A stretch of DNA of 64,000 nt from Granulicella sp. L46 (GTDB lineage Bacteria; Acidobacteriota; Terriglobia; Terriglobales; Acidobacteriaceae). Position numbers and translations under genes: made by a program. The notes beneath the pieces are model-generated. The model was not told the DNA's origin. It saw only the letters and a list, made by a program, of their open reading frames with translations, and did no database searches. The first letter of the stretch is position 1. Each line of letters begins with the position of its first letter. The stretch is taken from the NCBI RefSeq assembly GCF_009765785.1, contig NZ_LMUT01000012.1, forward strand, positions 1,584,654-1,648,653, given 5' to 3'. Below, one piece after another: positions 1-64,000 of the stretch.

Positions 1-3000
1 TCGTGCATCGTCGAAGCGCCTGCCGGATCAGGGAAGACCGGACTTCTGGTGCAGCGCTATCTGAAGCTGCTTGGAACCGACACGGTCGAGCAGCCGGAAG
101 AAGTGCTCGCCATCACATTTACCAACAAGGCGACCTCCGAGCTGCGCGAGCGTGTGCTGGAGCAATTGCAGCAGGCAAAGCAAGGGGCGCTCAAGCAAGA
201 CTCTTCGAGCTTTGAGCAAGAGACCTGGGGGCTGGCGAAGGCTGCCATTGAGCGCAGCGCAAAACTTGGCTGGGGATTGCTGGAGAGGCCGAGTCGATTG
301 AACATTCGCTCGATCGACTCGGTGTGCGCTGAGATTGCGAACTCGCTGCCACTGCTATCAGGAGCAGGTGGGCCGCGACAGCCAATCGAAGACGCCGAGC
401 CGCTGTATCGGCTGGCGGCGCGACGAACACTTCTACAGCTTGGTGGTGAAGATGCCGCCTTGCATGCGGCGCTTTGTACCGTGCTGCTGCATCGCGATGG
501 CAACCTCGCTGACTGCGAAACGCTGCTGGCAGACATGCTGAGAACTCGTGAGCAATGGGGCGAGCTGGTGCCCCTAGCGCCCAGTGCAACCGATGATGCA
601 GAGCTTGATCGCGAGGTGCGCGTGAAGCTCGAGCGATCGCTGGAAAGCATTGTGTGTGCTGGCCTTTCACGCGCGCTACGGGCATTGCCTGCAGATGTTC
701 TGCAGGAACTGACGTCCCTAGCTTCGCAGCTTGGTATCGAGCCTGGAATCGATGAGAATCCCTCGCCAATTGCTCTGTGCGCAGGCAGGCACGATCCTCC
801 AGAGGCGGTTGCTGAGCATCTGGATCATTGGGTCGCCCTGATCTGGCTGGTGTTGAAGACCGATGGAGATTGGCGCAAACGGCATTGGCGGACAGACATG
901 AAGTTTGAGATTCCGAAGCCTGATACAGCTCGGCTTAAGGATCTGGTCCAGAGAATTCAAAGTGACGAGCTTCGCGAAGCGTTGGCCGGTGTGCTCGCAC
1001 TGCCGCCGGCGAAATACCCGAACGACCAGTGGGAGGTTGCCAAGGCGCTCTTTCGGGTGTTACGGCATACGCTCGCGGAACTGCGACTGCTCTTCGCTGA
1101 GCGCGGTGAATGTGACTTCACCGAGGTTGCGCTTTCCGCGCGCGAGGCGCTTCATTCGGACGAAGGTTCCAGCGATTTCGCGCTTTCAGCCGGCGGAACG
1201 CTGCGCCACTTGCTGGTGGACGAAATGCAGGATACTTCGTCTGGTCAGTATGAGCTTCTCGATCTCCTCACGCGTTCCTGGGACGGACGCACACAGACGT
1301 TATTCCTTGTCGGCGATCCCAAGCAATCGATTTACTTGTTCCGCCAGGCGCGCGTTGAGCGCTTCCTACGCACCATGAAAGATCAGCTGCTGGGCGAGAT
1401 CGAATTGGAGTCTCTGCAATTGACGTCGAACTTTCGTTCCCAGCCGGTGCTGGTTGCAAACTTCAATGCGATCTTCGATGTGCTTTTTCCCCGACCCGAT
1501 GATCAGCGGCTGTTGGGAAGCGAAGGCATCGACGTCCCGTTTGTGGAAGCCGCTGCGGTGCGCGACCACACCAGCGATACTGGCGTACGCTGGCATCCGG
1601 CGGTACTCGCAAAAGGAGGTTCGCGCAGTGATCATGTAGCGCGGGAGGCTCGCAGCATTCGCCGCATCATAGAAGAGCGGCTGGCCATCCCGCTGCCATT
1701 CGGACGAAATGCACCTTCGCAACTCAAGCCGTGGCGCATCGCGGTTCTTGGGCGGGCGAAGAGCCATCTCTCGGCAGTGATTGAAGAGTTTAAGAAGGAT
1801 TATGGAGATGGGCCGATCCCCTATCGCGCCATCGATCTGGATCCGTTGGATCAGCTGCCGGAAGTGCTCGACGCGTTCGCGCTCACTCGGGCATTGCTGC
1901 ATCCGTCAGATCGCATAGCGTGGCTCGCGGTGCTGCATGCGCCCTGGTGCGGGCTCGGGCTGGCGGATCTTCTAGCGCTTACCGGTGAAGGCGAAGATGC
2001 CGATCAGGGCGCGACCATTGCACATCTTGTCCAAGAGCGACGGCGGTTTGTCAGCGAACAGGGGCAGCGGCTTCTTGATCGTGCGTGGCCATTGCTCGAG
2101 ACAGCCGTTGAAACTCTCGGCCGCACCTCGCTTGCTACTCATGTCGAACGCACATGGCGTTCGCTGGGTGGCGACGTGGCATTATCCGCCGATCGCCGGA
2201 ACAATGTGCAGCGCTACTTGCAGGTGCTGCGCGAGGTGGAGACAGGAGCGGATCGCGTCGACCTGGCCGTGCTCAAGCGCCGCCTGAACAAGCTGTATGC
2301 AGAGCCGGCGTCGGGCTCTATCGTTGACGGAAGATTGCCGGTCGAGTTGCTGACCATTCATAAGGCCAAGGGCCTCGAGTGGGACCTTGTGCTGGTGCCG
2401 GGACTGGAGCGCGGCGGAGGACAATCGCACAGTGTACTGCTCAACTGGCTGGAGTTCGATGGCACATCGGGCAGGGACGTGTCTGCGAGCGTCGTGCTGG
2501 CGCCCATCGGGCAGAAGGGCACACAGAAGGATCGGCTGAGCAGTTGGCTTACCGGCATCCGTGCGAAACGTGATGCTGCGGAGAATAAGCGCGTTTTTTA
2601 CGTCGCGGCCACACGCGCGCGTGAAGAGCTACATCTCTTTGGCGCCGCAAGTCTCAGCACCAGGGGAGAACTTGTGCAGCCCCGGTACGACAGCCTGTTG
2701 CGTGCGTGCTGGCCGGCTGCGGCATCGCATTTTGAGGAGTTCCTCACCGCGGTAACCTCGCCGATCGAGCAACAATTGACCGCTTCCCTGAGCGAGGATG
2801 TTGACGAAGATTTCGCTCTGGCAGCCGCGGCGGACCTCGTCGAAGGTGAACTCGCCAAGGCGACGGTCCCGACGGTTGAAAGGCTTCCTCTCAGCTTCGA
2901 TCCAACTGCACGCTTTCGCGAGGCGAAGGATCGACGGCTACCGTATCCAGCTGCATCGGCGGTGCGCCAGACAATTGCGTTTGATCGGCCGGAGGGTTCG

Positions 3001-3585
3001 TTTGCAGTCCGTGCATTTGGCAACGTGGTGCATCGCTATCTGCAGTCGCTGGCTGCGCGATTAGAGCGTAACGCGACGTGCGACGAGTTGCTTGAGGAAC
3101 TCCCGTCGTGGGAGTCCAGGCTCGCGGCAAGCCTGCGCGGTGAGGGGCTGCCCCCGCCGCTCGTCGCGCGTGAAGCTGTCCGAGCACAACGGGCACTGGC
3201 ATTGACGCTGGGCGACCCGGTGGGCCGATGGATTTTGTCGCCAGGAACCTTTGCCGCCAGCGAACAGGCGCTGAACGTGGCATCGCCTGGCGCCAGCGGG
3301 CTGCGCGTCGATCGCACGTTTCTCGCGGGTGCTCAGCCTTTGCTGCCAGGAGAAAGCCACATATGGATCGTCGACTTCAAGACGACACTTCAAGGTCCGC
3401 GCTCTGACGAAGAATTTGAAGCGATCGAAATTGCCAAGTACAAAGCACAGCTTGAGGCTTACGCTGCGCTGCGCCGTTCGCTGCCGGATGGCAACCTGCC
3501 GATCCAACTCGGACTGTTCTATCCGCTATTGCCGCGACTGCTTTACTGGCCCAGCAACGGCTCGCTTGATATCGCGGACAAGTAA
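1..3585 (+). CDS. addA: AddA/RecB-like UvrD-family helicase-nuclease, 5' partial
   Basis: ATP-dependent exonuclease subunit for double-strand break end processing, normally paired with AddB, which would lie upstream outside the window. The frame is open to base 1, so the true start is missing. Visible superfamily-1 helicase motifs are Walker A APAGSGKT at the very start, motif Ia AITFTNKAT, motif II DEMQDT near residue 407, motif III GDPKQSIYLFRQ, motif IV SNFRSQP, motif V TIHKAKGLEWD and motif VI FYVAATRARE. The C-terminus has a RecB-type nuclease signature: an upstream GNVVHRYL helix, then WIVDFKT and YKAQLEAYA. About 1,195 residues are visible, close to full length for AddA. The helicase and nuclease assignments are secure; AddA rather than another RecB-like protein is an inference. 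Confidence 0.85.
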   Translation, partial: SCIVEAPAGSGKTGLLVQRYLKLLGTDTVEQPEEVLAITFTNKATSELRERVLEQLQQAKQGALKQDSSSFEQETWGLAKAAIERSAKLGWGLLERPSRLNIRSIDSVCAEIANSLPLLSGAGGPRQPIEDAEPLYRLAARRTLLQLGGEDAALHAALCTVLLHRDGNLADCETLLADMLRTREQWGELVPLAPSATDDAELDREVRVKLERSLESIVCAGLSRALRALPADVLQELTSLASQLGIEPGIDENPSPIALCAGRHDPPEAVAEHLDHWVALIWLVLKTDGDWRKRHWRTDMKFEIPKPDTARLKDLVQRIQSDELREALAGVLALPPAKYPNDQWEVAKALFRVLRHTLAELRLLFAERGECDFTEVALSAREALHSDEGSSDFALSAGGTLRHLLVDEMQDTSSGQYELLDLLTRSWDGRTQTLFLVGDPKQSIYLFRQARVERFLRTMKDQLLGEIELESLQLTSNFRSQPVLVANFNAIFDVLFPRPDDQRLLGSEGIDVPFVEAAAVRDHTSDTGVRWHPAVLAKGGSRSDHVAREARSIRRIIEERLAIPLPFGRNAPSQLKPWRIAVLGRAKSHLSAVIEEFKKDYGDGPIPYRAIDLDPLDQLPEVLDAFALTRALLHPSDRIAWLAVLHAPWCGLGLADLLALTGEGEDADQGATIAHLVQERRRFVSEQGQRLLDRAWPLLETAVETLGRTSLATHVERTWRSLGGDVALSADRRNNVQRYLQVLREVETGADRVDLAVLKRRLNKLYAEPASGSIVDGRLPVELLTIHKAKGLEWDLVLVPGLERGGGQSHSVLLNWLEFDGTSGRDVSASVVLAPIGQKGTQKDRLSSWLTGIRAKRDAAENKRVFYVAATRAREELHLFGAASLSTRGELVQPRYDSLLRACWPAAASHFEEFLTAVTSPIEQQLTASLSEDVDEDFALAAAADLVEGELAKATVPTVERLPLSFDPTARFREAKDRRLPYPAASAVRQTIAFDRPEGSFAVRAFGNVVHRYLQSLAARLERNATCDELLEELPSWESRLAASLRGEGLPPPLVAREAVRAQRALALTLGDPVGRWILSPGTFAASEQALNVASPGASGLRVDRTFLAGAQPLLPGESHIWIVDFKTTLQGPRSDEEFEAIEIAKYKAQLEAYAALRRSLPDGNLPIQLGLFYPLLPRLLYWPSNGSLDIADK

Positions 3586-3589
3586 CAAA

Positions 3590-4636
3590 TTACTTCTTGA
3601 GCAAATGAACAAGTGTAGCGGCGCAGCGTTCACATTGCTCTCGGCTAACGTCGGAGTGAGTGACCAGGCGAACTGCGTGCGGGCCAATCGCACTGCACAG
3701 AATGCCTTCGCTCTTCAGCGCCGCGACCAGGGCAGGCGCATCTCCGCCATTCTTCAACGTGAAGAAGACGATGTTGGTCTGCACCGACGGGAGATCAATG
3801 TCGGCGCCCTCGCAGGTCGCAATAGCATCCGCAAGCAGGCGTGCATTGGCATGATCTTCGTGCAGACGCAATGGGCCCTCCTCAAGTGCGATCAAGCCGG
3901 CCGCGGCGAGAATGCCGGCCTGGCGCATGCCGCCACCGAGCGCCTTGCGATAAATGCGCGCGCGATCGATCGATGCGCGTGAGGCGACCAGGATGGAGCC
4001 TACGGGTGCGCCGAGACCTTTGGAGAGGCAAAAGTTGACGGTGTCAAAACCGCGCGTCAGATCGGCGACGCTGATTCCGAGGGCCACGGCGGCGTTGAAG
4101 ACGCGGGCTCCGTCGAGATGGGTGGGCAGACCAGCCTCTACAGCCCCCTGCCAGATCTCTTCGTAGATTGGGAGCGGCGTCACGGTGCCGCCGGCCATGT
4201 TGTGCGTGTTCTCAAGGCTGATAAGACCAGTGGCTGCGCGGTAGTATATTTTCGGCGAGATGGCTGCGCGGATCTGCGCCCAGGGGAGAACACCGCGCTC
4301 GCCGGCAATTGTGCGCGGCAAGCAGCCAGAGAACGCCGACATCATCGCCATCTCCCAGTCGAGAATATGCGAGCGAGCTTCGCAGATGACCTCTTGGCCG
4401 TGTTGCGTATGGAGGCGTATGGCGATCTGGTTGCCCATGGTTCCGGTGGGAACGAAGATGGCGGCCTCGCGACCGAAGATCTCGGCGGCGCGTGTTTCCA
4501 GGCGGTTGACGGTGGGGTCTTCGCCATACACATCATCGCCAACTTCGGCAGCAGCCATGGCCGCACGCATCGCGGGGGTGGGACGGGTAACGGTGTCGCT
4601 GCGAAGATCAATCACGTTCGATGAGACTGCCAACAT
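3590..4636 (-). CDS. ltaE: Low-specificity L-threonine aldolase
   Basis: PLP enzyme of fold type I that cleaves L-threonine/allo-threonine to glycine and acetaldehyde in the cytoplasm. The 348-residue protein has the family start [12 protein letters not shown], His90 in SHILDW (cofactor stacking position), the PLP-binding Asp175 in HLDGAR and the Schiff-base Lys206 in [12 protein letters not shown]. Length is normal for the family. It lies 14 bases downstream of hemW on the same strand and is probably cotranscribed. An AGGAGG ribosome site sits only two bases before the ATG, so the in-frame TTG one codon later is an alternative start. Its 3' end faces that of the addA-like gene with a 4-base gap. 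Confidence 0.93.
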
Positions 4637-4650
4637 TTCCTCCTGGGCGT

Positions 4651-5862
4651 TTAGACCGCGACACCCATCAATAGATTTGTGAATACATCATTCGAGAGCA
4701 GGCGGCCGCGAAGTGTTAGCTGCCAGCGGTCCTCCTGTTCGATCATAAGACCTTCGCGAATCAGCTCGCGTGCAGCCTCTTCGGTAGACGCAAACAGCTC
4801 GCGGGGAGACTGCTCGCGTAATCGCGATACGCTAAGGCCTTCGTTCATTCGGAGACCAAGAAAGATCGTCTCCTCAAAGGTCTCGCGTTGGAAGATGTCG
4901 ATCGGAGCAGAGGGGATGGCTTCAGCGCCGTAGTACGCGAGCTCTTCGGGATTGGCGAAGCGGACAGCGCCGTGGGGACGCAGGAGCATCGAATGGGCGT
5001 CGAGACCGAACCCGATGTAAGGATCGCGTTGCCAGTATTTACGATTGTGGCGGGACCGGTGAGAAGGGGGTGCGAAGTTCGAGATCTCATACTGCGGAAA
5101 AGCGTGTTGCGGGAGCCACGCGCAGGCCATCTCATAAAACTCGGCAGAGGCTTCATCTGCGGGAACGCCATGGGCGTGAAAGCGTTGACCGCCGGCCATG
5201 ACCTCGCGTCCGAGACGTGAATCCTCGTCGATCTCAAGCATGTAGACGCTGAGGTGAGTCAGGCCAATGCTGGTTGCAACATCGAGCGAGTGCTGCCAAC
5301 TAGCAGATGTTTGGTAGGGGAGTCCGGCGATCAGGTCGGCGCCCACATCGGCTACACCCGCTGCCTGCAGCCGAAAGATTTCGCGGGTGCAGTCGCGCTC
5401 GGTGTGGCTTCGGCCGACTGCGGCACTCTCGCGATCGACAAACGACTGCACGCCAAGGCTGATGCGGTTCACTCCCTGATCTTGAGCTTCGGTGAGGAGG
5501 ACGTCGGCGATTTGACCTGGTGCGGCTTCGAGAGTGATTTCGGCACCCGGCGTGATCTGAAAGGTTTGGCGTAGCGCGGTGAAGATGCGGCGAAGCTGCG
5601 CTGGCTCGAGCAGGCTAGGAGTTCCGCCGCCGAGGTAGAGGGTATCTACCGTAAGAGGAAGATCCGCCTGCAGATGCGCGGCGGTGATGGGGACGGCCGC
5701 AATCTCATGGCACAACTTTGTGACATAGGCTTCGATGGTACCCGGCGAGGAAACGCCAGACGCAAAGTTGCAGAAGCTGCACTTGGCGCGGCAGAAGGGT
5801 ACGGAGACGTAGACGCCTAGTGCGGATGCCGGAGACGGTCGTTTCGATTCATCCAAACCCAT
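4651..5862 (-). CDS. hemW: Radical SAM protein HemW
   Basis: Radical SAM enzyme of the HemN/HemW group. HemW is known as a haem chaperone; many members are still annotated as oxygen-independent coproporphyrinogen oxidase. The 403-residue protein carries the Fe-S cluster triad C24-x3-C28-x2-C31 ([11 protein letters not shown]), the GGGTPS SAM-binding motif and the family motif GVQSF. It lacks the fourth cysteine seen next to the cluster in true HemN, which favours HemW. A C-terminal HemN-type domain is present ([16 protein letters not shown]). First gene of a two-gene unit with threonine aldolase. Transcription diverges from the ABC exporter across about 70 bases. Confidence 0.9.
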
Positions 5863-5934
5863 ATCTTCATTGTTTCATGCGGCGACGCTGATTCGACCGG
5901 CTGCGCGGAGGGCAATGCTTCTAAAATAGAGGGG

Positions 5935-7944
5935 ATGGCAGACGAACAAAAGAGGACCGCTGCAGCCCAGCCCCAACCGATCAAGTCGGACGACTCTCGC
6001 AAGACCGCGGACGACGACGTTGTCGGCAAGGCGTACGACGGGCGGCTTATGCGGCGGCTGGTGCGTTATCTCGCCCCTTACAAGCTGCAAGTTGCTGTCT
6101 CGGCAGTCGCAATTGTGCTGAAGGCCGCTAGTGACGTCCTGGGGCCGTACTTCTTATTCGTTGCAGTGGACACGTACTTTGCGCCCACGCATGGGAAGCA
6201 TTATTGGCTGGCGTCGAAGCTTAGCTCCAGCCCGGTTCGTGGCGTCACAGAGATTGCCATCCTGTACCTTGCCTCACTAGGACTAATCTTCGGTCTGGAA
6301 TTTGTTCAGACTTACATGATGCAATGGACAGGACAGAAGATCATGTTCGATCTGCGCCGGCAGATCTTTCGGCACATTCAGCAAATGCACGTCGGGTTCT
6401 TCGATCGGAATCCGGTAGGCCGCCTGGTGACTCGCCTGACCTCGGACGTCGACGCCCTCAATGACATGTTTACGTCGGGCGTGCTGGCGATCTTTGAGGA
6501 TGTCTTTGTACTGGCCTTCATCGTCGCCGTCATGGTGAAGATGAGTTGGCTGCTGGCCCTGCTCACGCTCTCGGTGATCCCACTCATCCTTTACGCGACG
6601 CATCTGTTTCGACGCCACGTGCGGGATAGCTATCGGCGACAGCGTGCTGCGACGGCGAAAATCAACTCGTTCACGCAGGAGTATGTGTCCGGCATGAGCG
6701 TGGTGCAATTGTTCAATCGCGAGCACCGGGCGTTCAATGATTTCTCGGCCGTCAACGATGAAAATAAGAGGGCGTGGTCTGACGCGATCTTCGCTTACGC
6801 GCTGTACTATCCCGTCGTCGAATTCCTAAGCTCGATTGCCATAGCGCTGGTGATCTGGCGTGGCGGCATTGCCGTGCTCCATGCAAACCCTGCGTTGGCT
6901 GCGCATGCCGGCTTCCTGCATCCGGTGGTAACGCTAGGCATTCTGATTGCGTTCATTCAATATGCGCAGCGGTTCTTTCGGCCGATCCAGGACCTCAGCG
7001 ACAAGTACAACATTTTGCAGGCGGCAATGGCCGCGTCGGAGAGAATTTTCAAGCTTCTCGACATAGACACAGAGATCAAGAGCAGCGCTCATCCGGTCCA
7101 GGGTGATGGCAGTGGGCGCATCGAGTTTCGCAATGTCTGGTTCACCTATCAAATCCTTACGCCGGAACAACGCGAACGTGTGCAGACGATCAACGATGAT
7201 GAGCTCGGCCGATGTAGCGATATTGAATGGATCCTGCGCGGCGTGAGTTTTACGGTTGAGCCCGACGCAACCGCTGCCATCGTCGGCCACACAGGCGCGG
7301 GCAAGACCACGATTACGGCGCTGATGATGCGGTTCTACGACGTGCAGCGCGGGGCTGTGCTGGTCGACGGCGTGGATGTTCGCGAGCAGGATCTGCGTAA
7401 TCTTCGGCGGCGGTTCGGCGTGGTGTTGCAGGACCCGTTCCTGTTCTCGGGAACGATTTCACAGAATATTCGGCTGGGATCCAACTGGATTACGGAAGAC
7501 GAGGTCGCGCATGCCGCCGAAGAAGTCAATGTCGCGGACTTCATTCGGACGCTGCCACAGGGTTTTGCGGAGCCGGTCCTGGAGCGGGGATCTACGCTTT
7601 CGACAGGGCAGAAGCAACTCATCAGCTTTGCGCGCGCACTGGCGCATCGGCCAGGGATCTTGATTCTTGATGAAGCGACCAGTTCGGTGGACACGGAAAC
7701 GGAGTTCCGCGTGCGGCTGGCGCTGGAGCGAATGATCACGGGACGAACGTCTGTGCTGATCGCGCATCGGCTGTCCACAATTCAGCGCGCGGACACGATC
7801 CTGGTGATGCACAAGGGCAAGCTGCGCGAGCAGGGGACCCACCAGGAACTGCTGGCCATGCATGGACTCTACTTCAAGCTCTACCAGCTGCAGTATAAGG
7901 ACCAGGAGTTGGACGCGGATACTGCGACGGCGATATCCGCTTAG
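5935..7944 (+). CDS. ABC exporter, fused permease and ATPase (MsbA/MdlB type)
   Basis: Half-transporter exporting a lipid or drug-like substrate across the inner membrane. Residues 40-340 form the six-helix transmembrane domain, with the coupling-helix region FFDRNPVGRLVTRLTSDVDALN. The nucleotide-binding domain has Walker A GHTGAGKTT (about 451-459), Q-loop VLQDPFLFSG, signature LSTGQKQL, Walker B ILILDEATSSVD and the switch His in AHRLST. A stretch of about 25 residues containing TPEQRERVQTINDDELGRC sits between the A-loop tyrosine region and the first beta strand of the ATPase; it is not part of the standard fold and may be lineage-specific. GAGGGG lies directly before the ATG. The substrate cannot be read from the sequence. 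The 3' end overlaps that of the next, convergent gene by 4 bases. Confidence 0.92.
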   Translation: MADEQKRTAAAQPQPIKSDDSRKTADDDVVGKAYDGRLMRRLVRYLAPYKLQVAVSAVAIVLKAASDVLGPYFLFVAVDTYFAPTHGKHYWLASKLSSSPVRGVTEIAILYLASLGLIFGLEFVQTYMMQWTGQKIMFDLRRQIFRHIQQMHVGFFDRNPVGRLVTRLTSDVDALNDMFTSGVLAIFEDVFVLAFIVAVMVKMSWLLALLTLSVIPLILYATHLFRRHVRDSYRRQRAATAKINSFTQEYVSGMSVVQLFNREHRAFNDFSAVNDENKRAWSDAIFAYALYYPVVEFLSSIAIALVIWRGGIAVLHANPALAAHAGFLHPVVTLGILIAFIQYAQRFFRPIQDLSDKYNILQAAMAASERIFKLLDIDTEIKSSAHPVQGDGSGRIEFRNVWFTYQILTPEQRERVQTINDDELGRCSDIEWILRGVSFTVEPDATAAIVGHTGAGKTTITALMMRFYDVQRGAVLVDGVDVREQDLRNLRRRFGVVLQDPFLFSGTISQNIRLGSNWITEDEVAHAAEEVNVADFIRTLPQGFAEPVLERGSTLSTGQKQLISFARALAHRPGILILDEATSSVDTETEFRVRLALERMITGRTSVLIAHRLSTIQRADTILVMHKGKLREQGTHQELLAMHGLYFKLYQLQYKDQELDADTATAISA

Positions 7945-8612
7945 GAGCGGCGCTTGTTTTGGTTCTCGAGCAGCGTGGTAATGACCTTTTCGACACGTCG
8001 TTCACGGGCCTCGGGTGTTTGATAGTAGAAGACGGCCATCAGTTGATGGCGGCGCTGCAACGGCGTTTGCTTCTCCCAGGCAGCGCGAGCCTTTGGGTTG
8101 CGCCGGAACGCGGAGGCGATGAGGGGTGGCAACTCGACTTCAGCTTCCATGGTGGCGAGCAGACGTTCGGCCATCTGTTCGGCGCGCTTCATGCGCGATG
8201 CATCGGTTTTGACGCTGGTGATCCACTTACCGATCTCGCGACGGGTGTACTCGGTGAGCGAGTCGTACCAAGGGCGAAGGCCAGGTTCGTCGTCAAGCAG
8301 GACAGCGAGCTCATCGGGAAGCTCGGCAGCGCGGGCGTCGAGATCGGGTTCGAGCCGGAAGTCGGCGGTATCGCCCAGGTGGGCGGCGGCGGCCTTCTGC
8401 ATCGTGCGATTGACTAGCAGATAAAAGCCGCTGCGAGGGTCCGGAAATAGCGAGGTACGGAAGGCGAAGCCATTGATTTCGCCGCGAACTCGCAGGCGAA
8501 TCATCTTCGGCCAGACCTCGGCGGGATCAAACGGGACGCGCGCAATGATCCAGCCGAGAGCGAGGCTTCCCTGCTCGAGGGGTGCGCGAAAGGTTCGGAC
8601 CCGATTTGCCAT
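7941..8612 (-). CDS. YdeI/OmdA-like protein with DUF1905 domain
   Basis: Two-part protein of 223 residues. The N-terminal half (RTFRAPLEQGSLALGWIIARVPFD, FRTSLFPDPRSGFYLLVNRTMQKAA) resembles DUF1905, and the C-terminal part (IASAFRRNPKARAAWEKQTPLQRRHQL followed by RRVEKVITTLLENQ) is the helical YdeI/OmdA domain found in bacteriocin-resistance-associated proteins. Biochemical role unknown. The start at 8612 is chosen because GGAGGT lies seven bases before that ATG; an upstream in-frame start at 8633 has no ribosome site. Divergent from lpxB. Confidence 0.8.
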   Translation of the reverse strand: MANRVRTFRAPLEQGSLALGWIIARVPFDPAEVWPKMIRLRVRGEINGFAFRTSLFPDPRSGFYLLVNRTMQKAAAAHLGDTADFRLEPDLDARAAELPDELAVLLDDEPGLRPWYDSLTEYTRREIGKWITSVKTDASRMKRAEQMAERLLATMEAEVELPPLIASAFRRNPKARAAWEKQTPLQRRHQLMAVFYYQTPEARERRVEKVITTLLENQNKRRS

Positions 8613-8730
8613 GATGCGACCTCCGATGACCACATCCTAAATGCGGAGATAGACTTGGTACATCGGTACGAAGCCCAACCCGCGAATTTTCATCTCCGCC
8701 GGCGAGGCGTCGGGTGACGCGTACGGCGCG

Positions 8731-9987
8731 GTGCTGATCGCCGCCATGCGCGAACGACTGCCTCAGGCCAGCTTCACAGGTCTCGGCGGCAGCCAGATGG
8801 AGGCGGCAGGGCAGCTGCGCGTCGTCAAGGCCGAGGACGTTGCCGTCATGGGACTGACCGAAATCCTGCGCCATATCCCTCACATATACGCGAGCTATCG
8901 CAGGTTGGTTGGCAGCATTCGGCGCGATCGCCCAGACATTGCCGTGCTGATTGATTTTCCGGATGTAAATTTTCGACTGGCCAAACATCTGCGGCGAGCA
9001 GGCGTTCCGGTGGTTTGGTTTGTGAGCCCGCAACTATGGGCATGGAAACGCCGCCGCCTGCGCTGGGTACAGCAGCGCGTCGACAAGATGCTGGTGATCT
9101 TTCCATTCGAAGAAATTTTCTATCGGCAACGCGGCGTGGATGCGGAGTTCGTTGGGCATCCGCTGTCGGGGAGCGCGGTCATGACCATGTCGCGCATGGA
9201 TTATGCTGAGCAGTTTCGCCTCGATCCGGAGAAGACGTGGATTGCGCTGCTGCCGGGGAGTCGATGGAAGGAGATCCGCGCTAATTTACCAGCGCTGCAT
9301 GAGCTCGCGATGAGTGATCTAATCAGCAGTTCCGCGGCATATACCACGTTTGATGGCGACACGACGCGGCAGCCGAGCAATCCGGCGGCGCATACGCGAT
9401 ACGAGTTTCTCCTGCCGGTGGCGTCGACGATCAATACCGTGGCGCTGCAAAAATATATTGGGGAGTTGAATGCGGAGCACCTGAAGTATTTTGGACCGGA
9501 GGCATCCACGCTGCGGCTGACGCTAGTACCTAATGCAGCCGAGGCTTTGTTTCATGCACGCGCGTCGGTGGTTGCGAGCGGCACGGCAACGGTGTTGGCA
9601 GCGATTGTGGGCAATCCCTTCGTAGTGGTGTATCGCGTTTCGGCGTTAACGTTTGCGCTGGCCAAGAAATTGGTGGAGTATCCGGAAGAGCTCAACGCAA
9701 AACCGGACCTCCACGGAAATTTACCGGTGTCGATGGTAAATTTGATTGCCCAACAACGATTGATCCCCGAACTGCTGCAGGGAGACTTTACGGCTGCGAA
9801 CGTTGCATCGGCGCTTACGCCCCTGTTGATTGATGGGCCAGAGCGGGAGCGTCAGATTTGCGGGCTGAGCGAGGTGCGGCGGAGGTTGGTTCCCGAGGAG
9901 GGAGCAGAAGAAACTGCGAATGCGTCGCCGATTGCACGGGTGGCGGACGCGGTGGTTCGTTTGCTATCGACGGTGCACCATGCGTAG
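8731..9987 (+). CDS. lpxB: Lipid-A-disaccharide synthase
   Basis: GT19 glycosyltransferase joining UDP-diacylglucosamine and lipid X to make the lipid A disaccharide at the inner-membrane surface. Family landmarks: AVMGLTEILRHIP, VLIDFPDVNFRLAKHLR, YFVSPQLWAW-type motif (WFVSPQLWAWKRRR), LPGSRWKEI, ASGTATVLAAIVGNPFVVVYR. The listed start is the first standard start codon in frame (GTG), but the frame clearly codes further upstream: codons 8683-8730 read RIFISAGEASGDAYGA, the conserved LpxB N-terminus. No ATG, GTG or TTG exists in that extension before the TAG at 8650-8652, so the true start is non-standard or mutated. The gene overlaps the next one by 8 bases. Confidence 0.9.
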   Translation: MLIAAMRERLPQASFTGLGGSQMEAAGQLRVVKAEDVAVMGLTEILRHIPHIYASYRRLVGSIRRDRPDIAVLIDFPDVNFRLAKHLRRAGVPVVWFVSPQLWAWKRRRLRWVQQRVDKMLVIFPFEEIFYRQRGVDAEFVGHPLSGSAVMTMSRMDYAEQFRLDPEKTWIALLPGSRWKEIRANLPALHELAMSDLISSSAAYTTFDGDTTRQPSNPAAHTRYEFLLPVASTINTVALQKYIGELNAEHLKYFGPEASTLRLTLVPNAAEALFHARASVVASGTATVLAAIVGNPFVVVYRVSALTFALAKKLVEYPEELNAKPDLHGNLPVSMVNLIAQQRLIPELLQGDFTAANVASALTPLLIDGPERERQICGLSEVRRRLVPEEGAEETANASPIARVADAVVRLLSTVHHA

Positions 9988-11977
9988 CTTGAAGTCTGCC
10001 AGGACGATGACGTGCCTGTTGGCTGTGGCTTTGGCGTTTGCGCCCGGAACCGTGACGAACGCGCGGGCGATAGTTCCGCTGCGACCGCAGATTGATGTGA
10101 CGGGATACGTGATCCACGTTGATCTTAGTCCCGCGACGGGAAGATTGAGTGCAACGGCTGCGGTTACGTTTACCGCGCTAGAGGATCTGGATGCCGCCGT
10201 ATTTGGGTTGAACAACGCGTTGCAGGTGGAAAGCGTACGCGATGGTGTGGGTACGAATCTGACATGCGTGCGCGATGCTTCGGACTCGACGGTGAGCGTG
10301 ACGCCCGCGATCGTCGTGAGCAAGGGCAGCAGCGCGACCTGGATCTTCACCTATGCCGGCGTGCCAACGCTCGCAACAAGTCCTGCACATGGGATTAATT
10401 TTGCGCAAGTGCACGGCCCAGTGAGTGCGCTGCTGTACCCGGGGCGATGGTTCCCTATCGCGATGCCAGGGCAGTTCACAGATCGTTTCACGGCGGAGAT
10501 TCATGTAACGGTCCCGTCGGACGAGATCGTAGTAGGCAGCGGCGGGGTTCCCAGCGGCGGCCACGACCTTGGCGGGGGACGAACCCAGTTCGACTTCAAC
10601 TGGAACAAGCCGGGATTGCCAGGAAGTTTAATTGTGGGAAAGTTTCTGCCGGCCATCAGTGCACCGGGAGCGGCGAATGTTCGTGTGTATTTGACACAGG
10701 AGAACCAGACCCGGGGCGAAGGGTTTGCGACGACAGTTGCGCAGGCGTTCGCGTCGATGAGCGGTGAGTTTGGTGACGCGGAGACAGATCGGCTGGACGT
10801 GGTGGAGCTGCCAGAGGATTCCGTCTCAGCCGCCTGGGCGCCAGGAGTGATTGCGATCAAGCCGAGCCATAGCAGCGCGCGTTTGCTGGCAAACACCGTG
10901 GCGCATCAGTGGTGGGGATCGCAGGTGTCGCCCGCGACGCTGGGTGACGCGTGGATTACGAATGGCATGAGCCGCTACGCGGAGCTAATGTATGTGCAGG
11001 AAACCAGCGGCAATGCGGCATTCGAGAGTGCTATCGCGGACGTGGAGGCGGGTGCGCTGGCGTACGATACCGAACCGCTGACGTCGCTGGGACGCGTCGA
11101 TCCTTTCTCGCCGCAGTTCCAGTCGATGACCTTAGAGAAGGGCGCAATGGTGTTTCACATGTTGCGCTGGGAGATGGGGGATGCGGTCTTCCAGCAGTTT
11201 TTGCAGGCACTGGTGAAGCAGTATGCGGATAAGGGCGTGAGTACAAGCGATTTGAAGATGCTGGCCGAGAATATTTCAAGGTTGCCGCTGACGGCATTCT
11301 TTTCGCAGTGGCTGGATGGTACGGGAGCGCCCGAATACACCGACAGCTACAGCGTCTTTCGGCTCGGAGGTGATAAAGGATTTCGCACGGTGGGGTCGGT
11401 GTCTCAGGATCTGGATCTGTTTTCAATGCCGGTGGGGCTACGCATCGAGACCGAGGGCAAGACGGTGGATCGGCGAGTGGATGTGGCAGGAAACGCGGCG
11501 CAATACTCGATTGAGACTTTTGGCCGGCCGACCAAGATCATCGTGGATCCGGACAACTGGCTGCTGAAGAGTACACCGGCGCTTACAGTACGGACCAACA
11601 TTCTGCTTGGCCAGCAGGCGCTGGCGCAGGGCGATCAAAACGGCGCGATTGCCGCCTACCAGAAGGCATTGGCGGTGGATCGCGGAAGCTCGCTGGCAAA
11701 CTACCGGCTGGCGGAAGTTTATATGACACAGCAAAACTATCAGGCGGCCGCCAATAGCTTTCGTGATTGCCTCCGCGGCAACAACGATCCGAAGTGGACG
11801 GAAGTCTGGAGCCACGTGAGCCTGGGAAAGATCTACGACATCGCTGGCCAGCGCGAGCGTGCCGTCAATGAATACCGTCTAGCGATTCAGACGAAGGACA
11901 ACACGCAGGGCGCCGTCAATGAGGCACGCGCGCTGATTGAAAAGGCATACAAGCCTGAGCCACTCAGCGCCCACTAG
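9980..11977 (+). CDS. Secreted M1-aminopeptidase-like protein with TPR tail, catalytic site lost
   Basis: 665-residue exported protein. After a signal peptide (about 1-30) comes an M1-peptidase-like beta domain (VIHVDLSPATGRLSATAAVTFTALE) and a gluzincin-like fold. The zinc motif HExxH is replaced by NTVAH in ANTVAHQWWG, so the first His and the catalytic Glu are missing, and the downstream NEG glutamate ligand reads TNG (DAWITNGMSRYAE). This should be a non-catalytic relative. The C-terminal 110 residues form TPR repeats (ALAQGDQNGAIAAYQKALAVD). The ATG at 9980 overlaps the lpxB stop, suggesting translational coupling. Role unknown; a periplasmic binding or scaffold function is plausible. 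Confidence 0.82.
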   Translation: MRSLKSARTMTCLLAVALAFAPGTVTNARAIVPLRPQIDVTGYVIHVDLSPATGRLSATAAVTFTALEDLDAAVFGLNNALQVESVRDGVGTNLTCVRDASDSTVSVTPAIVVSKGSSATWIFTYAGVPTLATSPAHGINFAQVHGPVSALLYPGRWFPIAMPGQFTDRFTAEIHVTVPSDEIVVGSGGVPSGGHDLGGGRTQFDFNWNKPGLPGSLIVGKFLPAISAPGAANVRVYLTQENQTRGEGFATTVAQAFASMSGEFGDAETDRLDVVELPEDSVSAAWAPGVIAIKPSHSSARLLANTVAHQWWGSQVSPATLGDAWITNGMSRYAELMYVQETSGNAAFESAIADVEAGALAYDTEPLTSLGRVDPFSPQFQSMTLEKGAMVFHMLRWEMGDAVFQQFLQALVKQYADKGVSTSDLKMLAENISRLPLTAFFSQWLDGTGAPEYTDSYSVFRLGGDKGFRTVGSVSQDLDLFSMPVGLRIETEGKTVDRRVDVAGNAAQYSIETFGRPTKIIVDPDNWLLKSTPALTVRTNILLGQQALAQGDQNGAIAAYQKALAVDRGSSLANYRLAEVYMTQQNYQAAANSFRDCLRGNNDPKWTEVWSHVSLGKIYDIAGQRERAVNEYRLAIQTKDNTQGAVNEARALIEKAYKPEPLSAH

Positions 11978-12006
11978 GGTGTGTGCCTGAAGTGAAACAA
12001 CTCAAC

Positions 12007-12189
12007 CTACTTGGCGGAGACCGCCGTAATGACAGATTCGTAGCTGGGTTCGGCGTGGCGAATGTGATCGGCGATGCGTTCGCGTTCCTCAGGGGTCAGC
12101 GCGGGAAGCACTGACAGGATGCGGCGCAGGGTGACCGAGATGTCATCAACGTAATTCATGGTGCGAATAGCTTCACCGGAAAGTGGCAC
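12007..12189 (-). CDS. Small conserved-looking protein, unknown function
   Basis: 60-residue protein starting at GTG with GAGGAG six bases upstream. It is predicted to be mostly helical (DDISVTLRRILSVLPALTPEERERIADHIRHAE) with no signal peptide or membrane segment. The good ribosome site and the short spacing to its neighbours support a real gene. No family recognised. Confidence 0.6.
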   Translation of the reverse strand: MPLSGEAIRTMNYVDDISVTLRRILSVLPALTPEERERIADHIRHAEPSYESVITAVSAK

Positions 12190-12265
12190 GGAAGTCTCCT
12201 CGTTTTTACTAGTTTACCCGGTTGCGGTTGAACAAGAAATTAGCTTGCAGAAAGATCGCTTTGGC

Positions 12266-13858
12266 TCAGGTTTGTGAACCCTCGCGAACCCGCAGCGAAG
12301 CTTCGTCGGTTGGTCCACCTGCAGCTAGCCCCTCTGTGGGCGCCTGGTAGCCGTCACGGTCTGTCATCTCCATGATCGCAGCCATCTGCGCGGCCAGATC
12401 GGGTTGCAGCGCATCCAGGCTGAATCGCCAGGTCCAATTCCCTACCGCGGCTGCCGGACGGTTCATGCGTGCTTCGCTGCCGAGATGCAGGAGATCCTGC
12501 AACGGGAAGATGCAGATGGTGGCGACCGAGCCTGCTGCTGCCTTGATCATCGCCCAGACGATGTCGTTGTCGTTCTCGATGCGATGGAGGTATGTTTGAA
12601 CATTAGCGCGTTCGGACTTTGTGGCATCGTCGCGCCACCAGCCAAGGGTAGTGTTGTTGTCATGCGTGCCCGTGTAAACAACCGTGTTCGGAACGTAACG
12701 GTGGGGCAGATAGAGATGGCCCCCACGATCCGCGAATCCGAACTGCAGGATCCGCATGCCAGGCATGCCGAAATACTCGCGGAGCTCGTCGACCTCCTTG
12801 GTGATCAAGCCAAGATCCTCGGCGATAAATGGCAATTCCCCAAAGATCTCCTTGAGGCGGTTGAACAGCGCGTGGCCCGGCGCCTTGATCCACTGGCCAT
12901 TCACTGCCGTCAGCTCTTCGGCAGGAATGGACCAGTAGGCCTCAAAACCGCGGAAGTGATCAAGTCGCACCTCGTCGTACAGCGTGAGCGCGCGCCGAAT
13001 GCGGGCGACCCACCAGTCGAAGCCGTTTTCCTGCAACAGCGACCACTTATAAAGCGGATTGCCCCAGCGTTGCCCGCTTGCCGAGAAGTAATCGGGTGGC
13101 ACGCCAGAGACACGGATGGGATGGCGGCTCTCGTCGAGCTCGAAGATCTCGGGATGTGTCCACACGTCCGCGCTGTCGTAGCTGACGAAGATCGCGACAT
13201 CCCCAAGGATGAGGATATTACGCTCTGCGCAGTGTGCTCGCAGGGCAGCCCACTGCTCGTTGAAGAAGAACTGCACGACCTGCTCGATAGCGAGTTCGCG
13301 ACCGCTATCGGTCATCAGGCGCGTCATCGCATCGGGTTGGCGGCCAGCATACTCCGGCGGCCACTCATTCCAGCTCAGGTAGTTGAAGCGCCGACGAAGG
13401 ACGTTGTAGATCGCATAATCCGTAAGCCAGGAGAGGTTGTCCTGGGAGAAGCGTTGGAAGCGCAGACGGTCTTCTTGTGAAGCGCGATCGAGGAAGTTTG
13501 CCGCAGCCTCTTCGATCAGCGGAATCTTCTTTGCGAAGGCCGTGCCAAAGTCGCAGGGACCCTGATGTCCTGGCAATCCGCCCGCGACGCTTTCCAGACG
13601 GTCCGCTCCCAGCCACCCATCGCGCACCAGAAACTCCAGGCTGATGAGCAGCGGATTGCCAGCAAATGCTGACAGCGCCGAGTAGGGCGAGCTGCCATAG
13701 CCGGTTGGACTAAGCGGCAATACCTGCCAGAGACGCTGCTTGGCTGCGGCCAGGAAGTCAACGAAACCATAAGCCGCCGGCCCGAAGTCTCCCACTCCGC
13801 CAAACGACGGCAACGAGGTGACATGCAGCAGCACGCCGGAGATGCGCTCAGCGTTCAT
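12266..13858 (-). CDS. malQ: 4-alpha-glucanotransferase (GH77, amylomaltase)
   Basis: Disproportionating enzyme moving alpha-1,4-glucan segments in maltodextrin or glycogen metabolism. 530 residues, normal for bacterial MalQ. GH77 landmarks are LLHVTSLPSFGGVGDFG, WQVLPLSPTGYGSSPYSALSAFAGNPLL, the nucleophile region VRLDHFRGFEAYW, the acid/base region FIAEDLGLIT and the third carboxylate in YTGTHDNNT. The start at 13858 follows GGAAGGGTGGAAG; the open frame runs further upstream, but that part has no family similarity. A long antisense frame over this gene (12404-13480) is a codon-bias shadow. Confidence 0.93.
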   Translation of the reverse strand: MNAERISGVLLHVTSLPSFGGVGDFGPAAYGFVDFLAAAKQRLWQVLPLSPTGYGSSPYSALSAFAGNPLLISLEFLVRDGWLGADRLESVAGGLPGHQGPCDFGTAFAKKIPLIEEAAANFLDRASQEDRLRFQRFSQDNLSWLTDYAIYNVLRRRFNYLSWNEWPPEYAGRQPDAMTRLMTDSGRELAIEQVVQFFFNEQWAALRAHCAERNILILGDVAIFVSYDSADVWTHPEIFELDESRHPIRVSGVPPDYFSASGQRWGNPLYKWSLLQENGFDWWVARIRRALTLYDEVRLDHFRGFEAYWSIPAEELTAVNGQWIKAPGHALFNRLKEIFGELPFIAEDLGLITKEVDELREYFGMPGMRILQFGFADRGGHLYLPHRYVPNTVVYTGTHDNNTTLGWWRDDATKSERANVQTYLHRIENDNDIVWAMIKAAAGSVATICIFPLQDLLHLGSEARMNRPAAAVGNWTWRFSLDALQPDLAAQMAAIMEMTDRDGYQAPTEGLAAGGPTDEASLRVREGSQT

Positions 13859-13945
13859 CTTCCACCCTTCCAGGTACCACAGCAATTCCCCGCGGCGATT
13901 GGCCCTGCTGCGTACGATGTCCAATCGCACGGCTCGGGATGCCGG

Positions 13946-13998
13946 CAAAAACAACAGTAACCGACTCTTGCGCAAGACTGCCGCGCAAGAGTCGGTTA
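13946..13998 (-). terminator. Intrinsic terminator downstream of the parvulin gene
   Basis: Perfect 16-bp inverted repeat, TAACCGACTCTTGCGC (13958-13973) pairing with 13983-13998 across a 9-base loop. On the minus strand the stem is followed by TGTTGTTTTTG. It lies 25 bases past the stop of the parvulin gene. Confidence 0.75.
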
Positions 13999-14022
13999 GA
14001 CGAGGGTGAACTGGGGTTCAAA

Positions 14023-15990
14023 TTAGTTGCCGAGCGGAGATTGCGCCGGCTTTTTGCTGTAGATGATGGCTCCCGCCTTCTCGTACCGATTCATCAGCGA
14101 GTCAACGAAGATGCTGAAGGCTTCCTGGCGCTGTTGATTGAGCAGGGCCTGCTTGGTCTCATCGAAGTGCTGTGCGATGTCGGCTGCGCTGGGCTCCTGT
14201 TTATCAGTGAGTTGGAGGACTGCTCCGTTGACGCCTTCATTAATCGGCCCGGAGATTCCGCCAACCGGCATCGTAAACACCACGGAGGCTGCACCGGTGA
14301 GCGAGCCAATATCGGTGATCTGTGCATCGCGCCCAACCAGGTCGCTGGACTTGACGGTGAGATTCATCTGGGCCGCCGCCTTGTGCAGGTCGCCCAATTT
14401 CTTGGCCAAATCGGAGAGCTTGATGAGTTGCGCATTCAGCAGCTCAGGCGTTTTTTGCGAACGGTAATTATCGAGAATATGGGACTTGTAGCTCGCAAAA
14501 TCCGGAGCGTGAGCGACCTTGATGTCCTGCACCTGGAAGATCGCATAACCCTCGCCGCTGGAGGCGCTCTGCGGAGCGGCACCCTTGGGAGCGTTGAATG
14601 CCGCGGCCAGTAGGCCACTGGAATCGGCCAGACTAGGGATGATCGCGTCTTTGGCGACGTAGTCAGTCGTGATGACGTGCAGATTGTGAGCGGCAGCCGT
14701 CTTGTCCAGACCGTTCTTCTGCGCCTCAGCAGTGAGCTGTGTCGCGTAGTTCTGTGCTGCGGCAGCCGACTTCTGACTCTGCAGCTGCTCAATGATCGAG
14801 GCCTTGACCTCTGCAAACGGCTTCACTTCCGCCACCTGCTTCGATTCCGTCTGGATGATGTGGTAGCCGAAGGAAGAGCGGACCAGTCCAGAGGTCTGGC
14901 CCGGATTGAGCGCCATCGCCGCCTGCGCGTAAGCGGGGTCGAGGGAGCTGGTCGCGATCATAGGCAACTCGCCACCCTGATCCTTGCTGCCCGGATCGTC
15001 GGAGTTCTTCTTTGCCAGGTCAGCGAAGTTTCCGCCTGCCTTTACCTGTTTCAGAATGTCTTCCGCCTTGGCCTTAGCTGCCGCGTCCGTTTTAGCATCG
15101 GCGCCCTTCGGGACGGTGATCAGAATGTGACGTGTCTTCACCTGTTCGGGCGTCTTGTATTGATCAAGATGCGATTGGTAGTAAGCCTGCGCATCCGCAT
15201 CGCTGACCGCCGGAGCTCCGCCGGGAAGATTCGAGGTCTCAAAGCTGAAAAACTCGATCTTGCGGGTCTCGGGAATGGCGTTCGCATAGAGCCTGGCATT
15301 GCCCTTGAAGAAGGCCTGCAGATCGGCATCCGAGGGATTGATGCTGGCCTTGATATCCGACCCTGAGATGACAGCGTAGTCAAACTTCACCTTGGTTCCA
15401 GTCTGCAGATACTGGGCGCGAACAGCGCTGTCTGCTACGCTGACGCCGCCGGTGACCAGAGCCTGCAGCCGCTGCAGCTCGATGTCCGACTTTACCTCGG
15501 TCTCAAACTGCGCCACCGGCAGACGGAAGGCCGACTCAACAAAGTTGACGTACTGATCCTGGCCTATGAATGTGCCACCGGGAAACAGATATTGGGAGTA
15601 AGGACCGTGCTGGAGAAAGCTCCGCAGATCGTCGTCGGAGACCTGCAGTCCGAGACGGTCGGCTTCATGCTTCAGGACGGCGCGCTCCACCTGGACCTGT
15701 CCGGCGCGCTGCATGATGAATTGCAGATAAAACTCGGGCAGTTGCTGCTGCTGCATCTGTTGCTCGGCAGCACGCTGCACCTCGACGGTCTTGATGGAGG
15801 TCGTCTCCCCGGCGATGCGGCCGATCACCCCCGGGGTGTGCACGGTTGCGAAGACGCTGGCATCGTTGGCGGCGCCGTTATCGAAGATGCCGGGTACAAG
15901 GGTGATGACCATTGTGACGATGGCGGCGCCGATAATGACCGCAAAAATAATCTTGGTAATACGGCTGTCTTGCTGCAGAATGCGGATCAT
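14023..15990 (-). CDS. ppiD: PpiD/SurA-like membrane-anchored peptidyl-prolyl isomerase
   Basis: Periplasmic folding chaperone anchored by one N-terminal helix. Residues 12-35 (TKIIFAVIIGAAIVTMVITLV) are the signal anchor, followed by a SurA-N-like helical domain (residues 60-210; QLPEFYLQFIMQ, RAVLKHEADRLGLQVSDDDLR). The parvulin domain covers about 280-390 with VKTRHILITVP, GGNFADLAKKNSDDPGSKDQGGELP and SFGYHIIQTES. The C-terminal part repeats helical chaperone-like segments. 655 residues, close to PpiD. SurA-type naming is possible, but the uncleaved anchor favours PpiD. It stands alone between two terminators. Confidence 0.87.
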   Translation of the reverse strand: MIRILQQDSRITKIIFAVIIGAAIVTMVITLVPGIFDNGAANDASVFATVHTPGVIGRIAGETTSIKTVEVQRAAEQQMQQQQLPEFYLQFIMQRAGQVQVERAVLKHEADRLGLQVSDDDLRSFLQHGPYSQYLFPGGTFIGQDQYVNFVESAFRLPVAQFETEVKSDIELQRLQALVTGGVSVADSAVRAQYLQTGTKVKFDYAVISGSDIKASINPSDADLQAFFKGNARLYANAIPETRKIEFFSFETSNLPGGAPAVSDADAQAYYQSHLDQYKTPEQVKTRHILITVPKGADAKTDAAAKAKAEDILKQVKAGGNFADLAKKNSDDPGSKDQGGELPMIATSSLDPAYAQAAMALNPGQTSGLVRSSFGYHIIQTESKQVAEVKPFAEVKASIIEQLQSQKSAAAAQNYATQLTAEAQKNGLDKTAAAHNLHVITTDYVAKDAIIPSLADSSGLLAAAFNAPKGAAPQSASSGEGYAIFQVQDIKVAHAPDFASYKSHILDNYRSQKTPELLNAQLIKLSDLAKKLGDLHKAAAQMNLTVKSSDLVGRDAQITDIGSLTGAASVVFTMPVGGISGPINEGVNGAVLQLTDKQEPSAADIAQHFDETKQALLNQQRQEAFSIFVDSLMNRYEKAGAIIYSKKPAQSPLGN

Positions 15991-16180
15991 GCTTGGCTAA
16001 CGACCTTCACTTCAGGCGGATCTCCGACGGAGACCTCGCTGCCCGGGATTTTTGCGCACGGCTGGGGCACCATCTCATGCGAGACGCACCACTCCTGCTC
16101 GCAGGGGCTCATGGCAAAGTATAAATCAGGCGCAGGTGCTCGGCAGGATTGGTTTAGCCCGAAGATCGGTCAGCGCTCAA

Positions 16181-16218
16181 AGCAAAGAGGCTGCGAAACC
16201 CCCCGCAGCCTCTTCGCT
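16181..16218 (-). terminator. Intrinsic terminator of the BON-domain gene
   Basis: Near-perfect 15-bp stem (16181-16195 with 16204-16218, one non-Watson-Crick pair) around an 8-base loop, 22 bases past the stop codon. On the minus strand the 3' flank is short and T-rich (CTTTGCTTT). Confidence 0.65.
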
Positions 16219-16239
16219 TAGTTCAAAAAACTGCTGACT

Positions 16240-17523
16240 TTAATGGGGTGGACCGTAATAATAGCCATAATACGGGCTGTAGTACCGAACTTGAGGCGGC
16301 CCATTGGCCTGCGGCGGGCCAGCCTGGTAGGAAAGCCGCTGCATCTCCCTCTCGGAGACTGTTCTTACCGTTGCCGGAGCCGCAGTCTGGAAGGTCAGAA
16401 CCGACTCTGGCGGGATGATGATCTGGCCGCGGGGCGTCGCCGCCGAACCAGCCAGACCGACTCCTGCGCCGGCCCCTGCGCCAATCGCTGCGCCTGCTCC
16501 GCCGCCGACAATTCCGCCAAGAATGGCTCCAAAGGCACTTGTACCGACCGTCGCTCCTACGGTCGAGCCTGATTTGTCCTGGCCAGTTGCAGCCCAGACC
16601 TCCGTCTGCAGCGGATAAACCTGACCGCCCAGCGTGAGACTGTCGATTTGTAACGCGAGCTGTCCTTGCCCCTTGAACGTGCCAGCCTTCTTAGCTCCAA
16701 CGACTTGGCCGCTTACCGTCGCGCCGCGCGGGATCGCAACCTGACCGCCGGCCACTATGTCTGTCAGGACCGTTCCATCAAAGACAGCGCCCGCCTGGAT
16801 ATGGTTGGAATCAAGGCCGCGGTTAATGCGGATGCGCAAGATCGATCCCGGGGGAACGGTGACTGGGATTCCCGCCTGCTGGCCGCCAGGAATGGGAGCA
16901 CCGTTGGCCGGGGGACCATAGGTTTGACCCATCGGCTGCCTCCCATCCGGAGGCCCCTGCTGTCCTTCATTGCCCTCAGGAGGTGGTGCGCTCTGCCCCT
17001 GCATCTGCTGTTCATCAGGCGGCGGTGCGCCGTTCTGCATGTTCTGGCCCGGCGGAGGAGCGCCGGCCTGTCCCTGAGCCGGGGCGTACGTTCCATCCGA
17101 CTGCAGCACCATGTTCTGCGATCCGTCCGGCTGACCATTGGCAGGAGCGCCATTCTGATCCCCCTGCATCGCCTGGCCGCCTGCTGAAGCCGGCGGCGTG
17201 TCCCCGAGCACCAACTCATCCACCACCTTCTGGACGCCCTGCGCCCGCGCCGCCAGATTTTCGGCCTTCGTACGCATAGCCTCATCATGGACGTTGCCCG
17301 TTAAGGTAACCGTCCCATACACCGTGGAGGTCTGGATATTTTGTGAAGACAGCTCCGGAGCGCTGGCTAACGCTCTAAGTACATTCGACTCAATCTGCGC
17401 ATCCGGAAGCGTCGTCGAATTTCCCTGCCCCGGATTGCCTTGTGCCGAGATTGCCACCGCACCCGACATCAAACCGGCTGCCAGAAATGCCATCCCTACG
17501 CCATGAAACCTTCGAACGTTCAT
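16240..17523 (-). CDS. Secreted BON-domain protein with Pro/Gln-rich linker and glycine-rich tail
   Basis: 427 residues. A signal peptide (MAFLAAGLMSGAVAISAQG) is followed by one BON domain at about 38-105 (DAQIESNVLRALASAPEL ... GTVTLTGNVHDEAMRTKAENLA), typical of envelope or membrane-interacting proteins. Residues 110-215 are a low-complexity P/Q/G/M-rich linker. The C-terminal half is a beta-rich domain (PVTVPPGSILRIRINRGLDS, VFDGTVLTDIVAGGQVAIPRGATVSGQVV) resembling the TrbI/VirB10-like conduit fold, with a glycine-zipper helix (GAILGGIVGGGAGAAIGAGAGAG) that could insert in a membrane. It ends in a tyrosine-rich tail. GAGGAG precedes the ATG by six bases. Function unknown; envelope location inferred. 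Confidence 0.75.
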   Translation of the reverse strand: MNVRRFHGVGMAFLAAGLMSGAVAISAQGNPGQGNSTTLPDAQIESNVLRALASAPELSSQNIQTSTVYGTVTLTGNVHDEAMRTKAENLAARAQGVQKVVDELVLGDTPPASAGGQAMQGDQNGAPANGQPDGSQNMVLQSDGTYAPAQGQAGAPPPGQNMQNGAPPPDEQQMQGQSAPPPEGNEGQQGPPDGRQPMGQTYGPPANGAPIPGGQQAGIPVTVPPGSILRIRINRGLDSNHIQAGAVFDGTVLTDIVAGGQVAIPRGATVSGQVVGAKKAGTFKGQGQLALQIDSLTLGGQVYPLQTEVWAATGQDKSGSTVGATVGTSAFGAILGGIVGGGAGAAIGAGAGAGVGLAGSAATPRGQIIIPPESVLTFQTAAPATVRTVSEREMQRLSYQAGPPQANGPPQVRYYSPYYGYYYGPPH

Positions 17524-17754
17524 CGTCTACTCCTCATGCGCCTCGCGGAAGACACCGCGACGCGTTCTTGCTTGGCTTTCCTCCGCGATTTTAAGACAGT
17601 ACCTCCGTGGGACACCGACAGTATCACAGACGTGGTTTCAAGAGAAAAGTTCCGGTCTGGCGGCTGTCCAATCTTCTATATAGATGCGCGCGGCCCCGAG
17701 AGGGCGGCACAACACTCAACAAACCCCGGGAAGTACGCTAGAGATCCTGGAAGA

Positions 17755-17783
17755 TTGACCCTCACCACACCGCGACATATAAT
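17755..17783 (+). promoter_or_regulatory. Sigma-70 promoter of tRNA-fMet
   Basis: TTGACC (17755-17760), a 17-base spacer and a perfect TATAAT (17778-17783). Transcription would begin at or just before the first tRNA base, so it is a strong stable-RNA-type promoter. Confidence 0.85.
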
Positions 17784-17788
17784 CAAAG

Positions 17789-17865
<77 letters not shown>

Positions 17866-17871
17866 AAAAAC

Positions 17872-19383
17872 CTACGTATTTCCAATTACTTCCAAGCCCC
17901 GCAGCTTGGAAGTTTTCTCTTTGAGGGTGGATAAGAGGGCGGAATCGACGGAGCTGTGATGTTGTTTGCTCTGTACTTCTGCAACAGCCTTCTCAAGTTC
18001 ATCACCCAGACCTCTAGCTGCGTCCTCGTTTCCTTTCCAGTCGAGCGTGTGACCGTACACGTCCAGGGTGAAGCTCCCAGTGAGTGCATGACCGATGCGT
18101 TCTTGGATCGTTTTGAGAGGGACGCGCAACGCATCCATCATCGATACGTTGAAGTGACGAAAGGCATGGTATCCGGCCTTTGGCAATTGCAACGTTTCGA
18201 GGATAGGTGCAAGGCGTCGGCTCCGTTCCACATCCATATCTAACGGGCTACCAGTGCTCACAGAGAACAACCGGGTTTGGTTGACTGCTTTCTGACGACC
18301 AATCTGCTTCCACAGCAATTCGGAAAGCTGTGGAGAGATGGCAATCGTTCGCACGGCATTCTGCGTCTTCGGGGCCTGGTCTTCCCCGCCCCACACGGAC
18401 TGCTCGATGGTAATCCGGTCAAGCGCCACGTTCTGGATACGCATCCCTGAAAGCTCCCCTGCTCGGATGCCGGTCTCAGCAAACAGCCAATAAACGCACG
18501 CTTGCTGTTCCGTTGCCCCAGAGACGATGATGCGAGCCACATCCTCAAGAGTGAAGAAGCGTGGTTTTTTCTTCGTGTTCTTAGGGAGCTTTGGCTTCGG
18601 CAAGGTCGCGTCAACGTACTTCTGAGCAAGGGCCGCATCCCAGATGAGGCGGATGGTCCCCCACACATTCCGTATCGTCTTCGGTTCTTTACCTTCGCGG
18701 GTGAGCTTCGCAATGAGCCGCTGAACATCACCGGCGTCAATCGCTCGCATGTCCTTTATGCCGAACACAGCCTTCAGCAATCGAAGGTGTGTCCGCACGC
18801 TGGATTGTGTAGATGGCTTCGAGAGCACTAAATAATCTCGCTCCCAAATCTCTGCAAAGGCTTCAAAGGTTGCAGTCTTGCGCTCCCTCGATGGGAAGGT
18901 TGATTTTTCGTTGACGCGGTTCAGATAGGGTTGAAGCAAATTCTTTGCTTCGCTTTTCCGCACGGGCGTTCCATCCGGCTTGCGGGACGTTGATAGAACG
19001 ATGCGAACCTTTCTGCGCCGCTCGACGCCATGAGCATCTAGCGCGTATTCGGAATATTCGCCAAGCCATCGCGTGTTAGTTGAGTTGAGATACACGGTTC
19101 CTCTTTGAAATCTTCGACGTGCCACGGTAGTACCGATGCCTTTCCGTGTTGTCGAATCAATCGCTGCTAGAGGAAGTTTAACTTGTTTGCGCTTCGCCTT
19201 CGCGAAGAAGTTGCGCTGCTTTGGTGCTTCAGTTTTTGGGGTATCCAACGTTGGACCTAGTACCCGCGCTCTACGGGCGTGTGCGCCATTCAGCTGTGTG
19301 AACGGAGAACAAGAGCAACGCCACAAAGTTCTTGCGATTTCCGCAAATGCGTGGCGGTCGGCTCTGTTCTGAGTCAATCCCAC
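17872..19383 (-). CDS. Tyrosine-recombinase integrase of the island
   Basis: Site-specific recombinase, transcribed toward the tRNA it uses as attachment site. Residues about 165-275 are the SAM-like core-binding domain (FAEIWERDYLVLSKPSTQSSVRTHL). The catalytic domain shows Arg in TGIRAGELSGM, a Lys region in KTQNAVRTIAIS, HxxR in HAFRHFNVSM, the second His in RIGHALTGSF and the nucleophile Tyr in DVYGHTLD. The listed 503-residue frame starts at a GTG, but the first 85 residues are atypical; a GTG at 19125 (start of VARRRFQRGTVYLN, shared in style with the second integrase) is a strong alternative. Next to attL with a 6-base gap, as expected for tRNA-targeting elements. Confidence 0.93.
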   Translation of the reverse strand: MGLTQNRADRHAFAEIARTLWRCSCSPFTQLNGAHARRARVLGPTLDTPKTEAPKQRNFFAKAKRKQVKLPLAAIDSTTRKGIGTTVARRRFQRGTVYLNSTNTRWLGEYSEYALDAHGVERRRKVRIVLSTSRKPDGTPVRKSEAKNLLQPYLNRVNEKSTFPSRERKTATFEAFAEIWERDYLVLSKPSTQSSVRTHLRLLKAVFGIKDMRAIDAGDVQRLIAKLTREGKEPKTIRNVWGTIRLIWDAALAQKYVDATLPKPKLPKNTKKKPRFFTLEDVARIIVSGATEQQACVYWLFAETGIRAGELSGMRIQNVALDRITIEQSVWGGEDQAPKTQNAVRTIAISPQLSELLWKQIGRQKAVNQTRLFSVSTGSPLDMDVERSRRLAPILETLQLPKAGYHAFRHFNVSMMDALRVPLKTIQERIGHALTGSFTLDVYGHTLDWKGNEDAARGLGDELEKAVAEVQSKQHHSSVDSALLSTLKEKTSKLRGLEVIGNT

Positions 19384-19560
19384 ATCAGGATGATGGGTTT
19401 CAAGCGAAGCGTGGTAGGAATGACTGAAGCAATGTTACCACGATATGCAGGAAAAAGCAAACGTAACTGTAATGTGGACAGCGACTTACGCGCTGACATG
19501 TTTAAACTTTGGCCTTCTACAACGACATGCAACCCATCATCATGCTTTGCCCTCTGATCC

Positions 19561-19588
19561 GAACTTGCCGAAAACCCGACTTCACGGG
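19561..19588 (+). repeat. Half copy of the intergenic palindromic repeat
   Basis: Matches the right arm of the repeat family (TTGCCGAAAACCCGACTT core). No left arm is visible. Lies just before the first TIGR03435 gene. Confidence 0.6.
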
Positions 19589-19633
19589 CAGTTCGATCCA
19601 CATGCTGACTCAGCGCAGTATAAAATTCCCCCT

Positions 19634-20425
19634 GTGAAACCCGCGGGCCCAATTCGGAGATCGATCTACAGCGCAACCCTGCTGGCCCTTTTCGCTGTGA
19701 TGCCGTTCGTCTTCGCGCAGAGTGCTGCGCCATCGGCCGCGACGCTGCAACCCGAGTTCGAAGCCGTTTCCATCCACCTAGTCGATCCCCATGCCGCTGA
19801 AAACCCTTCGCGGTCTTCGTTGAGTTCCTTTCCTACCAATCTCTTCACGATGAGGGGCGTGCCGCTTACCTTCCTGATCCAGCTCGCGTATAACATCGAA
19901 AGCGCGGACTACATCTCCGCGATGCCTGGCTGGATGGAATCGCAGGAGTACCACGTCTCCGCCAAAGTCGAGGGCGACCAGCAGCTTACCCTCGAACAGA
20001 TGCGGCCGATGCTGCAGCGCCTACTGGAACAGCGCTTCCATCTCGTGTTTCATCGCGAAACCAAAATGACAGCCGGCTTCGAGCTGATTGTCGCCAAAGG
20101 CGGCCCCAAGCTCCAGCCCAGCAAAAACAACAGCAAGCCCTCGGCACAGTTACTCTCAAATCGCCTCGACGTCGGACACATGAACGCCGAACACATCGCC
20201 GGCGTCCTCGCCCATCGCGCAGGCCAACCCGTGGTCGACAAGACCGGCCTGACCGGCAACTACGACTTCACACTCTCCTACGCCCCCGCCAACGATTCCA
20301 ACTCCAGCCTCCCCGACTTCTTCACCGCGCTTCAAGAACAGCTCGGCCTCAAGCTGGAATCGCAGAAAGTCCCCGTGAACTTCCTGGTCATCGACCACGT
20401 CGACAAGATCCCCACTGAGAACTAA
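19634..20425 (+). CDS. TIGR03435 family secreted protein
   Basis: Member of the large acidobacterial paralogue family TIGR03435, function unknown. A signal peptide (SIYSATLLALFAVMPFVFAQ) precedes the conserved FEAVSIHL motif, then TMRGVPLTFLIQLAYNI, MRPMLQRLLEQRFHLVFHRETK, a GFELIVAKGGPKLQPS strand, VVDKTGLTGNYDFTLSYAP and the terminal VNFLVIDHVDKIPTEN. The start is taken at the GTG at 19634 because the signal peptide begins there; the frame is open back to 19445, but that part is not family-like. The paralogue at 21246-22097 has the same block order. Followed by a palindromic repeat. Confidence 0.88.
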   Translation: MKPAGPIRRSIYSATLLALFAVMPFVFAQSAAPSAATLQPEFEAVSIHLVDPHAAENPSRSSLSSFPTNLFTMRGVPLTFLIQLAYNIESADYISAMPGWMESQEYHVSAKVEGDQQLTLEQMRPMLQRLLEQRFHLVFHRETKMTAGFELIVAKGGPKLQPSKNNSKPSAQLLSNRLDVGHMNAEHIAGVLAHRAGQPVVDKTGLTGNYDFTLSYAPANDSNSSLPDFFTALQEQLGLKLESQKVPVNFLVIDHVDKIPTEN

Positions 20426-20523
20426 ACCTCCACCATTCCCGATCACCCCCGGCCAACCAGCCACCGCCAAACCAATCAACCAGCGACCTGCGTTGCGACT
20501 TCGGACAGCAAACGGCAGCACGA

Positions 20524-20588
20524 TCCCTGAAAACGGCGTTTTCGGAAACTACGGCCCTGAAGTTGCCGAAAACGAGACTTTCCAGGGA
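20524..20588 (+). repeat. Intergenic palindromic repeat, copy A
   Basis: Imperfect palindrome with outer arms TCCCTG and CAGGGA and inner arms GTTTTCGGAAACT and AGTTGCCGAAAAC. It lies 98 bases past the stop of the TIGR03435 gene. Confidence 0.8.
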
Positions 20589-20676
20589 GCTAGACGCGCA
20601 GGCGCGAGCAAATCTCCGAATCGGACGGTAGACAGTCAGCTATCATGGCCCTGTATCCATGAGAAGGTGCTTTTGA

Positions 20677-21099
20677 ATGACCAGACTTGCAAAGGTTCTA
20701 GGTCTTTTAGCTTGCGCGGCCGCGATCTCGCTACCGGTGTATGGGCTATTTCACGGATACTTCGACCACGGGCTGTTTGAGGTCAAACAGACGCAATGGT
20801 CGCCGTCACACCAGGTTGCTATCGTGGCCGAACGCTCGGACCATGACGCTCTAGGGGGCTTGACATATTTCGTGCTGATCAGCGACCACGTATTGTCTCC
20901 CAACGAGCTCAGGCGTGAGTATTACAGCGACGCTGTTGTGTTTGCTGCTACCGCTACTTGTCTACAAGTCGAATGGGAGAGTTCTACGACATTGTCCATA
21001 AAATGTGACGGTTCGGTCGTAGACGGAGACCACATAGACGTTCAGAAGAGGCTGAGCGATGAAGTCAACGTCTCGTACGCCAACATCGCTATCAAATAA
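20677..21099 (+). CDS. Small exported or membrane-anchored protein, unknown function
   Basis: 140 residues. An N-terminal hydrophobic segment (VLGLLACAAAISLPVYGLFHGYF) is a signal peptide or anchor. The remainder looks like a small beta-rich extracytoplasmic domain (QWSPSHQVAIVAERSDH, GGLTYFVLISDH, ATCLQVEWESSTTLSIKCDG) with two cysteines that could form a disulfide. AGAAGG lies nine bases before the ATG. No neighbour link to function; palindromic repeats lie on both sides. Confidence 0.65.
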   Translation: MTRLAKVLGLLACAAAISLPVYGLFHGYFDHGLFEVKQTQWSPSHQVAIVAERSDHDALGGLTYFVLISDHVLSPNELRREYYSDAVVFAATATCLQVEWESSTTLSIKCDGSVVDGDHIDVQKRLSDEVNVSYANIAIK

Positions 21100-21130
21100 C
21101 TCAAAACGACACATTCACGTTTCCCATTCC

Positions 21131-21201
21131 CACAAAACGGTGTTTCATCCAAGTTCAAAGAGCGGCAAAGTCGAACTTGCTCAAAACCCGACTTTTGAGG
21201 A
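21131..21201 (+). repeat. Intergenic palindromic repeat, copy B (diverged)
   Basis: Left arm AAAACGGTGTTT and right arm TCAAAACCCGACTTTTGAGG match the family; the inner part is degraded. About 30 bases after the previous stop codon. Confidence 0.6.
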
Positions 21202-21245
21202 AAGACCGACTGGAGCCACAAGCGGACTAGTCGGTGCCCACTGCG

Positions 21246-22097
21246 CTAGTTTTCGGAAGGCATCTCGACGTTATCAACTACGAGCACTTCAACAGGCCCT
21301 TTGGAAGGCTCAAGCTTCAACCCGAGCTGTTCCTGGATGGCGGTGAATAAAGAAGGGCCGGCGTCAATCGCCGAGGAGTCTGTAGTTGGGTTGCTATCGG
21401 TGTCTGGCGTCCACTTGAGCGTAATGTCGTAACGTCCGGCAATTCGCGTTTTATCCAGGACAACGCGGCCCAGATCCGCCGATGCCTCCTGGGTTAACGC
21501 CTGGGCGACTTCCGGCAGGGTCAGGTTGTTGCCCTCAATCAGGCCGTTGCCTGACGACGTACCTGAGCCCCGTTCCGGTTTCTTTGGCAATTGCAGCTTC
21601 GACCCATTCTTGGCGACAACCAAGGCATAGACGGGAAGTTCCTGCGTATCCCAGTGAACTTGTAAGTGAAAGCGGTCGGCCAGGAGTTGTTGAAACGCCG
21701 CCTGCATCCGGAGTTTCCGCTGGTCGCGGCTGAGCTTGCGTACCTGCTCCGCAACGCTAGGCTCAATCTCGGCCTGAATATCGAACCGCTCGGAAGCTAG
21801 CCACTTCGGGCCACCTAAAATGCGTGCATCGGGAACCCCGTAGGCGGAATATTGCATTAGGTTCTCGAGCGTGATGTTCGTAGCGGTAAAGCGCCCGTTG
21901 GAATACTCGGAATGCGACCCGGAGCTCCCGGAGTGGTTGATTTTGACGGTGCTGACTTCAAAAACTGCGGAGGAACTAACATCGCCGTTGGGTGGCGCAG
22001 TCGTCGTTTGCGATAGGGATGGGAGCGTAAGCAAGAAGACCAAAGTCGGAAGCAGCGTCTTGGCGTGAGGCCGCCTTAGGCCAATACTTTGGAACAT
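21246..22097 (-). CDS. TIGR03435 family secreted protein
   Basis: Second paralogue of the acidobacterial TIGR03435 family (283 residues). Signal peptide LLPTLVFLLTLPSLSQ, then FEVSTVKINHSGS, a NITLENLMQYSAYGV block, FQQLLADRFHLQVHWDTQELP, YALVVAKNGSKLQLP, VVLDKTRIAGRYDITLKWTPD and the terminal VEVLVVDNVEMPSEN. The start at 22097 begins the signal peptide; the open frame extends to 22319 across a palindromic repeat and is not coding there. Function unknown. Confidence 0.87.
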   Translation of the reverse strand: MFQSIGLRRPHAKTLLPTLVFLLTLPSLSQTTTAPPNGDVSSSAVFEVSTVKINHSGSSGSHSEYSNGRFTATNITLENLMQYSAYGVPDARILGGPKWLASERFDIQAEIEPSVAEQVRKLSRDQRKLRMQAAFQQLLADRFHLQVHWDTQELPVYALVVAKNGSKLQLPKKPERGSGTSSGNGLIEGNNLTLPEVAQALTQEASADLGRVVLDKTRIAGRYDITLKWTPDTDSNPTTDSSAIDAGPSLFTAIQEQLGLKLEPSKGPVEVLVVDNVEMPSEN

Positions 22098-22163
22098 GAG
22101 TAAACCATCCCGTTCTGCAAAGTCAGACGACGGATTGCCACCAGGGTGACAGTTTACCTCGCG

Positions 22164-22222
22164 TCCTGCAACGGCGTTATCGGAAAGTAAAGGACGAAGT
22201 TGCCGAACCCGACTTTCAAGGA
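22164..22222 (+). repeat. Intergenic palindromic repeat, copy C
   Basis: Outer arms TCCTGC and CAAGGA; inner CGGCGTTATCGGAAAG and GAAGTTGCCGAACCCGACTT. Lies upstream of the second TIGR03435 gene. Between it and 22302 nothing else is seen. Confidence 0.75.
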
Positions 22223-22302
22223 GATTGAGTTCGAGCACCGGATAACGCCCAAATCTTTTCCTCACGAAGCAGTTAGCCAGTTTCTTGTTCGGATTACTCT
22301 TG

Positions 22303-22921
22303 GGCGGAGGGACTCTCATTACGCGTCGCCGTTCGTTTGTAAATCACGAGTGAGTAGGTAGCCGAAAGGAGCATTGCGAGCGCGAACGGGAGCAGAAACC
22401 ACCGGGACGTCCCGCTAAGGCCAAGGCTAACCCACAGTCCCGCTAAACACGGTGATCCATGATGCGAATCGGTGGGTTGCGATCCAAACTCGTTCGCTGG
22501 CGAGCGTCCAGGGCGTTCGGACGCCCAGGAAGAAGTTAGGACGCACCTTGCTCAACAGATTGCCAACGCGAACTCCCAGTCGTTTGGCTCCCTTGACCCT
22601 GCGAATGCCTGCGGCAAGGTCGGGGCTGAGCAGCCCGCAATCCGAAGCCTCATATGCGAGCCTGCGAACCGCAGCTAGTCGGAGGTTGATTGTTGAAGGA
22701 GCGTATCTCCGCTGCTCCAGCGCGATGCGGTAGCGGGTCACTACGGTTTTGTTGAACGCGAGTCGCGGTTCGGAGCAGTACCACTCAATGAAGTCGCGGA
22801 TGGCGTGGTCATACGACCGTCGCGAGTTCAAGGAAGGAAGGCTGTTGAGGACTGCTGATTTGGAATAATCGAGGTCAGGAAGTTTGAGAATGCTCTTTGG
22901 TTTCTTTGCTCTTTTCGCCAT
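22303..22921 (-). pseudogene. Chimera of a truncated tyrosine recombinase and an SdpI-like C-terminus
   Basis: The frame 22427-22921 starts as a phage-type recombinase core-binding domain (SLNSRRSYDHAIRDFIEWYC, VTRYRIALEQRRYAPSTINLRLAAVRRLAYEA, LAAGIRRVKGAKRLGVR) and has no catalytic domain. From about residue 120 it continues in frame as SdpI-like sequence (GNLLSKVRPNFFLGVRTPWT, then RVWIATHRFASW); SdpI/DUF1648 proteins are membrane immunity factors. The SdpI part then runs on in another frame to about 22303 with hydrophobic segments (GLWVSLGLSG, WFLLPFALAMLLSATYSLVI). Two truncated genes joined by deletion, plus a frameshift. The SdpI match is from motif memory, not a search. Confidence 0.65.
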
Positions 22922-22989
22922 TGTTTTCGGCCTCCTAGCCGTGGCGAAAGGATGCAGAATATGGAAATCGAGAGTGGTAGGCTCACATC

Positions 22990-23373
22990 ATGCAAACCGA
23001 AACAATCTACATGCCGCTTGCAAATGAAGGCACATCGGTGTGGCGCCCAGTATCTGCCAAAGTACTTAGTCCAGCCTTGTTTGAACTGGAGGTGCCGGAG
23101 CCAGAAGATGAAGAGTGGCTTTACAGGGCGGCAAAGAATGTTCTGGTTGAACATCGCGTATTCGCCGACGGCAAGTGCGGATTCGCGGTTGCTGGCGAAG
23201 CATCGTCTTTGCCTGTATGGCTTACGAGCACAGAACTGGACATCGTGCAGAATGCGCTCAACGAGATTTGTCATGGCATTGCGATGGGCGATGACTTCGA
23301 AACCCGCATAGGCAGCAAACTGGCCGATGCGCGTGCCTTACTTACCAAAATCGCTACCGTCCGACGCACCTAG
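22990..23373 (+). CDS. Small cytoplasmic protein, unknown function
   Basis: 127 residues, start ATG at 22990 in AGGCTCACATCATG with no strong ribosome site. The N-terminus MPLANEGTSVWRPVSAKVL is a motif seen in several small hypothetical proteins of environmental bacteria; the rest is mixed alpha/beta with no signal peptide or membrane helix. No function can be given. Its stop codon is followed within 20 bases by a degenerate palindromic repeat. Confidence 0.6.
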   Translation: MQTETIYMPLANEGTSVWRPVSAKVLSPALFELEVPEPEDEEWLYRAAKNVLVEHRVFADGKCGFAVAGEASSLPVWLTSTELDIVQNALNEICHGIAMGDDFETRIGSKLADARALLTKIATVRRT

Positions 23374-23376
23374 CCA

Positions 23377-23440
23377 ACAATTAGTACCGACAAGTCGGCT
23401 TCCCGTCAGCAATCAGTCTTGTTTCCTGAAAATGGTGTTT
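23377..23440 (+). repeat. Extended partial copy of the palindromic repeat (copy D)
   Basis: Contains ACCGACAAGTCGGCTT, then GTCAGCAATC and the left arm TCCTGAAAATGGTGTTTCGG; the right arm is absent. The same leader (ACCGAYAAGTCGGCTT, GTCAGYAATC) precedes copy I at 60498, outside the island. Two direct copies of AGGGTTCCAAAAC follow at about 23457-23489. Confidence 0.6.
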
Positions 23441-23499
23441 CGGCATCAACAACAGCAGGGTTCCAAAACAAACAGTAGGGTTCCAAAACGCAGAAAAGG

Positions 23500-23522
23500 C
23501 CCCTCGCCGAATTGGCGAGGGG
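23500..23522 (-). terminator. Intrinsic terminator
   Basis: Perfect 9-bp stem CCCCTCGCC / GGCGAGGGG with a 5-base loop. On the minus strand it is followed by CCTTTTCTGCGTTTTGG, so it can end transcription of the 347-residue gene to its right. Confidence 0.65.
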
Positions 23523-23661
23523 CATTCGTGCAGCCGTTTGGGAGGGTATAGCTGCAACTTGATCATGAGTGAGCGAGTGAGCACGATAACGACTACATCG
23601 CGCGTGCCGTACGAAAAATGGTGCGGCCCCGGAGGGGTCGCGAGAGCTTGTTTCCGTACCT

Positions 23662-24705
23662 CTAACGTTGAGGTTTGGGGCCAGGGCCGACGTTCGGCAA
23701 AGTAAGCTTGTCGGGGGTGAGCCTAAATACTCGTCGATACTGCTCAGACGACATCCGCGCAACTTGACGCTCGGAATAAACCTCTTTCACGCCTGTCTCC
23801 TGGTTCCAGCCCTCATAGGTGAGAGGACCCGCCGGTGGCGCGATACGTAGGGACACCTTTCGCTTTTGCTCTGGCTTCGGTTCCGGCTCAGGCTCCGGTT
23901 CGAGCTGCTCGAATGGCACGCCGGCTTCAATCATCCTCTTGTATAACCGTTCGAGCATCGTCGTCGAAACGATCCGAACCCCATGCCTCTCGAAATAGTC
24001 GCCCAACATATCCAAGTTTCGTGGACTCGGAAGAAAGCTTGGGGTGCTATCGATGAACGAATCGAACGCTTGAACATTGAACTTTACAGCTTCGGGAGTT
24101 GGCATTGATGCGTTCACGAGTTCCGGGTTCACGTAGAGATCCACATCATAGAACTTGGGGTCGGTGAGTACCTGGCGCTGCAACGCAGCGATCTTGCGGT
24201 GTGTTTCGACCAACTCGGCTTCAGCCTTACGAACAGCCTCTAAGCGCTCCGCTTCTTTGGCCGCTTCTTGGTCGCGGCGCTCCTTGATTGCAAGACGCTG
24301 GCGTTCTGACATCGGCTGAGGTTCCGTGTCGCGATACTGGCTAAGAGGCCTACCAATTTTATGGTCAGCGGTCTCGGTTTCCATCCTCAATGCTGCCTCG
24401 CGCTCCCTGGCTCGTTGTGCTTCGGCTTCGATCGCTGCGGCTGTTGTAGCTGCATCGCGCTTTCCAGCACGACGTTCCGCGGCAAGCTGGCGCATGGTCG
24501 TTTCAGTTCCGCACGCACTGTTTCGGCACCGGGCCGCCCCGTTGCGTACTTGCGAATGACTAATCGTGCTTCTAGATCCGCAGGTTGTGCAGGTGCAGTT
24601 ATAGCGCGGTTCTGGTGACCGGCTGGTCATCTCCCCGATTTTCAATCCGTTGACTGTTTGTCCTGCCACGGATGCCAGACCAACCATTTCTCGTGTGGTG
24701 CTCAT
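23662..24705 (-). CDS. Zinc-ribbon and coiled-coil protein of the island, unknown function
   Basis: 347 residues. Residues about 36-66 hold a putative zinc ribbon with cysteines in NCTCTTCGSRST and RCRNSACGTE. Residues 70-190 are highly charged and predicted coiled coil (REREAALRMETE, RRDQEAAKEAERLEAVRKAEAELVETHRKIAALQRQV). The C-terminal third contains a Pro/Glu repeat (EPEPEPEPKPEQ) and a basic end. It resembles accessory proteins of phages and plasmids in composition, but I recognise no family. It lies between two terminators, so it probably has its own promoter. Confidence 0.6.
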   Translation of the reverse strand: MSTTREMVGLASVAGQTVNGLKIGEMTSRSPEPRYNCTCTTCGSRSTISHSQVRNGAARCRNSACGTETTMRQLAAERRAGKRDAATTAAAIEAEAQRAREREAALRMETETADHKIGRPLSQYRDTEPQPMSERQRLAIKERRDQEAAKEAERLEAVRKAEAELVETHRKIAALQRQVLTDPKFYDVDLYVNPELVNASMPTPEAVKFNVQAFDSFIDSTPSFLPSPRNLDMLGDYFERHGVRIVSTTMLERLYKRMIEAGVPFEQLEPEPEPEPKPEQKRKVSLRIAPPAGPLTYEGWNQETGVKEVYSERQVARMSSEQYRRVFRLTPDKLTLPNVGPGPKPQR

Positions 24706-24829
24706 TTTGACTCTCCCATTGCCATCGTTCGGCCTTGATTGCCACAGTCTTCGATTCAGACTTGGTCGGTATCGCGGATTGCGCGCCGTTCAAGCCGAGT
24801 TGATTGGGCATGTTTTAGTTCCTTGTTAC

Positions 24830-24884
24830 AAAAGCAACGGCTTCACCACCTTGGCTAGAAGTAACCAGGTGGTGAAGCCGTTGC
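24830..24884 (-). terminator. Long hairpin terminator, right-end copy 1
   Basis: Perfect 19-bp stem (24830-24848 with 24866-24884), 17-base loop that can pair further. On the minus strand it ends in TTTTGTAACAAGG. It closes the secreted-protein pair. The left arm GCAACGGCTTCACCACC and the flanking TGTTACAAAA are nearly shared with the hairpin at 28708. Confidence 0.8.
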
Positions 24885-24901
24885 TTGTCGTGCTTTTATC
24901 T

Positions 24902-25630
24902 CTACTGCGAACGTAGTGCTAGCAGGATGCTGTTAGAACCGTTTGGACTACTCGGGGACACCGTGCCACTCATCGTGTAGCTCCCCGGAGCTGGAGCGAA
25001 TAGGTAGGCCGCCGTTGTACCATAAGGGCACCATGGGCAATTGGCAGTAAGCATGGTGAAGATGGGCGGGTTGAAGGTGAGGACCGAGCCAAAATTGCCC
25101 ACCTCTTCCCAGCCAATCAACATATCGTGGTTGAGGGTAGTGGTGATGGGGCCTACAGAGAATGAGGTCGTGGTACCGCTCGCGCTGTTGAAGAGCACAG
25201 TCCCGTCTAGAGGGGTAGTGGCATTGATGAAGGAGACCGCCACGACGCCCACCGCCGGGAAAGATACCGGAGATGTGGGCGTGACCGTTATGGTATGCGA
25301 TCCGGCAGAGGCCGAAGAAAATACCCATGCGCAAGAGACAACACCGTTATCACCTATCAGCGTTGCGGTCGATCCTCCCGAGTCCACAACGCTGGCGATG
25401 CCCGTAGTGCAACTGGTAGCAGGCACTCCGAGGAGCACAATCACATCCCCCGCGTTGGCGGTCACAGTGCAGCCAAAGGAAGACACTGGACCGGCAACGG
25501 GGTTGGTGCAGCTACTAGTAATCGAGGGGAGTACCCCGCCGTTGACCGACGTGGTAAAGGGTGAGCTAGGATTTTGACCTAGCAACAATCCCAGGGCTAG
25601 AACAACACCACATGCGATAGATCGAATCAT
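24902..25630 (-). CDS. Secreted beta-rich protein, partner of the 988-residue protein
   Basis: 242 residues with a signal peptide (SIACGVVLALGLLLGQ) and a Ser/Thr/Gly-rich beta-sandwich-like body with four or five cysteines (CTNPVAGPVSSFGCTV, TSCTTGIASV, ANCPWCPYG). Its ATG overlaps the stop of the upstream 988-residue gene by four bases, so the two are translationally coupled. It ends LLALRSQ, a strand ending typical of surface or virion-associated beta domains, as in SSAWVFS-type lectin-like folds. No enzymatic motif. Likely assembled with its partner outside the cell; this is inferred from the operon only. Confidence 0.75.
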   Translation of the reverse strand: MIRSIACGVVLALGLLLGQNPSSPFTTSVNGGVLPSITSSCTNPVAGPVSSFGCTVTANAGDVIVLLGVPATSCTTGIASVVDSGGSTATLIGDNGVVSCAWVFSSASAGSHTITVTPTSPVSFPAVGVVAVSFINATTPLDGTVLFNSASGTTTSFSVGPITTTLNHDMLIGWEEVGNFGSVLTFNPPIFTMLTANCPWCPYGTTAAYLFAPAPGSYTMSGTVSPSSPNGSNSILLALRSQ

Positions 25631-28593
25631 CGCGCCCCCACGGTAAAGGTAATAGCGGAATACGACACGGGGGAGCCGGACTGATTACATATCTCTCCCC
25701 CAACGGTGTTTAGAGCAATGGGATACAGTCGGATTGTTACGCCTCCATTGGCTCCCCAACCTACTAAGGAAGCGGTCGGCCCTGTGAAACCTGCTGTGAC
25801 TAAACTCATGGGAGTAGTAGTCACTCCGGCTAACGTGAAGTTGGATATTGCCGTGCAGGTATTCGCGGCTTGAGAACCCGCTCCAATAACCAAGGGGATA
25901 GGCTCGTAGTTAGTGATGTTGTAATACTTATGAGTCGTCGGATCACATCCATCAATCTCCGGAGTGCCGTTGACAATGACGTAGTTTCCTACGATGCAGG
26001 TATAACCCACAAAGGAAACGACTCCGTTGAATACTTGCGATCCGAAGAAGACACCACCACCACCTAACGGGTTGGTAGCGAGGTCGAACCCAAGTACCGG
26101 GACATAGACCGGATCCGCAGTATCAAAGTTGAGAAGAGTCCGGTGGTTGAGCGGGTCGGTTATGTAACTTTCGACCGATACATCGTCTACAAACAGGTAA
26201 TAAGGCTTGGCATTCCCGGCTTGCGGCTCAGCGCCATGTTCATGTATCAGAGCGCCATTGTTATTCGGCCTCATGCTCACATCAATCATATTGCTGAATC
26301 GCCCCGCGGCTTGATATGCAGATCCATCCACCGTAAAACCACTGTTCTCGGCTTGGAATAAGAACGGGAGACCGGTCGGTCCATCATCTATTTCCGAGAT
26401 ACCACCCGAAAACTGGCTGGGCGTGGATTGGCCGTGAACTATTTGTATATCCGTCAGCCCTATTTGGGTGGTCGGAGCGTCGAGTATTGAATCACCGGGA
26501 TTCCAGGTCGTGTTATTAGGCGTTACCTCAACCCCAAACAAGCTAGGCGAGTACACCGCAAAGGCGCCGGGATAGAAGTTGACGACATGCTGTGGCTGCC
26601 CAATGTTGCATGTATGATCCGGCCCCTCGTCTGCTCCAGTTTGTGCCCATGTGATTGCGGAATTGAAGTTGTCCAAGCTATTGGTCGCAACGGTAAAAGT
26701 CCCGTTGAGATCAGTGTGTACCGTGCACCCGAAAACAACAATCGTGGACCCCACTGGGTAATTCCAAGGGAAGACATTGAGTTGCCCAGGAGTCAACCCG
26801 GCAACACTGGTCGTACGGCTGATAGACGCAGGGCCGAAGGCAACCGGCTGGGGAATCGTGTTGCTGCTAACCGGGCCGATGCAATCGCCCGACCAGCAGT
26901 TAGCAGTTGCCAACTGAGTAGTGCTGAATGCTCCGAGTACCTGATACGCCATAGGCCAATAAGCGTTGCCTGTTCCTATGGTGGCATTTGCTTGGTCGAC
27001 GATGAACTGACCGCACGGGCCACCCTGCATGATGAGCACGCCGCCTTGCCAATTATGATAGGTGGTGAAGGTGATCGTTTGAACGCCCGCTACCGGAGCA
27101 GGAGCAGCCGTAATCATTACGTTGTCCTGGTACCCTTGAGCCATGCACGCAAGCCCCGTAGTGAACGATCCGGGGGAAGCAGGGGATGTACCCAACGTCA
27201 CGCTAGCCGTCACTGATACCGCAACGGTTGAATTGGTCGTCGACCCATTAGGCGTACCCGTTGCCATAGTGCCCCATGCAGTCGACTGGGTATAGCTCCC
27301 GCCGGTTGTTGTATATGTGTAGTAGTCTCCACCCACTTGGCTCATACTCGTGATCGTTGCCGTTGACAACACGGTCTGGAAGTCGAGAATGATGCTCTGG
27401 GGAACGAAAGCAAAACCTGCCGACGCTTGTCCTTCACATCCTTGACCATGTGAGAAGCAACCAACGCCAGTCGCCCCTAGCACCGTCGATCCTGTACCGA
27501 TTGGAGCTAACGATGCAGTGAGAAGCACGCCGCGATCATTCCCGCAAGCCGCGGTGACGGTTATATCTCCTGTTACGGGTATACCTCCGCCTGTGGGTCC
27601 GCAAAGTTTGCCTACGTTACCCGCACCGATGCCATTGCCACTGCTCAAATAGAATCCAATCCCCTGGCCCGCTAAAATGTTCACAGTGCCGAAGGTGGAG
27701 CTGGTCCAGGTCTGAGTACCGGTTGAGGCTGCTACCGGAACGGGGATAACCTGATTGATACTTACAACCCCTGAAGTGTTGGTCGGGGTATAGATCACAG
27801 CGTAGCCCGTCTGAGCGGTGAGTGTCTCGGTGGAAATGATCGAGAAGGAATTGAGAGCGCCGTTACCGGCAAATAAATTGCTTATCCCTCCCGCCTCATT
27901 CGTGTAGTCCCATAGATACAGTTGCCCGGTGGTGGTGTTGTAAAAGTCTCCGGTCAGCGTTCCGATCACAGGGTTGTTCAAAGCGCCTTGGAAATAACCA
28001 ACCTGCTCATCGTGGTAATCGATACCCTGCTGCTCTTCGTCCGAGCCAAAGTACGCTCCTCCGTAGAAGAGGTTATAGGCGTAGTCCCAGGCGCAATCTC
28101 CAACCTTGATGCAGGTGAAGTTGCTCGAAAACCCCTGAGCGATGGAGGGCGTATTCACCATGAAGTCGAGATGAAGCCCTTGGATGCCGGCCCACGGGCC
28201 GTTGTTGTTGTAGAACCCAGCCACGATGCTGGTAGTGCTGAGGTTCATGTTCGTGGTGCTAACAGGCGTCGTTCCGGTATTTTTTACCGTGACACCGAAA
28301 CCACTGTTGGTCTGAAAGATCGTTTGATTTGAGGTGGACGCAACGAGGATGGTACCGGTGGCCGCGCAGTTTGCCGTGTTGACGGTCCACACTCCATCTG
28401 TCTCAAGGGCGCAGCCGTTTAGACCGCCGGTGCTGATTCCGAAACCTCCATTGGTAGTGCCTAGAACTCCCTGAACCTGAGTAGCGAGATTGAGCTTTCC
28501 AGACGGTCCCTGGGCCTGGCTGGGGATCGCGCAGGCGAACGCCAACGCGAGAGTGAGCCACAGGGCTCGAAGTAGTGATAATGACTGGCGCAA
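25627..28593 (-). CDS. Large secreted tail-fibre-like protein
   Basis: 988 residues with a clear signal peptide (LWLTLALAFACAIPSQAQ). Right after it comes NLATQVQGVLGTTNGGFG, a variant of the phage tail-fibre motif (GVLPVANGGTG in many phages). The body is low in charge, rich in Gly, Thr, Asn and Ser, with repeated beta segments, consistent with an elongated fibre or beta-helix. The start is a TTG with GGAG nine bases upstream. A Sec signal peptide on a fibre-like protein is unusual for a cytoplasmically assembled phage tail. Its unit is bounded by two related hairpins. A surface adhesin of the island is an equally good reading. Confidence 0.75.
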   Translation of the reverse strand: MRQSLSLLRALWLTLALAFACAIPSQAQGPSGKLNLATQVQGVLGTTNGGFGISTGGLNGCALETDGVWTVNTANCAATGTILVASTSNQTIFQTNSGFGVTVKNTGTTPVSTTNMNLSTTSIVAGFYNNNGPWAGIQGLHLDFMVNTPSIAQGFSSNFTCIKVGDCAWDYAYNLFYGGAYFGSDEEQQGIDYHDEQVGYFQGALNNPVIGTLTGDFYNTTTGQLYLWDYTNEAGGISNLFAGNGALNSFSIISTETLTAQTGYAVIYTPTNTSGVVSINQVIPVPVAASTGTQTWTSSTFGTVNILAGQGIGFYLSSGNGIGAGNVGKLCGPTGGGIPVTGDITVTAACGNDRGVLLTASLAPIGTGSTVLGATGVGCFSHGQGCEGQASAGFAFVPQSIILDFQTVLSTATITSMSQVGGDYYTYTTTGGSYTQSTAWGTMATGTPNGSTTNSTVAVSVTASVTLGTSPASPGSFTTGLACMAQGYQDNVMITAAPAPVAGVQTITFTTYHNWQGGVLIMQGGPCGQFIVDQANATIGTGNAYWPMAYQVLGAFSTTQLATANCWSGDCIGPVSSNTIPQPVAFGPASISRTTSVAGLTPGQLNVFPWNYPVGSTIVVFGCTVHTDLNGTFTVATNSLDNFNSAITWAQTGADEGPDHTCNIGQPQHVVNFYPGAFAVYSPSLFGVEVTPNNTTWNPGDSILDAPTTQIGLTDIQIVHGQSTPSQFSGGISEIDDGPTGLPFLFQAENSGFTVDGSAYQAAGRFSNMIDVSMRPNNNGALIHEHGAEPQAGNAKPYYLFVDDVSVESYITDPLNHRTLLNFDTADPVYVPVLGFDLATNPLGGGGVFFGSQVFNGVVSFVGYTCIVGNYVIVNGTPEIDGCDPTTHKYYNITNYEPIPLVIGAGSQAANTCTAISNFTLAGVTTTPMSLVTAGFTGPTASLVGWGANGGVTIRLYPIALNTVGGEICNQSGSPVSYSAITFTVGAR

Positions 28594-28707
28594 AAAGACG
28601 TTCTCCGTTAATTGGCAGTGGTCGGGGTATCGTGAAAAGCCCCATCGACGACTGCGGTTGTGTACCCCACCCCTGGGACAAGCAACCCTTTATTTCCGTG
28701 TTACAAA

Positions 28708-28760
28708 AAGCACAGGCTTCACCACCACGGAGAGTGTCCGGGGCAGTGAAGCCTGTGCTT
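28708..28760 (-). terminator. Hairpin terminator, left-end copy 2
   Basis: 15-bp perfect stem (28708-28722 with 28746-28760). On the minus strand it ends in CTTTTTGTAACACGG. It terminates the replication operon and isolates the secreted-protein pair. It shares TGTTACAAAA and GCTTCACCACC with the hairpin at 24830. Confidence 0.75.
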
Positions 28761-28838
28761 GCGGTTCTATTTGTTTGTGATCCTGCTAAGAGTGGCAATT
28801 GGAAAGCAGGGAATAATACCCACACGTCCCATCTTCTA

Positions 28839-29117
28839 TTACTTCTCCGATTGCCATATTCCCGTCTTGATCGCCGCCGTCATCGTCAATCTGATGTCGC
28901 GGCTGGCTTCAAGTAGGGCACGCGCGTCCGTGACCGGTGCGCCCTGAGGCGAGAAAAAGGCTTTAGCCCAACGAGGACATTGATCTTTGGGGTCATGAAA
29001 GATGAACGAGACATTTCGTCCGTCATCTACTTTCGTCGTGGAAAGGTGCGCGTCAGCGCCGAGGGTGTGGCGTAGGTAGGACGCCAGACCCAAGCTCCGC
29101 GTGTGGTAGTGCGTCAT
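28839..29117 (-). CDS. Small protein, possibly DUF5659-like
   Basis: 92 residues. The pattern HTRSLGLASYLRHTLGADAHL followed by NVSFIFHDPKD and a WAKAFFS segment resembles the small DUF5659-type proteins found in mobile elements; this is from memory and unverified. Its ATG overlaps the stop of the upstream gene by four bases, placing it as the last gene of the leftward operon. Confidence 0.55.
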   Translation of the reverse strand: MTHYHTRSLGLASYLRHTLGADAHLSTTKVDDGRNVSFIFHDPKDQCPRWAKAFFSPQGAPVTDARALLEASRDIRLTMTAAIKTGIWQSEK

Positions 29118-29524
29118 ACGTTCCTCCGTTTCGGGGAGCCGCGCCGGACGATGCGGAAATACTGACCGGGATGCAGACCGCGGGCCTCGAAGACTCTGGC
29201 CAATCGTCGAATCAGTTTTGCCTCTTTGTTGCTAACAACTGTGTCATCTTCCACCAAGCGTTCCCACGATGCGAGCATCTCGGCATCACCGTTGCATGCA
29301 AAAGTTACGGCGTGCAAAACATCAATTTCATAGTGCACGCTGTCCGGAGAAACTCGCCTGGAACGCGTTGGGGGACTGGGGTTGTAATCTGTCGCGCACA
29401 GGACCGGCAACTGCCGGACCTGCTTGTAAGCGTCGCTCACGCTCTGGACGAGCCGCAGTTCCCATTCCCACCGTGATTCCTTTGCGAGTCCCGTAACCGC
29501 GGACTCAATAGCTTCATTCTTCAT
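29114..29524 (-). CDS. Operon protein of unknown function
   Basis: 136 residues, mostly helical and charged (AKESRWEWELRLVQSVSDAY, EAKLIRRLARVFEARGLHPG). The start at 29524 has AAAGGAG immediately upstream; the open frame extends to 29674, but that part overlaps an operator-like palindrome and has no ribosome site. Stop and start overlap with the 92-residue gene. No family recognised. Confidence 0.55.
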   Translation of the reverse strand: MKNEAIESAVTGLAKESRWEWELRLVQSVSDAYKQVRQLPVLCATDYNPSPPTRSRRVSPDSVHYEIDVLHAVTFACNGDAEMLASWERLVEDDTVVSNKEAKLIRRLARVFEARGLHPGQYFRIVRRGSPKRRNV

Positions 29525-29657
29525 CGGCTCCTTTATGAGATTTTGTTCGACAGCCCCAAAGCAGACATGCACGGCGAGACAGTGGGAGTCAGTGCTCCCA
29601 CCTCTTAGCTCACGCGCGACGTTTGAAAGGATGCTGTTTTGTCCAGGTCCGAATGAT

Positions 29658-29672
29658 GCGTATCTGATACGC
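29658..29672. promoter_or_regulatory. Operator-like palindrome GCGTATC-T-GATACGC
   Basis: Perfect 15-base odd palindrome lying between two leftward genes, 134 bases upstream of the 29524 start. Related copies occur at 32212, 40179 and 53902, with looser matches at 33816 and 55275. Confidence 0.55.
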
Positions 29673-29742
29673 AAAGCCGATGTGTCGGCTCTCTGGTTCG
29701 GATGGACTTGAGTGCTCTACGGATACATAGAGCAAAGACCGT

Positions 29743-30669
29743 TTATGCGATAAAGTCCAAGGGGTTCTCGGACTCTTTGAGGGTTCCTACTCCAACCATT
29801 ATCGTTTGATACGCGTCTTCGTCTCCCGGACCTAGTTTGACCGGGCGTTGTGGGAGCTTACCGCTTCCAGCGTAGAACCAGATCTTTCTCTCTTCTTCCT
29901 CCACGTCGTCTACATACGTGAGATCGGGGTTGTTCGCGCGATCTCTTAGCTGGTCTGTCTTCCACTGGCGAGCGAGCCATCGCGCTTTCGCCCGAAAGCG
30001 CTCATTCAGCGGGACAAGGGAGTCAAGAAACTCCGTTGGGTTATCTCCGATATATTCCCACGTTCGGGAAGAGATTTCGTCTGCGGCGTCACTGATATTC
30101 AGGTCAAGGGAAGTTCGTAATACATCCCATGCACCTGCGTAGACTGCCTTCTTATATTTGGTGATCCATTCACCCAACTCCGCGAGACCTCTTGCCTCAC
30201 GCACAGTCGTTTCAATCGCCCATGTCGTGAGGGCTGGTAAGTCGTTCATGTCACCCGAATATTCCGGCAGGCGGCGTGACACTCGCGAGAGGACAGACCA
30301 CCCGCAATAATAATTCGGCACCTTTTTGGCTTCTCTCAGAATCATCGCCGACAGGGCTTCAAAACTTACGTTCAGCTGTGCGATACGCGACGCCCATGCT
30401 ACCGCTTGCTCACGAAATGTACACCTGTCGTCCAGTCCTATGAACTCGTCGAGGTGATCCCCTAGCTGTTGTGCGATGCGCTCTGCATCCAGGATTGTGG
30501 TGCCTTCGACTTCTAGGACCGCTTGTCGAACCGCTCCTTGCGTGCGCTTCTGCCGGTAGTATCGCAAAACTCGACGCCTTTGTTGCGCATGCGTTGGTGT
30601 CGACACCCTTTCTAATTCATCTGCTGCTCCTGCGGCGAGATTCGCCGCACTGATTCTCTCACTGCTCAT
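29743..30669 (-). CDS. Operon protein of unknown function, helical
   Basis: 308 residues, no signal peptide or membrane helix. The N-terminus is basic and helical (THAQQRRRVLRYYRQKRTQG). The middle contains aromatic-rich helices (PNYYCGWSVLSRVSRRLPEY, YKKAVYAGAWDVLRTSLDL), and the end is acidic (DVEEEERKIWFYAGSG, GPGDEDAYQTIMVG). Start and stop overlap with the 99-residue gene upstream (11 bases). The context, directly downstream of a replication-initiator candidate, suggests a role in replication or element maintenance. No family recognised. Confidence 0.6.
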   Translation of the reverse strand: MSSERISAANLAAGAADELERVSTPTHAQQRRRVLRYYRQKRTQGAVRQAVLEVEGTTILDAERIAQQLGDHLDEFIGLDDRCTFREQAVAWASRIAQLNVSFEALSAMILREAKKVPNYYCGWSVLSRVSRRLPEYSGDMNDLPALTTWAIETTVREARGLAELGEWITKYKKAVYAGAWDVLRTSLDLNISDAADEISSRTWEYIGDNPTEFLDSLVPLNERFRAKARWLARQWKTDQLRDRANNPDLTYVDDVEEEERKIWFYAGSGKLPQRPVKLGPGDEDAYQTIMVGVGTLKESENPLDFIA

Positions 30670-30958
30670 TTGCCCCTTTTATGTGGATTTCTACTGCTGT
30701 GCTGCGTGTACTGCTGATTGCCCGGGCCGTTGCCGCTTCGTTCGCTATTACGCCGGATACATACCGCCAAACTACCTCGGGATTCGGAACCGGGGTGACA
30801 CCGAACTTCTTGGAAGCCCGGATGATGCCGTGTTCCACGAACCGGTCAGATTCGGCGCACCACCTTCCCATCCAGGCCGGATCCGGCGCTGGAATCTGCG
30901 GTAGCATCAAGGCCCAGAGTTTGGCAGTCTCGCCAATACGGTTCACTAATGTCATCAT
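30659..30958 (-). CDS. Operon protein of unknown function
   Basis: 99 residues, coupled at both ends: its ATG overlaps the stop of the replication-initiator candidate by four bases, and its own end overlaps the next gene. Sequence features are an aromatic segment (PAPDPAWMGRWCAESDRFVEHGI) and an alanine-rich helix (GVIANEAATARAISS). Position next to an initiator recalls phage replication-loader genes, but no helicase-loader motif is visible. Confidence 0.55.
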   Translation of the reverse strand: MMTLVNRIGETAKLWALMLPQIPAPDPAWMGRWCAESDRFVEHGIIRASKKFGVTPVPNPEVVWRYVSGVIANEAATARAISSTRSTAVEIHIKGANEQ

Positions 30959-31938
30959 GCGGCCTCCTTCCTTTTCTGTTCCAGGGTTGCATTCATCTCG
31001 TTCATTAGTCGCGGGAACGCATCCTCGAAGCCCTTACCCCGCTCTCTGCGCACAATGTCATCACCACAGGTCTCGTGGTAAAACTTGGCGACCGCTTCGA
31101 TGGTCTGTCCACTGTAACCCTTGTTTAGAAGTCGGAGTACGTGTAATTCCCAGTTAGCTTCGTAGGTTGCGAAGCCCAGATTTGCCATCGTCGCTTTAGC
31201 AACCAATGATGCGGCTTTTGGCTCCCGTACTTTCGGTGCTGGCGTATTCGATACGACCGTCCCAGTTTGAGGGAATGGCCGCGTCTCTGTATGCGTAGCT
31301 TCAGCTTTTCCGGTCTTCCGCTTTTTGCGTTTGCTAAAGCGTTCAATGAAAGCCATTCCCTCTAGCTGGGATGGCGTCAGAGAGCTAATATCAGTAATTT
31401 TATTTGTTGTTTGTATAAGTTGTTTATATAGGTTACTTCCCTTTCCATGGGATGGTGACCCGCTAGGAGGGAACGGCGCTCCACCACTAGGGAACGGTGA
31501 CGCATTAGGAGGGAACGGTGAACGTTCCATTCCCTCTAGTTGGGATTGGGCCATTACCTCTACGCGTGACGGGTCGAAGCAGCATCTCGGGTGTTCGGAC
31601 GCCCACTCTTCGTGAGACAGCACCTTGTAATGCGTGGGCGAGAGCGTACCGTTGGAGCGGCGTGTCGGCTTCTTGAGCAGTTTGAACCAACCGGCCTCAA
31701 GGAGCGACTTGGCTACACCATACGGGGTATTTTTGCTCATGGACCTAAACCGCTCGGCTATTTTCGGCCCGGAGAAGTAGAGGGTTCCATTACCCCTGTC
31801 GTTGCCCAGTGCGAGCGCGCGGCATACATCATAGATTGCGTACTCGGTGGCGCTCATGTGATGGTGTGGGAAGCACCGCGATTGAGATGCAAGAGTATTT
31901 GAAGCTGGTGAAACTGTATCTTCTGACATGTCAGTCAT
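30955..31938 (-). CDS. Replication-initiator candidate with internal origin-like repeats
   Basis: 327 residues. Residues about 25-115 look like a winged-helix DNA-binding domain (ATEYAIYDVCRALALGN, SGPKIAERFRSMSKNTPYG, VAKSLLEAGWFKLLKKPTRR). A central linker holds heptad repeats of the form S/A-PFP-x3 (SPFPPNA, SPFPSGG, APFPPSG) encoded by four tandem 20-21-bp DNA repeats. The C-terminal part is helical and basic (FSKRKKRKTGKAE, LHVLRLLNKGYSGQTIEAV). This architecture recalls phage replication initiators such as lambda O. It is transcribed from a consensus promoter at 32138-32166 and starts the overlapping gene series. The initiator role is inferred. Confidence 0.65.
   Translation of the reverse strand: MTDMSEDTVSPASNTLASQSRCFPHHHMSATEYAIYDVCRALALGNDRGNGTLYFSGPKIAERFRSMSKNTPYGVAKSLLEAGWFKLLKKPTRRSNGTLSPTHYKVLSHEEWASEHPRCCFDPSRVEVMAQSQLEGMERSPFPPNASPFPSGGAPFPPSGSPSHGKGSNLYKQLIQTTNKITDISSLTPSQLEGMAFIERFSKRKKRKTGKAEATHTETRPFPQTGTVVSNTPAPKVREPKAASLVAKATMANLGFATYEANWELHVLRLLNKGYSGQTIEAVAKFYHETCGDDIVRRERGKGFEDAFPRLMNEMNATLEQKRKEAA
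31353..31546. other. Origin-like repeat cluster inside the initiator gene
   Basis: Four tandem repeats start at 31449, 31469, 31490 and 31511 (spacings 20, 21, 21) with core GGGAACGG (first copy GGGATGG). The whole is flanked by two 20-base direct repeats differing at one position (31353-31372 and 31527-31546, core CCATTCCCTCTAG). Beside the repeats, 31386-31440 is strongly AT-rich for this genome, a possible unwinding element. Confidence 0.5.
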
Positions 31939-32137
31939 TGGTTTCTTCTTTGTCCTTGTCGTGTACTTCCATGCCGCGTCGAAGAACGCAGTTATTGCGC
32001 CGAGCTGTCTCGCAATGGTTATGTGCTGTGCGGTCGACGGGCTAAGCCCTTGAGACCGTCATGTACATAAAATCCAGAAGCCAATCCCACCTGGCTCGCT
32101 GGGTGCTCTCCACATCCTAGTGGAAACATCTGTATTG

Positions 32138-32180
32138 ATATTACCAAATGTTTGACAAATTGTCAAGCATAGAGTATAGG
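32138..32180. promoter_or_regulatory. Overlapping divergent promoters with shared operator
   Basis: Minus strand: TTGACA (32161-32166), 17-base spacer, TAATAT (32138-32143), driving the initiator operon leftward. Plus strand: TTGACA (32152-32157), 17-base spacer, TATAGG (32175-32180). Both -35 boxes lie in the perfect palindrome TTGACAAATTGTCAA (32152-32166), so one bound repressor could block both. Confidence 0.7.
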
Positions 32181-32211
32181 CCTCAGACTCACGCAAGATG
32201 TGGCGCGCGGT

Positions 32212-32226
32212 GCGTATCAGATACGG
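32212..32226. promoter_or_regulatory. Operator-like palindrome GCGTATC-A-GATACGG
   Basis: Same design as the perfect palindrome at 29658, one mismatch in the last position. Located downstream of the 178-residue gene and upstream of the initiator promoter. Confidence 0.45.
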
Positions 32227-32259
32227 CGCGCCAGTCGTAGGTACCGACCGGCACCCTCG

Positions 32260-32796
32260 TTACATTCTCCAGACATCCTCGAGTGATTGTGGAGGACGCT
32301 CTACAGGAACCTTTGGCTCGGACAAGTAGCCGGAGGACTTCATCGTAGTATCGGGTAGCACCCGCTCCAGCATCATCTCAGGACTGAGCCGGTTGAAGCG
32401 AAATGTGTTCTGAGGATGCAGGTGATCTTCCAATATCACGCGGCAGGCCTCCAGGCGCTCGAGTCGGTGTATCGACTCATCGACCACAATGGCAAGAAAT
32501 GCGCGGAACACCAACCTTTCTTTGACCTTGACTAACGCATCCTTCAGGCTCCAGCCATTCAGCGATCGACCGCCGGTAGCCCCTTCAAACATTTCAGCAA
32601 ACTGTCGCTCCAATGCGGTTTCGCGAGGCCAGGGCTTTAGGAGTTCCTGAACTTCCGCGTGATCTTCTGTGGGCTCCGGTACTGCTGCTACTTGTAACCG
32701 GACCGCGTGCTCCGCTGCGACCATTCGACCCGCAAGGGTGATTGATTCATCTGAGATCAACGCCCTCAAGTCGTCCAACTTTTCACTACTGATCAT
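32260..32796 (-). CDS. Operon protein of unknown function
   Basis: 178 residues, acidic and helical (DDLRALISDESITLAGRMVAAEHAV, SLKDALVKVKERLVFRAFL), with a proline-containing C-terminus (VPVERPPQSLEDVW). Overlaps the upstream 101-residue gene by 11 bases, so both are probably cotranscribed. No signal peptide, membrane helix or known motif. Confidence 0.55.
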   Translation of the reverse strand: MISSEKLDDLRALISDESITLAGRMVAAEHAVRLQVAAVPEPTEDHAEVQELLKPWPRETALERQFAEMFEGATGGRSLNGWSLKDALVKVKERLVFRAFLAIVVDESIHRLERLEACRVILEDHLHPQNTFRFNRLSPEMMLERVLPDTTMKSSGYLSEPKVPVERPPQSLEDVWRM

Positions 32797-33091
32797 TGCT
32801 TCCCTTTCTCATCAGCCCCAAGAACCGCTCCGCCGCCTCTTCTGCGCTCTCACGTGCTCGCGCTGGCTCGTGTGGGTGAGCACCTTGTCCGGGTTTTTCA
32901 ATCGCTTCTGCTTTGCGTGCAGCGGCCCGTTCTCCTGCAATCGCGATGCGCTCCTGCGACTGCTCGAAGTGCAACAGGATCTCTGACATCCGAAGTGCGG
33001 CTTGTAATCTGATCCGTTCGTTTCGACTCGCAGCTAGCTCCCGCAAGGTCTTCATGGTCGCGTCGTAACGACGCGGTAGTCTTCTCATCAT
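32786..33091 (-). CDS. Small basic helical protein, unknown function
   Basis: 101 residues. The N-terminus is basic (MMRRLPRRYDATMKTLRELAAS), followed by a long helix of heptad-like pattern (RLQAALRMSEILLHFEQSQERIAIAGERAAARKAEA) and an EEAAERFLGLM end. The composition would suit a DNA-binding or adaptor protein. An ATG at 33052 is an alternative start. First gene of the leftward series; coupled to the next gene by an 11-base overlap. Confidence 0.5.
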   Translation of the reverse strand: MMRRLPRRYDATMKTLRELAASRNERIRLQAALRMSEILLHFEQSQERIAIAGERAAARKAEAIEKPGQGAHPHEPARARESAEEAAERFLGLMRKGSNDQ

Positions 33092-33341
33092 GAATAGAAA
33101 GAGCGCCGACCGCTTAGCGGGCCTGTAGGTGATGCTTGAGCAGGATGGTGATAGGCGCGTAGCGGGAGGTGGGACTCCTAGACACCCTTATGGGACCCTA
33201 TGGGAACCTTGCTGAATCGGTGAGGACGGTATAGGTCCGACGCTGGCCGCGTCAGCAAAAGCGGAGCCGCCGGGTGCACGCGGACTCCCCCGGTCGGGGC
33301 TAAAGACAGGGTTGGTTAGGGACGTTACCGTCCCTATGGAA

Positions 33342-33785
33342 TCAATGACATAGCGTCTCTCGCGTAGCGAATGAACAGCGAACAGAACAGCCCTTACCCT
33401 TATGAACATTGAGCTTTTGCATACCGATGTGTCGTAAGTTATTGATAAAAAGCCGGATGGTCACCACCCTTCCCGCTCTAAGTTGCTGAAAATACAGGCC
33501 AGATGTATCTATTACGACGTAAGCGATACATGCCATTTCTCCAATCCTTCTAACTCGGCGCGACCGATGCTTACGGCCTAGCCTCGTCTGAGCCGCGTAG
33601 ACGTATCCCTGTGACACGTCGAACTGGTTAGCTACTTCCTTGCGCGAGTCGAGGGGTTTGAAACCGCCTTTGTCATTATTGACAGAAGCGGTTTTCGCCT
33701 TCCCCAAGGGGGTTACCCACGGCCTGTTGGTTCTTCTTCGCCTCGGCTGCCAGTAACGGTTTAGCCTCGACTGGGACCGCCGCAC
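33342..33785 (-). CDS. Possible remnant of a DNA-binding gene
   Basis: 147-residue frame whose middle (FKPLDSRKEVANQFDVSQGY) has a helix-turn-helix-like spacing of the kind found in ParB-like or phage regulators. The two ends look non-coding (arginine- or cysteine-rich with no pattern). It may be a degraded gene in the operator-rich region; weak support. The preceding stretch 33092-33341 carries only short hairpins, the best being a 7-bp stem with a 4-base loop at 33316-33333. Confidence 0.25.
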   Translation of the reverse strand: MRRSQSRLNRYWQPRRRRTNRPWVTPLGKAKTASVNNDKGGFKPLDSRKEVANQFDVSQGYVYAAQTRLGRKHRSRRVRRIGEMACIAYVVIDTSGLYFQQLRAGRVVTIRLFINNLRHIGMQKLNVHKGKGCSVRCSFATRETLCH

Positions 33786-33999
33786 GTTGGCCCTTGGGTT
33801 CTAAGCCCTGCTATTGCGTATCGAATACGTATTGCTTTGACCCGTCGAGTGTAGGACGGCATCTTGCGGGAGCGGGCGCAGGATCAGTTCAAGCGTATTC
33901 GGATACGCATGGCGGATACATATCCCACACCTTCTCATCTCAATCGCTCCAGCTTCCGTATTGCGTCTGCATTTTCTGCAAACTATTTCGCATTAATTC

Positions 34000-34029
34000 T
34001 TGACACACTTCACTAGTGATGTGTATTGT
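34000..34029 (+). promoter_or_regulatory. Promoter of the rightward gene set with internal palindrome
   Basis: TTGACA (34000-34005), 18-base spacer, TATTGT (34024-34029). The spacer holds the palindrome TCACTAGTGA (34010-34019), a likely repressor site. The first rightward gene begins 52 bases further on. Confidence 0.65.
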
Positions 34030-34080
34030 TGATTTGTCGGCAGAATCTGAGGCCGAACATTTCAAACAGGAGACAGACAG

Positions 34081-34395
34081 ATGCAGATGACACAGGAACG
34101 ATTCAATGACGTGATGGCAGTCGCTACGAAGAATGTAGTGCAGGAAGAACGGGAGCTTTTTGGGAATCGTCGCCAGTTGCCGCTGGACGAGTCGGCGGTA
34201 GTTTTCAACCTTCGCCTCACTCATGAAGAAAAGTTGTTGCGTCTCGCCATCATCCGCGAAGCTAAGGCCGTCCGGCGGAATGCCCGCAAGCGCGCTGTTC
34301 AATCTCCAGTAGTCACCACGCCGATTACGTTCGGAGGACTCATCACAGATGCCGATACCATCCATGCTCGAGCCTTCGGAATCAGCTTGAGCTAA
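34081..34395 (+). CDS. Small protein, first rightward gene
   Basis: 104 residues starting at ATG with GGAGA ten bases before it. N-terminal helices (TQERFNDVMAVATKNVVQEERELF), then FNLRLTHEEKLLRLAIIREAKAVRRNARKRA, a basic helix that could contact nucleic acid. It is directly downstream of the palindrome-containing promoter, so an early regulatory protein is possible. No family recognised. Confidence 0.6.
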   Translation: MQMTQERFNDVMAVATKNVVQEERELFGNRRQLPLDESAVVFNLRLTHEEKLLRLAIIREAKAVRRNARKRAVQSPVVTTPITFGGLITDADTIHARAFGISLS

Positions 34396-34575
34396 ACGTG
34401 TAGGAGGCGGGCGGGGTTTGGTTTCCCCGTTCGTCTCAGTCGACACCGGCAATCGTCAGCGCTGAAGAAAGTCATGCCCGGGCTCGGGTATCGACTTCTC
34501 AGCGCATTGCCGTCAGCGGGTGACGAACCACAGTAAGCGGCAGAATACAGCGATCAAACGATAGAGGACATTACT

Positions 34576-35097
34576 ATGCGGCATCACTTTACTCGCGACG
34601 AAATAAAGACCTTACTCGAAGGCGTACCGAATACGCGTAACCGGCTCATGCTCTTAGTTGGGTACAACCATGGGCTGCGTGTCAGTGAGCTGACGAACCT
34701 GAAGGGTGCGGATATTCGTGATGGGTATGTGATTGTAAAGCGGCTCAAGGGATCTTTAAAGACTGTTCAGCCCTATGTACAGCACGTCGATCCAACGTTC
34801 AATGAAGCCCCTGGCTTACAAGAGCTTGCGCGCACAGTTGGACCACAAGAGCGATTGTTTCCCATGACACCCAATGGCGTTGCCAAACTGATGCAGCGGA
34901 CAGGTGCGCGGGTAGGACTACCACGCCATAAATTATTCCCACATAACCTAAAGCACAGCATCGCCCACGCCACCATTCAAGGTGCCGGTATCGAGAATGT
35001 CCGCCAATGGCTTGGGCACAAAAGTATTTCGTCGACTGGAGCCTACCTACGCGTCACCGACGAAGCCGCAGCGCAAGCCATCGCTAAAGCTCTGTAA
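34576..35097 (+). CDS. Small tyrosine recombinase, catalytic domain only
   Basis: 173 residues comprising only a XerC/D-like catalytic domain with no core-binding domain. The first Arg is in NHGLRVSELTNLK, a Lys region in KRLKGSLKTV, the HxxR position reads HNLKHSIAHA with Lys in place of Arg, and the ending RQWLGHKSISSTGAYLRV supplies His and Tyr. The Arg-to-Lys change is known in some small recombinases but could reduce activity. GAGG lies eight bases before the ATG. It is separate from the integrase at attL; it may act as a resolvase or invertase for the element. Confidence 0.8.
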   Translation: MRHHFTRDEIKTLLEGVPNTRNRLMLLVGYNHGLRVSELTNLKGADIRDGYVIVKRLKGSLKTVQPYVQHVDPTFNEAPGLQELARTVGPQERLFPMTPNGVAKLMQRTGARVGLPRHKLFPHNLKHSIAHATIQGAGIENVRQWLGHKSISSTGAYLRVTDEAAAQAIAKAL

Positions 35098-35123
35098 AAT
35101 GGGCTTGTTCTATCGGAGAAATT

Positions 35124-35318
35124 ATGGAATGGCGACCTACATGGAATCTGCGGAGCATCCCAGACAATGAGTTCAACTCTGAGCGTGGGCGCAGACTCGC
35201 CGAGAAGCGATCCACTCCGGCTGTCCCTAAGAAGTTGCGGCCGTGCCCCTATTGTTCGCAACAATTTGGTGCGCGCGACATCCGGATTCACATGCCTAAA
35301 TGCCCGAAGAGACCATGA
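35124..35318 (+). CDS. Small zinc-finger protein
   Basis: 64 residues with a C-terminal C2HC-type finger, CPYCSQQFGARDIRIHMPKC (two Cys, then His and Cys). GGAGAAATT precedes the ATG by a normal distance. The N-terminus is basic and without structure. It lies between the small recombinase and the excisionase-like gene, so it may be a DNA- or protein-binding accessory factor of the element. Function unknown. Confidence 0.65.
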   Translation: MEWRPTWNLRSIPDNEFNSERGRRLAEKRSTPAVPKKLRPCPYCSQQFGARDIRIHMPKCPKRP

Positions 35319-35429
35319 GTCTCAGCGCAATGTTTGACAAATTTTATTGCTGCTAATTAGGCGCTATCTTACAGATTTTGCATAACTTCCAACAAAGATG
35401 TTTTGCCTGCATAGACGTGTGTTATTAGT

Positions 35430-35690
35430 ATGCGCATGTCTGACTCGCCTAACCCCCATACCATCCGTGATCGTATCCTCTCGCACAAAGGCGCCTTGAC
35501 CGCGCACGAGGTGGCAGACCTCTTCAACGTGAGTTGCAGGACTGTCCATAAGCACGCGAAAGATGGCGTCATGCCCAGCTTTCGCATCGGTGACTCCGTG
35601 CGCTTCGATCCGCTCGTGCTAGCCGACTGGTACGAGGGACAGCAGTTTGGATTGCCACCATCTCGCCGCGCGGTAAGGGGAAGACCATGA
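35430..35690 (+). CDS. Excisionase/AlpA-type helix-turn-helix protein
   Basis: 86 residues with a MerR/HTH_17-like winged helix: ALTAHEVADLFNVSCRTVHKHAKDGVMPSFRIGDSVRFDP, followed by VLADWYEGQQ. Such proteins direct excision as recombination directionality factors or act as regulators. Starts are possible at 35430 or, three codons on, at the second ATG. The stop overlaps an ATG of a short 49-codon frame. It sits far from the attL integrase (17 kb) but close to the small recombinase. Confidence 0.75.
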   Translation: MRMSDSPNPHTIRDRILSHKGALTAHEVADLFNVSCRTVHKHAKDGVMPSFRIGDSVRFDPLVLADWYEGQQFGLPPSRRAVRGRP

Positions 35691-35836
35691 CTGACGGTAA
35701 CCCCAGCTCGAATCCCCAGCGCCCTGAACGGCTAGTCCTCCAGCGAATCGCCAGCGCGACAGCGGCACTTCGGTATGAATATCAGCGCAAATCACCGTCG
35801 CTATCAAATCCACTTTGGAGCGCTCAGCACCAATAA
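35687..35836 (+). CDS. Possible 49-residue coupled frame
   Basis: The ATG overlaps the excisionase stop (ATGA) and the frame runs 49 codons (MTDGNPSSNPQRPERLVLQR start). It contains part of the CAGCGCA cluster. It may be a real coupled peptide or only a leader; coding support is weak. Confidence 0.25.
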   Translation: MTDGNPSSNPQRPERLVLQRIASATAALRYEYQRKSPSLSNPLWSAQHQ

Positions 35837-35863
35837 TCCCAGCGCAGGTAGTTCGCACCTTGA

Positions 35864-36682
35864 TTGGCTACATCCACAGCGCACCGGAAGCGCACTGGCA
35901 TGAGGCTACAGCGCACGCAAGGGCAGGATCAGTGGCCTTACGGAATGTCAATAACTGAGGACATATTCAGTCGCAAGTTACACCCACAGGCGTCCGCCGC
36001 AATGTCAGCGCGTGCTCCAATGCTCGCATGGCGAAACCGTAATGTGATACGTGTGAGCGAGGCGGCAAAAGACCGTACACTGCGCTTTCTCAGCGGACTT
36101 TTCTATGCGCTAGAGGATCGCAATCACAGCATCGAGAAAGTCAACGGTCCACATGAAGTTAGGGTCGTAATAAATGGTGAACCAGTAGCTATCACCATTG
36201 TTGAGCCGAACTGGCGGGATGACAGAAAGAAAATAAGAAGACTCATTTTCTCAATAGATGGGCATGTCCCCAAGGGTGCTCAAAGGAACTGGCAGGACAG
36301 CGCATCTGGTGGCCTTGAGAAGAAAATACCCTCCATCGTCTTAGGACTGGAGCGCATGGCCCCCTTGTTACGGCAGTGGCGGGAGCAACTTGAAGCTAAG
36401 AGGGCGGTACGGGAGGCCGAACGAAGAGAACAGGAACTTCCCGCTTTTCGATTGAAGCAGCTTGAATCCGATTTGCAAGATTGGCAGAAGATGACCTTAT
36501 TGATGGATCTCATCGCGTACCTCGACCGTAACACAGAGGAGACAGGAGAGGACCAAGAGCGCCTAAGAGCGTGGATTGAATGGGCGACAACTATTGCAAG
36601 GTGTTCGGACCCACTGAGCAAAGGCGTCAAATCATTTCTGGATCGGTACAGCCAAGCACCAGAAAGACCAGCCTGGTACTGA
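35864..36682 (+). CDS. Island protein of unknown function
   Basis: 272 residues from a TTG; ATG codons at 35900 and 35945 are alternatives, the last beginning at MSITEDIF. The first part (RTLRFLSGLFYALEDRNHSIEKVNGPHEVRVVINGEPVAITIVE) is an alpha/beta module; it is followed by a long charged helix (REQLEAKRAVREAERREQELPAFRLKQLESDLQDW). The same layout is known to me from hypothetical proteins of plasmids and genomic islands. No catalytic residues stand out. If the later start is right, the CAGCGCA motifs at 35783-35915 form its leader. Confidence 0.6.
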   Translation: MATSTAHRKRTGMRLQRTQGQDQWPYGMSITEDIFSRKLHPQASAAMSARAPMLAWRNRNVIRVSEAAKDRTLRFLSGLFYALEDRNHSIEKVNGPHEVRVVINGEPVAITIVEPNWRDDRKKIRRLIFSIDGHVPKGAQRNWQDSASGGLEKKIPSIVLGLERMAPLLRQWREQLEAKRAVREAERREQELPAFRLKQLESDLQDWQKMTLLMDLIAYLDRNTEETGEDQERLRAWIEWATTIARCSDPLSKGVKSFLDRYSQAPERPAWY

Positions 36683-36896
36683 CGCCGATTTATTCAGCGG
36701 ATACAGCGCAATGAAGCGTCAGTTTTGACAGCGTACGGCGTAAAGGATTGGACTGCCCTTAGCATTAGTCTCATCAGCGCACGGTTTACACCGTTCATAT
36801 TCTCAGCGCAACTGAGAAACAGAAAAGTCCTTCGCTATAGCCGGAGGAAGGTATAAGCTGGTCAGCAAAGCTCAACCTGACGACTAATGGAGATCC

Positions 36897-37442
36897 ATGA
36901 GCAAGATCGTTAGCGTTCTGTTTCCTTGGAGAAAGACATTCAAGCGGCTCGAGCTTGAGAAGCGTTGGTGGCATCGTCTAGCCGTCGTTCTGTTCTCTCT
37001 CGTGCTTGTGGTCGTCCTCTTGTACTCATGGGTGATAGGCGACGGTGCAATCTCCCCGAAGAACCCCTTCGATGGAGACATTCATCATTGGGCCGCGGCC
37101 ACCAACGGGAGCGGATTGCTATTTGATCTTGATTCCTTCCGGCCAATCGACGGTGACTCAAATCCAGCGCCGCAACCTGCTCCTTCAGTGGTTCAGAAGA
37201 CCGTAGAGATGCCGGACGGGGCAACGGCAACCTATCCGAGGACTGCCTCCGATAAGAAAATCGAGGCAGACTGGCAACACAAAATGAACATCGCAACAAC
37301 CAAGGCTTTGATGGTCGGCTTTTTCATCGCCGTTATCGTAACTCTGGCCTTCAGTTATCTACTTCAGGCGACCTATCGAGCCTTGTTGTACGTAATATAC
37401 GGCGCACAGGCTGGGGCTATACCTGACGATCCAGCAGGATGA
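36897..37442 (+). CDS. Two-TM membrane protein, unknown function
   Basis: 181 residues with membrane segments at about 28-46 (LAVVLFSLVLVVVLLYSWV) and 139-158 (ALMVGFFIAVIVTLAFSYLL), separated by a soluble loop with a Pro-rich patch. TGGAG lies four bases before the ATG. The gap in front (36683-36896) carries three CAGCGCA motifs and no gene. Function unknown. Confidence 0.65.
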   Translation: MSKIVSVLFPWRKTFKRLELEKRWWHRLAVVLFSLVLVVVLLYSWVIGDGAISPKNPFDGDIHHWAAATNGSGLLFDLDSFRPIDGDSNPAPQPAPSVVQKTVEMPDGATATYPRTASDKKIEADWQHKMNIATTKALMVGFFIAVIVTLAFSYLLQATYRALLYVIYGAQAGAIPDDPAG

Positions 37443-37655
37443 GGGTGTCAATAGTACAGCGCCTCTTTTGAGCGTACTCGATGCGTCAACAGCCATTCCA
37501 ACCGACCGAAGGAGATGGAAGCGTTGTCCCTTATCCGGCAATGGGCCATCCAGCACGTCTATCATGAGCTGGTGCCGTTCGATATAGTTGGCGAGGACCA
37601 CGCGAATAGATTGGGTATGTACGATTCGAAGCCTTACGGGTTAGGTTAGTGTCGA

Positions 37656-37895
37656 TTACACTGCTTTCTTAGCAGCAGCCCACCGCTTCCTCTGTGCAGC
37701 AGCGATTTTAGCGCGACCCTCAGGAGACATCTTGCGGCGCTTCTTTGGAGCCGCAGCTTTCTTGGTGCCGGATCCCTTGGGCCTCCCCCGTTTACCCTTG
37801 GTCGGGCTGGAATCGAGGCCGAGAAGTACAGTTTTGGCCTCTTCAAGTTTCGCAATCTGAGCATCGATTTCTGATATGAGAGATTTGGTATTCAT
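37656..37895 (-). CDS. Small basic AT-hook-like DNA-binding protein
   Basis: 79 residues. The N-terminal helix (SLISEIDAQIAKLEEAKTVL) could dimerise; the middle GKRGRPKGSGTKKAA contains an AT-hook core (RGRPKG), and the end RKMSPEGRAKIAAAQRKRWA resembles a NUMOD-like basic motif seen in many acidobacterial small proteins. Probably a nucleoid-associated or regulatory protein. Antisense to its neighbours on the right side of the cluster. Confidence 0.7.
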   Translation of the reverse strand: MNTKSLISEIDAQIAKLEEAKTVLLGLDSSPTKGKRGRPKGSGTKKAAAPKKRRKMSPEGRAKIAAAQRKRWAAAKKAV

Positions 37896-37989
37896 ATCGG
37901 ATAGATTATCACTGCAATGTGCAATATCTGCTGCTTCATAGAGTTCTCAGTGAGGGCATGTAGAGATTTGGAACAATCTATTTGGCTGG

Positions 37990-38286
37990 ATGGCGCTGCT
38001 ACACGTTGCATCTATCATCATCGCTGTTGGCCTAGCCCTTATCGCAATATCATCTCTACAGTATCGCCGCGGTCAGTGGCTCCCGTCCGCAGCGCAACCC
38101 TTCATAATCATTGGCTCATATTGGTTGTTCTCTGCTCTTGTGGGCGGGATGCCAGAGCCAGCCCCGACATCATCACTCGCCTACAGATGGGCTTTCAGTT
38201 CGCTTCATCTGCTAGCCGGGAACGTCACAACAGCCGTACAGAATCGATATCCGATCGCATCATCAGAACAGAAAACCTCAGCATAA
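37990..38286 (+). CDS. Possible small membrane protein
   Basis: 98 residues with two hydrophobic stretches (LLHVASIIIAVGLALIAISS and PFIIIGSYWLFSALV). No clear ribosome site. It contains one CAGCGCA copy. Accepted with low confidence because the hydrophobic pattern is protein-like and no better frame exists here. Confidence 0.35.
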   Translation: MALLHVASIIIAVGLALIAISSLQYRRGQWLPSAAQPFIIIGSYWLFSALVGGMPEPAPTSSLAYRWAFSSLHLLAGNVTTAVQNRYPIASSEQKTSA

Positions 38287-38347
38287 TCGCTGAGGTCTTC
38301 TGTTATGGGAGGTCTAATTGAGACTCCGTGACAGGGCAGCGTTATTT

Positions 38348-38941
38348 CTATTTGCTAGTTTTCCTCGCCTTGCGATTCGCTTCCACCTGGCCGTCGACAA
38401 GTTTTCCCAAATCCAGGTTTCCCATAGGCTGCTTCGTCCATTCCCAAGTATCTCTGTGCACGCCTTCAAACCTGAAAAACCATCGCGGCATTTTAAAAGT
38501 CATAAATCTATAGTCCACGGCGATAACGAGGTCAGCCTTATCGGGCTGCCCATTAGCAAAATTAAGGAATATCGTTTTGGTTCCCGAGCTTCGCTCCAAA
38601 TCAAAATCATCCCAATCTGCACTCGATATTACGTCGTCGGTCCAAACCTCTCTCGCGAGTTCCATGCGGTGCATTACGACCGTCACGTTGTCGATGTGCA
38701 CTGGGAAATACCCAGTGCTGGAGATTTCAAACGGGGCCGAGAATGGTTCTCCTGTTGCTAGTTGTCCTAGGGGCGAAACCGATATTTGCGGTCGCAATTC
38801 GATTACTGATAATGCTCCCACTACCGTGAGTATTAATCCTAGAACGGCTGGCGCTGTCCAGGTTTTCGCTTTCGGGAAAGGCTTTGGTGATCTTCCGTGC
38901 TGCATTTGTCGTGTCCGTTTATTGCGCTGCTTTTGCGACAT
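38348..38941 (-). CDS. Membrane-anchored protein, unknown function
   Basis: 197 residues: a basic N-terminus, one membrane anchor (TAPAVLGLILTVVGALSVI), then an extracytoplasmic beta-rich domain (PFEISSTGYFPVHIDNVTVVM, KTIFLNFANGQPDKADLVIAVDYRFM) and a basic tail. The ATG at 38941 follows TGTCGCAAAAGCAGC without a strong ribosome site. Upstream of it on the same strand lie two further small genes. No family recognised. Confidence 0.6.
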   Translation of the reverse strand: MSQKQRNKRTRQMQHGRSPKPFPKAKTWTAPAVLGLILTVVGALSVIELRPQISVSPLGQLATGEPFSAPFEISSTGYFPVHIDNVTVVMHRMELAREVWTDDVISSADWDDFDLERSSGTKTIFLNFANGQPDKADLVIAVDYRFMTFKMPRWFFRFEGVHRDTWEWTKQPMGNLDLGKLVDGQVEANRKARKTSK

Positions 38942-38987
38942 GGATATTTGGCATCCTTAGTCTGTTGCATTATCGGGATTGTGAGGC

Positions 38988-39344
38988 TTATGGGGCTATC
39001 GAAACTCCATCCCAATCACACTCATCCTTCGGCTCTCGGAAGACTATGGGAAGAGGTGGCGCTTCTATCCATGTGCGGTTCAACTCTTCTTCATGCAAAT
39101 ACCCTATCCCTAAACGGAAAGCAAACACATCTTTGGTGCGATAGTGGGCCGCTGGTAGTCGCATGAGATAACGGACAACGCCTAACGGAAGGTACTCAAC
39201 ATCATCTTCTAGCTCATTCGTAAGCGGCACAGGAAAGTACCAAGCTCGATTTGTCTCAGGCTGCCGTGCCCAGACGAACCTTGAACCTGAACGTTCGCCA
39301 CTCGATTCTATGGCGGTAAATATTAGACAGGTCAGAGGTTCCAT
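38988..39344 (-). CDS. Small protein coupled to the 94-residue gene
   Basis: 118 residues. The ATG directly abuts the TAG of the upstream 94-residue gene (TAGATG). The sequence is aromatic-rich (SRFVWARQPETNRAWYFPVPL) and ends acidic (EPKDECDWDGVSIAP). Function unknown. The paralogue of the upstream gene at 54268 is instead followed by a YedK fragment. Confidence 0.55.
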   Translation of the reverse strand: MEPLTCLIFTAIESSGERSGSRFVWARQPETNRAWYFPVPLTNELEDDVEYLPLGVVRYLMRLPAAHYRTKDVFAFRLGIGYLHEEELNRTWIEAPPLPIVFREPKDECDWDGVSIAP

Positions 39345-39629
39345 CTATACCTCATTACACTTCGGGCAGCTTGAAACGTGTACCGCATACGCTCTCCACT
39401 TTGCCAGAGTGTTGAACATTGGATGCGTCATCTCCGTAAACCCTCTTTGCTCCGCGAGCCGATATGCATTCGGATTGGCATCTGCGAACGCCAACAAAAG
39501 CCTCATTCCCTCGTCGCAAGCTGGCAGTGTCTCCAGCGTCCATTGTGAGATGAACTCATTGAATCGTGCAGCCGTTTCAGCCTTGAGCCGGGTCGCTTCC
39601 TCATCCTGCACAGATATGATTTCTGCCAT
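39345..39629 (-). CDS. 94-residue protein, paralogue of 54268-54558
   Basis: Helical N-terminus (DEEATRLKAETAARFNEFISQWTLET), then FADANPNAYRLAEQRGFTEM and an ending CPKCNEV that could hold one metal-binding Cys pair. It is about 80 percent identical to the 96-residue protein at the other side of the island, including long identical runs such as RGFTEMTHPMFNTLAKW. Two copies in one island point to duplication. Function unknown. Confidence 0.65.
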   Translation of the reverse strand: MAEIISVQDEEATRLKAETAARFNEFISQWTLETLPACDEGMRLLLAFADANPNAYRLAEQRGFTEMTHPMFNTLAKWRAYAVHVSSCPKCNEV

Positions 39630-39665
39630 GTTCGCAACTCCACACCAAAAAGAGCTTCTTTTGTG

Positions 39666-40061
39666 TCAATCTGCCACTAAGGTCCAGTCCGGAAATTGTT
39701 GGCGAATGTGTCGGAGCAGATCAGCTGGATGAAGTGGCTTCGCTAGAAGATTGAAGTCATACCCCTTTTCGCGAGCTACAGAGAGAAGGTCCAGTGTTTG
39801 TGCATGCCCAGAGAAGAGCATTATCTTGCAGTCGGGACATTCGTTTTTAATCGTGATGGCGAGGTCCACACCGGAGAGTTTGGGCATCATCACATCCGAC
39901 AAAATTAGGTCGGGTGCTTGTTTGCGGACTTCCACCAAGGCTTCGAGGGGATCAGTAAAGAATCGTGCCGCAAAACCGCTTTTTTGCAAAATCATGGTTA
40001 GCGTTTCACCAATGAGTTGTTCGTCATCGACGATGAAGATACTCGGTAAACTCTGCTGCAT
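39666..40061 (-). CDS. Stand-alone response-regulator receiver protein
   Basis: 131-residue CheY-like receiver with acidic pocket VDDEQLIGE, phosphoacceptor Asp in LILSDVMMPKLSG, the conserved Ser in LFSGHA and Lys in LLAKPLHPADLL. There is no output domain, so it signals through a partner protein. The start at 40061 is preceded by AGGGG; the frame extends upstream to 40145, but that part is outside the fold. No cognate kinase is adjacent; the orphan histidine kinase at 47919 is in the same island. Confidence 0.85.
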   Translation of the reverse strand: MQQSLPSIFIVDDEQLIGETLTMILQKSGFAARFFTDPLEALVEVRKQAPDLILSDVMMPKLSGVDLAITIKNECPDCKIMLFSGHAQTLDLLSVAREKGYDFNLLAKPLHPADLLRHIRQQFPDWTLVAD

Positions 40062-40145
40062 AACGGCCCCTTTCGCATCCCCCAAAATTTGCAGCGGACG
40101 CAATTGAACCTGGGTTGGAACGTCAAGAATATCGCAAACCGCCAT

Positions 40146-40470
40146 ATTTTAGAGAGCGCCCCCGAAACCATTTTTTATCTATCAGATACGCCGTGGTCGA
40201 TCCTTGCATCCAATTGCGCATGTCCGCGCTGAGTCGCATAGCTGATTGCTAAAAAGACACGGAGCTTCTCCGCATTGCAGTCAATGTGTCGCGGAGGAAT
40301 TAGGTCTAAGTCTGGAGGCGGTCTAACGCAGCTACCAGGCGGCTTGTATGGACATTACCTATTGGCTTCGTGCGGGAAAAGGGAAGTTGCAAGGCTCGTA
40401 GGAAGATGCGGATGGTCATGCGGCACGTTCCGATGTGGATCACGAACTAAGCCGCTATTGTCATCGGTGA
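40146..40470. other. Gene-free stretch with one operator-like palindrome
   Basis: No supported frame. It contains TATC-A-GATACGCC (about 40179-40192), related to the GCGTATC-N-GATACGC family and about 120 bases upstream of the response-regulator start. Confidence 0.4.
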
Positions 40471-40683
40471 TCAATGAAAGTTTGAGCTTTTTAGGTCGAG
40501 GCGTTCCCGTTGAGGTCTAAGCTCGAGCAATTCTTCCGTCACATACCCTGTGATCGTGCCATCCGAGAACGTCACAATGAGGCCATCTTCGCCATCAGTC
40601 TCAACCGTCCGTATCAATATCTCCTTGCGCATGACAAACACAATACGCCCCGACCCACATTCAATATGCTCTATATTGCTCAC
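40471..40683 (-). CDS. Small protein, unknown function
   Basis: 70 residues starting at GTG with AAGAAG close upstream. Alternating beta pattern (GRIVFVMRKEILIRTVETDGEDGLIVTFSDGTITGYVTEELLEL) suggests a small beta-barrel. Its 5' end lies directly beside the truncated IS3-family copy. Function unknown. Confidence 0.45.
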   Translation of the reverse strand: MSNIEHIECGSGRIVFVMRKEILIRTVETDGEDGLIVTFSDGTITGYVTEELLELRPQRERLDLKSSNFH

Positions 40684-40763
40684 TTCTTGAGCGCTTTGTA
40701 TTGCTCCTCTGTCAGTTGCAGGTAGATTCCGCCTCTGCCCCGAGCGATTGCATGCTCAATAGC

Positions 40764-41474
40764 CTGGTTCGCAGCAAGGATCGCGTGGAGAGGATCTGGC
40801 GTCGCGAGGGGCTGAAGGTTCCCAGGAAGCAGAAGCCACGCGGCCGTCTGTGGCTCAACGATGGATCGTGCGTGCGGCTGCGGCCGGCGCACCGCAACCA
40901 TGTGTGGAGCTACGACTTCGTGAGCGTGCGCACGCATGACGGCAGAACGGCGCGAGCCTTGAACCTGATCGACGAGCACACGCGCGAGGCGCTTGTGGTG
41001 CGTGTAGAACGTCGCTGGTCGAGCGCGAAGGTGATCGAAGCTCTGGCCGATGTGATGGTGATCAAGGGCGTACCCGAGCATCTTCGCTCGGACAACGGGC
41101 CCGAGTTCGTTGCGCATGACCTGCGCAAATGGCTTGCGGACACAGGAGCAAAGACGATGTATATCGAACCCGGTTCACCATGGGAGAACGGCTACTGCGA
41201 AAGCTTCAACTCGAAGATGCGCGACGAGTTCCTCAACGGAGAGATCTTCTACTCGATGAAGGAGCTGCGTGTGCTGGCCGAACGCTGGCGCAAGCACTAC
41301 AACACCGCCAGACCGCACTCATCACTAGGTTATCGACCGCCGGCGCCAGAGGCCTGGCTGGCTTCCACTGTCCGGCGGCAAGAGGAGCCGGTCGCTTCGC
41401 TCCCAGCTCCTCTTGCCGCCATATCCTGCATCGATAGGAACTCAGAAATCGGTGATCGGCCTCGTTATTCCTGA
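40764..41474 (+). pseudogene. 5'-truncated IS3-family transposase (OrfB)
   Basis: DDE integrase-type transposase lacking its N-terminus. Recognisable sequence begins around KDRVERIWRREGLKVPRKQK and carries the catalytic Asp in WSYDFVSVRTHDG, Asp in LRSDNGPEF and Glu in YCESFNSKMRDEF, with the usual end RPHSSLGYRPPAPEAW. OrfA and the left terminal repeat are missing. The left break is at about 40764; the next IS begins 12 bases after the stop. Confidence 0.85.
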
Positions 41475-41532
41475 ACCAGTTGAAATGTTAGTCTTCGACC
41501 AAAACCTGACCTGAGAGGGTGGAGGATTTTGG

Positions 41533-41799
41533 ATGAAGAAGAAGCGTTTTTCTGTGGAACAGATGGTCGGCGTATTGAAGCAGGCGCAGGTGGGCGTTCC
41601 GGTGGCTGAGGTGATCCGGAAGGCTGGGATCAGCGAGCAGACGTTTTACCGATGGAAGGCAAAGTACGCGGGCCTGGAAGTGGACGAGGTTCGGAAGATG
41701 GCGCAGTTGCAAGAAGAGAACATGCGCCTGAAGCAGTTGGTAGCGGAGCTGACCTTAGACAAGACGATGCTACAGGATGTGCTCTCAAAAAAATGGTGA
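41533..41799 (+). CDS. IS3-family transposase OrfA
   Basis: 88 residues with the IS3 helix-turn-helix (EQMVGVLKQAQVGVPVAEVIRKAGISEQTFYRWKAKY) and a C-terminal leucine zipper (LQEENMRLKQLVAELTLDKTMLQDVL). It binds the terminal repeats. Near its end a run of seven A (TCAAAAAAATGG) is a slippery site for -1 frameshifting into OrfB to make the OrfAB transposase. Confidence 0.9.
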   Translation: MKKKRFSVEQMVGVLKQAQVGVPVAEVIRKAGISEQTFYRWKAKYAGLEVDEVRKMAQLQEENMRLKQLVAELTLDKTMLQDVLSKKW

Positions 41800-42644
41800 A
41801 GCCTTCGCGGCGTGGACCGATGGTAGAGCGTCTGGTTGGAAGCTATCTGGTGAGCGAGCGGCGTGCCTGCCGTGTGCTTCGCCTGGCAAGAGCGACCTAC
41901 CGGTATCGCAGCTGCCTCGATCCACGGACTGAGCTGCGGATGCGGATCCGCGAGATCGCTCAGGCAAGAGTGCGCTATGGATATCGCAAGATCCGCGTGC
42001 TGTTGAACCGTGAAGGCTGGGATGTAGGCAAGTATCTGGTGTACCGGCTATATAAGGAGGAAGGCCTGATGCTGAAGAGGATGAAGCCTGCCGGGAAGCG
42101 CAAATCATCACAGCAGCGTGAAGAGAAGTTGAAGGCGACCGCACCGGATCAGGCCTGGAGTATGGACTTCGTCTCTGACCAGCTTCAAGACGGAACGCGC
42201 TTCCGCTCGTTGACGATCGTCGATGTGTTTACCCGCGAAGCCGTGGCGATCGACGCTGGGCAGAGCTTAAAGGGAGAAGATGTTGTACGAACGCTGAACC
42301 GGCTGAAGTCCAGCCGTGGAGTCCCGAAGGTGCTGTTCTGCGACAACGGCAGCGAGTTCACCAGTCAGGCCATGGATCTGTGGGCGTATCGGAACGGCGT
42401 GAAGATCGACTTCTCCAGGCCTGGCAAGCCAACCGACAATGCGTTCGTGGAAAGCTTCAATGGTACGTTCCGATCGGAGTGCCTGAACATCCACTGGTTC
42501 ATGGATCTGAAGGAGGCCAGGCAGCTGATCGAAGTATGGAGGCAGGAATACAATGAGAGTCGTCCTCACGCATCTCTCGATGACAGGACACCAAGCGAGT
42601 TCGCCAGCCAGATCGCGGCTAGCCGCGATCTGGCTGCAACCTAA
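41796..42644 (+). CDS. IS3-family transposase OrfB
   Basis: DDE transposase of 282 residues, read after a -1 shift from OrfA; the ATG at 41796 overlaps the OrfA end. An HTH_21-like N-terminus (RACRVLRLARATYRYRS, YGYRKIRVLLNREGW) is followed by the catalytic triad Asp in WSMDFVSDQLQDG, Asp in FCDNGSEFTSQ and Glu in AFVESFNGTFRSECL. The ending RPHASLDDRTPSEFA is typical. Intact, so potentially active. Confidence 0.92.
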   Translation: MKPSRRGPMVERLVGSYLVSERRACRVLRLARATYRYRSCLDPRTELRMRIREIAQARVRYGYRKIRVLLNREGWDVGKYLVYRLYKEEGLMLKRMKPAGKRKSSQQREEKLKATAPDQAWSMDFVSDQLQDGTRFRSLTIVDVFTREAVAIDAGQSLKGEDVVRTLNRLKSSRGVPKVLFCDNGSEFTSQAMDLWAYRNGVKIDFSRPGKPTDNAFVESFNGTFRSECLNIHWFMDLKEARQLIEVWRQEYNESRPHASLDDRTPSEFASQIAASRDLAAT

Positions 42645-42788
42645 ACAGGTCGAGGACTAACGCTAAGCTTGGTACAAGAAAACTAGGCCCTTCATCGGTG
42701 CGCTACACTAACAATCCAACTGGTACAAAACATCGGTCAGGCCAGTATTGTCTTTAGCGAGGCGAGTTTCAATGAAACACTTTCGCGC

Positions 42789-43300
42789 ATGAGGATGCGG
42801 AGATATCGCCGAGTTGTGTTTAGGTCTATGCGACGTGAGATAAAGACTTATTGGCCTTACTTCCTTTGCCAACTCTCAATCCTCGGCTCGATCTTGTGGT
42901 GGGTTCCTTACAAACGACTTCCATGGGCTGGTGTTGCTATCGCGGTCCTTGCGGTCTTAGCTGCGCTCATGAGCGTCCACCAAAACATCCGACCGCGCCA
43001 CAAATTCATTTATTTCTGCCTGATGGCGGGATTACTTTTGACGGAATTCCGCGCAATGAGAAGGGATCGCGAGGAAGCTAGAACATCTCAGACGCAGCTA
43101 AACACTGAACAAAATCGTCGAGTCTCTCAACTGATCAAACAAGAGGAAGCAGATACAAAAGCCATGCTTGATCACGAAAACGTGAGCTTATCTAAGAATC
43201 TTGGGCAGGACCAAACCGAGTTTGAAAAGACGATCTCCGCACTACTTGTCACTCATAAGCAAGACGAAAAGGAGTTCTCGTCGATGCCGCCGGAAATGAA
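42789..43300 (+). pseudogene. Truncated membrane protein with coiled coil
   Basis: Three N-terminal membrane helices (YFLCQLSILGSILWWV, WAGVAIAVLAVLAALM, FIYFCLMAGLLLT) and a charged coiled coil (REEARTSQTQLNTEQNRRVSQLIKQEEADTK). The natural sequence seems to end at about 43290; beyond that the frame runs through unrelated fragments until 43667. The gene has lost its 3' end by a deletion or recombination. Confidence 0.5.
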
Positions 43301-43373
43301 ATCAGCGACGGTATCTCGCATACTTACACCTATGACGCTGAAGGAAATGTGCTCCAAGTGGATAGCGGGCACG
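43297..43373 (+). pseudogene. RHS/YD-repeat gene fragment
   Basis: About 25 codons reading EISDGISHTYTYDAEGNVLQ and beyond, in a frame different from the preceding membrane gene. The TYTYDAEGNV unit is a classical YD repeat of RHS/teneurin-type toxins. Only this shard is left, joined at 43375 to the OmpH-like fragment. Confidence 0.6.
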
Positions 43374-43374
43374 C

Positions 43375-43694
43375 TGCATCTGGCGCTCCTCCGTGTCCAG
43401 AGTATGCAGCTTCGCCGATTTTTCCGCTTCATTCAGCGTTGCGGCGTTGTCGTTGATTTGCTTCTTGAGCGACTCGATTTGTGCATTCAACTGCTGCAGA
43501 TGTGTCTGGCGCGGACCGAACTTTGCCTGAAGATCGCTGAACATGTGTTTGGCTTCGGCTGTCTGAAGAACGGCGGTGCTAAAGTCCACCGTAACGTAGG
43601 CCGGGGCGGGCAACGATGTGGAGGACTGTGCGATAGATACCGCAGCCTGCATGAACAGTACACATAGGCACCCGAGTACGCGTGATCGCTTCAT
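43375..43694 (-). pseudogene. Truncated OmpH/Skp-like periplasmic chaperone
   Basis: Signal peptide (VLGCLCVLFMQAAVSIAQ), then the Skp-like pattern YVTVDFSTAVLQTAEAKHMFSDLQAKFGPRQTHLQQLNAQIESL and KKQINDNAATLNEAEKSAKL. The rest of the long coiled-coil arm and the C-terminus are missing at the junction with the YD-repeat shard. It cannot give a full chaperone. Confidence 0.65.
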
Positions 43695-44306
43695 GGCGAT
43701 GCTCCTTGTCGAGGTGTGAGATTACTGAGCGGTCGGAAGTTGGAAGTGCAGTTGCCGGATATCGGCCGCGAAGTCGAAGGTATTTCCGGCCGATGCAATG
43801 TCGACGGGGCGACCGGGCGAAGCTATGCCTTCAGAGGTCCGGTCGTGCGCGTCATGGAGGTCGCGAAAGAGATTGAGATGGGATATTTGCGATCCACTTA
43901 GCGCGGGATAGCTGTTGCGTGGAGATTTCGTTGCGCTCTGCGGCCCGAAGAAAGGATAGTGGGGTGGTATCGTCCGGAGGAGCTTCCGCATCGAGGCTGC
44001 GCTTGTTCCGGCCTCCCTTCGGCGTCTCAGCCACGGTCTTGTGGAATCATTGAATGAACCGAATTGTGCCGCCTATCGGGATCGATTTTAGTTGGCGCCG
44101 AACGGCCAATGTGCTCGTTGCGCTCTGGAGAGCTATGTCTCCGGGTTCCCCAAAAGTCGGGTTATCGGCAACTTTGGGCCGAGTCGCCGAAAACCCCGTT
44201 TCAAGGAACTTCATGCATTGACCGCCCGCGTGGTAAACGTGGTCCGACGACTGCGATATGTCTGACGAGCGTGGATGACTCCTCTGCAAGCTAGCTCGCA
44301 ATAGGT
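43695..44306. other. Gene-free stretch with one palindromic repeat
   Basis: Several short frames exist on both strands, none with a family pattern or ribosome site. The only clear structure is the palindromic repeat at 44145-44209. Confidence 0.5.
44145..44209 (-). repeat. Intergenic palindromic repeat, copy E (inverted orientation)
   Basis: Outer arms GTTCC and GGAAC; inner AAGTCGGGTTATCGGCAACT and GTCGCCGAAAACCCCGTTTC. Confidence 0.8.
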
Positions 44307-44645
44307 TTAGGGCAACCGGCGCCTGTCATCGCTATCGAAGAACACTTGGTGGTTAAGCGACTGAGATTCCTTCTCCAGGAGATAGCGGTCGTCTTCAGGA
44401 TAGTATTTGGCCTTGGCCGGGTCGGCTCCGGCAAACGCCTTCACCGCTTCGAGGCCGTCCCAAAACGTCACCAAAAGAAAGTGAGCCCCATCGCTTTCGT
44501 CGCGTCGCGTGAAGACGGCCCTGAGAAGGCCCGGGATAGAGGCATAGTCTGGCGCGGCTCGCTCGCACAGGAACGCTTCATATGCCGCAGCGTCCTCGGC
44601 CCGAGTCCGGCCATGCCACGTTCGTATAATCACGTTGTTTTCCAT
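44307..44645 (-). CDS. ABM-fold (antibiotic biosynthesis monooxygenase-like) protein
   Basis: 112 residues of a dimeric alpha/beta-barrel type: NNVIIRTWHGRTRAEDAAAYEAFL, ASIPGLLRAVFTRRDESDGAHFLLVTFWDGLEAVKAFAGADPAKA and YYPEDDRYLL. Proteins of this fold act on quinones, haem or polyketides, or are simple stress proteins; the reaction cannot be named. The start at 44645 (MENNVIIRTW) is chosen because the fold begins there. The ribosome site is weak. Confidence 0.75.
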   Translation of the reverse strand: MENNVIIRTWHGRTRAEDAAAYEAFLCERAAPDYASIPGLLRAVFTRRDESDGAHFLLVTFWDGLEAVKAFAGADPAKAKYYPEDDRYLLEKESQSLNHQVFFDSDDRRRLP

Positions 44646-44734
44646 TCTAGCTATTTCGGTTGGCTTTACGCGCGTTATTCGTTTCGCGCATATCTGCAGC
44701 CTACAAGGCGGCGCAGGGCGGGTTCGGCTAATTC

Positions 44735-44764
44735 GCAGTTTCTCAGAACACCGTTTTGCGGGAG
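44735..44764 (-). repeat. Half copy of the palindromic repeat
   Basis: CTCAGAACACCGTTTTGCGG matches one arm of the family; the partner arm is missing. Confidence 0.45.
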
Positions 44765-44961
44765 TCAGGGTATTACTTTCAAGAATCCGACATATCGACA
44801 CCATCCCGGGGTGGGTCGGTGCATTGGCGATTTGGAGCTCATCGAGAGTCAGACGGGTGCTAAGCCTTCGGATGCTGCTCAGTCGCGAGGCTCGGCCCAA
44901 ACAAGCGTTTTACCGATTGTTTATTCAAGAGCGAAACATCGCACACCGGCCTCGCATTTTG

Positions 44962-46446
44962 TCATGCCACCAACTCAACCTCACCAACACGCCAGGACTT
45001 GTCGAACCAGGGTTCGAGAGGTCCATAGAGGCGGAAGAGCATATTCCAGCCTTTGCCGTGAACGGTCTGCACCCAGTTGGCTTCCGGAGTCCCTTGCGGC
45101 AACTTAGGGGCAAACCACACATCGGTCGAGCCGTCGGGATTTGTGACGACTCCCTTGTCGAAACTGTTGACGCTCGGAAAACGTTCGTCGGTCTGCAGGT
45201 TTGAGCGGGTCTGGTTGTCATACAAGGTGAACGACCAGTTGTCCTTAGCCGGGATGTTGGGGGGTAGATGCACCTTGTACGTCTTGCTGCCGTCAAGTCC
45301 GTGGTGGGAACTGTCGGTAAAGGCGCCGGCATATTGCGAGCCTCTACCGGCCATCTTGGCGAACATCGCGGGGGTAATTCCCGTGGCCCAGTAGAACATC
45401 GACGTACGGCGGTCCAAGTCAAACACGCCGGGTTCAAGCAGAAACTCATAGCCCGAGCCATAGCCAGATGGAATCCACCAGGAACTACCCGGATAAATGT
45501 AAGTTCCCTGGTCGCGGCTCCGGAAGGTAAGGGCACGTGCCGTCGCATTGCCGACCGCGACCGCTTCGATGAGGATCCTCTTCATCCGTTCGTCTGGTGC
45601 GAAGGGTTTGCCCTTTTGAAGTCCGATGGAAGCGAATAGTCCCAGAGTCTCGGGGTCCAACGCCTCGTTCGGTTCCATCTCAAGCACCTCGTGAATCTCC
45701 TCGTAGAAATGGAAGCTATTCGAATGAATCGTACTGTGCGGAACGCCGCTCATGTTGGTGAACTTGGTAATCGGCGGGTTCGCGGCCTCCGCCAGTGGAT
45801 AAATCTTCAAGAGCTTCTTGATGCTCTCGACGGCCGGTTTGGGGTCGCCATTCACGAGCATTCCACGTCCTGGCGTCCACACGCAGTAAGTTGCCGGGCG
45901 TACGACGAAGTACCCTTCGGGCACGTCGCCTTTGTAGTCGGGAGGCAGTATTAAGAACTTGCCACCCTGCCCTTTGTCAGGACCCGCATTGCCAAAGTCA
46001 CCGACCCATCGAAACCAGTGGTCGTCGAAGATGCCCAGAACATTGGGCGGAGTCTCCAGCACGATTGGCCCCTTGGTGGTATCAATCCAGGTGAAGAAGT
46101 AAACACTTGAATTGTTCGGCGTCAGCCAGAGCGCCTTCGAGTCCATCAGATCCTCGAAGATCATCACGTTGCCGTCCACGCCGCCGAATTTCTTAGCGGC
46201 AGGAAGAAACGCATGAATCGAAGCACCGGGTATCCCGCGCAAAAACGCCTGAACACCGCGCTGGAAATCGAGATTGTCAAAGACCAACTGGGTCGTCTTC
46301 TCGTCAGGGAAACCGTCAAAGAAGTTGAGTGTTCCAATCCGTGTCTCTACGGCATCGGGCGTTGTAATTTCCGGCGGGATGTCCGTGGTCATCTTCATTT
46401 TCGAGGCGGCTTGAGGGCGGGAGTCTAGCGTTTGGGTTGTGCTCAT
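44962..46446 (-). CDS. DUF1254/DUF1214 domain protein
   Basis: 494 residues. The N-terminal part matches DUF1254 (AVETRIGTLNFFDGFPDEKTTQLVFDNLDFQRGVQAFLRGIPGAS, SKALWLTPNNSSVYFFTWIDTTKGPIVLETPP) and the C-terminal part DUF1214 (SKTYKVHLPPNIPAKDNWSFTLYDNQTRS, VWFAPKLPQGTPEANWVQTVHGKGWNMLFRLYGPLEPWFDKSW). Such proteins are widespread in soil bacteria, often in multiple copies; the biochemical role is unknown. The N-terminus lacks a signal peptide here. It is a single gene flanked by palindromic repeats. Confidence 0.88.
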   Translation of the reverse strand: MSTTQTLDSRPQAASKMKMTTDIPPEITTPDAVETRIGTLNFFDGFPDEKTTQLVFDNLDFQRGVQAFLRGIPGASIHAFLPAAKKFGGVDGNVMIFEDLMDSKALWLTPNNSSVYFFTWIDTTKGPIVLETPPNVLGIFDDHWFRWVGDFGNAGPDKGQGGKFLILPPDYKGDVPEGYFVVRPATYCVWTPGRGMLVNGDPKPAVESIKKLLKIYPLAEAANPPITKFTNMSGVPHSTIHSNSFHFYEEIHEVLEMEPNEALDPETLGLFASIGLQKGKPFAPDERMKRILIEAVAVGNATARALTFRSRDQGTYIYPGSSWWIPSGYGSGYEFLLEPGVFDLDRRTSMFYWATGITPAMFAKMAGRGSQYAGAFTDSSHHGLDGSKTYKVHLPPNIPAKDNWSFTLYDNQTRSNLQTDERFPSVNSFDKGVVTNPDGSTDVWFAPKLPQGTPEANWVQTVHGKGWNMLFRLYGPLEPWFDKSWRVGEVELVA

Positions 46447-47003
46447 TGTTCGATCCTTTGCCGGGCTATTTTGCCAATGGAGAGCGGAAACGGATCAAGA
46501 CTACAAGCCCTGACCTTCCCGGCATACTGTTAAAAGGGACAGGTCCCCGCAGGTAGATTAGAAGGTCGGATAGGTCGAGCTTCAATCTTGAACATGTCTT
46601 ATGGGAAGAGCGTTCAACGGGATTAAAGGATGTCGTGATGTCTTCTGAAATCAGCGTGGGCACACAAGAGCAGCGCTCTGTCGCGGCTTGTTCAACTCTG
46701 CAAATGCGTCTGCCTGCTACTCGCGCTTACGACGCAAGCTCCTCGCATGCCCAGGCTGCCGCTCCCCCCGCGGACCAGTTCGTCGGCTGCATCGGGCAGC
46801 TCGCGGTTTCCTGAAAGTCGGGCTTTCGGCAACTTCGCCCCCCGGGAACTGAACTTTCCGAAAACGCCGTTTCGTGGGAACCGCCAGATTTATCTAGAGC
46901 GCGCAGCCGTTTTCGGTTGCCATGCGCTGCTTTCTAAATTCGCTATGTAGAGTGACCGCGCCCATCGACGTGGGTATATTGTCGTAAGTAAAAGGGGTGA
47001 CTT
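46447..47003. other. Gene-poor stretch with one palindromic repeat
   Basis: A 60-codon frame beginning at 46638 (MSSEISVGTQEQRSVAACST) has no supporting features. The stretch otherwise holds the palindromic repeat copy F. Confidence 0.45.
46805..46882 (-). repeat. Intergenic palindromic repeat, copy F (inverted orientation)
   Basis: Outer arms GGTTTCC and GGGAACC; inner GAAAGTCGGGCTTTCGGCAA and TTTCCGAAAACGCCGTTTCG. The loop is longer than in other copies. Confidence 0.8.
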
Positions 47004-47486
47004 GTGACCGGCACGCGACCCGAACGCCCAATATTGGCAACCGTGATATGTGTGTACGAAGCCTTCATAGTCCTTGGAGCTATAGTTGCATTCTTTTCTC
47101 TCAAGTTTTTCGTACCACTCACAACGCACGCGGCCGTCCATCGCGGTCCCACTTTGGCAGCCAGCGCAATCAACTGGGTGTCCTGCCTACTCGCGATGGC
47201 CGCTGCCATCACACTGTGGCAAATGCGCCGCTCATCGGTACTCTTTCTCGGAGCGCGCTTCGGGATGGCTCTTGTTTTGTTCTTGGCTGGCTTATTTCAC
47301 CCTATTCACGCAATAGCGACCCCGCATTCGACTCAAGGGCTCAGCCCGGCCAACATTGCACATGCATTCCGCATCCTCGGCGTGATCGCCCTTGCTTTGA
47401 GCGGGTTCATCGCCTGGTATGCCTATAAGATCACTGCGCCCCATCGTTTCTTACCGGAATCGGCAGAGCCCGAACTCACTAGCTAG
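47004..47486 (+). CDS. Four-TM membrane protein, unknown function
   Basis: 160 residues with membrane segments near 12-35 (TVICVYEAFIVLGAIVAFF), 53-71 (SAINWVSCLLAMAAAITLW), 80-100 (LFLGARFGMALVLFLAGLF) and 122-143 (ILGVIALALSGFIAWYAY). The start is a GTG with AAGGGG seven bases upstream. No transporter signature. Followed by palindromic repeat copy G. Confidence 0.65.
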   Translation: MTGTRPERPILATVICVYEAFIVLGAIVAFFSLKFFVPLTTHAAVHRGPTLAASAINWVSCLLAMAAAITLWQMRRSSVLFLGARFGMALVLFLAGLFHPIHAIATPHSTQGLSPANIAHAFRILGVIALALSGFIAWYAYKITAPHRFLPESAEPELTS

Positions 47487-47573
47487 TCCCGCAAAAAAGA
47501 ACGGCCGCTCAAGCTTCTGATTGGGCCATGCGCCCTCCAGCCCCCATAACAGGCTGCGGACTCCGCCAACGGC

Positions 47574-47632
47574 CCGTGAAGTCGGGTTTTCGGCAAGTTC
47601 GAGCCGTAGTTGCCGAAAACGCCGTTTTTGCA
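47574..47632 (-). repeat. Intergenic palindromic repeat, copy G
   Basis: Best match to the consensus: GAAGTCGGGTTTTCGGCAAG, a short loop, then GTAGTTGCCGAAAACGCCGT. Lies 88 bases past the four-TM gene. Confidence 0.85.
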
Positions 47633-47784
47633 ATCTGTTCCGGCACGTACTCCTATCTGCGTTATCGTTATCTAGAGAAGTACCCATATGGCAAGTGGGA
47701 AGATCTGCTTACAGAATGACCGCAATCGTCTGTCGCCCGGAGGAGGTGCGCCCAATGAAACTGAATCGACGGTTCAGTCAGAAG

Positions 47785-47850
47785 GTCCTTCGAAACGGGG
47801 TTTTCGGCAACAACGGCTCGAAGTGGAGGGAAACCCGACTTTGGGTGCCT
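47785..47850 (+). repeat. Intergenic palindromic repeat, copy H
   Basis: Left arm CGAAACGGGGTTTTCGGCAA, loop, and right arm GAAACCCGACTTTGGG. Opposite orientation to copy G. Confidence 0.75.
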
Positions 47851-47918
47851 GGGTGAACAGAGACGGTAGGACATGTTGCCAGCCGGCGGCCCGTTCTTCC
47901 GCGCCTAGCGGCATGCGT

Positions 47919-50165
47919 TTAGTTCTTTGGTACCCCTAATCTGCTGTATCTTAGTGATCCCTCCCGCTCAGCAGTCAAGGGCACGGTAGCGACGATCCTT
48001 GTTCCCCGCCATGGTGTCGATTCGACGGAAAAGTTCCCCTGTACAAGATGGATCCGCTCCTCCATACTCACCAGTCCCAGCCCCCGATTCTTCTTCGCCT
48101 CCTCCACATCGAAGCCCACGCCAGCATCGGCCACCACCAGCTGCACTAGGTCTTCCTTGCGTGAAAGCCCCACCCAGAACTGGTTCACGCCACTGTATTT
48201 CACCGCGTTGTGCAGTGCTTCCTGCGCGACTCGGAAAAGGCAAAGTGATACTTCCTTTGGCAACTGAGCGGGTACCTCTGCTGCGGAAAACTCAATGGCC
48301 ACTTCATGTTGCTTCGATAGCTCTTCGCAGAATCCGCGAATGGCGGCGACGATACCCAGGTATTCAAGCTTCGATGAGTGCAGCTGATGCGATAGCGATT
48401 GAACGTCCGCGGCTATCTCGGCACAGTCTTTGTGGATGTTCTCCAGATTTTGTTTGGTAATGTTGGGTTCGCCCTGTGAACGACTAGCCTGGTCAATGCT
48501 GATCGAGAGCAGCGCCAGCCTTTGGCAGATGTCGTCATGCAACTCCCTCGCGATACGGCTGCGCTCCGCCTCCTGCGCTTCAATGAGCTGGCCGCTAACC
48601 TTTTGCAGCGCCTGCTGCGCGATTTTCTGGTCAGTGGTATCAATCGCCGATCCAATGTAGCCGGCAAACGATCCGTCACCGTTCACTCGCGGAGATGCAA
48701 CGTCGAACATCCATCGATACGCCCCATCGCTGCGCCGCAGGCGGTACTCGGTCGAATACGGCCGGTGCGTACTTAATGCCCCTGAGGCTGCATCCAAAAC
48801 GTCCTGCAGGTCATCGGGATGAACGTAGGATGCCCATGTGTGGCCGTATCCCGCTCTTGCACTCGCTCCCGTAAACGCCAGACGCCGGTCGTTCAGATAT
48901 GTCACCCTTCCTTGAGAGTCACTCATCCATATCAGCGACGGAGTAATATCGGCCATCACGCGAAAGCGCTTTTCGCTCTCCCGCAACGCCGCTTCCGCCT
49001 TTCGTTCTCGCGCTCGTTGCCACAACAACCCGATGATCAGGAGAAGCAGAATGATCACCACAGCGCCGGCAGCAATCACGTACGCTCGATGTTCTTCCCA
49101 AAGCGAGGGTGGCCGGTAAAGGATCATACTGCCCGGCGGCAGCTTTGATTCCGCTATATGCCAATGGCGCAGTGCGCGCGAGTCTACCTCCACCTGAAAG
49201 TCAGGACCCTTCGCAATGGGAATATCTTCCGGCCGTGTGCCTAGAACCACTCTTGCTGCCATATCCCCGGTCCGCTGCATGATGTCAGTGCCATCGGGAA
49301 ATGCCCCGCCAATGCAACCATGATTCAGACACAGGTTCGTCCACGCAGAAAAGGTTGGGAGATGTTGTGCAGCCGCGGCGAGCACATCGGAGGACCGAAT
49401 TGAAGGATCAGTCGAACTTTCTGGCGCAAGCTGAAAGAGAATGATGGTATGGGGAGGGAGTGCTGCAACTCGCTCAAGCATCCCGGAACTTGGCGGCCCA
49501 AGGATATCGATCTCTCTTACGGCACCCATATGGCGAAGAACCTCTGCATGCGCCACTCTCCACCAGAATTTCGGACCGACATCGATAACGGCAATCGCCT
49601 TTGAGTCCGGTCGCAGGCGAAGCGCGAGATCGATTGTCTCGCGCAATCCAATCGAACCTTCGATTCCGGTGACTCCCGGCGGTATCTGCTTTCCGTCCAA
49701 TTCACTGGCGGTGACCTGGGTGAAGACGATGGGCACGCCGGGAAATATCCGGTCGCGGTATTCCCTCATGAACTCAAGCGCCTCAAAGTCAGCGGTAATT
49801 AAAACATCCGGCTTAGCTTCCCGGTACTCACGACGGAATGTCTCTGCCAGGCTCTCTTTATAGGATTCGTCCTGGTAACGCTGGTAATCGATGAATGACG
49901 TAAAGAAGTTGACTTCGCCCGGAACGCGTGCCCGGAAGCCCTGTTCAATTGCCTGCAGATTCTGCGAATCGATCTCACCAGCACTGAATACGACCAAGAC
50001 GTTTCTCGCCTGCGAATCTGCCACGGCCGGGGCGACGATGAGAACACACCAAAGCATGGCCAGGATCGAAGGCCAAATGCGCAATAAGAACCTCCAGGAT
50101 ACAACTACGGGGCCCGTGATACCGTGTGCCGATTGGTATGTGCCGCATCTTGTCTCCCGTGGCAC
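47919..50165 (-). CDS. Hybrid-input sensor histidine kinase (ABC-binding-like, PAS, HisKA_3)
   Basis: 748 residues. A signal/TM segment (SILAMLWCVLIVAPAVA) leads to a periplasmic domain of the ABC-substrate-binding type (NVLVVFSAGEIDSQNLQAIE, PGVPIVFTQVTASEL, KAIAVIDVGPKFW), then a TM helix (AYVIAAGAVVIILLLLIIGLL). In the cytoplasm follow a PAS domain (FRVMADITPSLIWMSDSQGRVTYLN), a HisKA_3 dimerisation helix with the phospho-His in RSRIARELHDDICQRLALL and an HATPase_c domain (FRVAQEALHNAVKYSG, ADAGVGFDVEEAKKNRGLGLVSMEERI). This type normally pairs with a LuxR-family regulator, absent here. Confidence 0.88.
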   Translation of the reverse strand: MPRETRCGTYQSAHGITGPVVVSWRFLLRIWPSILAMLWCVLIVAPAVADSQARNVLVVFSAGEIDSQNLQAIEQGFRARVPGEVNFFTSFIDYQRYQDESYKESLAETFRREYREAKPDVLITADFEALEFMREYRDRIFPGVPIVFTQVTASELDGKQIPPGVTGIEGSIGLRETIDLALRLRPDSKAIAVIDVGPKFWWRVAHAEVLRHMGAVREIDILGPPSSGMLERVAALPPHTIILFQLAPESSTDPSIRSSDVLAAAAQHLPTFSAWTNLCLNHGCIGGAFPDGTDIMQRTGDMAARVVLGTRPEDIPIAKGPDFQVEVDSRALRHWHIAESKLPPGSMILYRPPSLWEEHRAYVIAAGAVVIILLLLIIGLLWQRARERKAEAALRESEKRFRVMADITPSLIWMSDSQGRVTYLNDRRLAFTGASARAGYGHTWASYVHPDDLQDVLDAASGALSTHRPYSTEYRLRRSDGAYRWMFDVASPRVNGDGSFAGYIGSAIDTTDQKIAQQALQKVSGQLIEAQEAERSRIARELHDDICQRLALLSISIDQASRSQGEPNITKQNLENIHKDCAEIAADVQSLSHQLHSSKLEYLGIVAAIRGFCEELSKQHEVAIEFSAAEVPAQLPKEVSLCLFRVAQEALHNAVKYSGVNQFWVGLSRKEDLVQLVVADAGVGFDVEEAKKNRGLGLVSMEERIHLVQGNFSVESTPWRGTRIVATVPLTAEREGSLRYSRLGVPKN

Positions 50166-50387
50166 TTTGTCTACAACTGAGTTATCGCGATAGCTGCTGA
50201 GAGAGCCGCCTCGTCATGCCTGCCGCTTCAGCGGCATCTATGGTCGCACGGCACTACCTCGATTGGTGTGAACCCGCAATTAGAATGCGATCGGAAAGCT
50301 GACACCAATTGTAGCGTTCGAGGTTCGGAGCAAAAAATAAGCCCCGAAAAGGGGGCTTATCTTCCTTCTGGTGAGCATTGAAGAAGC

Positions 50388-50798
50388 CTACGTCTGGTTC
50401 TCGTGCGCTGCCTGCCGCGCCATGGCTCGCAAGGCCTGCATGGAAACGGTGGTGTAGTGCTGAGACATCTTGGCGGATATGTGCCCGGCGAAAGCCATAA
50501 TCATTGCGATCGGCACGCCCTTTTCAGCCAGGCGCGTGATAGCCGTGTGCCGTAGGTCATAGATCCTCAACTTCGGCAATCCGGCCAATTTGCGGATGTA
50601 GTTCCAGTTGTTCTTCATCGCGAACTTCGTCATAGGGCGAGAAGAATCTGGGCGATGGTTACAACCAACGCCGAAAGGGAAGAGATAGTGCTCCGGTTCA
50701 CTGGCTCCTAGGCGGCGAGCGCGTTCCACCAGCCACGCCAGTGATGAGAGCGCTTCCTCTGATTCGACTGGGATAGTCCGGTTGCGATGGCTCAGCAT
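50388..50798 (-). pseudogene. C-terminal fragment of a tyrosine recombinase
   Basis: 136-residue frame with the recombinase C-terminal signature: RIYDLRHTAITRLAEKGVPIAMIMAFAGHISAKMSQHYTTVSMQAL. It provides HxxR-type Arg (as DLRH), His and Tyr but no first Arg and no core-binding domain. The N-terminal half is gone. A relic of another integrase gene in the island. Confidence 0.7.
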
Positions 50799-50954
50799 AG
50801 GTAGCCGGTTACTTGGATTCCCGATTGGGGACCTCAGGCGTCAGACTTCTAGATGTCCGCCGAAAGTCGCGAGGAGGCAGAGTTACACAGAATGTCTTCC
50901 CGGGAACTCTGAGCAACTCTTTGGAAGCGAGCCACTTCGGCAGCATGAAGCGGC

Positions 50955-52331
50955 CTAATGAGATTTAGGTCTGCGCACTCCTGACCGCACACCGAGTAAA
51001 GGCGAACGACCAATCGGCGTACGTGGTGTGTTGAGTGGTGGAGCATCCGAAAGACCCTCGAAAAGTTTCTGGGCGGGCCACTCACTGCTCGCGTAAACGC
51101 GCGGGTTTCGTAAGCTTTCCACACCTTCCTGCCAGGAGAGCAGCATTCTCTTTCCGATCCCTCGGAATAGCGGCAAATCGGTCCGCTTTTTTTCAACGAG
51201 TGGTACAGTATCCGCCACCGCGTCACTGATTGCTTCCAGAATTAGGTTTTGCTCTTTTAAAGGTATGCCGAAGGTTGTGGCGATGAACTTCTGTAAGTTC
51301 TTCCCCGGCGTCCAAGTCTTCTTTCCGAGAAAGCTTATTCCTGGAGGATTGTTTTGATACCCGGCGTAGACGGTCGTAGTGAGAAAGTCGTAGGCGGGAG
51401 CCAGATGGACATCTTCGCGTGACGTGTAGAGAAGCGCGATATTCTTGGCGTGGCAATCAGCATTTTTCAAGGCATACGTCAGCATAAGGATGGATGCCAA
51501 GGCTTTGAATGTTTCGTACTGACGAGCACCTGGAACCTGCTCACGCACCGCGCGAGCGATTCGCTCCCAAGTCGTCTCGTACTTCTGTGCGGGCCTTAGG
51601 CCCAGTAAAGCACAGAAATCTTCCATACCCCAGAAGGGTTGGCCATTCTGATCAACGTCAAATCGATGAACAACGAGAGCTTGGCCATCTTGCGAAACTT
51701 CAGTCTTCGCGCTGGGAAGAACTTTACTGACTACTTGCATACACAGATATTCGTTCAGAGCTGCAAATGGCACCCGTTCCGAAGACCCTTTGATGATGTG
51801 TCGGCGGGTCAATAGTGTTGCTTTCTGATGGCGTCCTAGTTCGTTTTTAGGGTGGCCTTCTTTCGTCGTTTCCTCTTCTTGATCGAGGAACTTCGGAAGT
51901 ACACCTGAGACACCGCTGGTTGCGTGTTGACGGACCAGCGCTGCAAACGCTTCTTCTGAGTTGTCTCCCTGGAGGATGTTTTTTACCTCGATGGGCTGAG
52001 GCGGCTCACCTAATTCAACTCCCGGCGCAGCAATCTGAATCCTTCCGATCATGTTTCTGCCGATTACGGATAGCAAGGACAGAGGACTCGCGCCGATGAG
52101 GGGACCAAACTGTTCTTGCAAGACTTGCAGCAAATAGCCTTCCGGCAAGTTCATCTGGAGAACAGGAGGAAGCTGGTCGTCCCATGGGTAGGATTCAGGG
52201 CGTACAGGCATGGTCAGGGAAATGAAATCGTTCTCCTGTGTTTGCGGCAGATAGGTGGTTAGGCTTTTGAAGTCACCTACGGATTCCAGGACGGCGACCT
52301 CTCGACCAAGGACGTAAACGGAGAGCTTCAT
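50955..52331 (-). CDS. hipA: HipA-type serine/threonine kinase toxin
   Basis: 458-residue toxin of a type II system; HipA of Escherichia coli phosphorylates glutamyl-tRNA synthetase. Recognisable parts: the N-subdomain (KLSVYVLGREVAVLE, PPVLQMNLPEGYLL), a nucleotide-binding segment (RRHIIKGSSERVPFAALNEYLCMQV), QALVVHRFDVDQNGQPFWGMEDFCALLGL, the catalytic loop LKNADCHAKNIALLY and the metal-binding LAPAYDFLTTTVY. The last 30 residues form an extra tail. ATGA overlap with hipB upstream. All active-site motifs are present, so it is likely functional; the target is unknown. Confidence 0.88.
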   Translation of the reverse strand: MKLSVYVLGREVAVLESVGDFKSLTTYLPQTQENDFISLTMPVRPESYPWDDQLPPVLQMNLPEGYLLQVLQEQFGPLIGASPLSLLSVIGRNMIGRIQIAAPGVELGEPPQPIEVKNILQGDNSEEAFAALVRQHATSGVSGVLPKFLDQEEETTKEGHPKNELGRHQKATLLTRRHIIKGSSERVPFAALNEYLCMQVVSKVLPSAKTEVSQDGQALVVHRFDVDQNGQPFWGMEDFCALLGLRPAQKYETTWERIARAVREQVPGARQYETFKALASILMLTYALKNADCHAKNIALLYTSREDVHLAPAYDFLTTTVYAGYQNNPPGISFLGKKTWTPGKNLQKFIATTFGIPLKEQNLILEAISDAVADTVPLVEKKRTDLPLFRGIGKRMLLSWQEGVESLRNPRVYASSEWPAQKLFEGLSDAPPLNTPRTPIGRSPLLGVRSGVRRPKSH

Positions 52332-52582
52332 TGTCCTCCTCTTTCACGTCTCAACTCATCGAGAGAACCTGCCATCCCGGATTGAACTAAGTTCACCTCC
52401 AAGCCCAGGACAGCGAGCACCGCTAGAAGCTTTCGCGCTCCAAACTCAGGGGCTTGACCACGTTCAAATCTGAGGAGAGATTCTGGTGCAATGCCTGCTT
52501 GGGCGGCTACATCTTTTTGCTTCAGGCCGAGGGCTCGGCGCTTGTCCACCACGGCTTGTCCGAGGTCTTGAAGACTCTTCAT
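52328..52582 (-). CDS. hipB: HipB-type antitoxin, XRE-family regulator
   Basis: 84-residue helix-turn-helix protein (SLQDLGQAVVDKRRALGLKQKDVAAQAGIAPESLLRFERGQ) that neutralises HipA and represses its own operon. The gene overlaps hipA by four bases. Its start codon touches operator O1, so repression by the HipB dimer at O1 and O2 is expected. The ending LDELRRERGGQ is a flexible tail. Confidence 0.88.
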   Translation of the reverse strand: MKSLQDLGQAVVDKRRALGLKQKDVAAQAGIAPESLLRFERGQAPEFGARKLLAVLAVLGLEVNLVQSGMAGSLDELRRERGGQ

Positions 52583-52650
52583 AAATTGATTTATACATCA
52601 ATTTATACTTAAAAAGCGCAGTTTATTGATGTATTTATCAATAAACTGCG
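52581..52650. promoter_or_regulatory. hipBA operator pair O1/O2
   Basis: Two perfect inverted repeats: ATAAATTGAT-N6-ATCAATTTAT (52581-52606) and CGCAGTTTATTGAT-N6-ATCAATAAACTGCG (52617-52650). They share the half-site TTGAT-N6-ATCAA, with centres 40 bases apart, and sit just upstream of the hipB start. Confidence 0.85.
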
Positions 52651-53186
52651 TCCGCATCACGCTTGTTACATGCGCGCCAAGATTGAATACGTTATTTTCG
52701 TCGCTCATAACCTAAAGGTGGCGAGATAAATCCTGCCGTCAATCCCTATCGGTCACAAAGCTGGCCGATTGCAGGAGCCAGGCGAAGGAACAGGCGGCAA
52801 TGAGATGATGTCGATATTTGGGTCCAAACCTAGGTCCAATCATCCCAAATACCAGCTAAAACGGTGTACTACGACGCAGCACCGGACTAGAAGAATCAAT
52901 ACGTTAGAACATCTGCTTCCGTTTCTGGCCAGGGCGTCCTGTATACCGCACGATAAGGATCACGCTTACGTATAACCATGCGAGTCTTCTATGTGCGGCC
53001 ATAAGCATGAGGGCCTGTTCCCTCAGGTGAAAGAAACGGTAATGGTGCCGTACGATAAGGACGGGCCGAAGAAAAGAATTGAGCGATACTAATCGGAAGT
53101 GAGTGCCCATGCTCGAAGACAAGTCCTAACAGAAAGTCGAAAGACAAGTTGCCACCTCCACAGCACAATACCGGCACGCTAAAGGA
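52651..53186. other. Gene-free stretch right of hipBA
   Basis: Only short, unsupported frames on both strands (for example a 68-codon frame at 52769). No repeat, RNA gene or terminator was recognised. Confidence 0.45.
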
Positions 53187-53510
53187 ATGGGTTATGACAT
53201 CAAGACGATGGGTCTACCAACGTATGAAACACAGAAAGATTTTCATCAGTACCAGCCGCAGGCTGCCGGGAGCCACTATGAGCATGAAAAAGAGTTTGTC
53301 GTGGAGATAATAAAGGGCTTGTTGACAAACAACGTTCCGGCTAGGCCAGTGACGGTCCACTATGCCGATTACTTTCAATGGCTGGATGGCCGGAGAACTC
53401 ATCGAGCAATCGCTCTTTCTACGTTGGCATCCTGGTTGACCGAGAAGGGCGGGGCATGTAAAGCGCAAAATTGCATGTCCGTGCGAGCTTTCAAAGAGGC
53501 AAGATGCTAA
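53187..53510 (+). CDS. Hypothetical protein, weak support
   Basis: 107-residue frame starting at ATG in AAAGGAATGGGTT, with AAAGGA or AGGAATGGG as possible ribosome site. It reads as a normal-looking mixed sequence (EKEFVVEIIKGLLTNNVPARPVTVHYADYFQWLDGRRTHRAIAL) and ends with two or three cysteines. No family recognised; it may be a truncated gene. Confidence 0.35.
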   Translation: MGYDIKTMGLPTYETQKDFHQYQPQAAGSHYEHEKEFVVEIIKGLLTNNVPARPVTVHYADYFQWLDGRRTHRAIALSTLASWLTEKGGACKAQNCMSVRAFKEARC

Positions 53511-53579
53511 AGCGGGTACACCTATTCCCGCAATCCAGGTTCGGCCGGCTGCTCAGGACATAGCAGCATCTCCAGCCCG

Positions 53580-53834
53580 TTATTCCGCACCCCAGCCAAC
53601 TCCCATGTACGCAAGGCGCAACATCATGAGCTTGTCGCATATCTTACAGTGGCAACCCACATCACCGTTGAGTCGCGTACACCCGTACTCCTCTCGGTAT
53701 TTTCCTTCTAGCTCTAACGTCAGTTCTGAATAGGGCATCCTCAATCGGTCATTGCCCGGCCTCGCTACCCGGAATACATCACCCGATTCATGCATTATCA
53801 AGTGGGTCTCGAATTGATCGGGCCAACCGTGCAC
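53580..53834 (-). CDS. Small cysteine-containing protein, unknown function
   Basis: 84 residues from a GTG with AGAAGG seven bases upstream. Central part LIMHESGDVFRVARPGNDRLRMPYSELTLELEG is beta-like; the C-terminus CHCKICDKLMM has a CxCxxC metal-binding pattern. It begins right after the polymerase-tail fragment at 53835-53945. Function unknown. Confidence 0.4.
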   Translation of the reverse strand: MHGWPDQFETHLIMHESGDVFRVARPGNDRLRMPYSELTLELEGKYREEYGCTRLNGDVGCHCKICDKLMMLRLAYMGVGWGAE

Positions 53835-53945
53835 AAGCTCACCTTCTCTGCCGTAGTCTGACCCGTTGCTCCGGCGTGAGGTTGTACTTTGTTGGCGGCT
53901 TGCGTATCGCATACGCCGTGTTGTCAAACTTTTCAGGGGTAGTTG
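53835..53945 (-). pseudogene. Tail fragment of a second Y-family polymerase copy
   Basis: About 35 codons reading KFDNTAYAIRKPPTKYNL and ending RVRLRQRR before a stop. It is clearly homologous to the end of the polymerase at 54571 (EFDDTADEVRKPPTKYSL ... RARLPRRG). It directly follows the truncated YedK frame, so two genes were fused by a deletion after duplication. Confidence 0.6.
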
Positions 53946-54265
53946 GAGGAAGTATGACACATGCTTGGCGAAAATGCTGCGGAAGGTCTCCAGGCGGGTG
54001 ACGTGGCGATTGTCTCGGCCTTGGCGTTGATCGTGGATAGTCCCTTTATCTGGGCCATGTGCTTTGTGAAGAAAGGAATCAAACCCCACCGGGCCGATAC
54101 TAGTTCGCGCTCCCCTGTTTCTTTGCTCTGACGAACTATGGGCTGGCAGGTCGTGGGCGCGATGTTGTAATCCGCGTCCGGCATCGCCAAGGTGGAGACT
54201 TCCTTAGCATGGAACGCCTCGGCGATGCATTGCTTATCACCCTTCCGAATGTATCGACCGCACAC
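53946..54265 (-). pseudogene. Truncated YedK/HMCES-like SRAP protein
   Basis: The frame opens with the SRAP hallmark MCGRY (catalytic Cys2) and continues NIAPTTCQPIVRQ, ELVSARWGLIPFF and STINAKAETIATSPAWR. Full YedK proteins protect abasic sites in single-stranded DNA by a Cys2 crosslink and are about 200-230 residues long. Here similarity ends after AWR at about residue 92, so the active-site Glu and His are missing. It starts two bases after the 96-residue gene. Confidence 0.75.
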
Positions 54266-54267
54266 GG

Positions 54268-54558
54268 CTAAACCTCGTTACACTTCGGGCAAGTCGAGTC
54301 GTGTACCGCATACGCTCTCCACTTTGCTAGGGTGTTGAACATCGGATGGGTCATCTCCGTAAACCCTCTCTGCTCGGCGAGCCGGTACGCAGCAGGATTG
54401 GCGTCTGCGAATTGCAAGAGAAGTTTCATACCGTCATCACCTGCTGGCACCGTTTCCAGCGTCCACTGCGAAATGAACTCGTTGAATCGTGTAGACGCCT
54501 CAGCTTTGCGCCGGGCGGCTTCCTCATCTTGAATCGATAGCACCTGAGCCTCAGCCAT
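54268..54558 (-). CDS. 96-residue protein, paralogue of 39345-39629
   Basis: Same family as the 94-residue protein 15 kb to the left: RFNEFISQWTLETVPAGDDG, FADANPAAYRLAEQRGFTEM, KWRAYAVHDSTCPKCNEV. It sits between a Y-family polymerase relic and a YedK relic, both linked to DNA damage tolerance. The gene is intact. Function unknown; context suggests but does not prove a link to DNA repair. Confidence 0.65.
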   Translation of the reverse strand: MAEAQVLSIQDEEAARRKAEASTRFNEFISQWTLETVPAGDDGMKLLLQFADANPAAYRLAEQRGFTEMTHPMFNTLAKWRAYAVHDSTCPKCNEV

Positions 54559-54570
54559 GTTCGTATCTCC

Positions 54571-55877
54571 TCATCCTCTACGCGGTAGTCTAGCGCGTTG
54601 CTCCAGTGTGAGGCTGTACTTCGTTGGCGGTTTCCTCACCTCGTCTGCCGTATCGTCGAACTCTTCCACCGGGGGCGGCGGGCCGAACGGTACGCGGGTT
54701 GGCGTTTCACCGCGGACGTTGTGGATGCTGCCCAGATAGACGGTGTTGAGGCCGTACCGCGCATTCATCTCATCCACAGAAGACACAACGCGCTCGCGAG
54801 CATCCGGGGCCGGTACAGAGAACAGGTCCGCTTGCGGCTCGGTATCGCGGTGCGTCAAGCCAACGGCGATGTCTGCGGGCGTGTAGGGGCGGCAGCCGCT
54901 TCCATAGTTGGGCCATGTGCGCCTGTAGGGTGTGCGGATCACGGCAGGGCGGTATCCTCACTCCGGACTCAAATGCGGGCCGGTCAAAGAATCCCACACG
55001 AAGTAACACTCCACCGGCCCATAGCTCGTTACGGCGCATCCGTCGTGCTGTGGAGTGCAAGAGCTTCAAGACGGCTCCCCTGGCCCGTCCTGGCGTGCGG
55101 CATGTGGGAGCCAGCATGTGTTGACGGCTGAGCGTCTGTAAGGGCTTGGCGGGCGGTTCTAAGAAATCCTCACCCCGAAGCCAGAGCCAAAGACGATCAC
55201 CCCACACGCTGCCCCACAACGCGCTCATCTTGTCTCGGGAAAGTTGGCATAGATCACGCATCGTCTCTATCCCGGCGTATCGAATACGTTTCTCTATCCG
55301 GGGACCGATGCCGGGCAGGTCGGAAAGGTCCAAGCTGTAGAGGGTTTGCGGCAGGTTCTGGCGTAGTAGCACCATCAAGCCGTCCGGCTTCTGCATCTCC
55401 CCGGCAACCTCCGCCAACAGTCGATTCGAAGCGAGGCCGATAGAACAACGGAGTGTACTTCCTACAGTGGCGCGAAATCTCTTGCTTGATCGCATAGGAA
55501 ATTTCGAGCGCCCGCAGTAACCCCCTCTCCCGGCGCATGAGCTCACACGCGAACTCGTCGCATGACATCACCTGTTGAATCGGTGCGCAGCGCTCAATTG
55601 CCCCGATGATCTTGTGGTGGAACTCCACGTATAGCCGGGGCCGCGCCTGCACGATGATGACGTGCGGACAGAGTACCTTCGCCTCATGCACGCCGGTTCC
55701 CGCCTTGATACCGTAGGCCTTCGCCTGATACGAAGCTGCTATGCAACAGGTGCTATCTGCGTTTACCGGCGCGATGACGATAGGACGGCCACGCAGCTCC
55801 GGCGCAAGCTCTTGCTCTATCGAAGCAAAGTAGCTATTTAGGTCTACGAATAACCAGTTGATGTCCGCGCCGTCCAT
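54571..55877 (-). pseudogene. Frameshifted Y-family DNA polymerase (DinB/ImuB-like)
   Basis: Translesion polymerase broken by at least two frameshifts. The first segment, from an ATG at 55877, has the catalytic Asp in WLFVDLNSYFASIE and the second acidic pair in SCDEFACEL. The reading frame then shifts near 55470 to RCSIGLASNRLLAEVAGEMQKPDG and DLPGIGPRIEKRIRYAGI. It shifts again near 54890 to the C-terminal DLFSVPAPDARERV, MNARYGLNTVYLG and the end PTKYSLTLEQRARLPRRG. All domains are present in order, so it decayed recently. A TATAAT stands six bases before the ATG, which could mean a leaderless message. Confidence 0.8.
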
Positions 55878-55953
55878 CGCCAGATTATAGGCGAATAAAA
55901 AGCGAATATGCTGTGAATCTTCTACGGGGCTAATTCCACAGATTTTGTAGTGT

Positions 55954-56265
55954 TTGGCCAGGTGCCCTGTGATAGCCTTTGGCGTGATTATTCCAGAGAA
56001 GTTCGATCTCACCTTCCGGCGCTTTCCTACAGAAGATAGGGACATTCATATCTTCGTGGTACACCAGCCGGACGGAGAGCTTTGGTATACGGGGACTGCC
56101 CCGCTCCCATCCCTTATGGACACGTTGAAGAGTGCTGCATGGCTAAAGCCTATCCATCTTAAACACGTTTCCGAAGCCGCCGCGCGTTATGACGAATACA
56201 CATTTCAAGTCACGGCCACTGTAGACGAATTGCGAGATGTCGGCCTGCTTCCGACGGGGAGTTGA
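55954..56265 (+). CDS. Hypothetical small protein near attR
   Basis: Up to 103 residues; start uncertain (TTG at 55954, or GTG at 55984 before IIPEKFDLTFRRF). The sequence FPTEDRDIHIFVVHQPDGELWYTGTAPLPSL and EYTFQVTATVDELRDVGLLP looks like a compact alpha/beta protein. No ribosome site stands out. Divergent from the polymerase relic and the last frame before attR. Confidence 0.4.
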   Translation: MARCPVIAFGVIIPEKFDLTFRRFPTEDRDIHIFVVHQPDGELWYTGTAPLPSLMDTLKSAAWLKPIHLKHVSEAAARYDEYTFQVTATVDELRDVGLLPTGS

Positions 56266-56395
56266 TAAGCGGTGGGAAGTCCGAACGCTCCATGTCATTG
56301 CAGCGAGGGTAGATCGTTGGGCGGAATGAATAAAGAGGGGCGTTTTAGAGGATCGCAGCGATTGATTCTAAAACACTTAGTTAGTTGAGACCATT

Positions 56396-56440
56396 CTCAT
56401 AACCCAAAGGTCGTAGGTTCAAATCCTACCCCCGCAACCA
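56396..56440 (+). repeat. attR: right attachment repeat of the island
   Basis: Exact 45-base copy of the 3' end of tRNA-fMet, from the anticodon loop to CCA, without the 5' half of the tRNA. It defines the right end of the 38.6-kb insertion. Confidence 0.95.
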
Positions 56441-56465
56441 TTTAGCAGAAACGCCAACCCAAGAT

Positions 56466-56505
56466 AACCCACCCAGTCAGACGTCGCGAAACGCCAGGGT
56501 GGGTT
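56466..56505 (+). terminator. Hairpin with possible terminator role
   Basis: 9-bp stem AACCCACCC / GGGTGGGTT with a 22-base loop, followed on the plus strand by TTGGTGTGTTT. It lies between attR and the second integrase relic. The T-run is weak. Confidence 0.35.
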
Positions 56506-56534
56506 TTGGTGTGTTTGCAGGGTCCTTTGCATGG

Positions 56535-57846
56535 CTATGCGCTCCTCAGTACCATCCGGACCACCTTGCTGTTCGCCTCACGCTTGGCGCCCATCAAAGC
56601 GTTCCCATACACATTCATCGTCGTCGAGACCTGGGCGTGACGCATCAGCTTCTGCTGCACCCCGACAGGCGCCCCGGTGTCGTCCAGCCATGAACGGTAG
56701 GTATGGCGAAAAGTGTGCCACCCCACGCCGTCGTACTTCCCGGCTGACTCCCACCGTTCCTCATGCAGCGGCAAACGGCCGCCGTTCGGAGTTTTGCCCT
56801 CCTGCTGGCACCAGACGCCGGCACCCGCCCCGCACTTGGGGCATGCCACCAGACAACATCCTGCCGGACGAATATAGTCCTGCTGAATGGGCGCGGTGTG
56901 GAAGTGCCTGCCGGTTGCGGTGCTGGGAAAGAGAAGGTCCGACCCGTTAACTGGGTTTTTCCCTCCTCCTTGGCCCTCTTCTCGGACTCCAGCTTCCAGT
57001 CCAGAAGAACCGCCGCGAAGTCCGGATCGAGTGGAAGCTCGTCCTCCGAATACTCGGTCTTCACGACCTTGACCCGGCCGTGAACAACCGCCCGGACCAC
57101 CTTCATGCTTAGGTTCTCGAAGCCAATGTCCTGCCATTCGAGCGCCAGCACCTCTTCGGCCCGGAGGCCGGTGCACTGCGCACTATCACCATGATTCGGT
57201 AAGGCTGCGGAATCAGTGCGAGGAGCAGGTAATACTGCTCGACGGTCAGAACGATCGGCTTCTTGCGGCGTTTGCTGATCCCCTTAACCTCGGCCAGTTC
57301 CATCGGGTTCCGCTGCCACTCGACCATCTCCCACAGCATGGCCTTCTCATACAAACGGTGCATGATGGCCTTGACGTGACCTTTGGTCTTGGGCGCGGAA
57401 TCCATATTCTTCAGCCACTCCTGAACCTTCACCGGCTTCATCCGCGTGATGTGGGTCGTTCCCCACTTCGCTCGAACGTGCTTGAGGATGCTCAGGTAAG
57501 AGACGACGGTCGAATAGCTCAGTTCGCCTTCACCCTCACACCGATCACCGGGGCGGCGCTGCTTGATCTCCAGCATCCTTTCCTCCTCGATGAAGCGGTC
57601 CAGAATCGCGGCGAACGTCGGCTCCAGAACGGCCAGAGTTGGGTTTTCCGAGTTGAGTTTGAGCACGAAAGCCTCCAGATGCCGCTCGACCGAGACCTGC
57701 GTGGGGAACTTTTCAATGCTCAGAAACATAGACTTTCTCGTATTGGTTGTGGGGTCCTGGTAACGGTATTCCCAGGCCCATTGCTTGTTGGCCCGCGCAA
57801 CCTTGCGCAGGGTGCCTCGCTGAAATCTTTGCCGCGTGAATTTCAA
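56535..57846 (-). pseudogene. Frameshifted second integrase (tyrosine recombinase)
   Basis: Begins at a TTG at 57846 after GAGAGGAG, overlapping the stop of the excisionase-like gene (TTGA). The N-terminal part matches the style of the first integrase (RQRFQRGTL) and has a core-binding domain (STVVSYLSILKHVRAKWG). A one-base deletion near 57180 interrupts TGLRAEEVLALEWQDIGF (first catalytic Arg), and a second shift occurs near the GGGAAAAACCC run at about 56960. The last frame holds a cysteine insertion (CPKCGAGAGVWC ... H) and then GWHTFRHTYRSWL and RHAQVSTTMNVYG with the remaining catalytic residues. Inactive relic of a neighbouring element. Confidence 0.85.
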
Positions 57847-58100
57847 GGGTGTTGCTCCTCTCCAGTCAACGCAGCACGGTTGGTTGTGGTCGAGTTTAAC
57901 TCGTTTTCCAGCCATGTGTTCAACAAACTAAGCCGGAATTTCCACCGCTTACCGACCTTCAGCGCAGGGACTTTTCGGTTGCGCGCCATCCCCTCCAGCG
58001 TCTTCCAGTGCATCCCCAGAATGGCGGCGGTCTCTTCCAGATTCAGCAACGGCTCGAATCCGCGGGTCTGCAGATCGCGGATATTTTCTTCGTTTGGCAT
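57843..58100 (-). CDS. Excisionase-like helix-turn-helix protein
   Basis: 85 residues with an HTH_17-type domain: FEPLLNLEETAAILGMHWKTLEGMARNRKVPALKVGKRWKF followed by RLSLLNTWLENEL. The start at 58100 has GGGAGGAG six bases upstream. Located directly before the second integrase and translationally coupled to it, which is the usual xis-int order. The protein itself is intact although the integrase is broken. Confidence 0.78.
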   Translation of the reverse strand: MPNEENIRDLQTRGFEPLLNLEETAAILGMHWKTLEGMARNRKVPALKVGKRWKFRLSLLNTWLENELNSTTTNRAALTGEEQHP

Positions 58101-58341
58101 CAGGCTCCTCCCTGATCTCAAACTAGGGCTGACACTCTTTAGCGACCGTTGCTTTTTTGTATCGACCATTCCATCTGCGTCAATCGTCGGATCCACACAA
58201 TACACCAGACGAGACACATCCGCCCAGAACCCAGAAATCTGAAAGTTTTGTGGCCCTGCTGCTCGGTGAGTGACTTAGCGACTTGGCATCATTCCAGAAG
58301 CGCTCCCGGACCCTGCGGCGTTTCTCGGGACGAATCTTCCC

Positions 58342-58905
58342 CTAGGCGGGAAGCAACCCTGCTTTGCGATAACTTTCGATCAAGCTGTCGTAGAGTGCGA
58401 TGTCTGCCCGGCTCCTCGCCATCAGTTGAGCACCCACGATTCCCGAATAGATGGCACGCGCTCGCTTCTCGGCCTCCTTAGGGCTTGCAACCTTCGCGGC
58501 TACCAGCGTCTTCTTCAGCCACGCAATATTGACGTCGGCAAAAGCTTGAACCTCCGTTTTTACAACATCAGGCAGGTCGTCGAATTGCGCGGACATAAAG
58601 CTGCAAAAGCAGATACGGTTTTCGTTCTCCAGTGCCCAGCGAAAGGTCTCCGGATAGCGGCGTAGAGCGTCCAGCGGCTTCGCTGAGTTCTGTAGCAGAG
58701 ACTCAAGATAAGCTGCATCATCCTCCCAATAGCGCTTGGCAACCGCCGTCGCCAGGTCGGCTTTGCTTGGGAAGTGGTAGTAAATACTCGCGGCTTTGAT
58801 ACCGACCTGTTCAGCCAAGTCACGGAAGTTCAATCCAGCATAACCGTGGGCTTGAGCCGCCAACTTTGCGGCCGCCAGGATCTCTTCGCGAGCGTTTGCA
58901 CTCAT
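58342..58905 (-). CDS. TetR-family transcriptional regulator
   Basis: 187 residues. The N-terminal helix-turn-helix is typical (ANAREEILAAAKLAAQAHGYAGLNFRDLAEQVGIKAASIYYHFPSKADL); the rest is the helical ligand-binding domain with several aromatic residues (TFRWALENENRICFCSFM). GGAGG lies eight bases before the ATG at 58905. It diverges from the amidase gene across about 110 bases that contain two direct repeats, so it probably represses itself and the amidase in response to a small molecule. Ligand unknown. Confidence 0.88.
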   Translation of the reverse strand: MSANAREEILAAAKLAAQAHGYAGLNFRDLAEQVGIKAASIYYHFPSKADLATAVAKRYWEDDAAYLESLLQNSAKPLDALRRYPETFRWALENENRICFCSFMSAQFDDLPDVVKTEVQAFADVNIAWLKKTLVAAKVASPKEAEKRARAIYSGIVGAQLMARSRADIALYDSLIESYRKAGLLPA

Positions 58906-58955
58906 CACAAAACCTCCTCACTTCAATCAAAAAAACTTCTTCTATTTCTGAATCT

Positions 58956-59007
58956 ACCATGTGGCAGGTAGAATCTCAAGGACTGCACCTGGCAAGTGGC
59001 AGGTAGA
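58956..59007. promoter_or_regulatory. Putative TetR operator repeats
   Basis: GTGGCAGGTAGA occurs twice (58961-58972 and 58996-59007), 35 bases apart; the first is also part of the palindrome CTACC-N8-GGTAG (58955-58972). Location between divergent tetR and amidase genes fits an operator. Confidence 0.6.
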
Positions 59008-59018
59008 GGAGAAAAACA

Positions 59019-60428
59019 ATGGGCACTGAATTGATTTATTCCGATGCAACGAAGCTGGCTGAACTAATCCGCACACGCGAGGTCTCCCCAGTCGAAGTCA
59101 TGAAGGCACACCTCGACCGTATCGAGGCCGTCAACCCGAGCGTGAACGCGATCGTTACGATCGTCGAGGATGCCTTGGAGTCCGCGAAGAAAGCGGAAGC
59201 GGCAGTACAGCGCGGCGATGAGCTGGGACCTTTGCACGGTGTGCCCTTCACGGCAAAAGATTCGATTGACACCGCGATGGTGCCGACCCAACGGGGAACG
59301 CCGATCTTCAAAGGACGAACGCCCGACACGGATGCGACCAGCGTTGCGCGCCTGAAGAAAGCGGGAGCCATTTTGCTTGCGAAGACCAATCTTCCTGAGT
59401 TCTCCTACGGGATCGAAAGCGACAATCTGCTTACCGGCCGAACGAACAACCCCTGGAACCTGGATCTGACGCCGGGGGGCTCAAGCGGTGGCGAGTCGGC
59501 CGCGATTGCGGCAGGCATGTCTCCGCTTGGCCTGGGGAGTGACCTTGCGATCTCTTTGCGGGGTCCGGCAGCGCACACCGGCATTGTCTCGCTCAAGGCC
59601 ACCCACGGACGCGTCCCCATGACCGGTATCTGGCCGCGTGAGCCGCGCCGCTTCTGGCATGTAGGTCCGATGGCGCGTAGTATCCGCGATCTGTCGCTGG
59701 CGTTTTCCCAACTTGCCGGACCGGACGGACAGGACGGCTATTCCAGCAGCGCCACCTCGTTCGATAACGGGATCGGAAGTTCCGGCAAGCGTCCGCTTCG
59801 TGTGGGCTGGCTGGTGGAGCCCGGCTTTGGTCCGGTCGACCGCGAGACCGCAGCGACTGTGCAGGCTGCCGCAGCAGCGCTTAAGGATTTCGGGCACACG
59901 GTCGAGTCTGTACACATTCCGGCACTAGAGCGTGATTTTGCGCTTGATGTATTCACACGTCTGCATGTCCTCGAGATGAAGCCTGGATTCGTGAAGACTA
60001 CGGCTGGGCGCAGCGAGGATGAAATTGGCGATATGGCCAGGTTCATGCTCTCGTTGCCCGACACTCCAGCGGCGGACTACATCGATGCTGCGCAGGCTGC
60101 GGAGCGGCTGAAGGATGGTTATGCCGAATACTTTCAGAAGTACGATGTCTTGCTCACACCAGTGATCCCTACTCCTTCCTTCAAGCACGGTCAGGCAGAG
60201 TTGCTGATCAACGGCCAGACAGTGAACATCATGGGCATCATGTCCGCGACAACGCCGTTGAGTGTAACTGGCTTGCCGGGCGTTTCCATGCGGTTCGGCA
60301 CCAGCCATGATGGGATGCCCATCGGTGTCCAGATCGTCGGCAACTGGCAAGCCGAGTCCACGATTCTCCACGTTGCGTCACTTCTGGAGCAGGTAAGCCC
60401 CGTGCGGGATCTACACCCCAATCTGTAA
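59019..60428 (+). CDS. Amidase (amidase signature family)
   Basis: 469-residue hydrolase with the Ser-cisSer-Lys triad: Lys80 in PFTAKDS, cis-Ser155 in TPGGSSGGES and nucleophile Ser179 in GSDLAISLRGPA. The usual GGS before the nucleophile is AIS here, a tolerated variation. The rest follows the family (VSLKATHGRVP, WHVGPMARSIRDL, GVQIVG). Known members hydrolyse aliphatic or aryl amides, or transfer in GatA; the standing alone and TetR control favour a catabolic or detoxifying amidase. AGAGGAG precedes the ATG. Followed by a palindromic repeat. Confidence 0.9.
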   Translation: MGTELIYSDATKLAELIRTREVSPVEVMKAHLDRIEAVNPSVNAIVTIVEDALESAKKAEAAVQRGDELGPLHGVPFTAKDSIDTAMVPTQRGTPIFKGRTPDTDATSVARLKKAGAILLAKTNLPEFSYGIESDNLLTGRTNNPWNLDLTPGGSSGGESAAIAAGMSPLGLGSDLAISLRGPAAHTGIVSLKATHGRVPMTGIWPREPRRFWHVGPMARSIRDLSLAFSQLAGPDGQDGYSSSATSFDNGIGSSGKRPLRVGWLVEPGFGPVDRETAATVQAAAAALKDFGHTVESVHIPALERDFALDVFTRLHVLEMKPGFVKTTAGRSEDEIGDMARFMLSLPDTPAADYIDAAQAAERLKDGYAEYFQKYDVLLTPVIPTPSFKHGQAELLINGQTVNIMGIMSATTPLSVTGLPGVSMRFGTSHDGMPIGVQIVGNWQAESTILHVASLLEQVSPVRDLHPNL

Positions 60429-61032
60429 ATGCACCAATCACCAACGGCAGGAGCGGACGAGCCGCTCCTTCGTTCGCTCTACTTTTGGAGGATCAATACC
60501 GATAAGTCGGCTTGTCGTCAGTAATCCCGTTGTTCCACGAAACGGTGTTTTAGAAAACCATGACGCGAAGTTGCAGAAAACCCGACTTTGCGGGACTTTG
60601 GACTCAAAGGGTGTTGAGGCGTCGCCGAAACACTGTCGAAGATGTTCCGCCCCGCTATCGTTCAAAGTCTGGGGGCTGCGTTTCCATCCCCAAGAGTTTC
60701 AGTTCTCATCTTCGCGGTTACAAACTGTGCTGGGAACCGCTCGCTCTTGTCGCGATGTGTAACAGCACCAGTTCATGTATTTGCGAACGGTCATCAATGT
60801 AAGTACTTTTTGATCTGATCCGCAGTACGTTCGAGCATGCTTGTCGAGCAAACCTATAAACGGGAAACACTGCACCATTAACTTTTCGGCATTCACGCAC
60901 GAGCCTGTAACCTTTCCTTACTTCGCCTCTCCAATAGCTGCGCGCAGAGCGACCATTCCATGAGCGTTGCCTTCATAGACAACACTTGGGTCTTCTTTGC
61001 GCGCAAATTCTCGCCCTTCCAAGGAGTAGAAA
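60429..61032. other. Gene-free stretch after the amidase
   Basis: Contains the extended palindromic repeat copy I and, to its right, no supported frame up to the beta-propeller gene. Confidence 0.5.
60498..60597 (+). repeat. Extended palindromic repeat, copy I (outside the island)
   Basis: Leader ACCGATAAGTCGGCTT and GTCAGTAATC as in copy D, then left arm CGAAACGGTGTTTTAGAAAA and right arm GAAGTTGCAGAAAACCCGAC. The only full copy seen in the right backbone. Confidence 0.75.
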
Positions 61033-62154
61033 ATGTTGAAAGCAATTCGTGGCCTATCGACGATCGCGATTGGGATTGGATGCTTATTCCCAGCCATGCT
61101 CGCCAGCGCGCAAACCAGAGGAACAGAAACGTTCTTTGTCATGTCGAATAACGCCGACAAGAACCAGGTAATTGAATTCGTTCAGAACTCCGATGGGACA
61201 GTTGTCGCAAAGGAAACCTTCGATACGCAAGGCAGGGGCACTGGAGGGGTGAACGATCCCCTTGAAGCGCAGGGCTCGCTGACCTTGAGTGCAGACCGCT
61301 CGCTCCTGTTTGCCGCGAACGCGGGGAGCGGCGATATCACTGTCTTTCAGGTCATCGGGGGACGCCTGATTTTCCTCAATAGACAAGCATCCGGCGGCAG
61401 CAATCCGGTGGCCATTGCTCAATCGCAGAATCGCGTTTATGTCCTCAACCAGGGTGGCGCGGGCAGCGTTGTTGGCTTTCAAATGGGCTTCCGTGGGCAA
61501 CTGCTTCCCATTGCTAATTCCACCGCATTTCTCTCTGCCAATGCGGCCGGCGGATCATCGATTTCGATCAGCCCCGATGGCCAGACCCTCGCCGTGGTGG
61601 AGCGTCTCACCAACAATATCGATACGTTCCACATCAATGCGAACGGTACATTGGGCACTCTTGTTGCCAATCCCAGTGCTGGAGTTGGAGCCTTCTCAGG
61701 GCGGTTCGCTCCCAATGGAAAGCTGATTGTTTCTGAGACGGGTTCTACCATTTCTGCAATCTCTTCCTACGCGGTGAATTCTAATGGAACGCTCTCCGCA
61801 GTTACGCAGAGCTTGACGACCAACGGCTCCGCCAACTGCTGGAATGCCATCACTCCGAACGGCGCTTTTGTTTATGCATCGAATGCTGGTACTTCGAACA
61901 TCTCCGGATTTTCGATCGGCAAGAACGGCGCCTTGACCGCGCTCAACTCGTCCTCTATTGTCGCAAGCAATCCGGAGAACGCCACCAACCTCGACATCAC
62001 GATCAGCGGTGATGGCAAGTTCTTCTACTCGCTCAACGCGATGGTCGGAACCGTGGGTGTCTTTGCCATCCAGCCCAACGGAACACTATTGGAAGTGGAT
62101 GAGATTCCAGGGTTCACCGCGGCGGAGGGCTTCAACGGTATCGCAGCACTGTAA
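61033..62154 (+). CDS. Secreted beta-propeller protein, lactonase (6-phosphogluconolactonase-like) family
   Basis: 373 residues with a signal peptide (GLSTIAIGIGCLFPAMLASAQ) and seven-blade-like repeats (GSLTLSADRSLLFAANAGSGDITVFQV, SSISISPDGQTLAVVERLTNNIDTFHIN, NAITPNGAFVYASNAGTSNISGFSIG, LDITISGDGKFFYSLNAMVGTVGVFAI). This is the cytochrome-D1-like/lactonase propeller; cytoplasmic relatives hydrolyse 6-phosphogluconolactone, but the exported form probably has another substrate. AAGGAG lies eight bases before the ATG. No operon partner. Confidence 0.85.
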   Translation: MLKAIRGLSTIAIGIGCLFPAMLASAQTRGTETFFVMSNNADKNQVIEFVQNSDGTVVAKETFDTQGRGTGGVNDPLEAQGSLTLSADRSLLFAANAGSGDITVFQVIGGRLIFLNRQASGGSNPVAIAQSQNRVYVLNQGGAGSVVGFQMGFRGQLLPIANSTAFLSANAAGGSSISISPDGQTLAVVERLTNNIDTFHINANGTLGTLVANPSAGVGAFSGRFAPNGKLIVSETGSTISAISSYAVNSNGTLSAVTQSLTTNGSANCWNAITPNGAFVYASNAGTSNISGFSIGKNGALTALNSSSIVASNPENATNLDITISGDGKFFYSLNAMVGTVGVFAIQPNGTLLEVDEIPGFTAAEGFNGIAAL

Positions 62155-62636
62155 TTGCAATTGGGCTATGCCCGTTGCCGCCCACGCGGGTAACCCCTTT
62201 GCCTGCGTGGGCAGCATCTCCTCAACAAGTCTCTCCCTTGAGATTTCTGTGGCGCGCAGGTTCGACGGTACCAAGCAGCACTCAGGGGAGGCACAACGTC
62301 GGAAAGGTCACGCAGGATTACGACGATAGTGGGTAGGTGAGATGAATATTGTTCCGAAACGCTCGGTTCCGCATAAGGCACATGTCATTGTGCCTATGTA
62401 ACAACATCCTCGACGTTTCATGACAAATTAATGCCAGCCGTGCCGCTCTTTTTCCGCATCAATTGAGTGGTTGTCGTATTGGTCGCTGTAACCTTTTACC
62501 GAATCTCACCTCTAACGGTTGAGGCCGGATTCGCGTCTGCCCGATTTCGGTCGCGCTCGATCGATTGCGATCTAACTAAAGACCCTGCGTGCCGAAACTG
62601 AAGCGCGCAGCTTAACCATCGCGAGGGAAAACTTAG
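62155..62636. other. Gene-free stretch after the beta-propeller gene
   Basis: Holds an 8-bp stem GCCCACGC / GCGTGGGC (62180-62187 with 62205-62212) just past the stop, a possible weak terminator without a T-run. Nothing else recognised. Confidence 0.45.
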
Positions 62637-62933
62637 ATGAATAAATTTGGAATTTTGGCAACATTGCAGGCACGTCCAGGTAAAGAGGCAGCCGTCGAAC
62701 AATTTCTTAGTTCGGCGACTCCGCTCGTAGCAGCTGAGGTTGGTACGACGGCTTGGTTCGCATTCAAGATTGGGTCGGCAACGTTTGGCATCTTTGACAC
62801 CTTCAAGGATGACGAAGGACGTAATGCACATGTAACCGGTGAGGTGGCAAAAGCGCTCTTTGCTCGTGCCGAAGAGCTATTCGTCTCTCCGCCACAGATT
62901 CAGATGGTCGACATTCTCGCGGAAAAGCTCTGA
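62637..62933 (+). CDS. ABM-fold monooxygenase-like protein
   Basis: 98 residues of the antibiotic biosynthesis monooxygenase fold: KFGILATLQARPGKEAAVEQFLSSATPLVAAEVGTTAWFAFKI, FGIFDTFKDDEGRNAHVTGEVAKAL and IQMVDILAEKL. It is about as long as a single dimeric alpha/beta-barrel unit. GAGGG lies close before the ATG. Not closely similar to the other ABM protein at 44307. Substrate unknown. Confidence 0.8.
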   Translation: MNKFGILATLQARPGKEAAVEQFLSSATPLVAAEVGTTAWFAFKIGSATFGIFDTFKDDEGRNAHVTGEVAKALFARAEELFVSPPQIQMVDILAEKL

Positions 62934-63520
62934 ATCAGGATTTACTTTTTTGGGTTAGAGTGGGCCTTCGATAAAGCAGCATTTGAAACTGGGCGGTTCG
63001 ACGAAGGCGGAGCTCAAGCGGACCGCCCATTTGGCCCTTCGTCATCTGGGTTACTGAGCCTTATCATGGCTGCTCCGGCTGCTGAGTCCTGTGCTCAACA
63101 GACCTAGGTGAGCGCAAAAGCGCCGAGTCATCCATCAAACCTTGGACAAGCTCGACTCTTGTACCTCGTCTCCAAGTGACGAAACATTTGGAAGTTGTGA
63201 CGTGCCTGAAATGTCACGTTTTCGGAAAGTATGCACTGGCGTGTCCAGCCCAGTGAACTCATCGCAATGTAGGTGGGCCGTCCGACTGCAAGGGAAAAGT
63301 TGAGGGTGAAGAAAGTCTGCGTCAATGTGCCCGGCCTGTTTGTGGAGATGTGTCTCCTGCCAAGATGAGATACGCCGCGCAGCGGTGTCGCTGAGGTCTC
63401 TTCGGTGAGACAATCGTTCGCGAAAACAGTGATACCCTTTCTGAGCAGCAGCCCTTTGTTTCAAACGATCAATGACACGAGACGTCGGAACCAGGTAGCG
63501 TTACCTATTGGAGAAAGAGC
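62934..63520. other. Gene-free stretch
   Basis: Frames of up to 109 codons exist on the minus strand but show no family pattern, membrane helix or ribosome site. No repeat of the palindromic family is present. Confidence 0.45.
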
Positions 63521-63964
63521 TTGCTTGAACAAAACACACCAGTAGCCGACAAGCATCATGACGCGATGAACCGCCGTTCATGGTTAATCAGCCTCACCAG
63601 CCTGTTTTTTAGCCTTCTTCAGAGCGCCTGCACCGCATTCATGGCACTCAGCGGCCTCCGTCTCTTAATCGGCGTCGGCTCTCTTGCCGCGGCGGCGGCA
63701 GGCGCACGGTTCCTTGATTCGATCCATGGTGCGGTGGTACGCATTCCTATGGAAATTGTTGCGGTGGCCGGCTCCGTCATCAATCTGTATGCAATATGGC
63801 GAGTTCGCTCGCTACGCGCCAGGCCTTCTTCTCAATGGCGGGTTGGGCCAGTGACTCCAGAGAAAAGGCGTGCCGAATCGATCCAGATAGCGCTTGCGAT
63901 TCTCACCTTGCTGCTCGTGGGTGTGGAATGGGCCTTCCACATTTATCTCCACGGTTCGATCTAG
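63521..63964 (+). CDS. Small multi-TM membrane protein
   Basis: 147 residues from a TTG with GGAGAAAG upstream; an ATG at 63566 (MNRRSWLISL) is an alternative. Hydrophobic segments lie at about 22-40 (SLTSLFFSLLQSACTAFMAL), 45-62 (LLIGVGSLAAAAAGA), 75-95 (MEIVAVAGSVINLYAIW) and 125-142 (IALAILTLLLVGVEWAF). A basic loop separates the last two. No family recognised. Confidence 0.6.
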   Translation: MLEQNTPVADKHHDAMNRRSWLISLTSLFFSLLQSACTAFMALSGLRLLIGVGSLAAAAAGARFLDSIHGAVVRIPMEIVAVAGSVINLYAIWRVRSLRARPSSQWRVGPVTPEKRRAESIQIALAILTLLLVGVEWAFHIYLHGSI

Positions 63965-64000
63965 TCCCCTGAATCCTTACGCGTCCGCGCCTCGTTGCTC

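Follow-up and report, generated by a model that had tools for sequence, protein, structure and literature searches.

The placement of a replication origin inside the gene of its own initiator is an arrangement made famous by phage lambda. In the lambda genome (NC_001416), the midportion of the O gene contains four annotated iterons (39034-39118), which are spaced 20-24 bp apart and followed by a stretch in which the coding strand is A-rich, and the P gene overlaps O by 4 bp (ATGA). Lambdoid origins have been described with the same layout (PMC7466680), and in the origins of Gram-negative PICIs two sets of iterons flank an AT-rich region (PMC6092414). We analyzed a 64-kb stretch of the genome of Granulicella sp. 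L46 (hereafter, the window) and found in it a locus that we interpret, with a probability of roughly 85% for its architecture and purpose, as a lambda-type origin that an integrated island carries inside the gene for its O-like initiator. The design itself is already known, and the island is a well-supported further case of it rather than a new kind of system. We are less sure of the activity of the present copy than of its architecture, and the island could be defective. The observed basis of the interpretation consists of the architecture of the sites, their conservation at the DNA level, the instability of the duplex, the conservation seen across the family, and the borders of the island.

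The candidate initiator gene, recognized by its intact open frame, its homologs, and a structure model, is listed here with the genes around it:

30955..31938, minus strand: candidate O-like replication initiator gene (327 aa)
30659..30958, minus strand: 99-aa gene (P0004), which overlaps the stop of the initiator gene by 4 bp (ATGA) and has a homolog at the same position in G018
29743..30669, minus strand: 308-aa gene, the third in the module, with conserved counterparts in G018 and G180
32260..32796, minus strand: conserved backbone gene (178 aa; 43% to G252 and 37% to G180), located upstream of the slot for the initiator

The model of the whole initiator protein comprises a winged-helix N-terminal domain (residues ~20-118, of which 30-106 show the winged-helix order of elements), an iteron-encoded linker predicted to be disordered (121-240, modelled at low confidence), and a helical C-terminal domain (241-326). 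When the N-terminal domain is predicted alone with AF2, the pLDDT is 73.5 and the order of elements is helix-strand-helix-helix-strand-strand. The original prediction, which had proposed a winged-helix gene whose repeats encode a low-complexity linker, is borne out on both points: a winged-helix order of the fold is predicted at the N-terminus, and the repeats fall in the predicted disordered linker. The parallel that it drew with the iterons in the linker-coding part of O also holds, in that the parts follow the same order in lambda O and in the window gene, with iterons of ~20 bp in the linker-coding middle and, on their 3' side, an AT-rich stretch with an A-biased coding strand. As in lambda, an ATGA overlap of 4 bp joins the gene to the next one, both in the window and in G018. 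The window protein differs from lambda O in having no recognizable sequence homology to it, as neither Pfam nor PHROG yielded a match, and direct homologs were absent from the phage, plasmid, and viral-contig collections. Structure comparison matched it to phage replication and HTH proteins with TM-scores too low to rest on; its tie to the O-like proteins runs via distant homologs. A further departure from lambda concerns the 99-aa protein, which occupies the position of P but has no detectable homology to it and no match in Pfam or PHROG. In the module, we recognized neither a helicase nor a primase nor a homolog of lambda P.

Within the initiator gene there are seven sites in all, together with a putative unwinding element:

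31527..31549, plus strand, opposite to the gene: I1, full palindromic-type iteron CCATTCCCTCTAGTTGGGATTGG; the coding strand reads SQLEGM
31496..31518, minus strand: I2, tandem iteron CCGTTCCCTCCTAATGCGTCACC, encoding PFPPNAS
31475..31497, minus strand: I3, tandem iteron CCGTTCCCTAGTGGTGGAGCGCC, encoding PFPSGGA
31454..31476, minus strand: I4, tandem iteron CCGTTCCCTCCTAGCGGGTCACC, encoding PFPPSGS
31433..31455, minus strand: I5, degenerate iteron CCATCCCATGGAAAGGGAAGTAA
31386..31435, no strand assigned: putative DNA unwinding element, the 50-bp segment with the lowest duplex stability in the 64-kb window, as judged by duplex energy
31353..31375, plus strand: I6, full palindromic-type iteron CCATTCCCTCTAGCTGGGATGGC, encoding SQLEGM
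31256..31278, minus strand: I7, full iteron CCATTCCCTCAAACTGGGACGGT, encoding PFPQTGT

Four tandem repeats of 20-21 bp had been proposed. Three of them are perfect GGGAACGG units at 21-bp steps (31469-31476, 31490-31497, and 31511-31518), but the fourth is degenerate (GGGATGG, 31449-31455). The nearly identical pair said to flank them (31353-31374 and 31527-31548) is likewise real, its 19-nt cores being 89% identical; however, it is not a separate element but the same iteron site reversed. These outer copies (CCATTCCCTC...; consensus CCATTCCCTCTAGyTGGGA) are the reverse-orientation version of the tandem site, in which the second arm (TGGGA) is preserved. Beyond the segment originally delimited (31353-31546) there is a third full copy, at 31256-31278. 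The inverted-repeat character is clear in I1 and I6 and weak in the tandem copies, which resemble half-sites rather than palindromes. The likeness to lambda extends to the sites themselves, in that TCCCTC and GGGA arms occur in both site types. The window gene differs from lambda in having sites in both orientations and in having the AT-rich stretch flanked by full sites on either side. The latter feature resembles the origins of the Gram-negative PICIs. The motif CCRTTCCC occurs 12 times in the 64 kb, with six of these occurrences falling inside a 265-bp part of the initiator gene. Across the 5.48-Mb genome, the full site CCRTTCCCTCNNNNNGGGA is matched perfectly only three times, each time inside this gene; as the pattern was derived from these very sites, the count conveys rarity and is no independent P value.

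The AT-rich stretch placed beside the repeats by the original prediction (31386-31440) has a G+C content of 22%, and only 0.03% of 55-bp windows are equally AT-rich. The 50 bp at 31386-31435 have the lowest stability in the 64 kb even though they code for protein and their neighborhood has 52-55% G+C, and a 13-bp AT-rich direct repeat is located at 31406-31434, within the putative unwinding element. GC skew, which had been proposed as a check, gives no clear sign of a switch there and is uninformative.

The tandem units I2-I4 are read in one frame as similar peptides (PFPxxx), which would be expected if the repeats were an ordinary low-complexity Pro/Gly linker grown by slippage, with their likeness as DNA a by-product. 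We consider this explanation very improbable and reject peptide slippage because of the inverted and out-of-frame copies. In the window gene, the direct copies read PFPPN, PFPSGG, PFPPSG, and PFPQTG, whereas the inverted full copies encode the unrelated SQLEGM, and in homologs a single DNA word is read in three frames. The word CCACTCCGGTT.. of homolog L015 begins in all three frames (TPVLTGE, HSGYG, and PLRLEP), the CTCCGGTnGAC-like copies of L014 translate as PPPVD, QLRST, ASGRP, and RLRLTGE, and L003 has spacings of 22 and 34 bp, which move its repeats into another reading frame. Slippage of a peptide repeat is also at odds with the excess of repeats in a codon-shuffle test, in which synonymous codons were permuted with the protein sequence kept constant: the initiator gene contains 11 exact direct 10-mer pairs against 1.6 expected (p 0.001) and 6 exact inverted pairs against 1.2 expected (p 0.011). 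A mismatch-tolerant version of the test, which has low power, is borderline for the window gene (p 0.05-0.14) and likewise for lambda O (0.06-0.14), and clear for the homologs G018 and G228 (p <=0.005, the floor with 200 shuffles). Conservation confined to the protein level, which would have spoken against an origin, was looked for and the opposite was found, DNA words being kept on both strands and across several reading frames. On these sequence comparisons, the repeats are conserved as DNA words and not as peptides.

Homologs of the initiator are rare and were recovered from 3/300 genomes of the family, the genome under study included, and, with an N-terminal profile search, from 9/399 genomes of the class. 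The first of the genome-contig scans gave no match and the second gave one, which is the same record as G228. The homologs have the winged-helix domain in common and keep the architecture, with iterons in the same region of the gene and of differing sequence: each strong homolog has its own iteron (CCTGTCCGctcgggCGGACtGG in G018, CCATTCCCacccttGGGACTGG in G228, GTCCCAAATaCTGGGAC in G556, CTCCGGTTGACCGGAG in G552, CTCCGGTTCTAACCGGAG in G453, and an ACCGT-type iteron in G578). Both G018 and G228 show three AT-rich 15-mer-like repeats directly 3' of the iterons and then another, palindromic iteron, and in L014 and L015 the inverted-repeat iterons are visibly strong. Members of the family match the HTH_36 and MarR_2 profiles. 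That the winged-helix profile matches are mostly to such generic regulators (MarR, HTH_36) is what one might expect if the protein were a repressor or activator without a role in replication and the sites were operators for its autoregulation. This account strikes us as improbable: the sites lie in the middle of the gene, are phased by about two helical turns, and adjoin the DNA that has the lowest stability in the window. Moreover, one homolog is an O-like initiator, and the architecture agrees with that of the lambda origin. The homolog in question, L013, matches PHROG 678 'replication initiation O-like' with an E value of 9e-19 and phage O-like proteins in tblastn; L015 and L017 match the O-like profiles PHROG 678 / 391 weakly, and the window member falls below detection. 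The G453 homolog resides in a prophage, as its gene is followed by those for the terminase small subunit, head protease, and major head protein. Integrases abutting a tRNA are found near the homologs in G018 (tRNA-Ser), G556 (tRNA-Met), G453 (tRNA-Leu), and G228 (tRNA-Gly), and no att repeats were found within the 18-19.5-kb stretches searched for G018 and G228. We also observed that the weak homolog in G292 (L011, E 3.4e-4) is accompanied by five repeats of 21-24 bp with the core GCCGTGGGGCGGGA, which lie just 3' of the stop codon (L011 938-1160) and not in the gene.

The island that carries the initiator gene is delimited by the following features:

17821..17865, plus strand: left att repeat (45 bp), the 3' end of a tRNA-Met gene (tRNA 17789-17865)
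56396..56440, plus strand: right att repeat, an exact 45-bp copy of the left one
17872..19383, minus strand: the island's tyrosine integrase, separated by 6 bp from the tRNA-Met end

The span between the two 45-bp tRNA-Met att repeats is 38.6 kb, and the initiator gene lies inside it. The presence of an integrase and an att site is a point of resemblance to the PICIs. PICI membership was considered and is not claimed, because the island is 38.6 kb in size versus 12-15 kb for the Gram-negative PICIs and has no pri-rep primase in the ORFs scanned; it also differs from them in the location of the origin inside the initiator gene. Lambda, for its part, differs from this acidobacterial island in that virion genes were not recognized among the island ORFs scanned (a subset, searched for phage structural families). 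This last result, along with the presence in the island of a transposase gene of the integrase-core (rve) type and of an additional short integrase fragment, would fit a decayed remnant, in which the origin functioned in a phage or satellite ancestor and the island now neither excises nor replicates. Such decay is compatible with a lambda-type origin and denies only its present activity. We regard it as unlikely, given an intact initiator frame, full sites that are perfect, and 45-bp att repeats that are exact.

Several other genes were noted in and around the island. A second integrase-like gene (57109-57915, minus strand), adjoined by an ORF at 56535-57176, occurs immediately to the right of the second att repeat (56441-57915) and suggests tandem elements at one tRNA-Met. 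Just inside the right att repeat, a Y-family (ImuB/DinB-like) polymerase (54770-56045, minus strand) is apparently split over two overlapping frames, possibly by a frameshift. The ORF at 22427-22921 (minus strand) joins an N-terminal part that is phage-integrase SAM-like to a C-terminal part of the SdpI type and is perhaps a fusion or a remnant, and a gene for a HipA-like kinase (50955-52331, minus strand) within the island is possibly toxin-antitoxin cargo.

For a lambda-type origin inside the initiator gene, the following sequence of events may be envisaged. The integrase would excise a circle at the tRNA-Met att sites, and this circle would replicate autonomously. The winged-helix N-terminus would bind the CCRTTCCC sites, namely the three good tandem iterons with their 21-bp phasing and the three full inverted-type sites that flank the AT-rich stretch, whereupon the DNA at 31386-31435 would melt. 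The C-terminal domain, perhaps with the protein of the overlapping 99-aa gene, would then recruit a host helicase.

Comparison of the neighborhoods in other genomes points to variability at the position of the initiator. Homologs of P0004 occur in islands where no O-like gene could be detected. G252 and G180 have homologs of both P0004 and the 178-aa backbone gene, with a different protein between them. In G252 the slot holds a 253-aa protein whose gene contains five 12-bp repeats (CTGGCTGGGTTG, L056 1229-1304), which encode ATQPATQP and precede an A-rich coding stretch; this gene may harbor another internal origin. In G180 it holds an AAA_25 ATPase of the RepA-like type, and in G095 the P0004 homolog is adjoined by a protein whose match to a zinc ribbon is weak (E 0.003). 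In this small sample, the gene content suggests that replication initiators are exchanged at one position. We tentatively propose, as a possibility that falls somewhat short of even odds, a family of acidobacterial islands with a conserved backbone (the 178-aa gene, the initiator slot, and the 99-aa and 308-aa genes) and interchangeable initiators in the slot.

The mobile elements of Acidobacteria have been little studied, and the present case extends the origin-inside-initiator layout of lambda to tRNA-integrated islands of this group. As homologs carry different iterons in the same part of the gene, the co-evolution of initiator specificity with the linker-encoding DNA becomes testable, and the segment could serve as a replicon for acidobacterial vectors. 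If the tentative family of islands is real, each such slot would, through the location of the origin within the initiator gene, be a replicon cassette that is self-contained and swappable, and this would explain the fast turnover of the iteron sequence.
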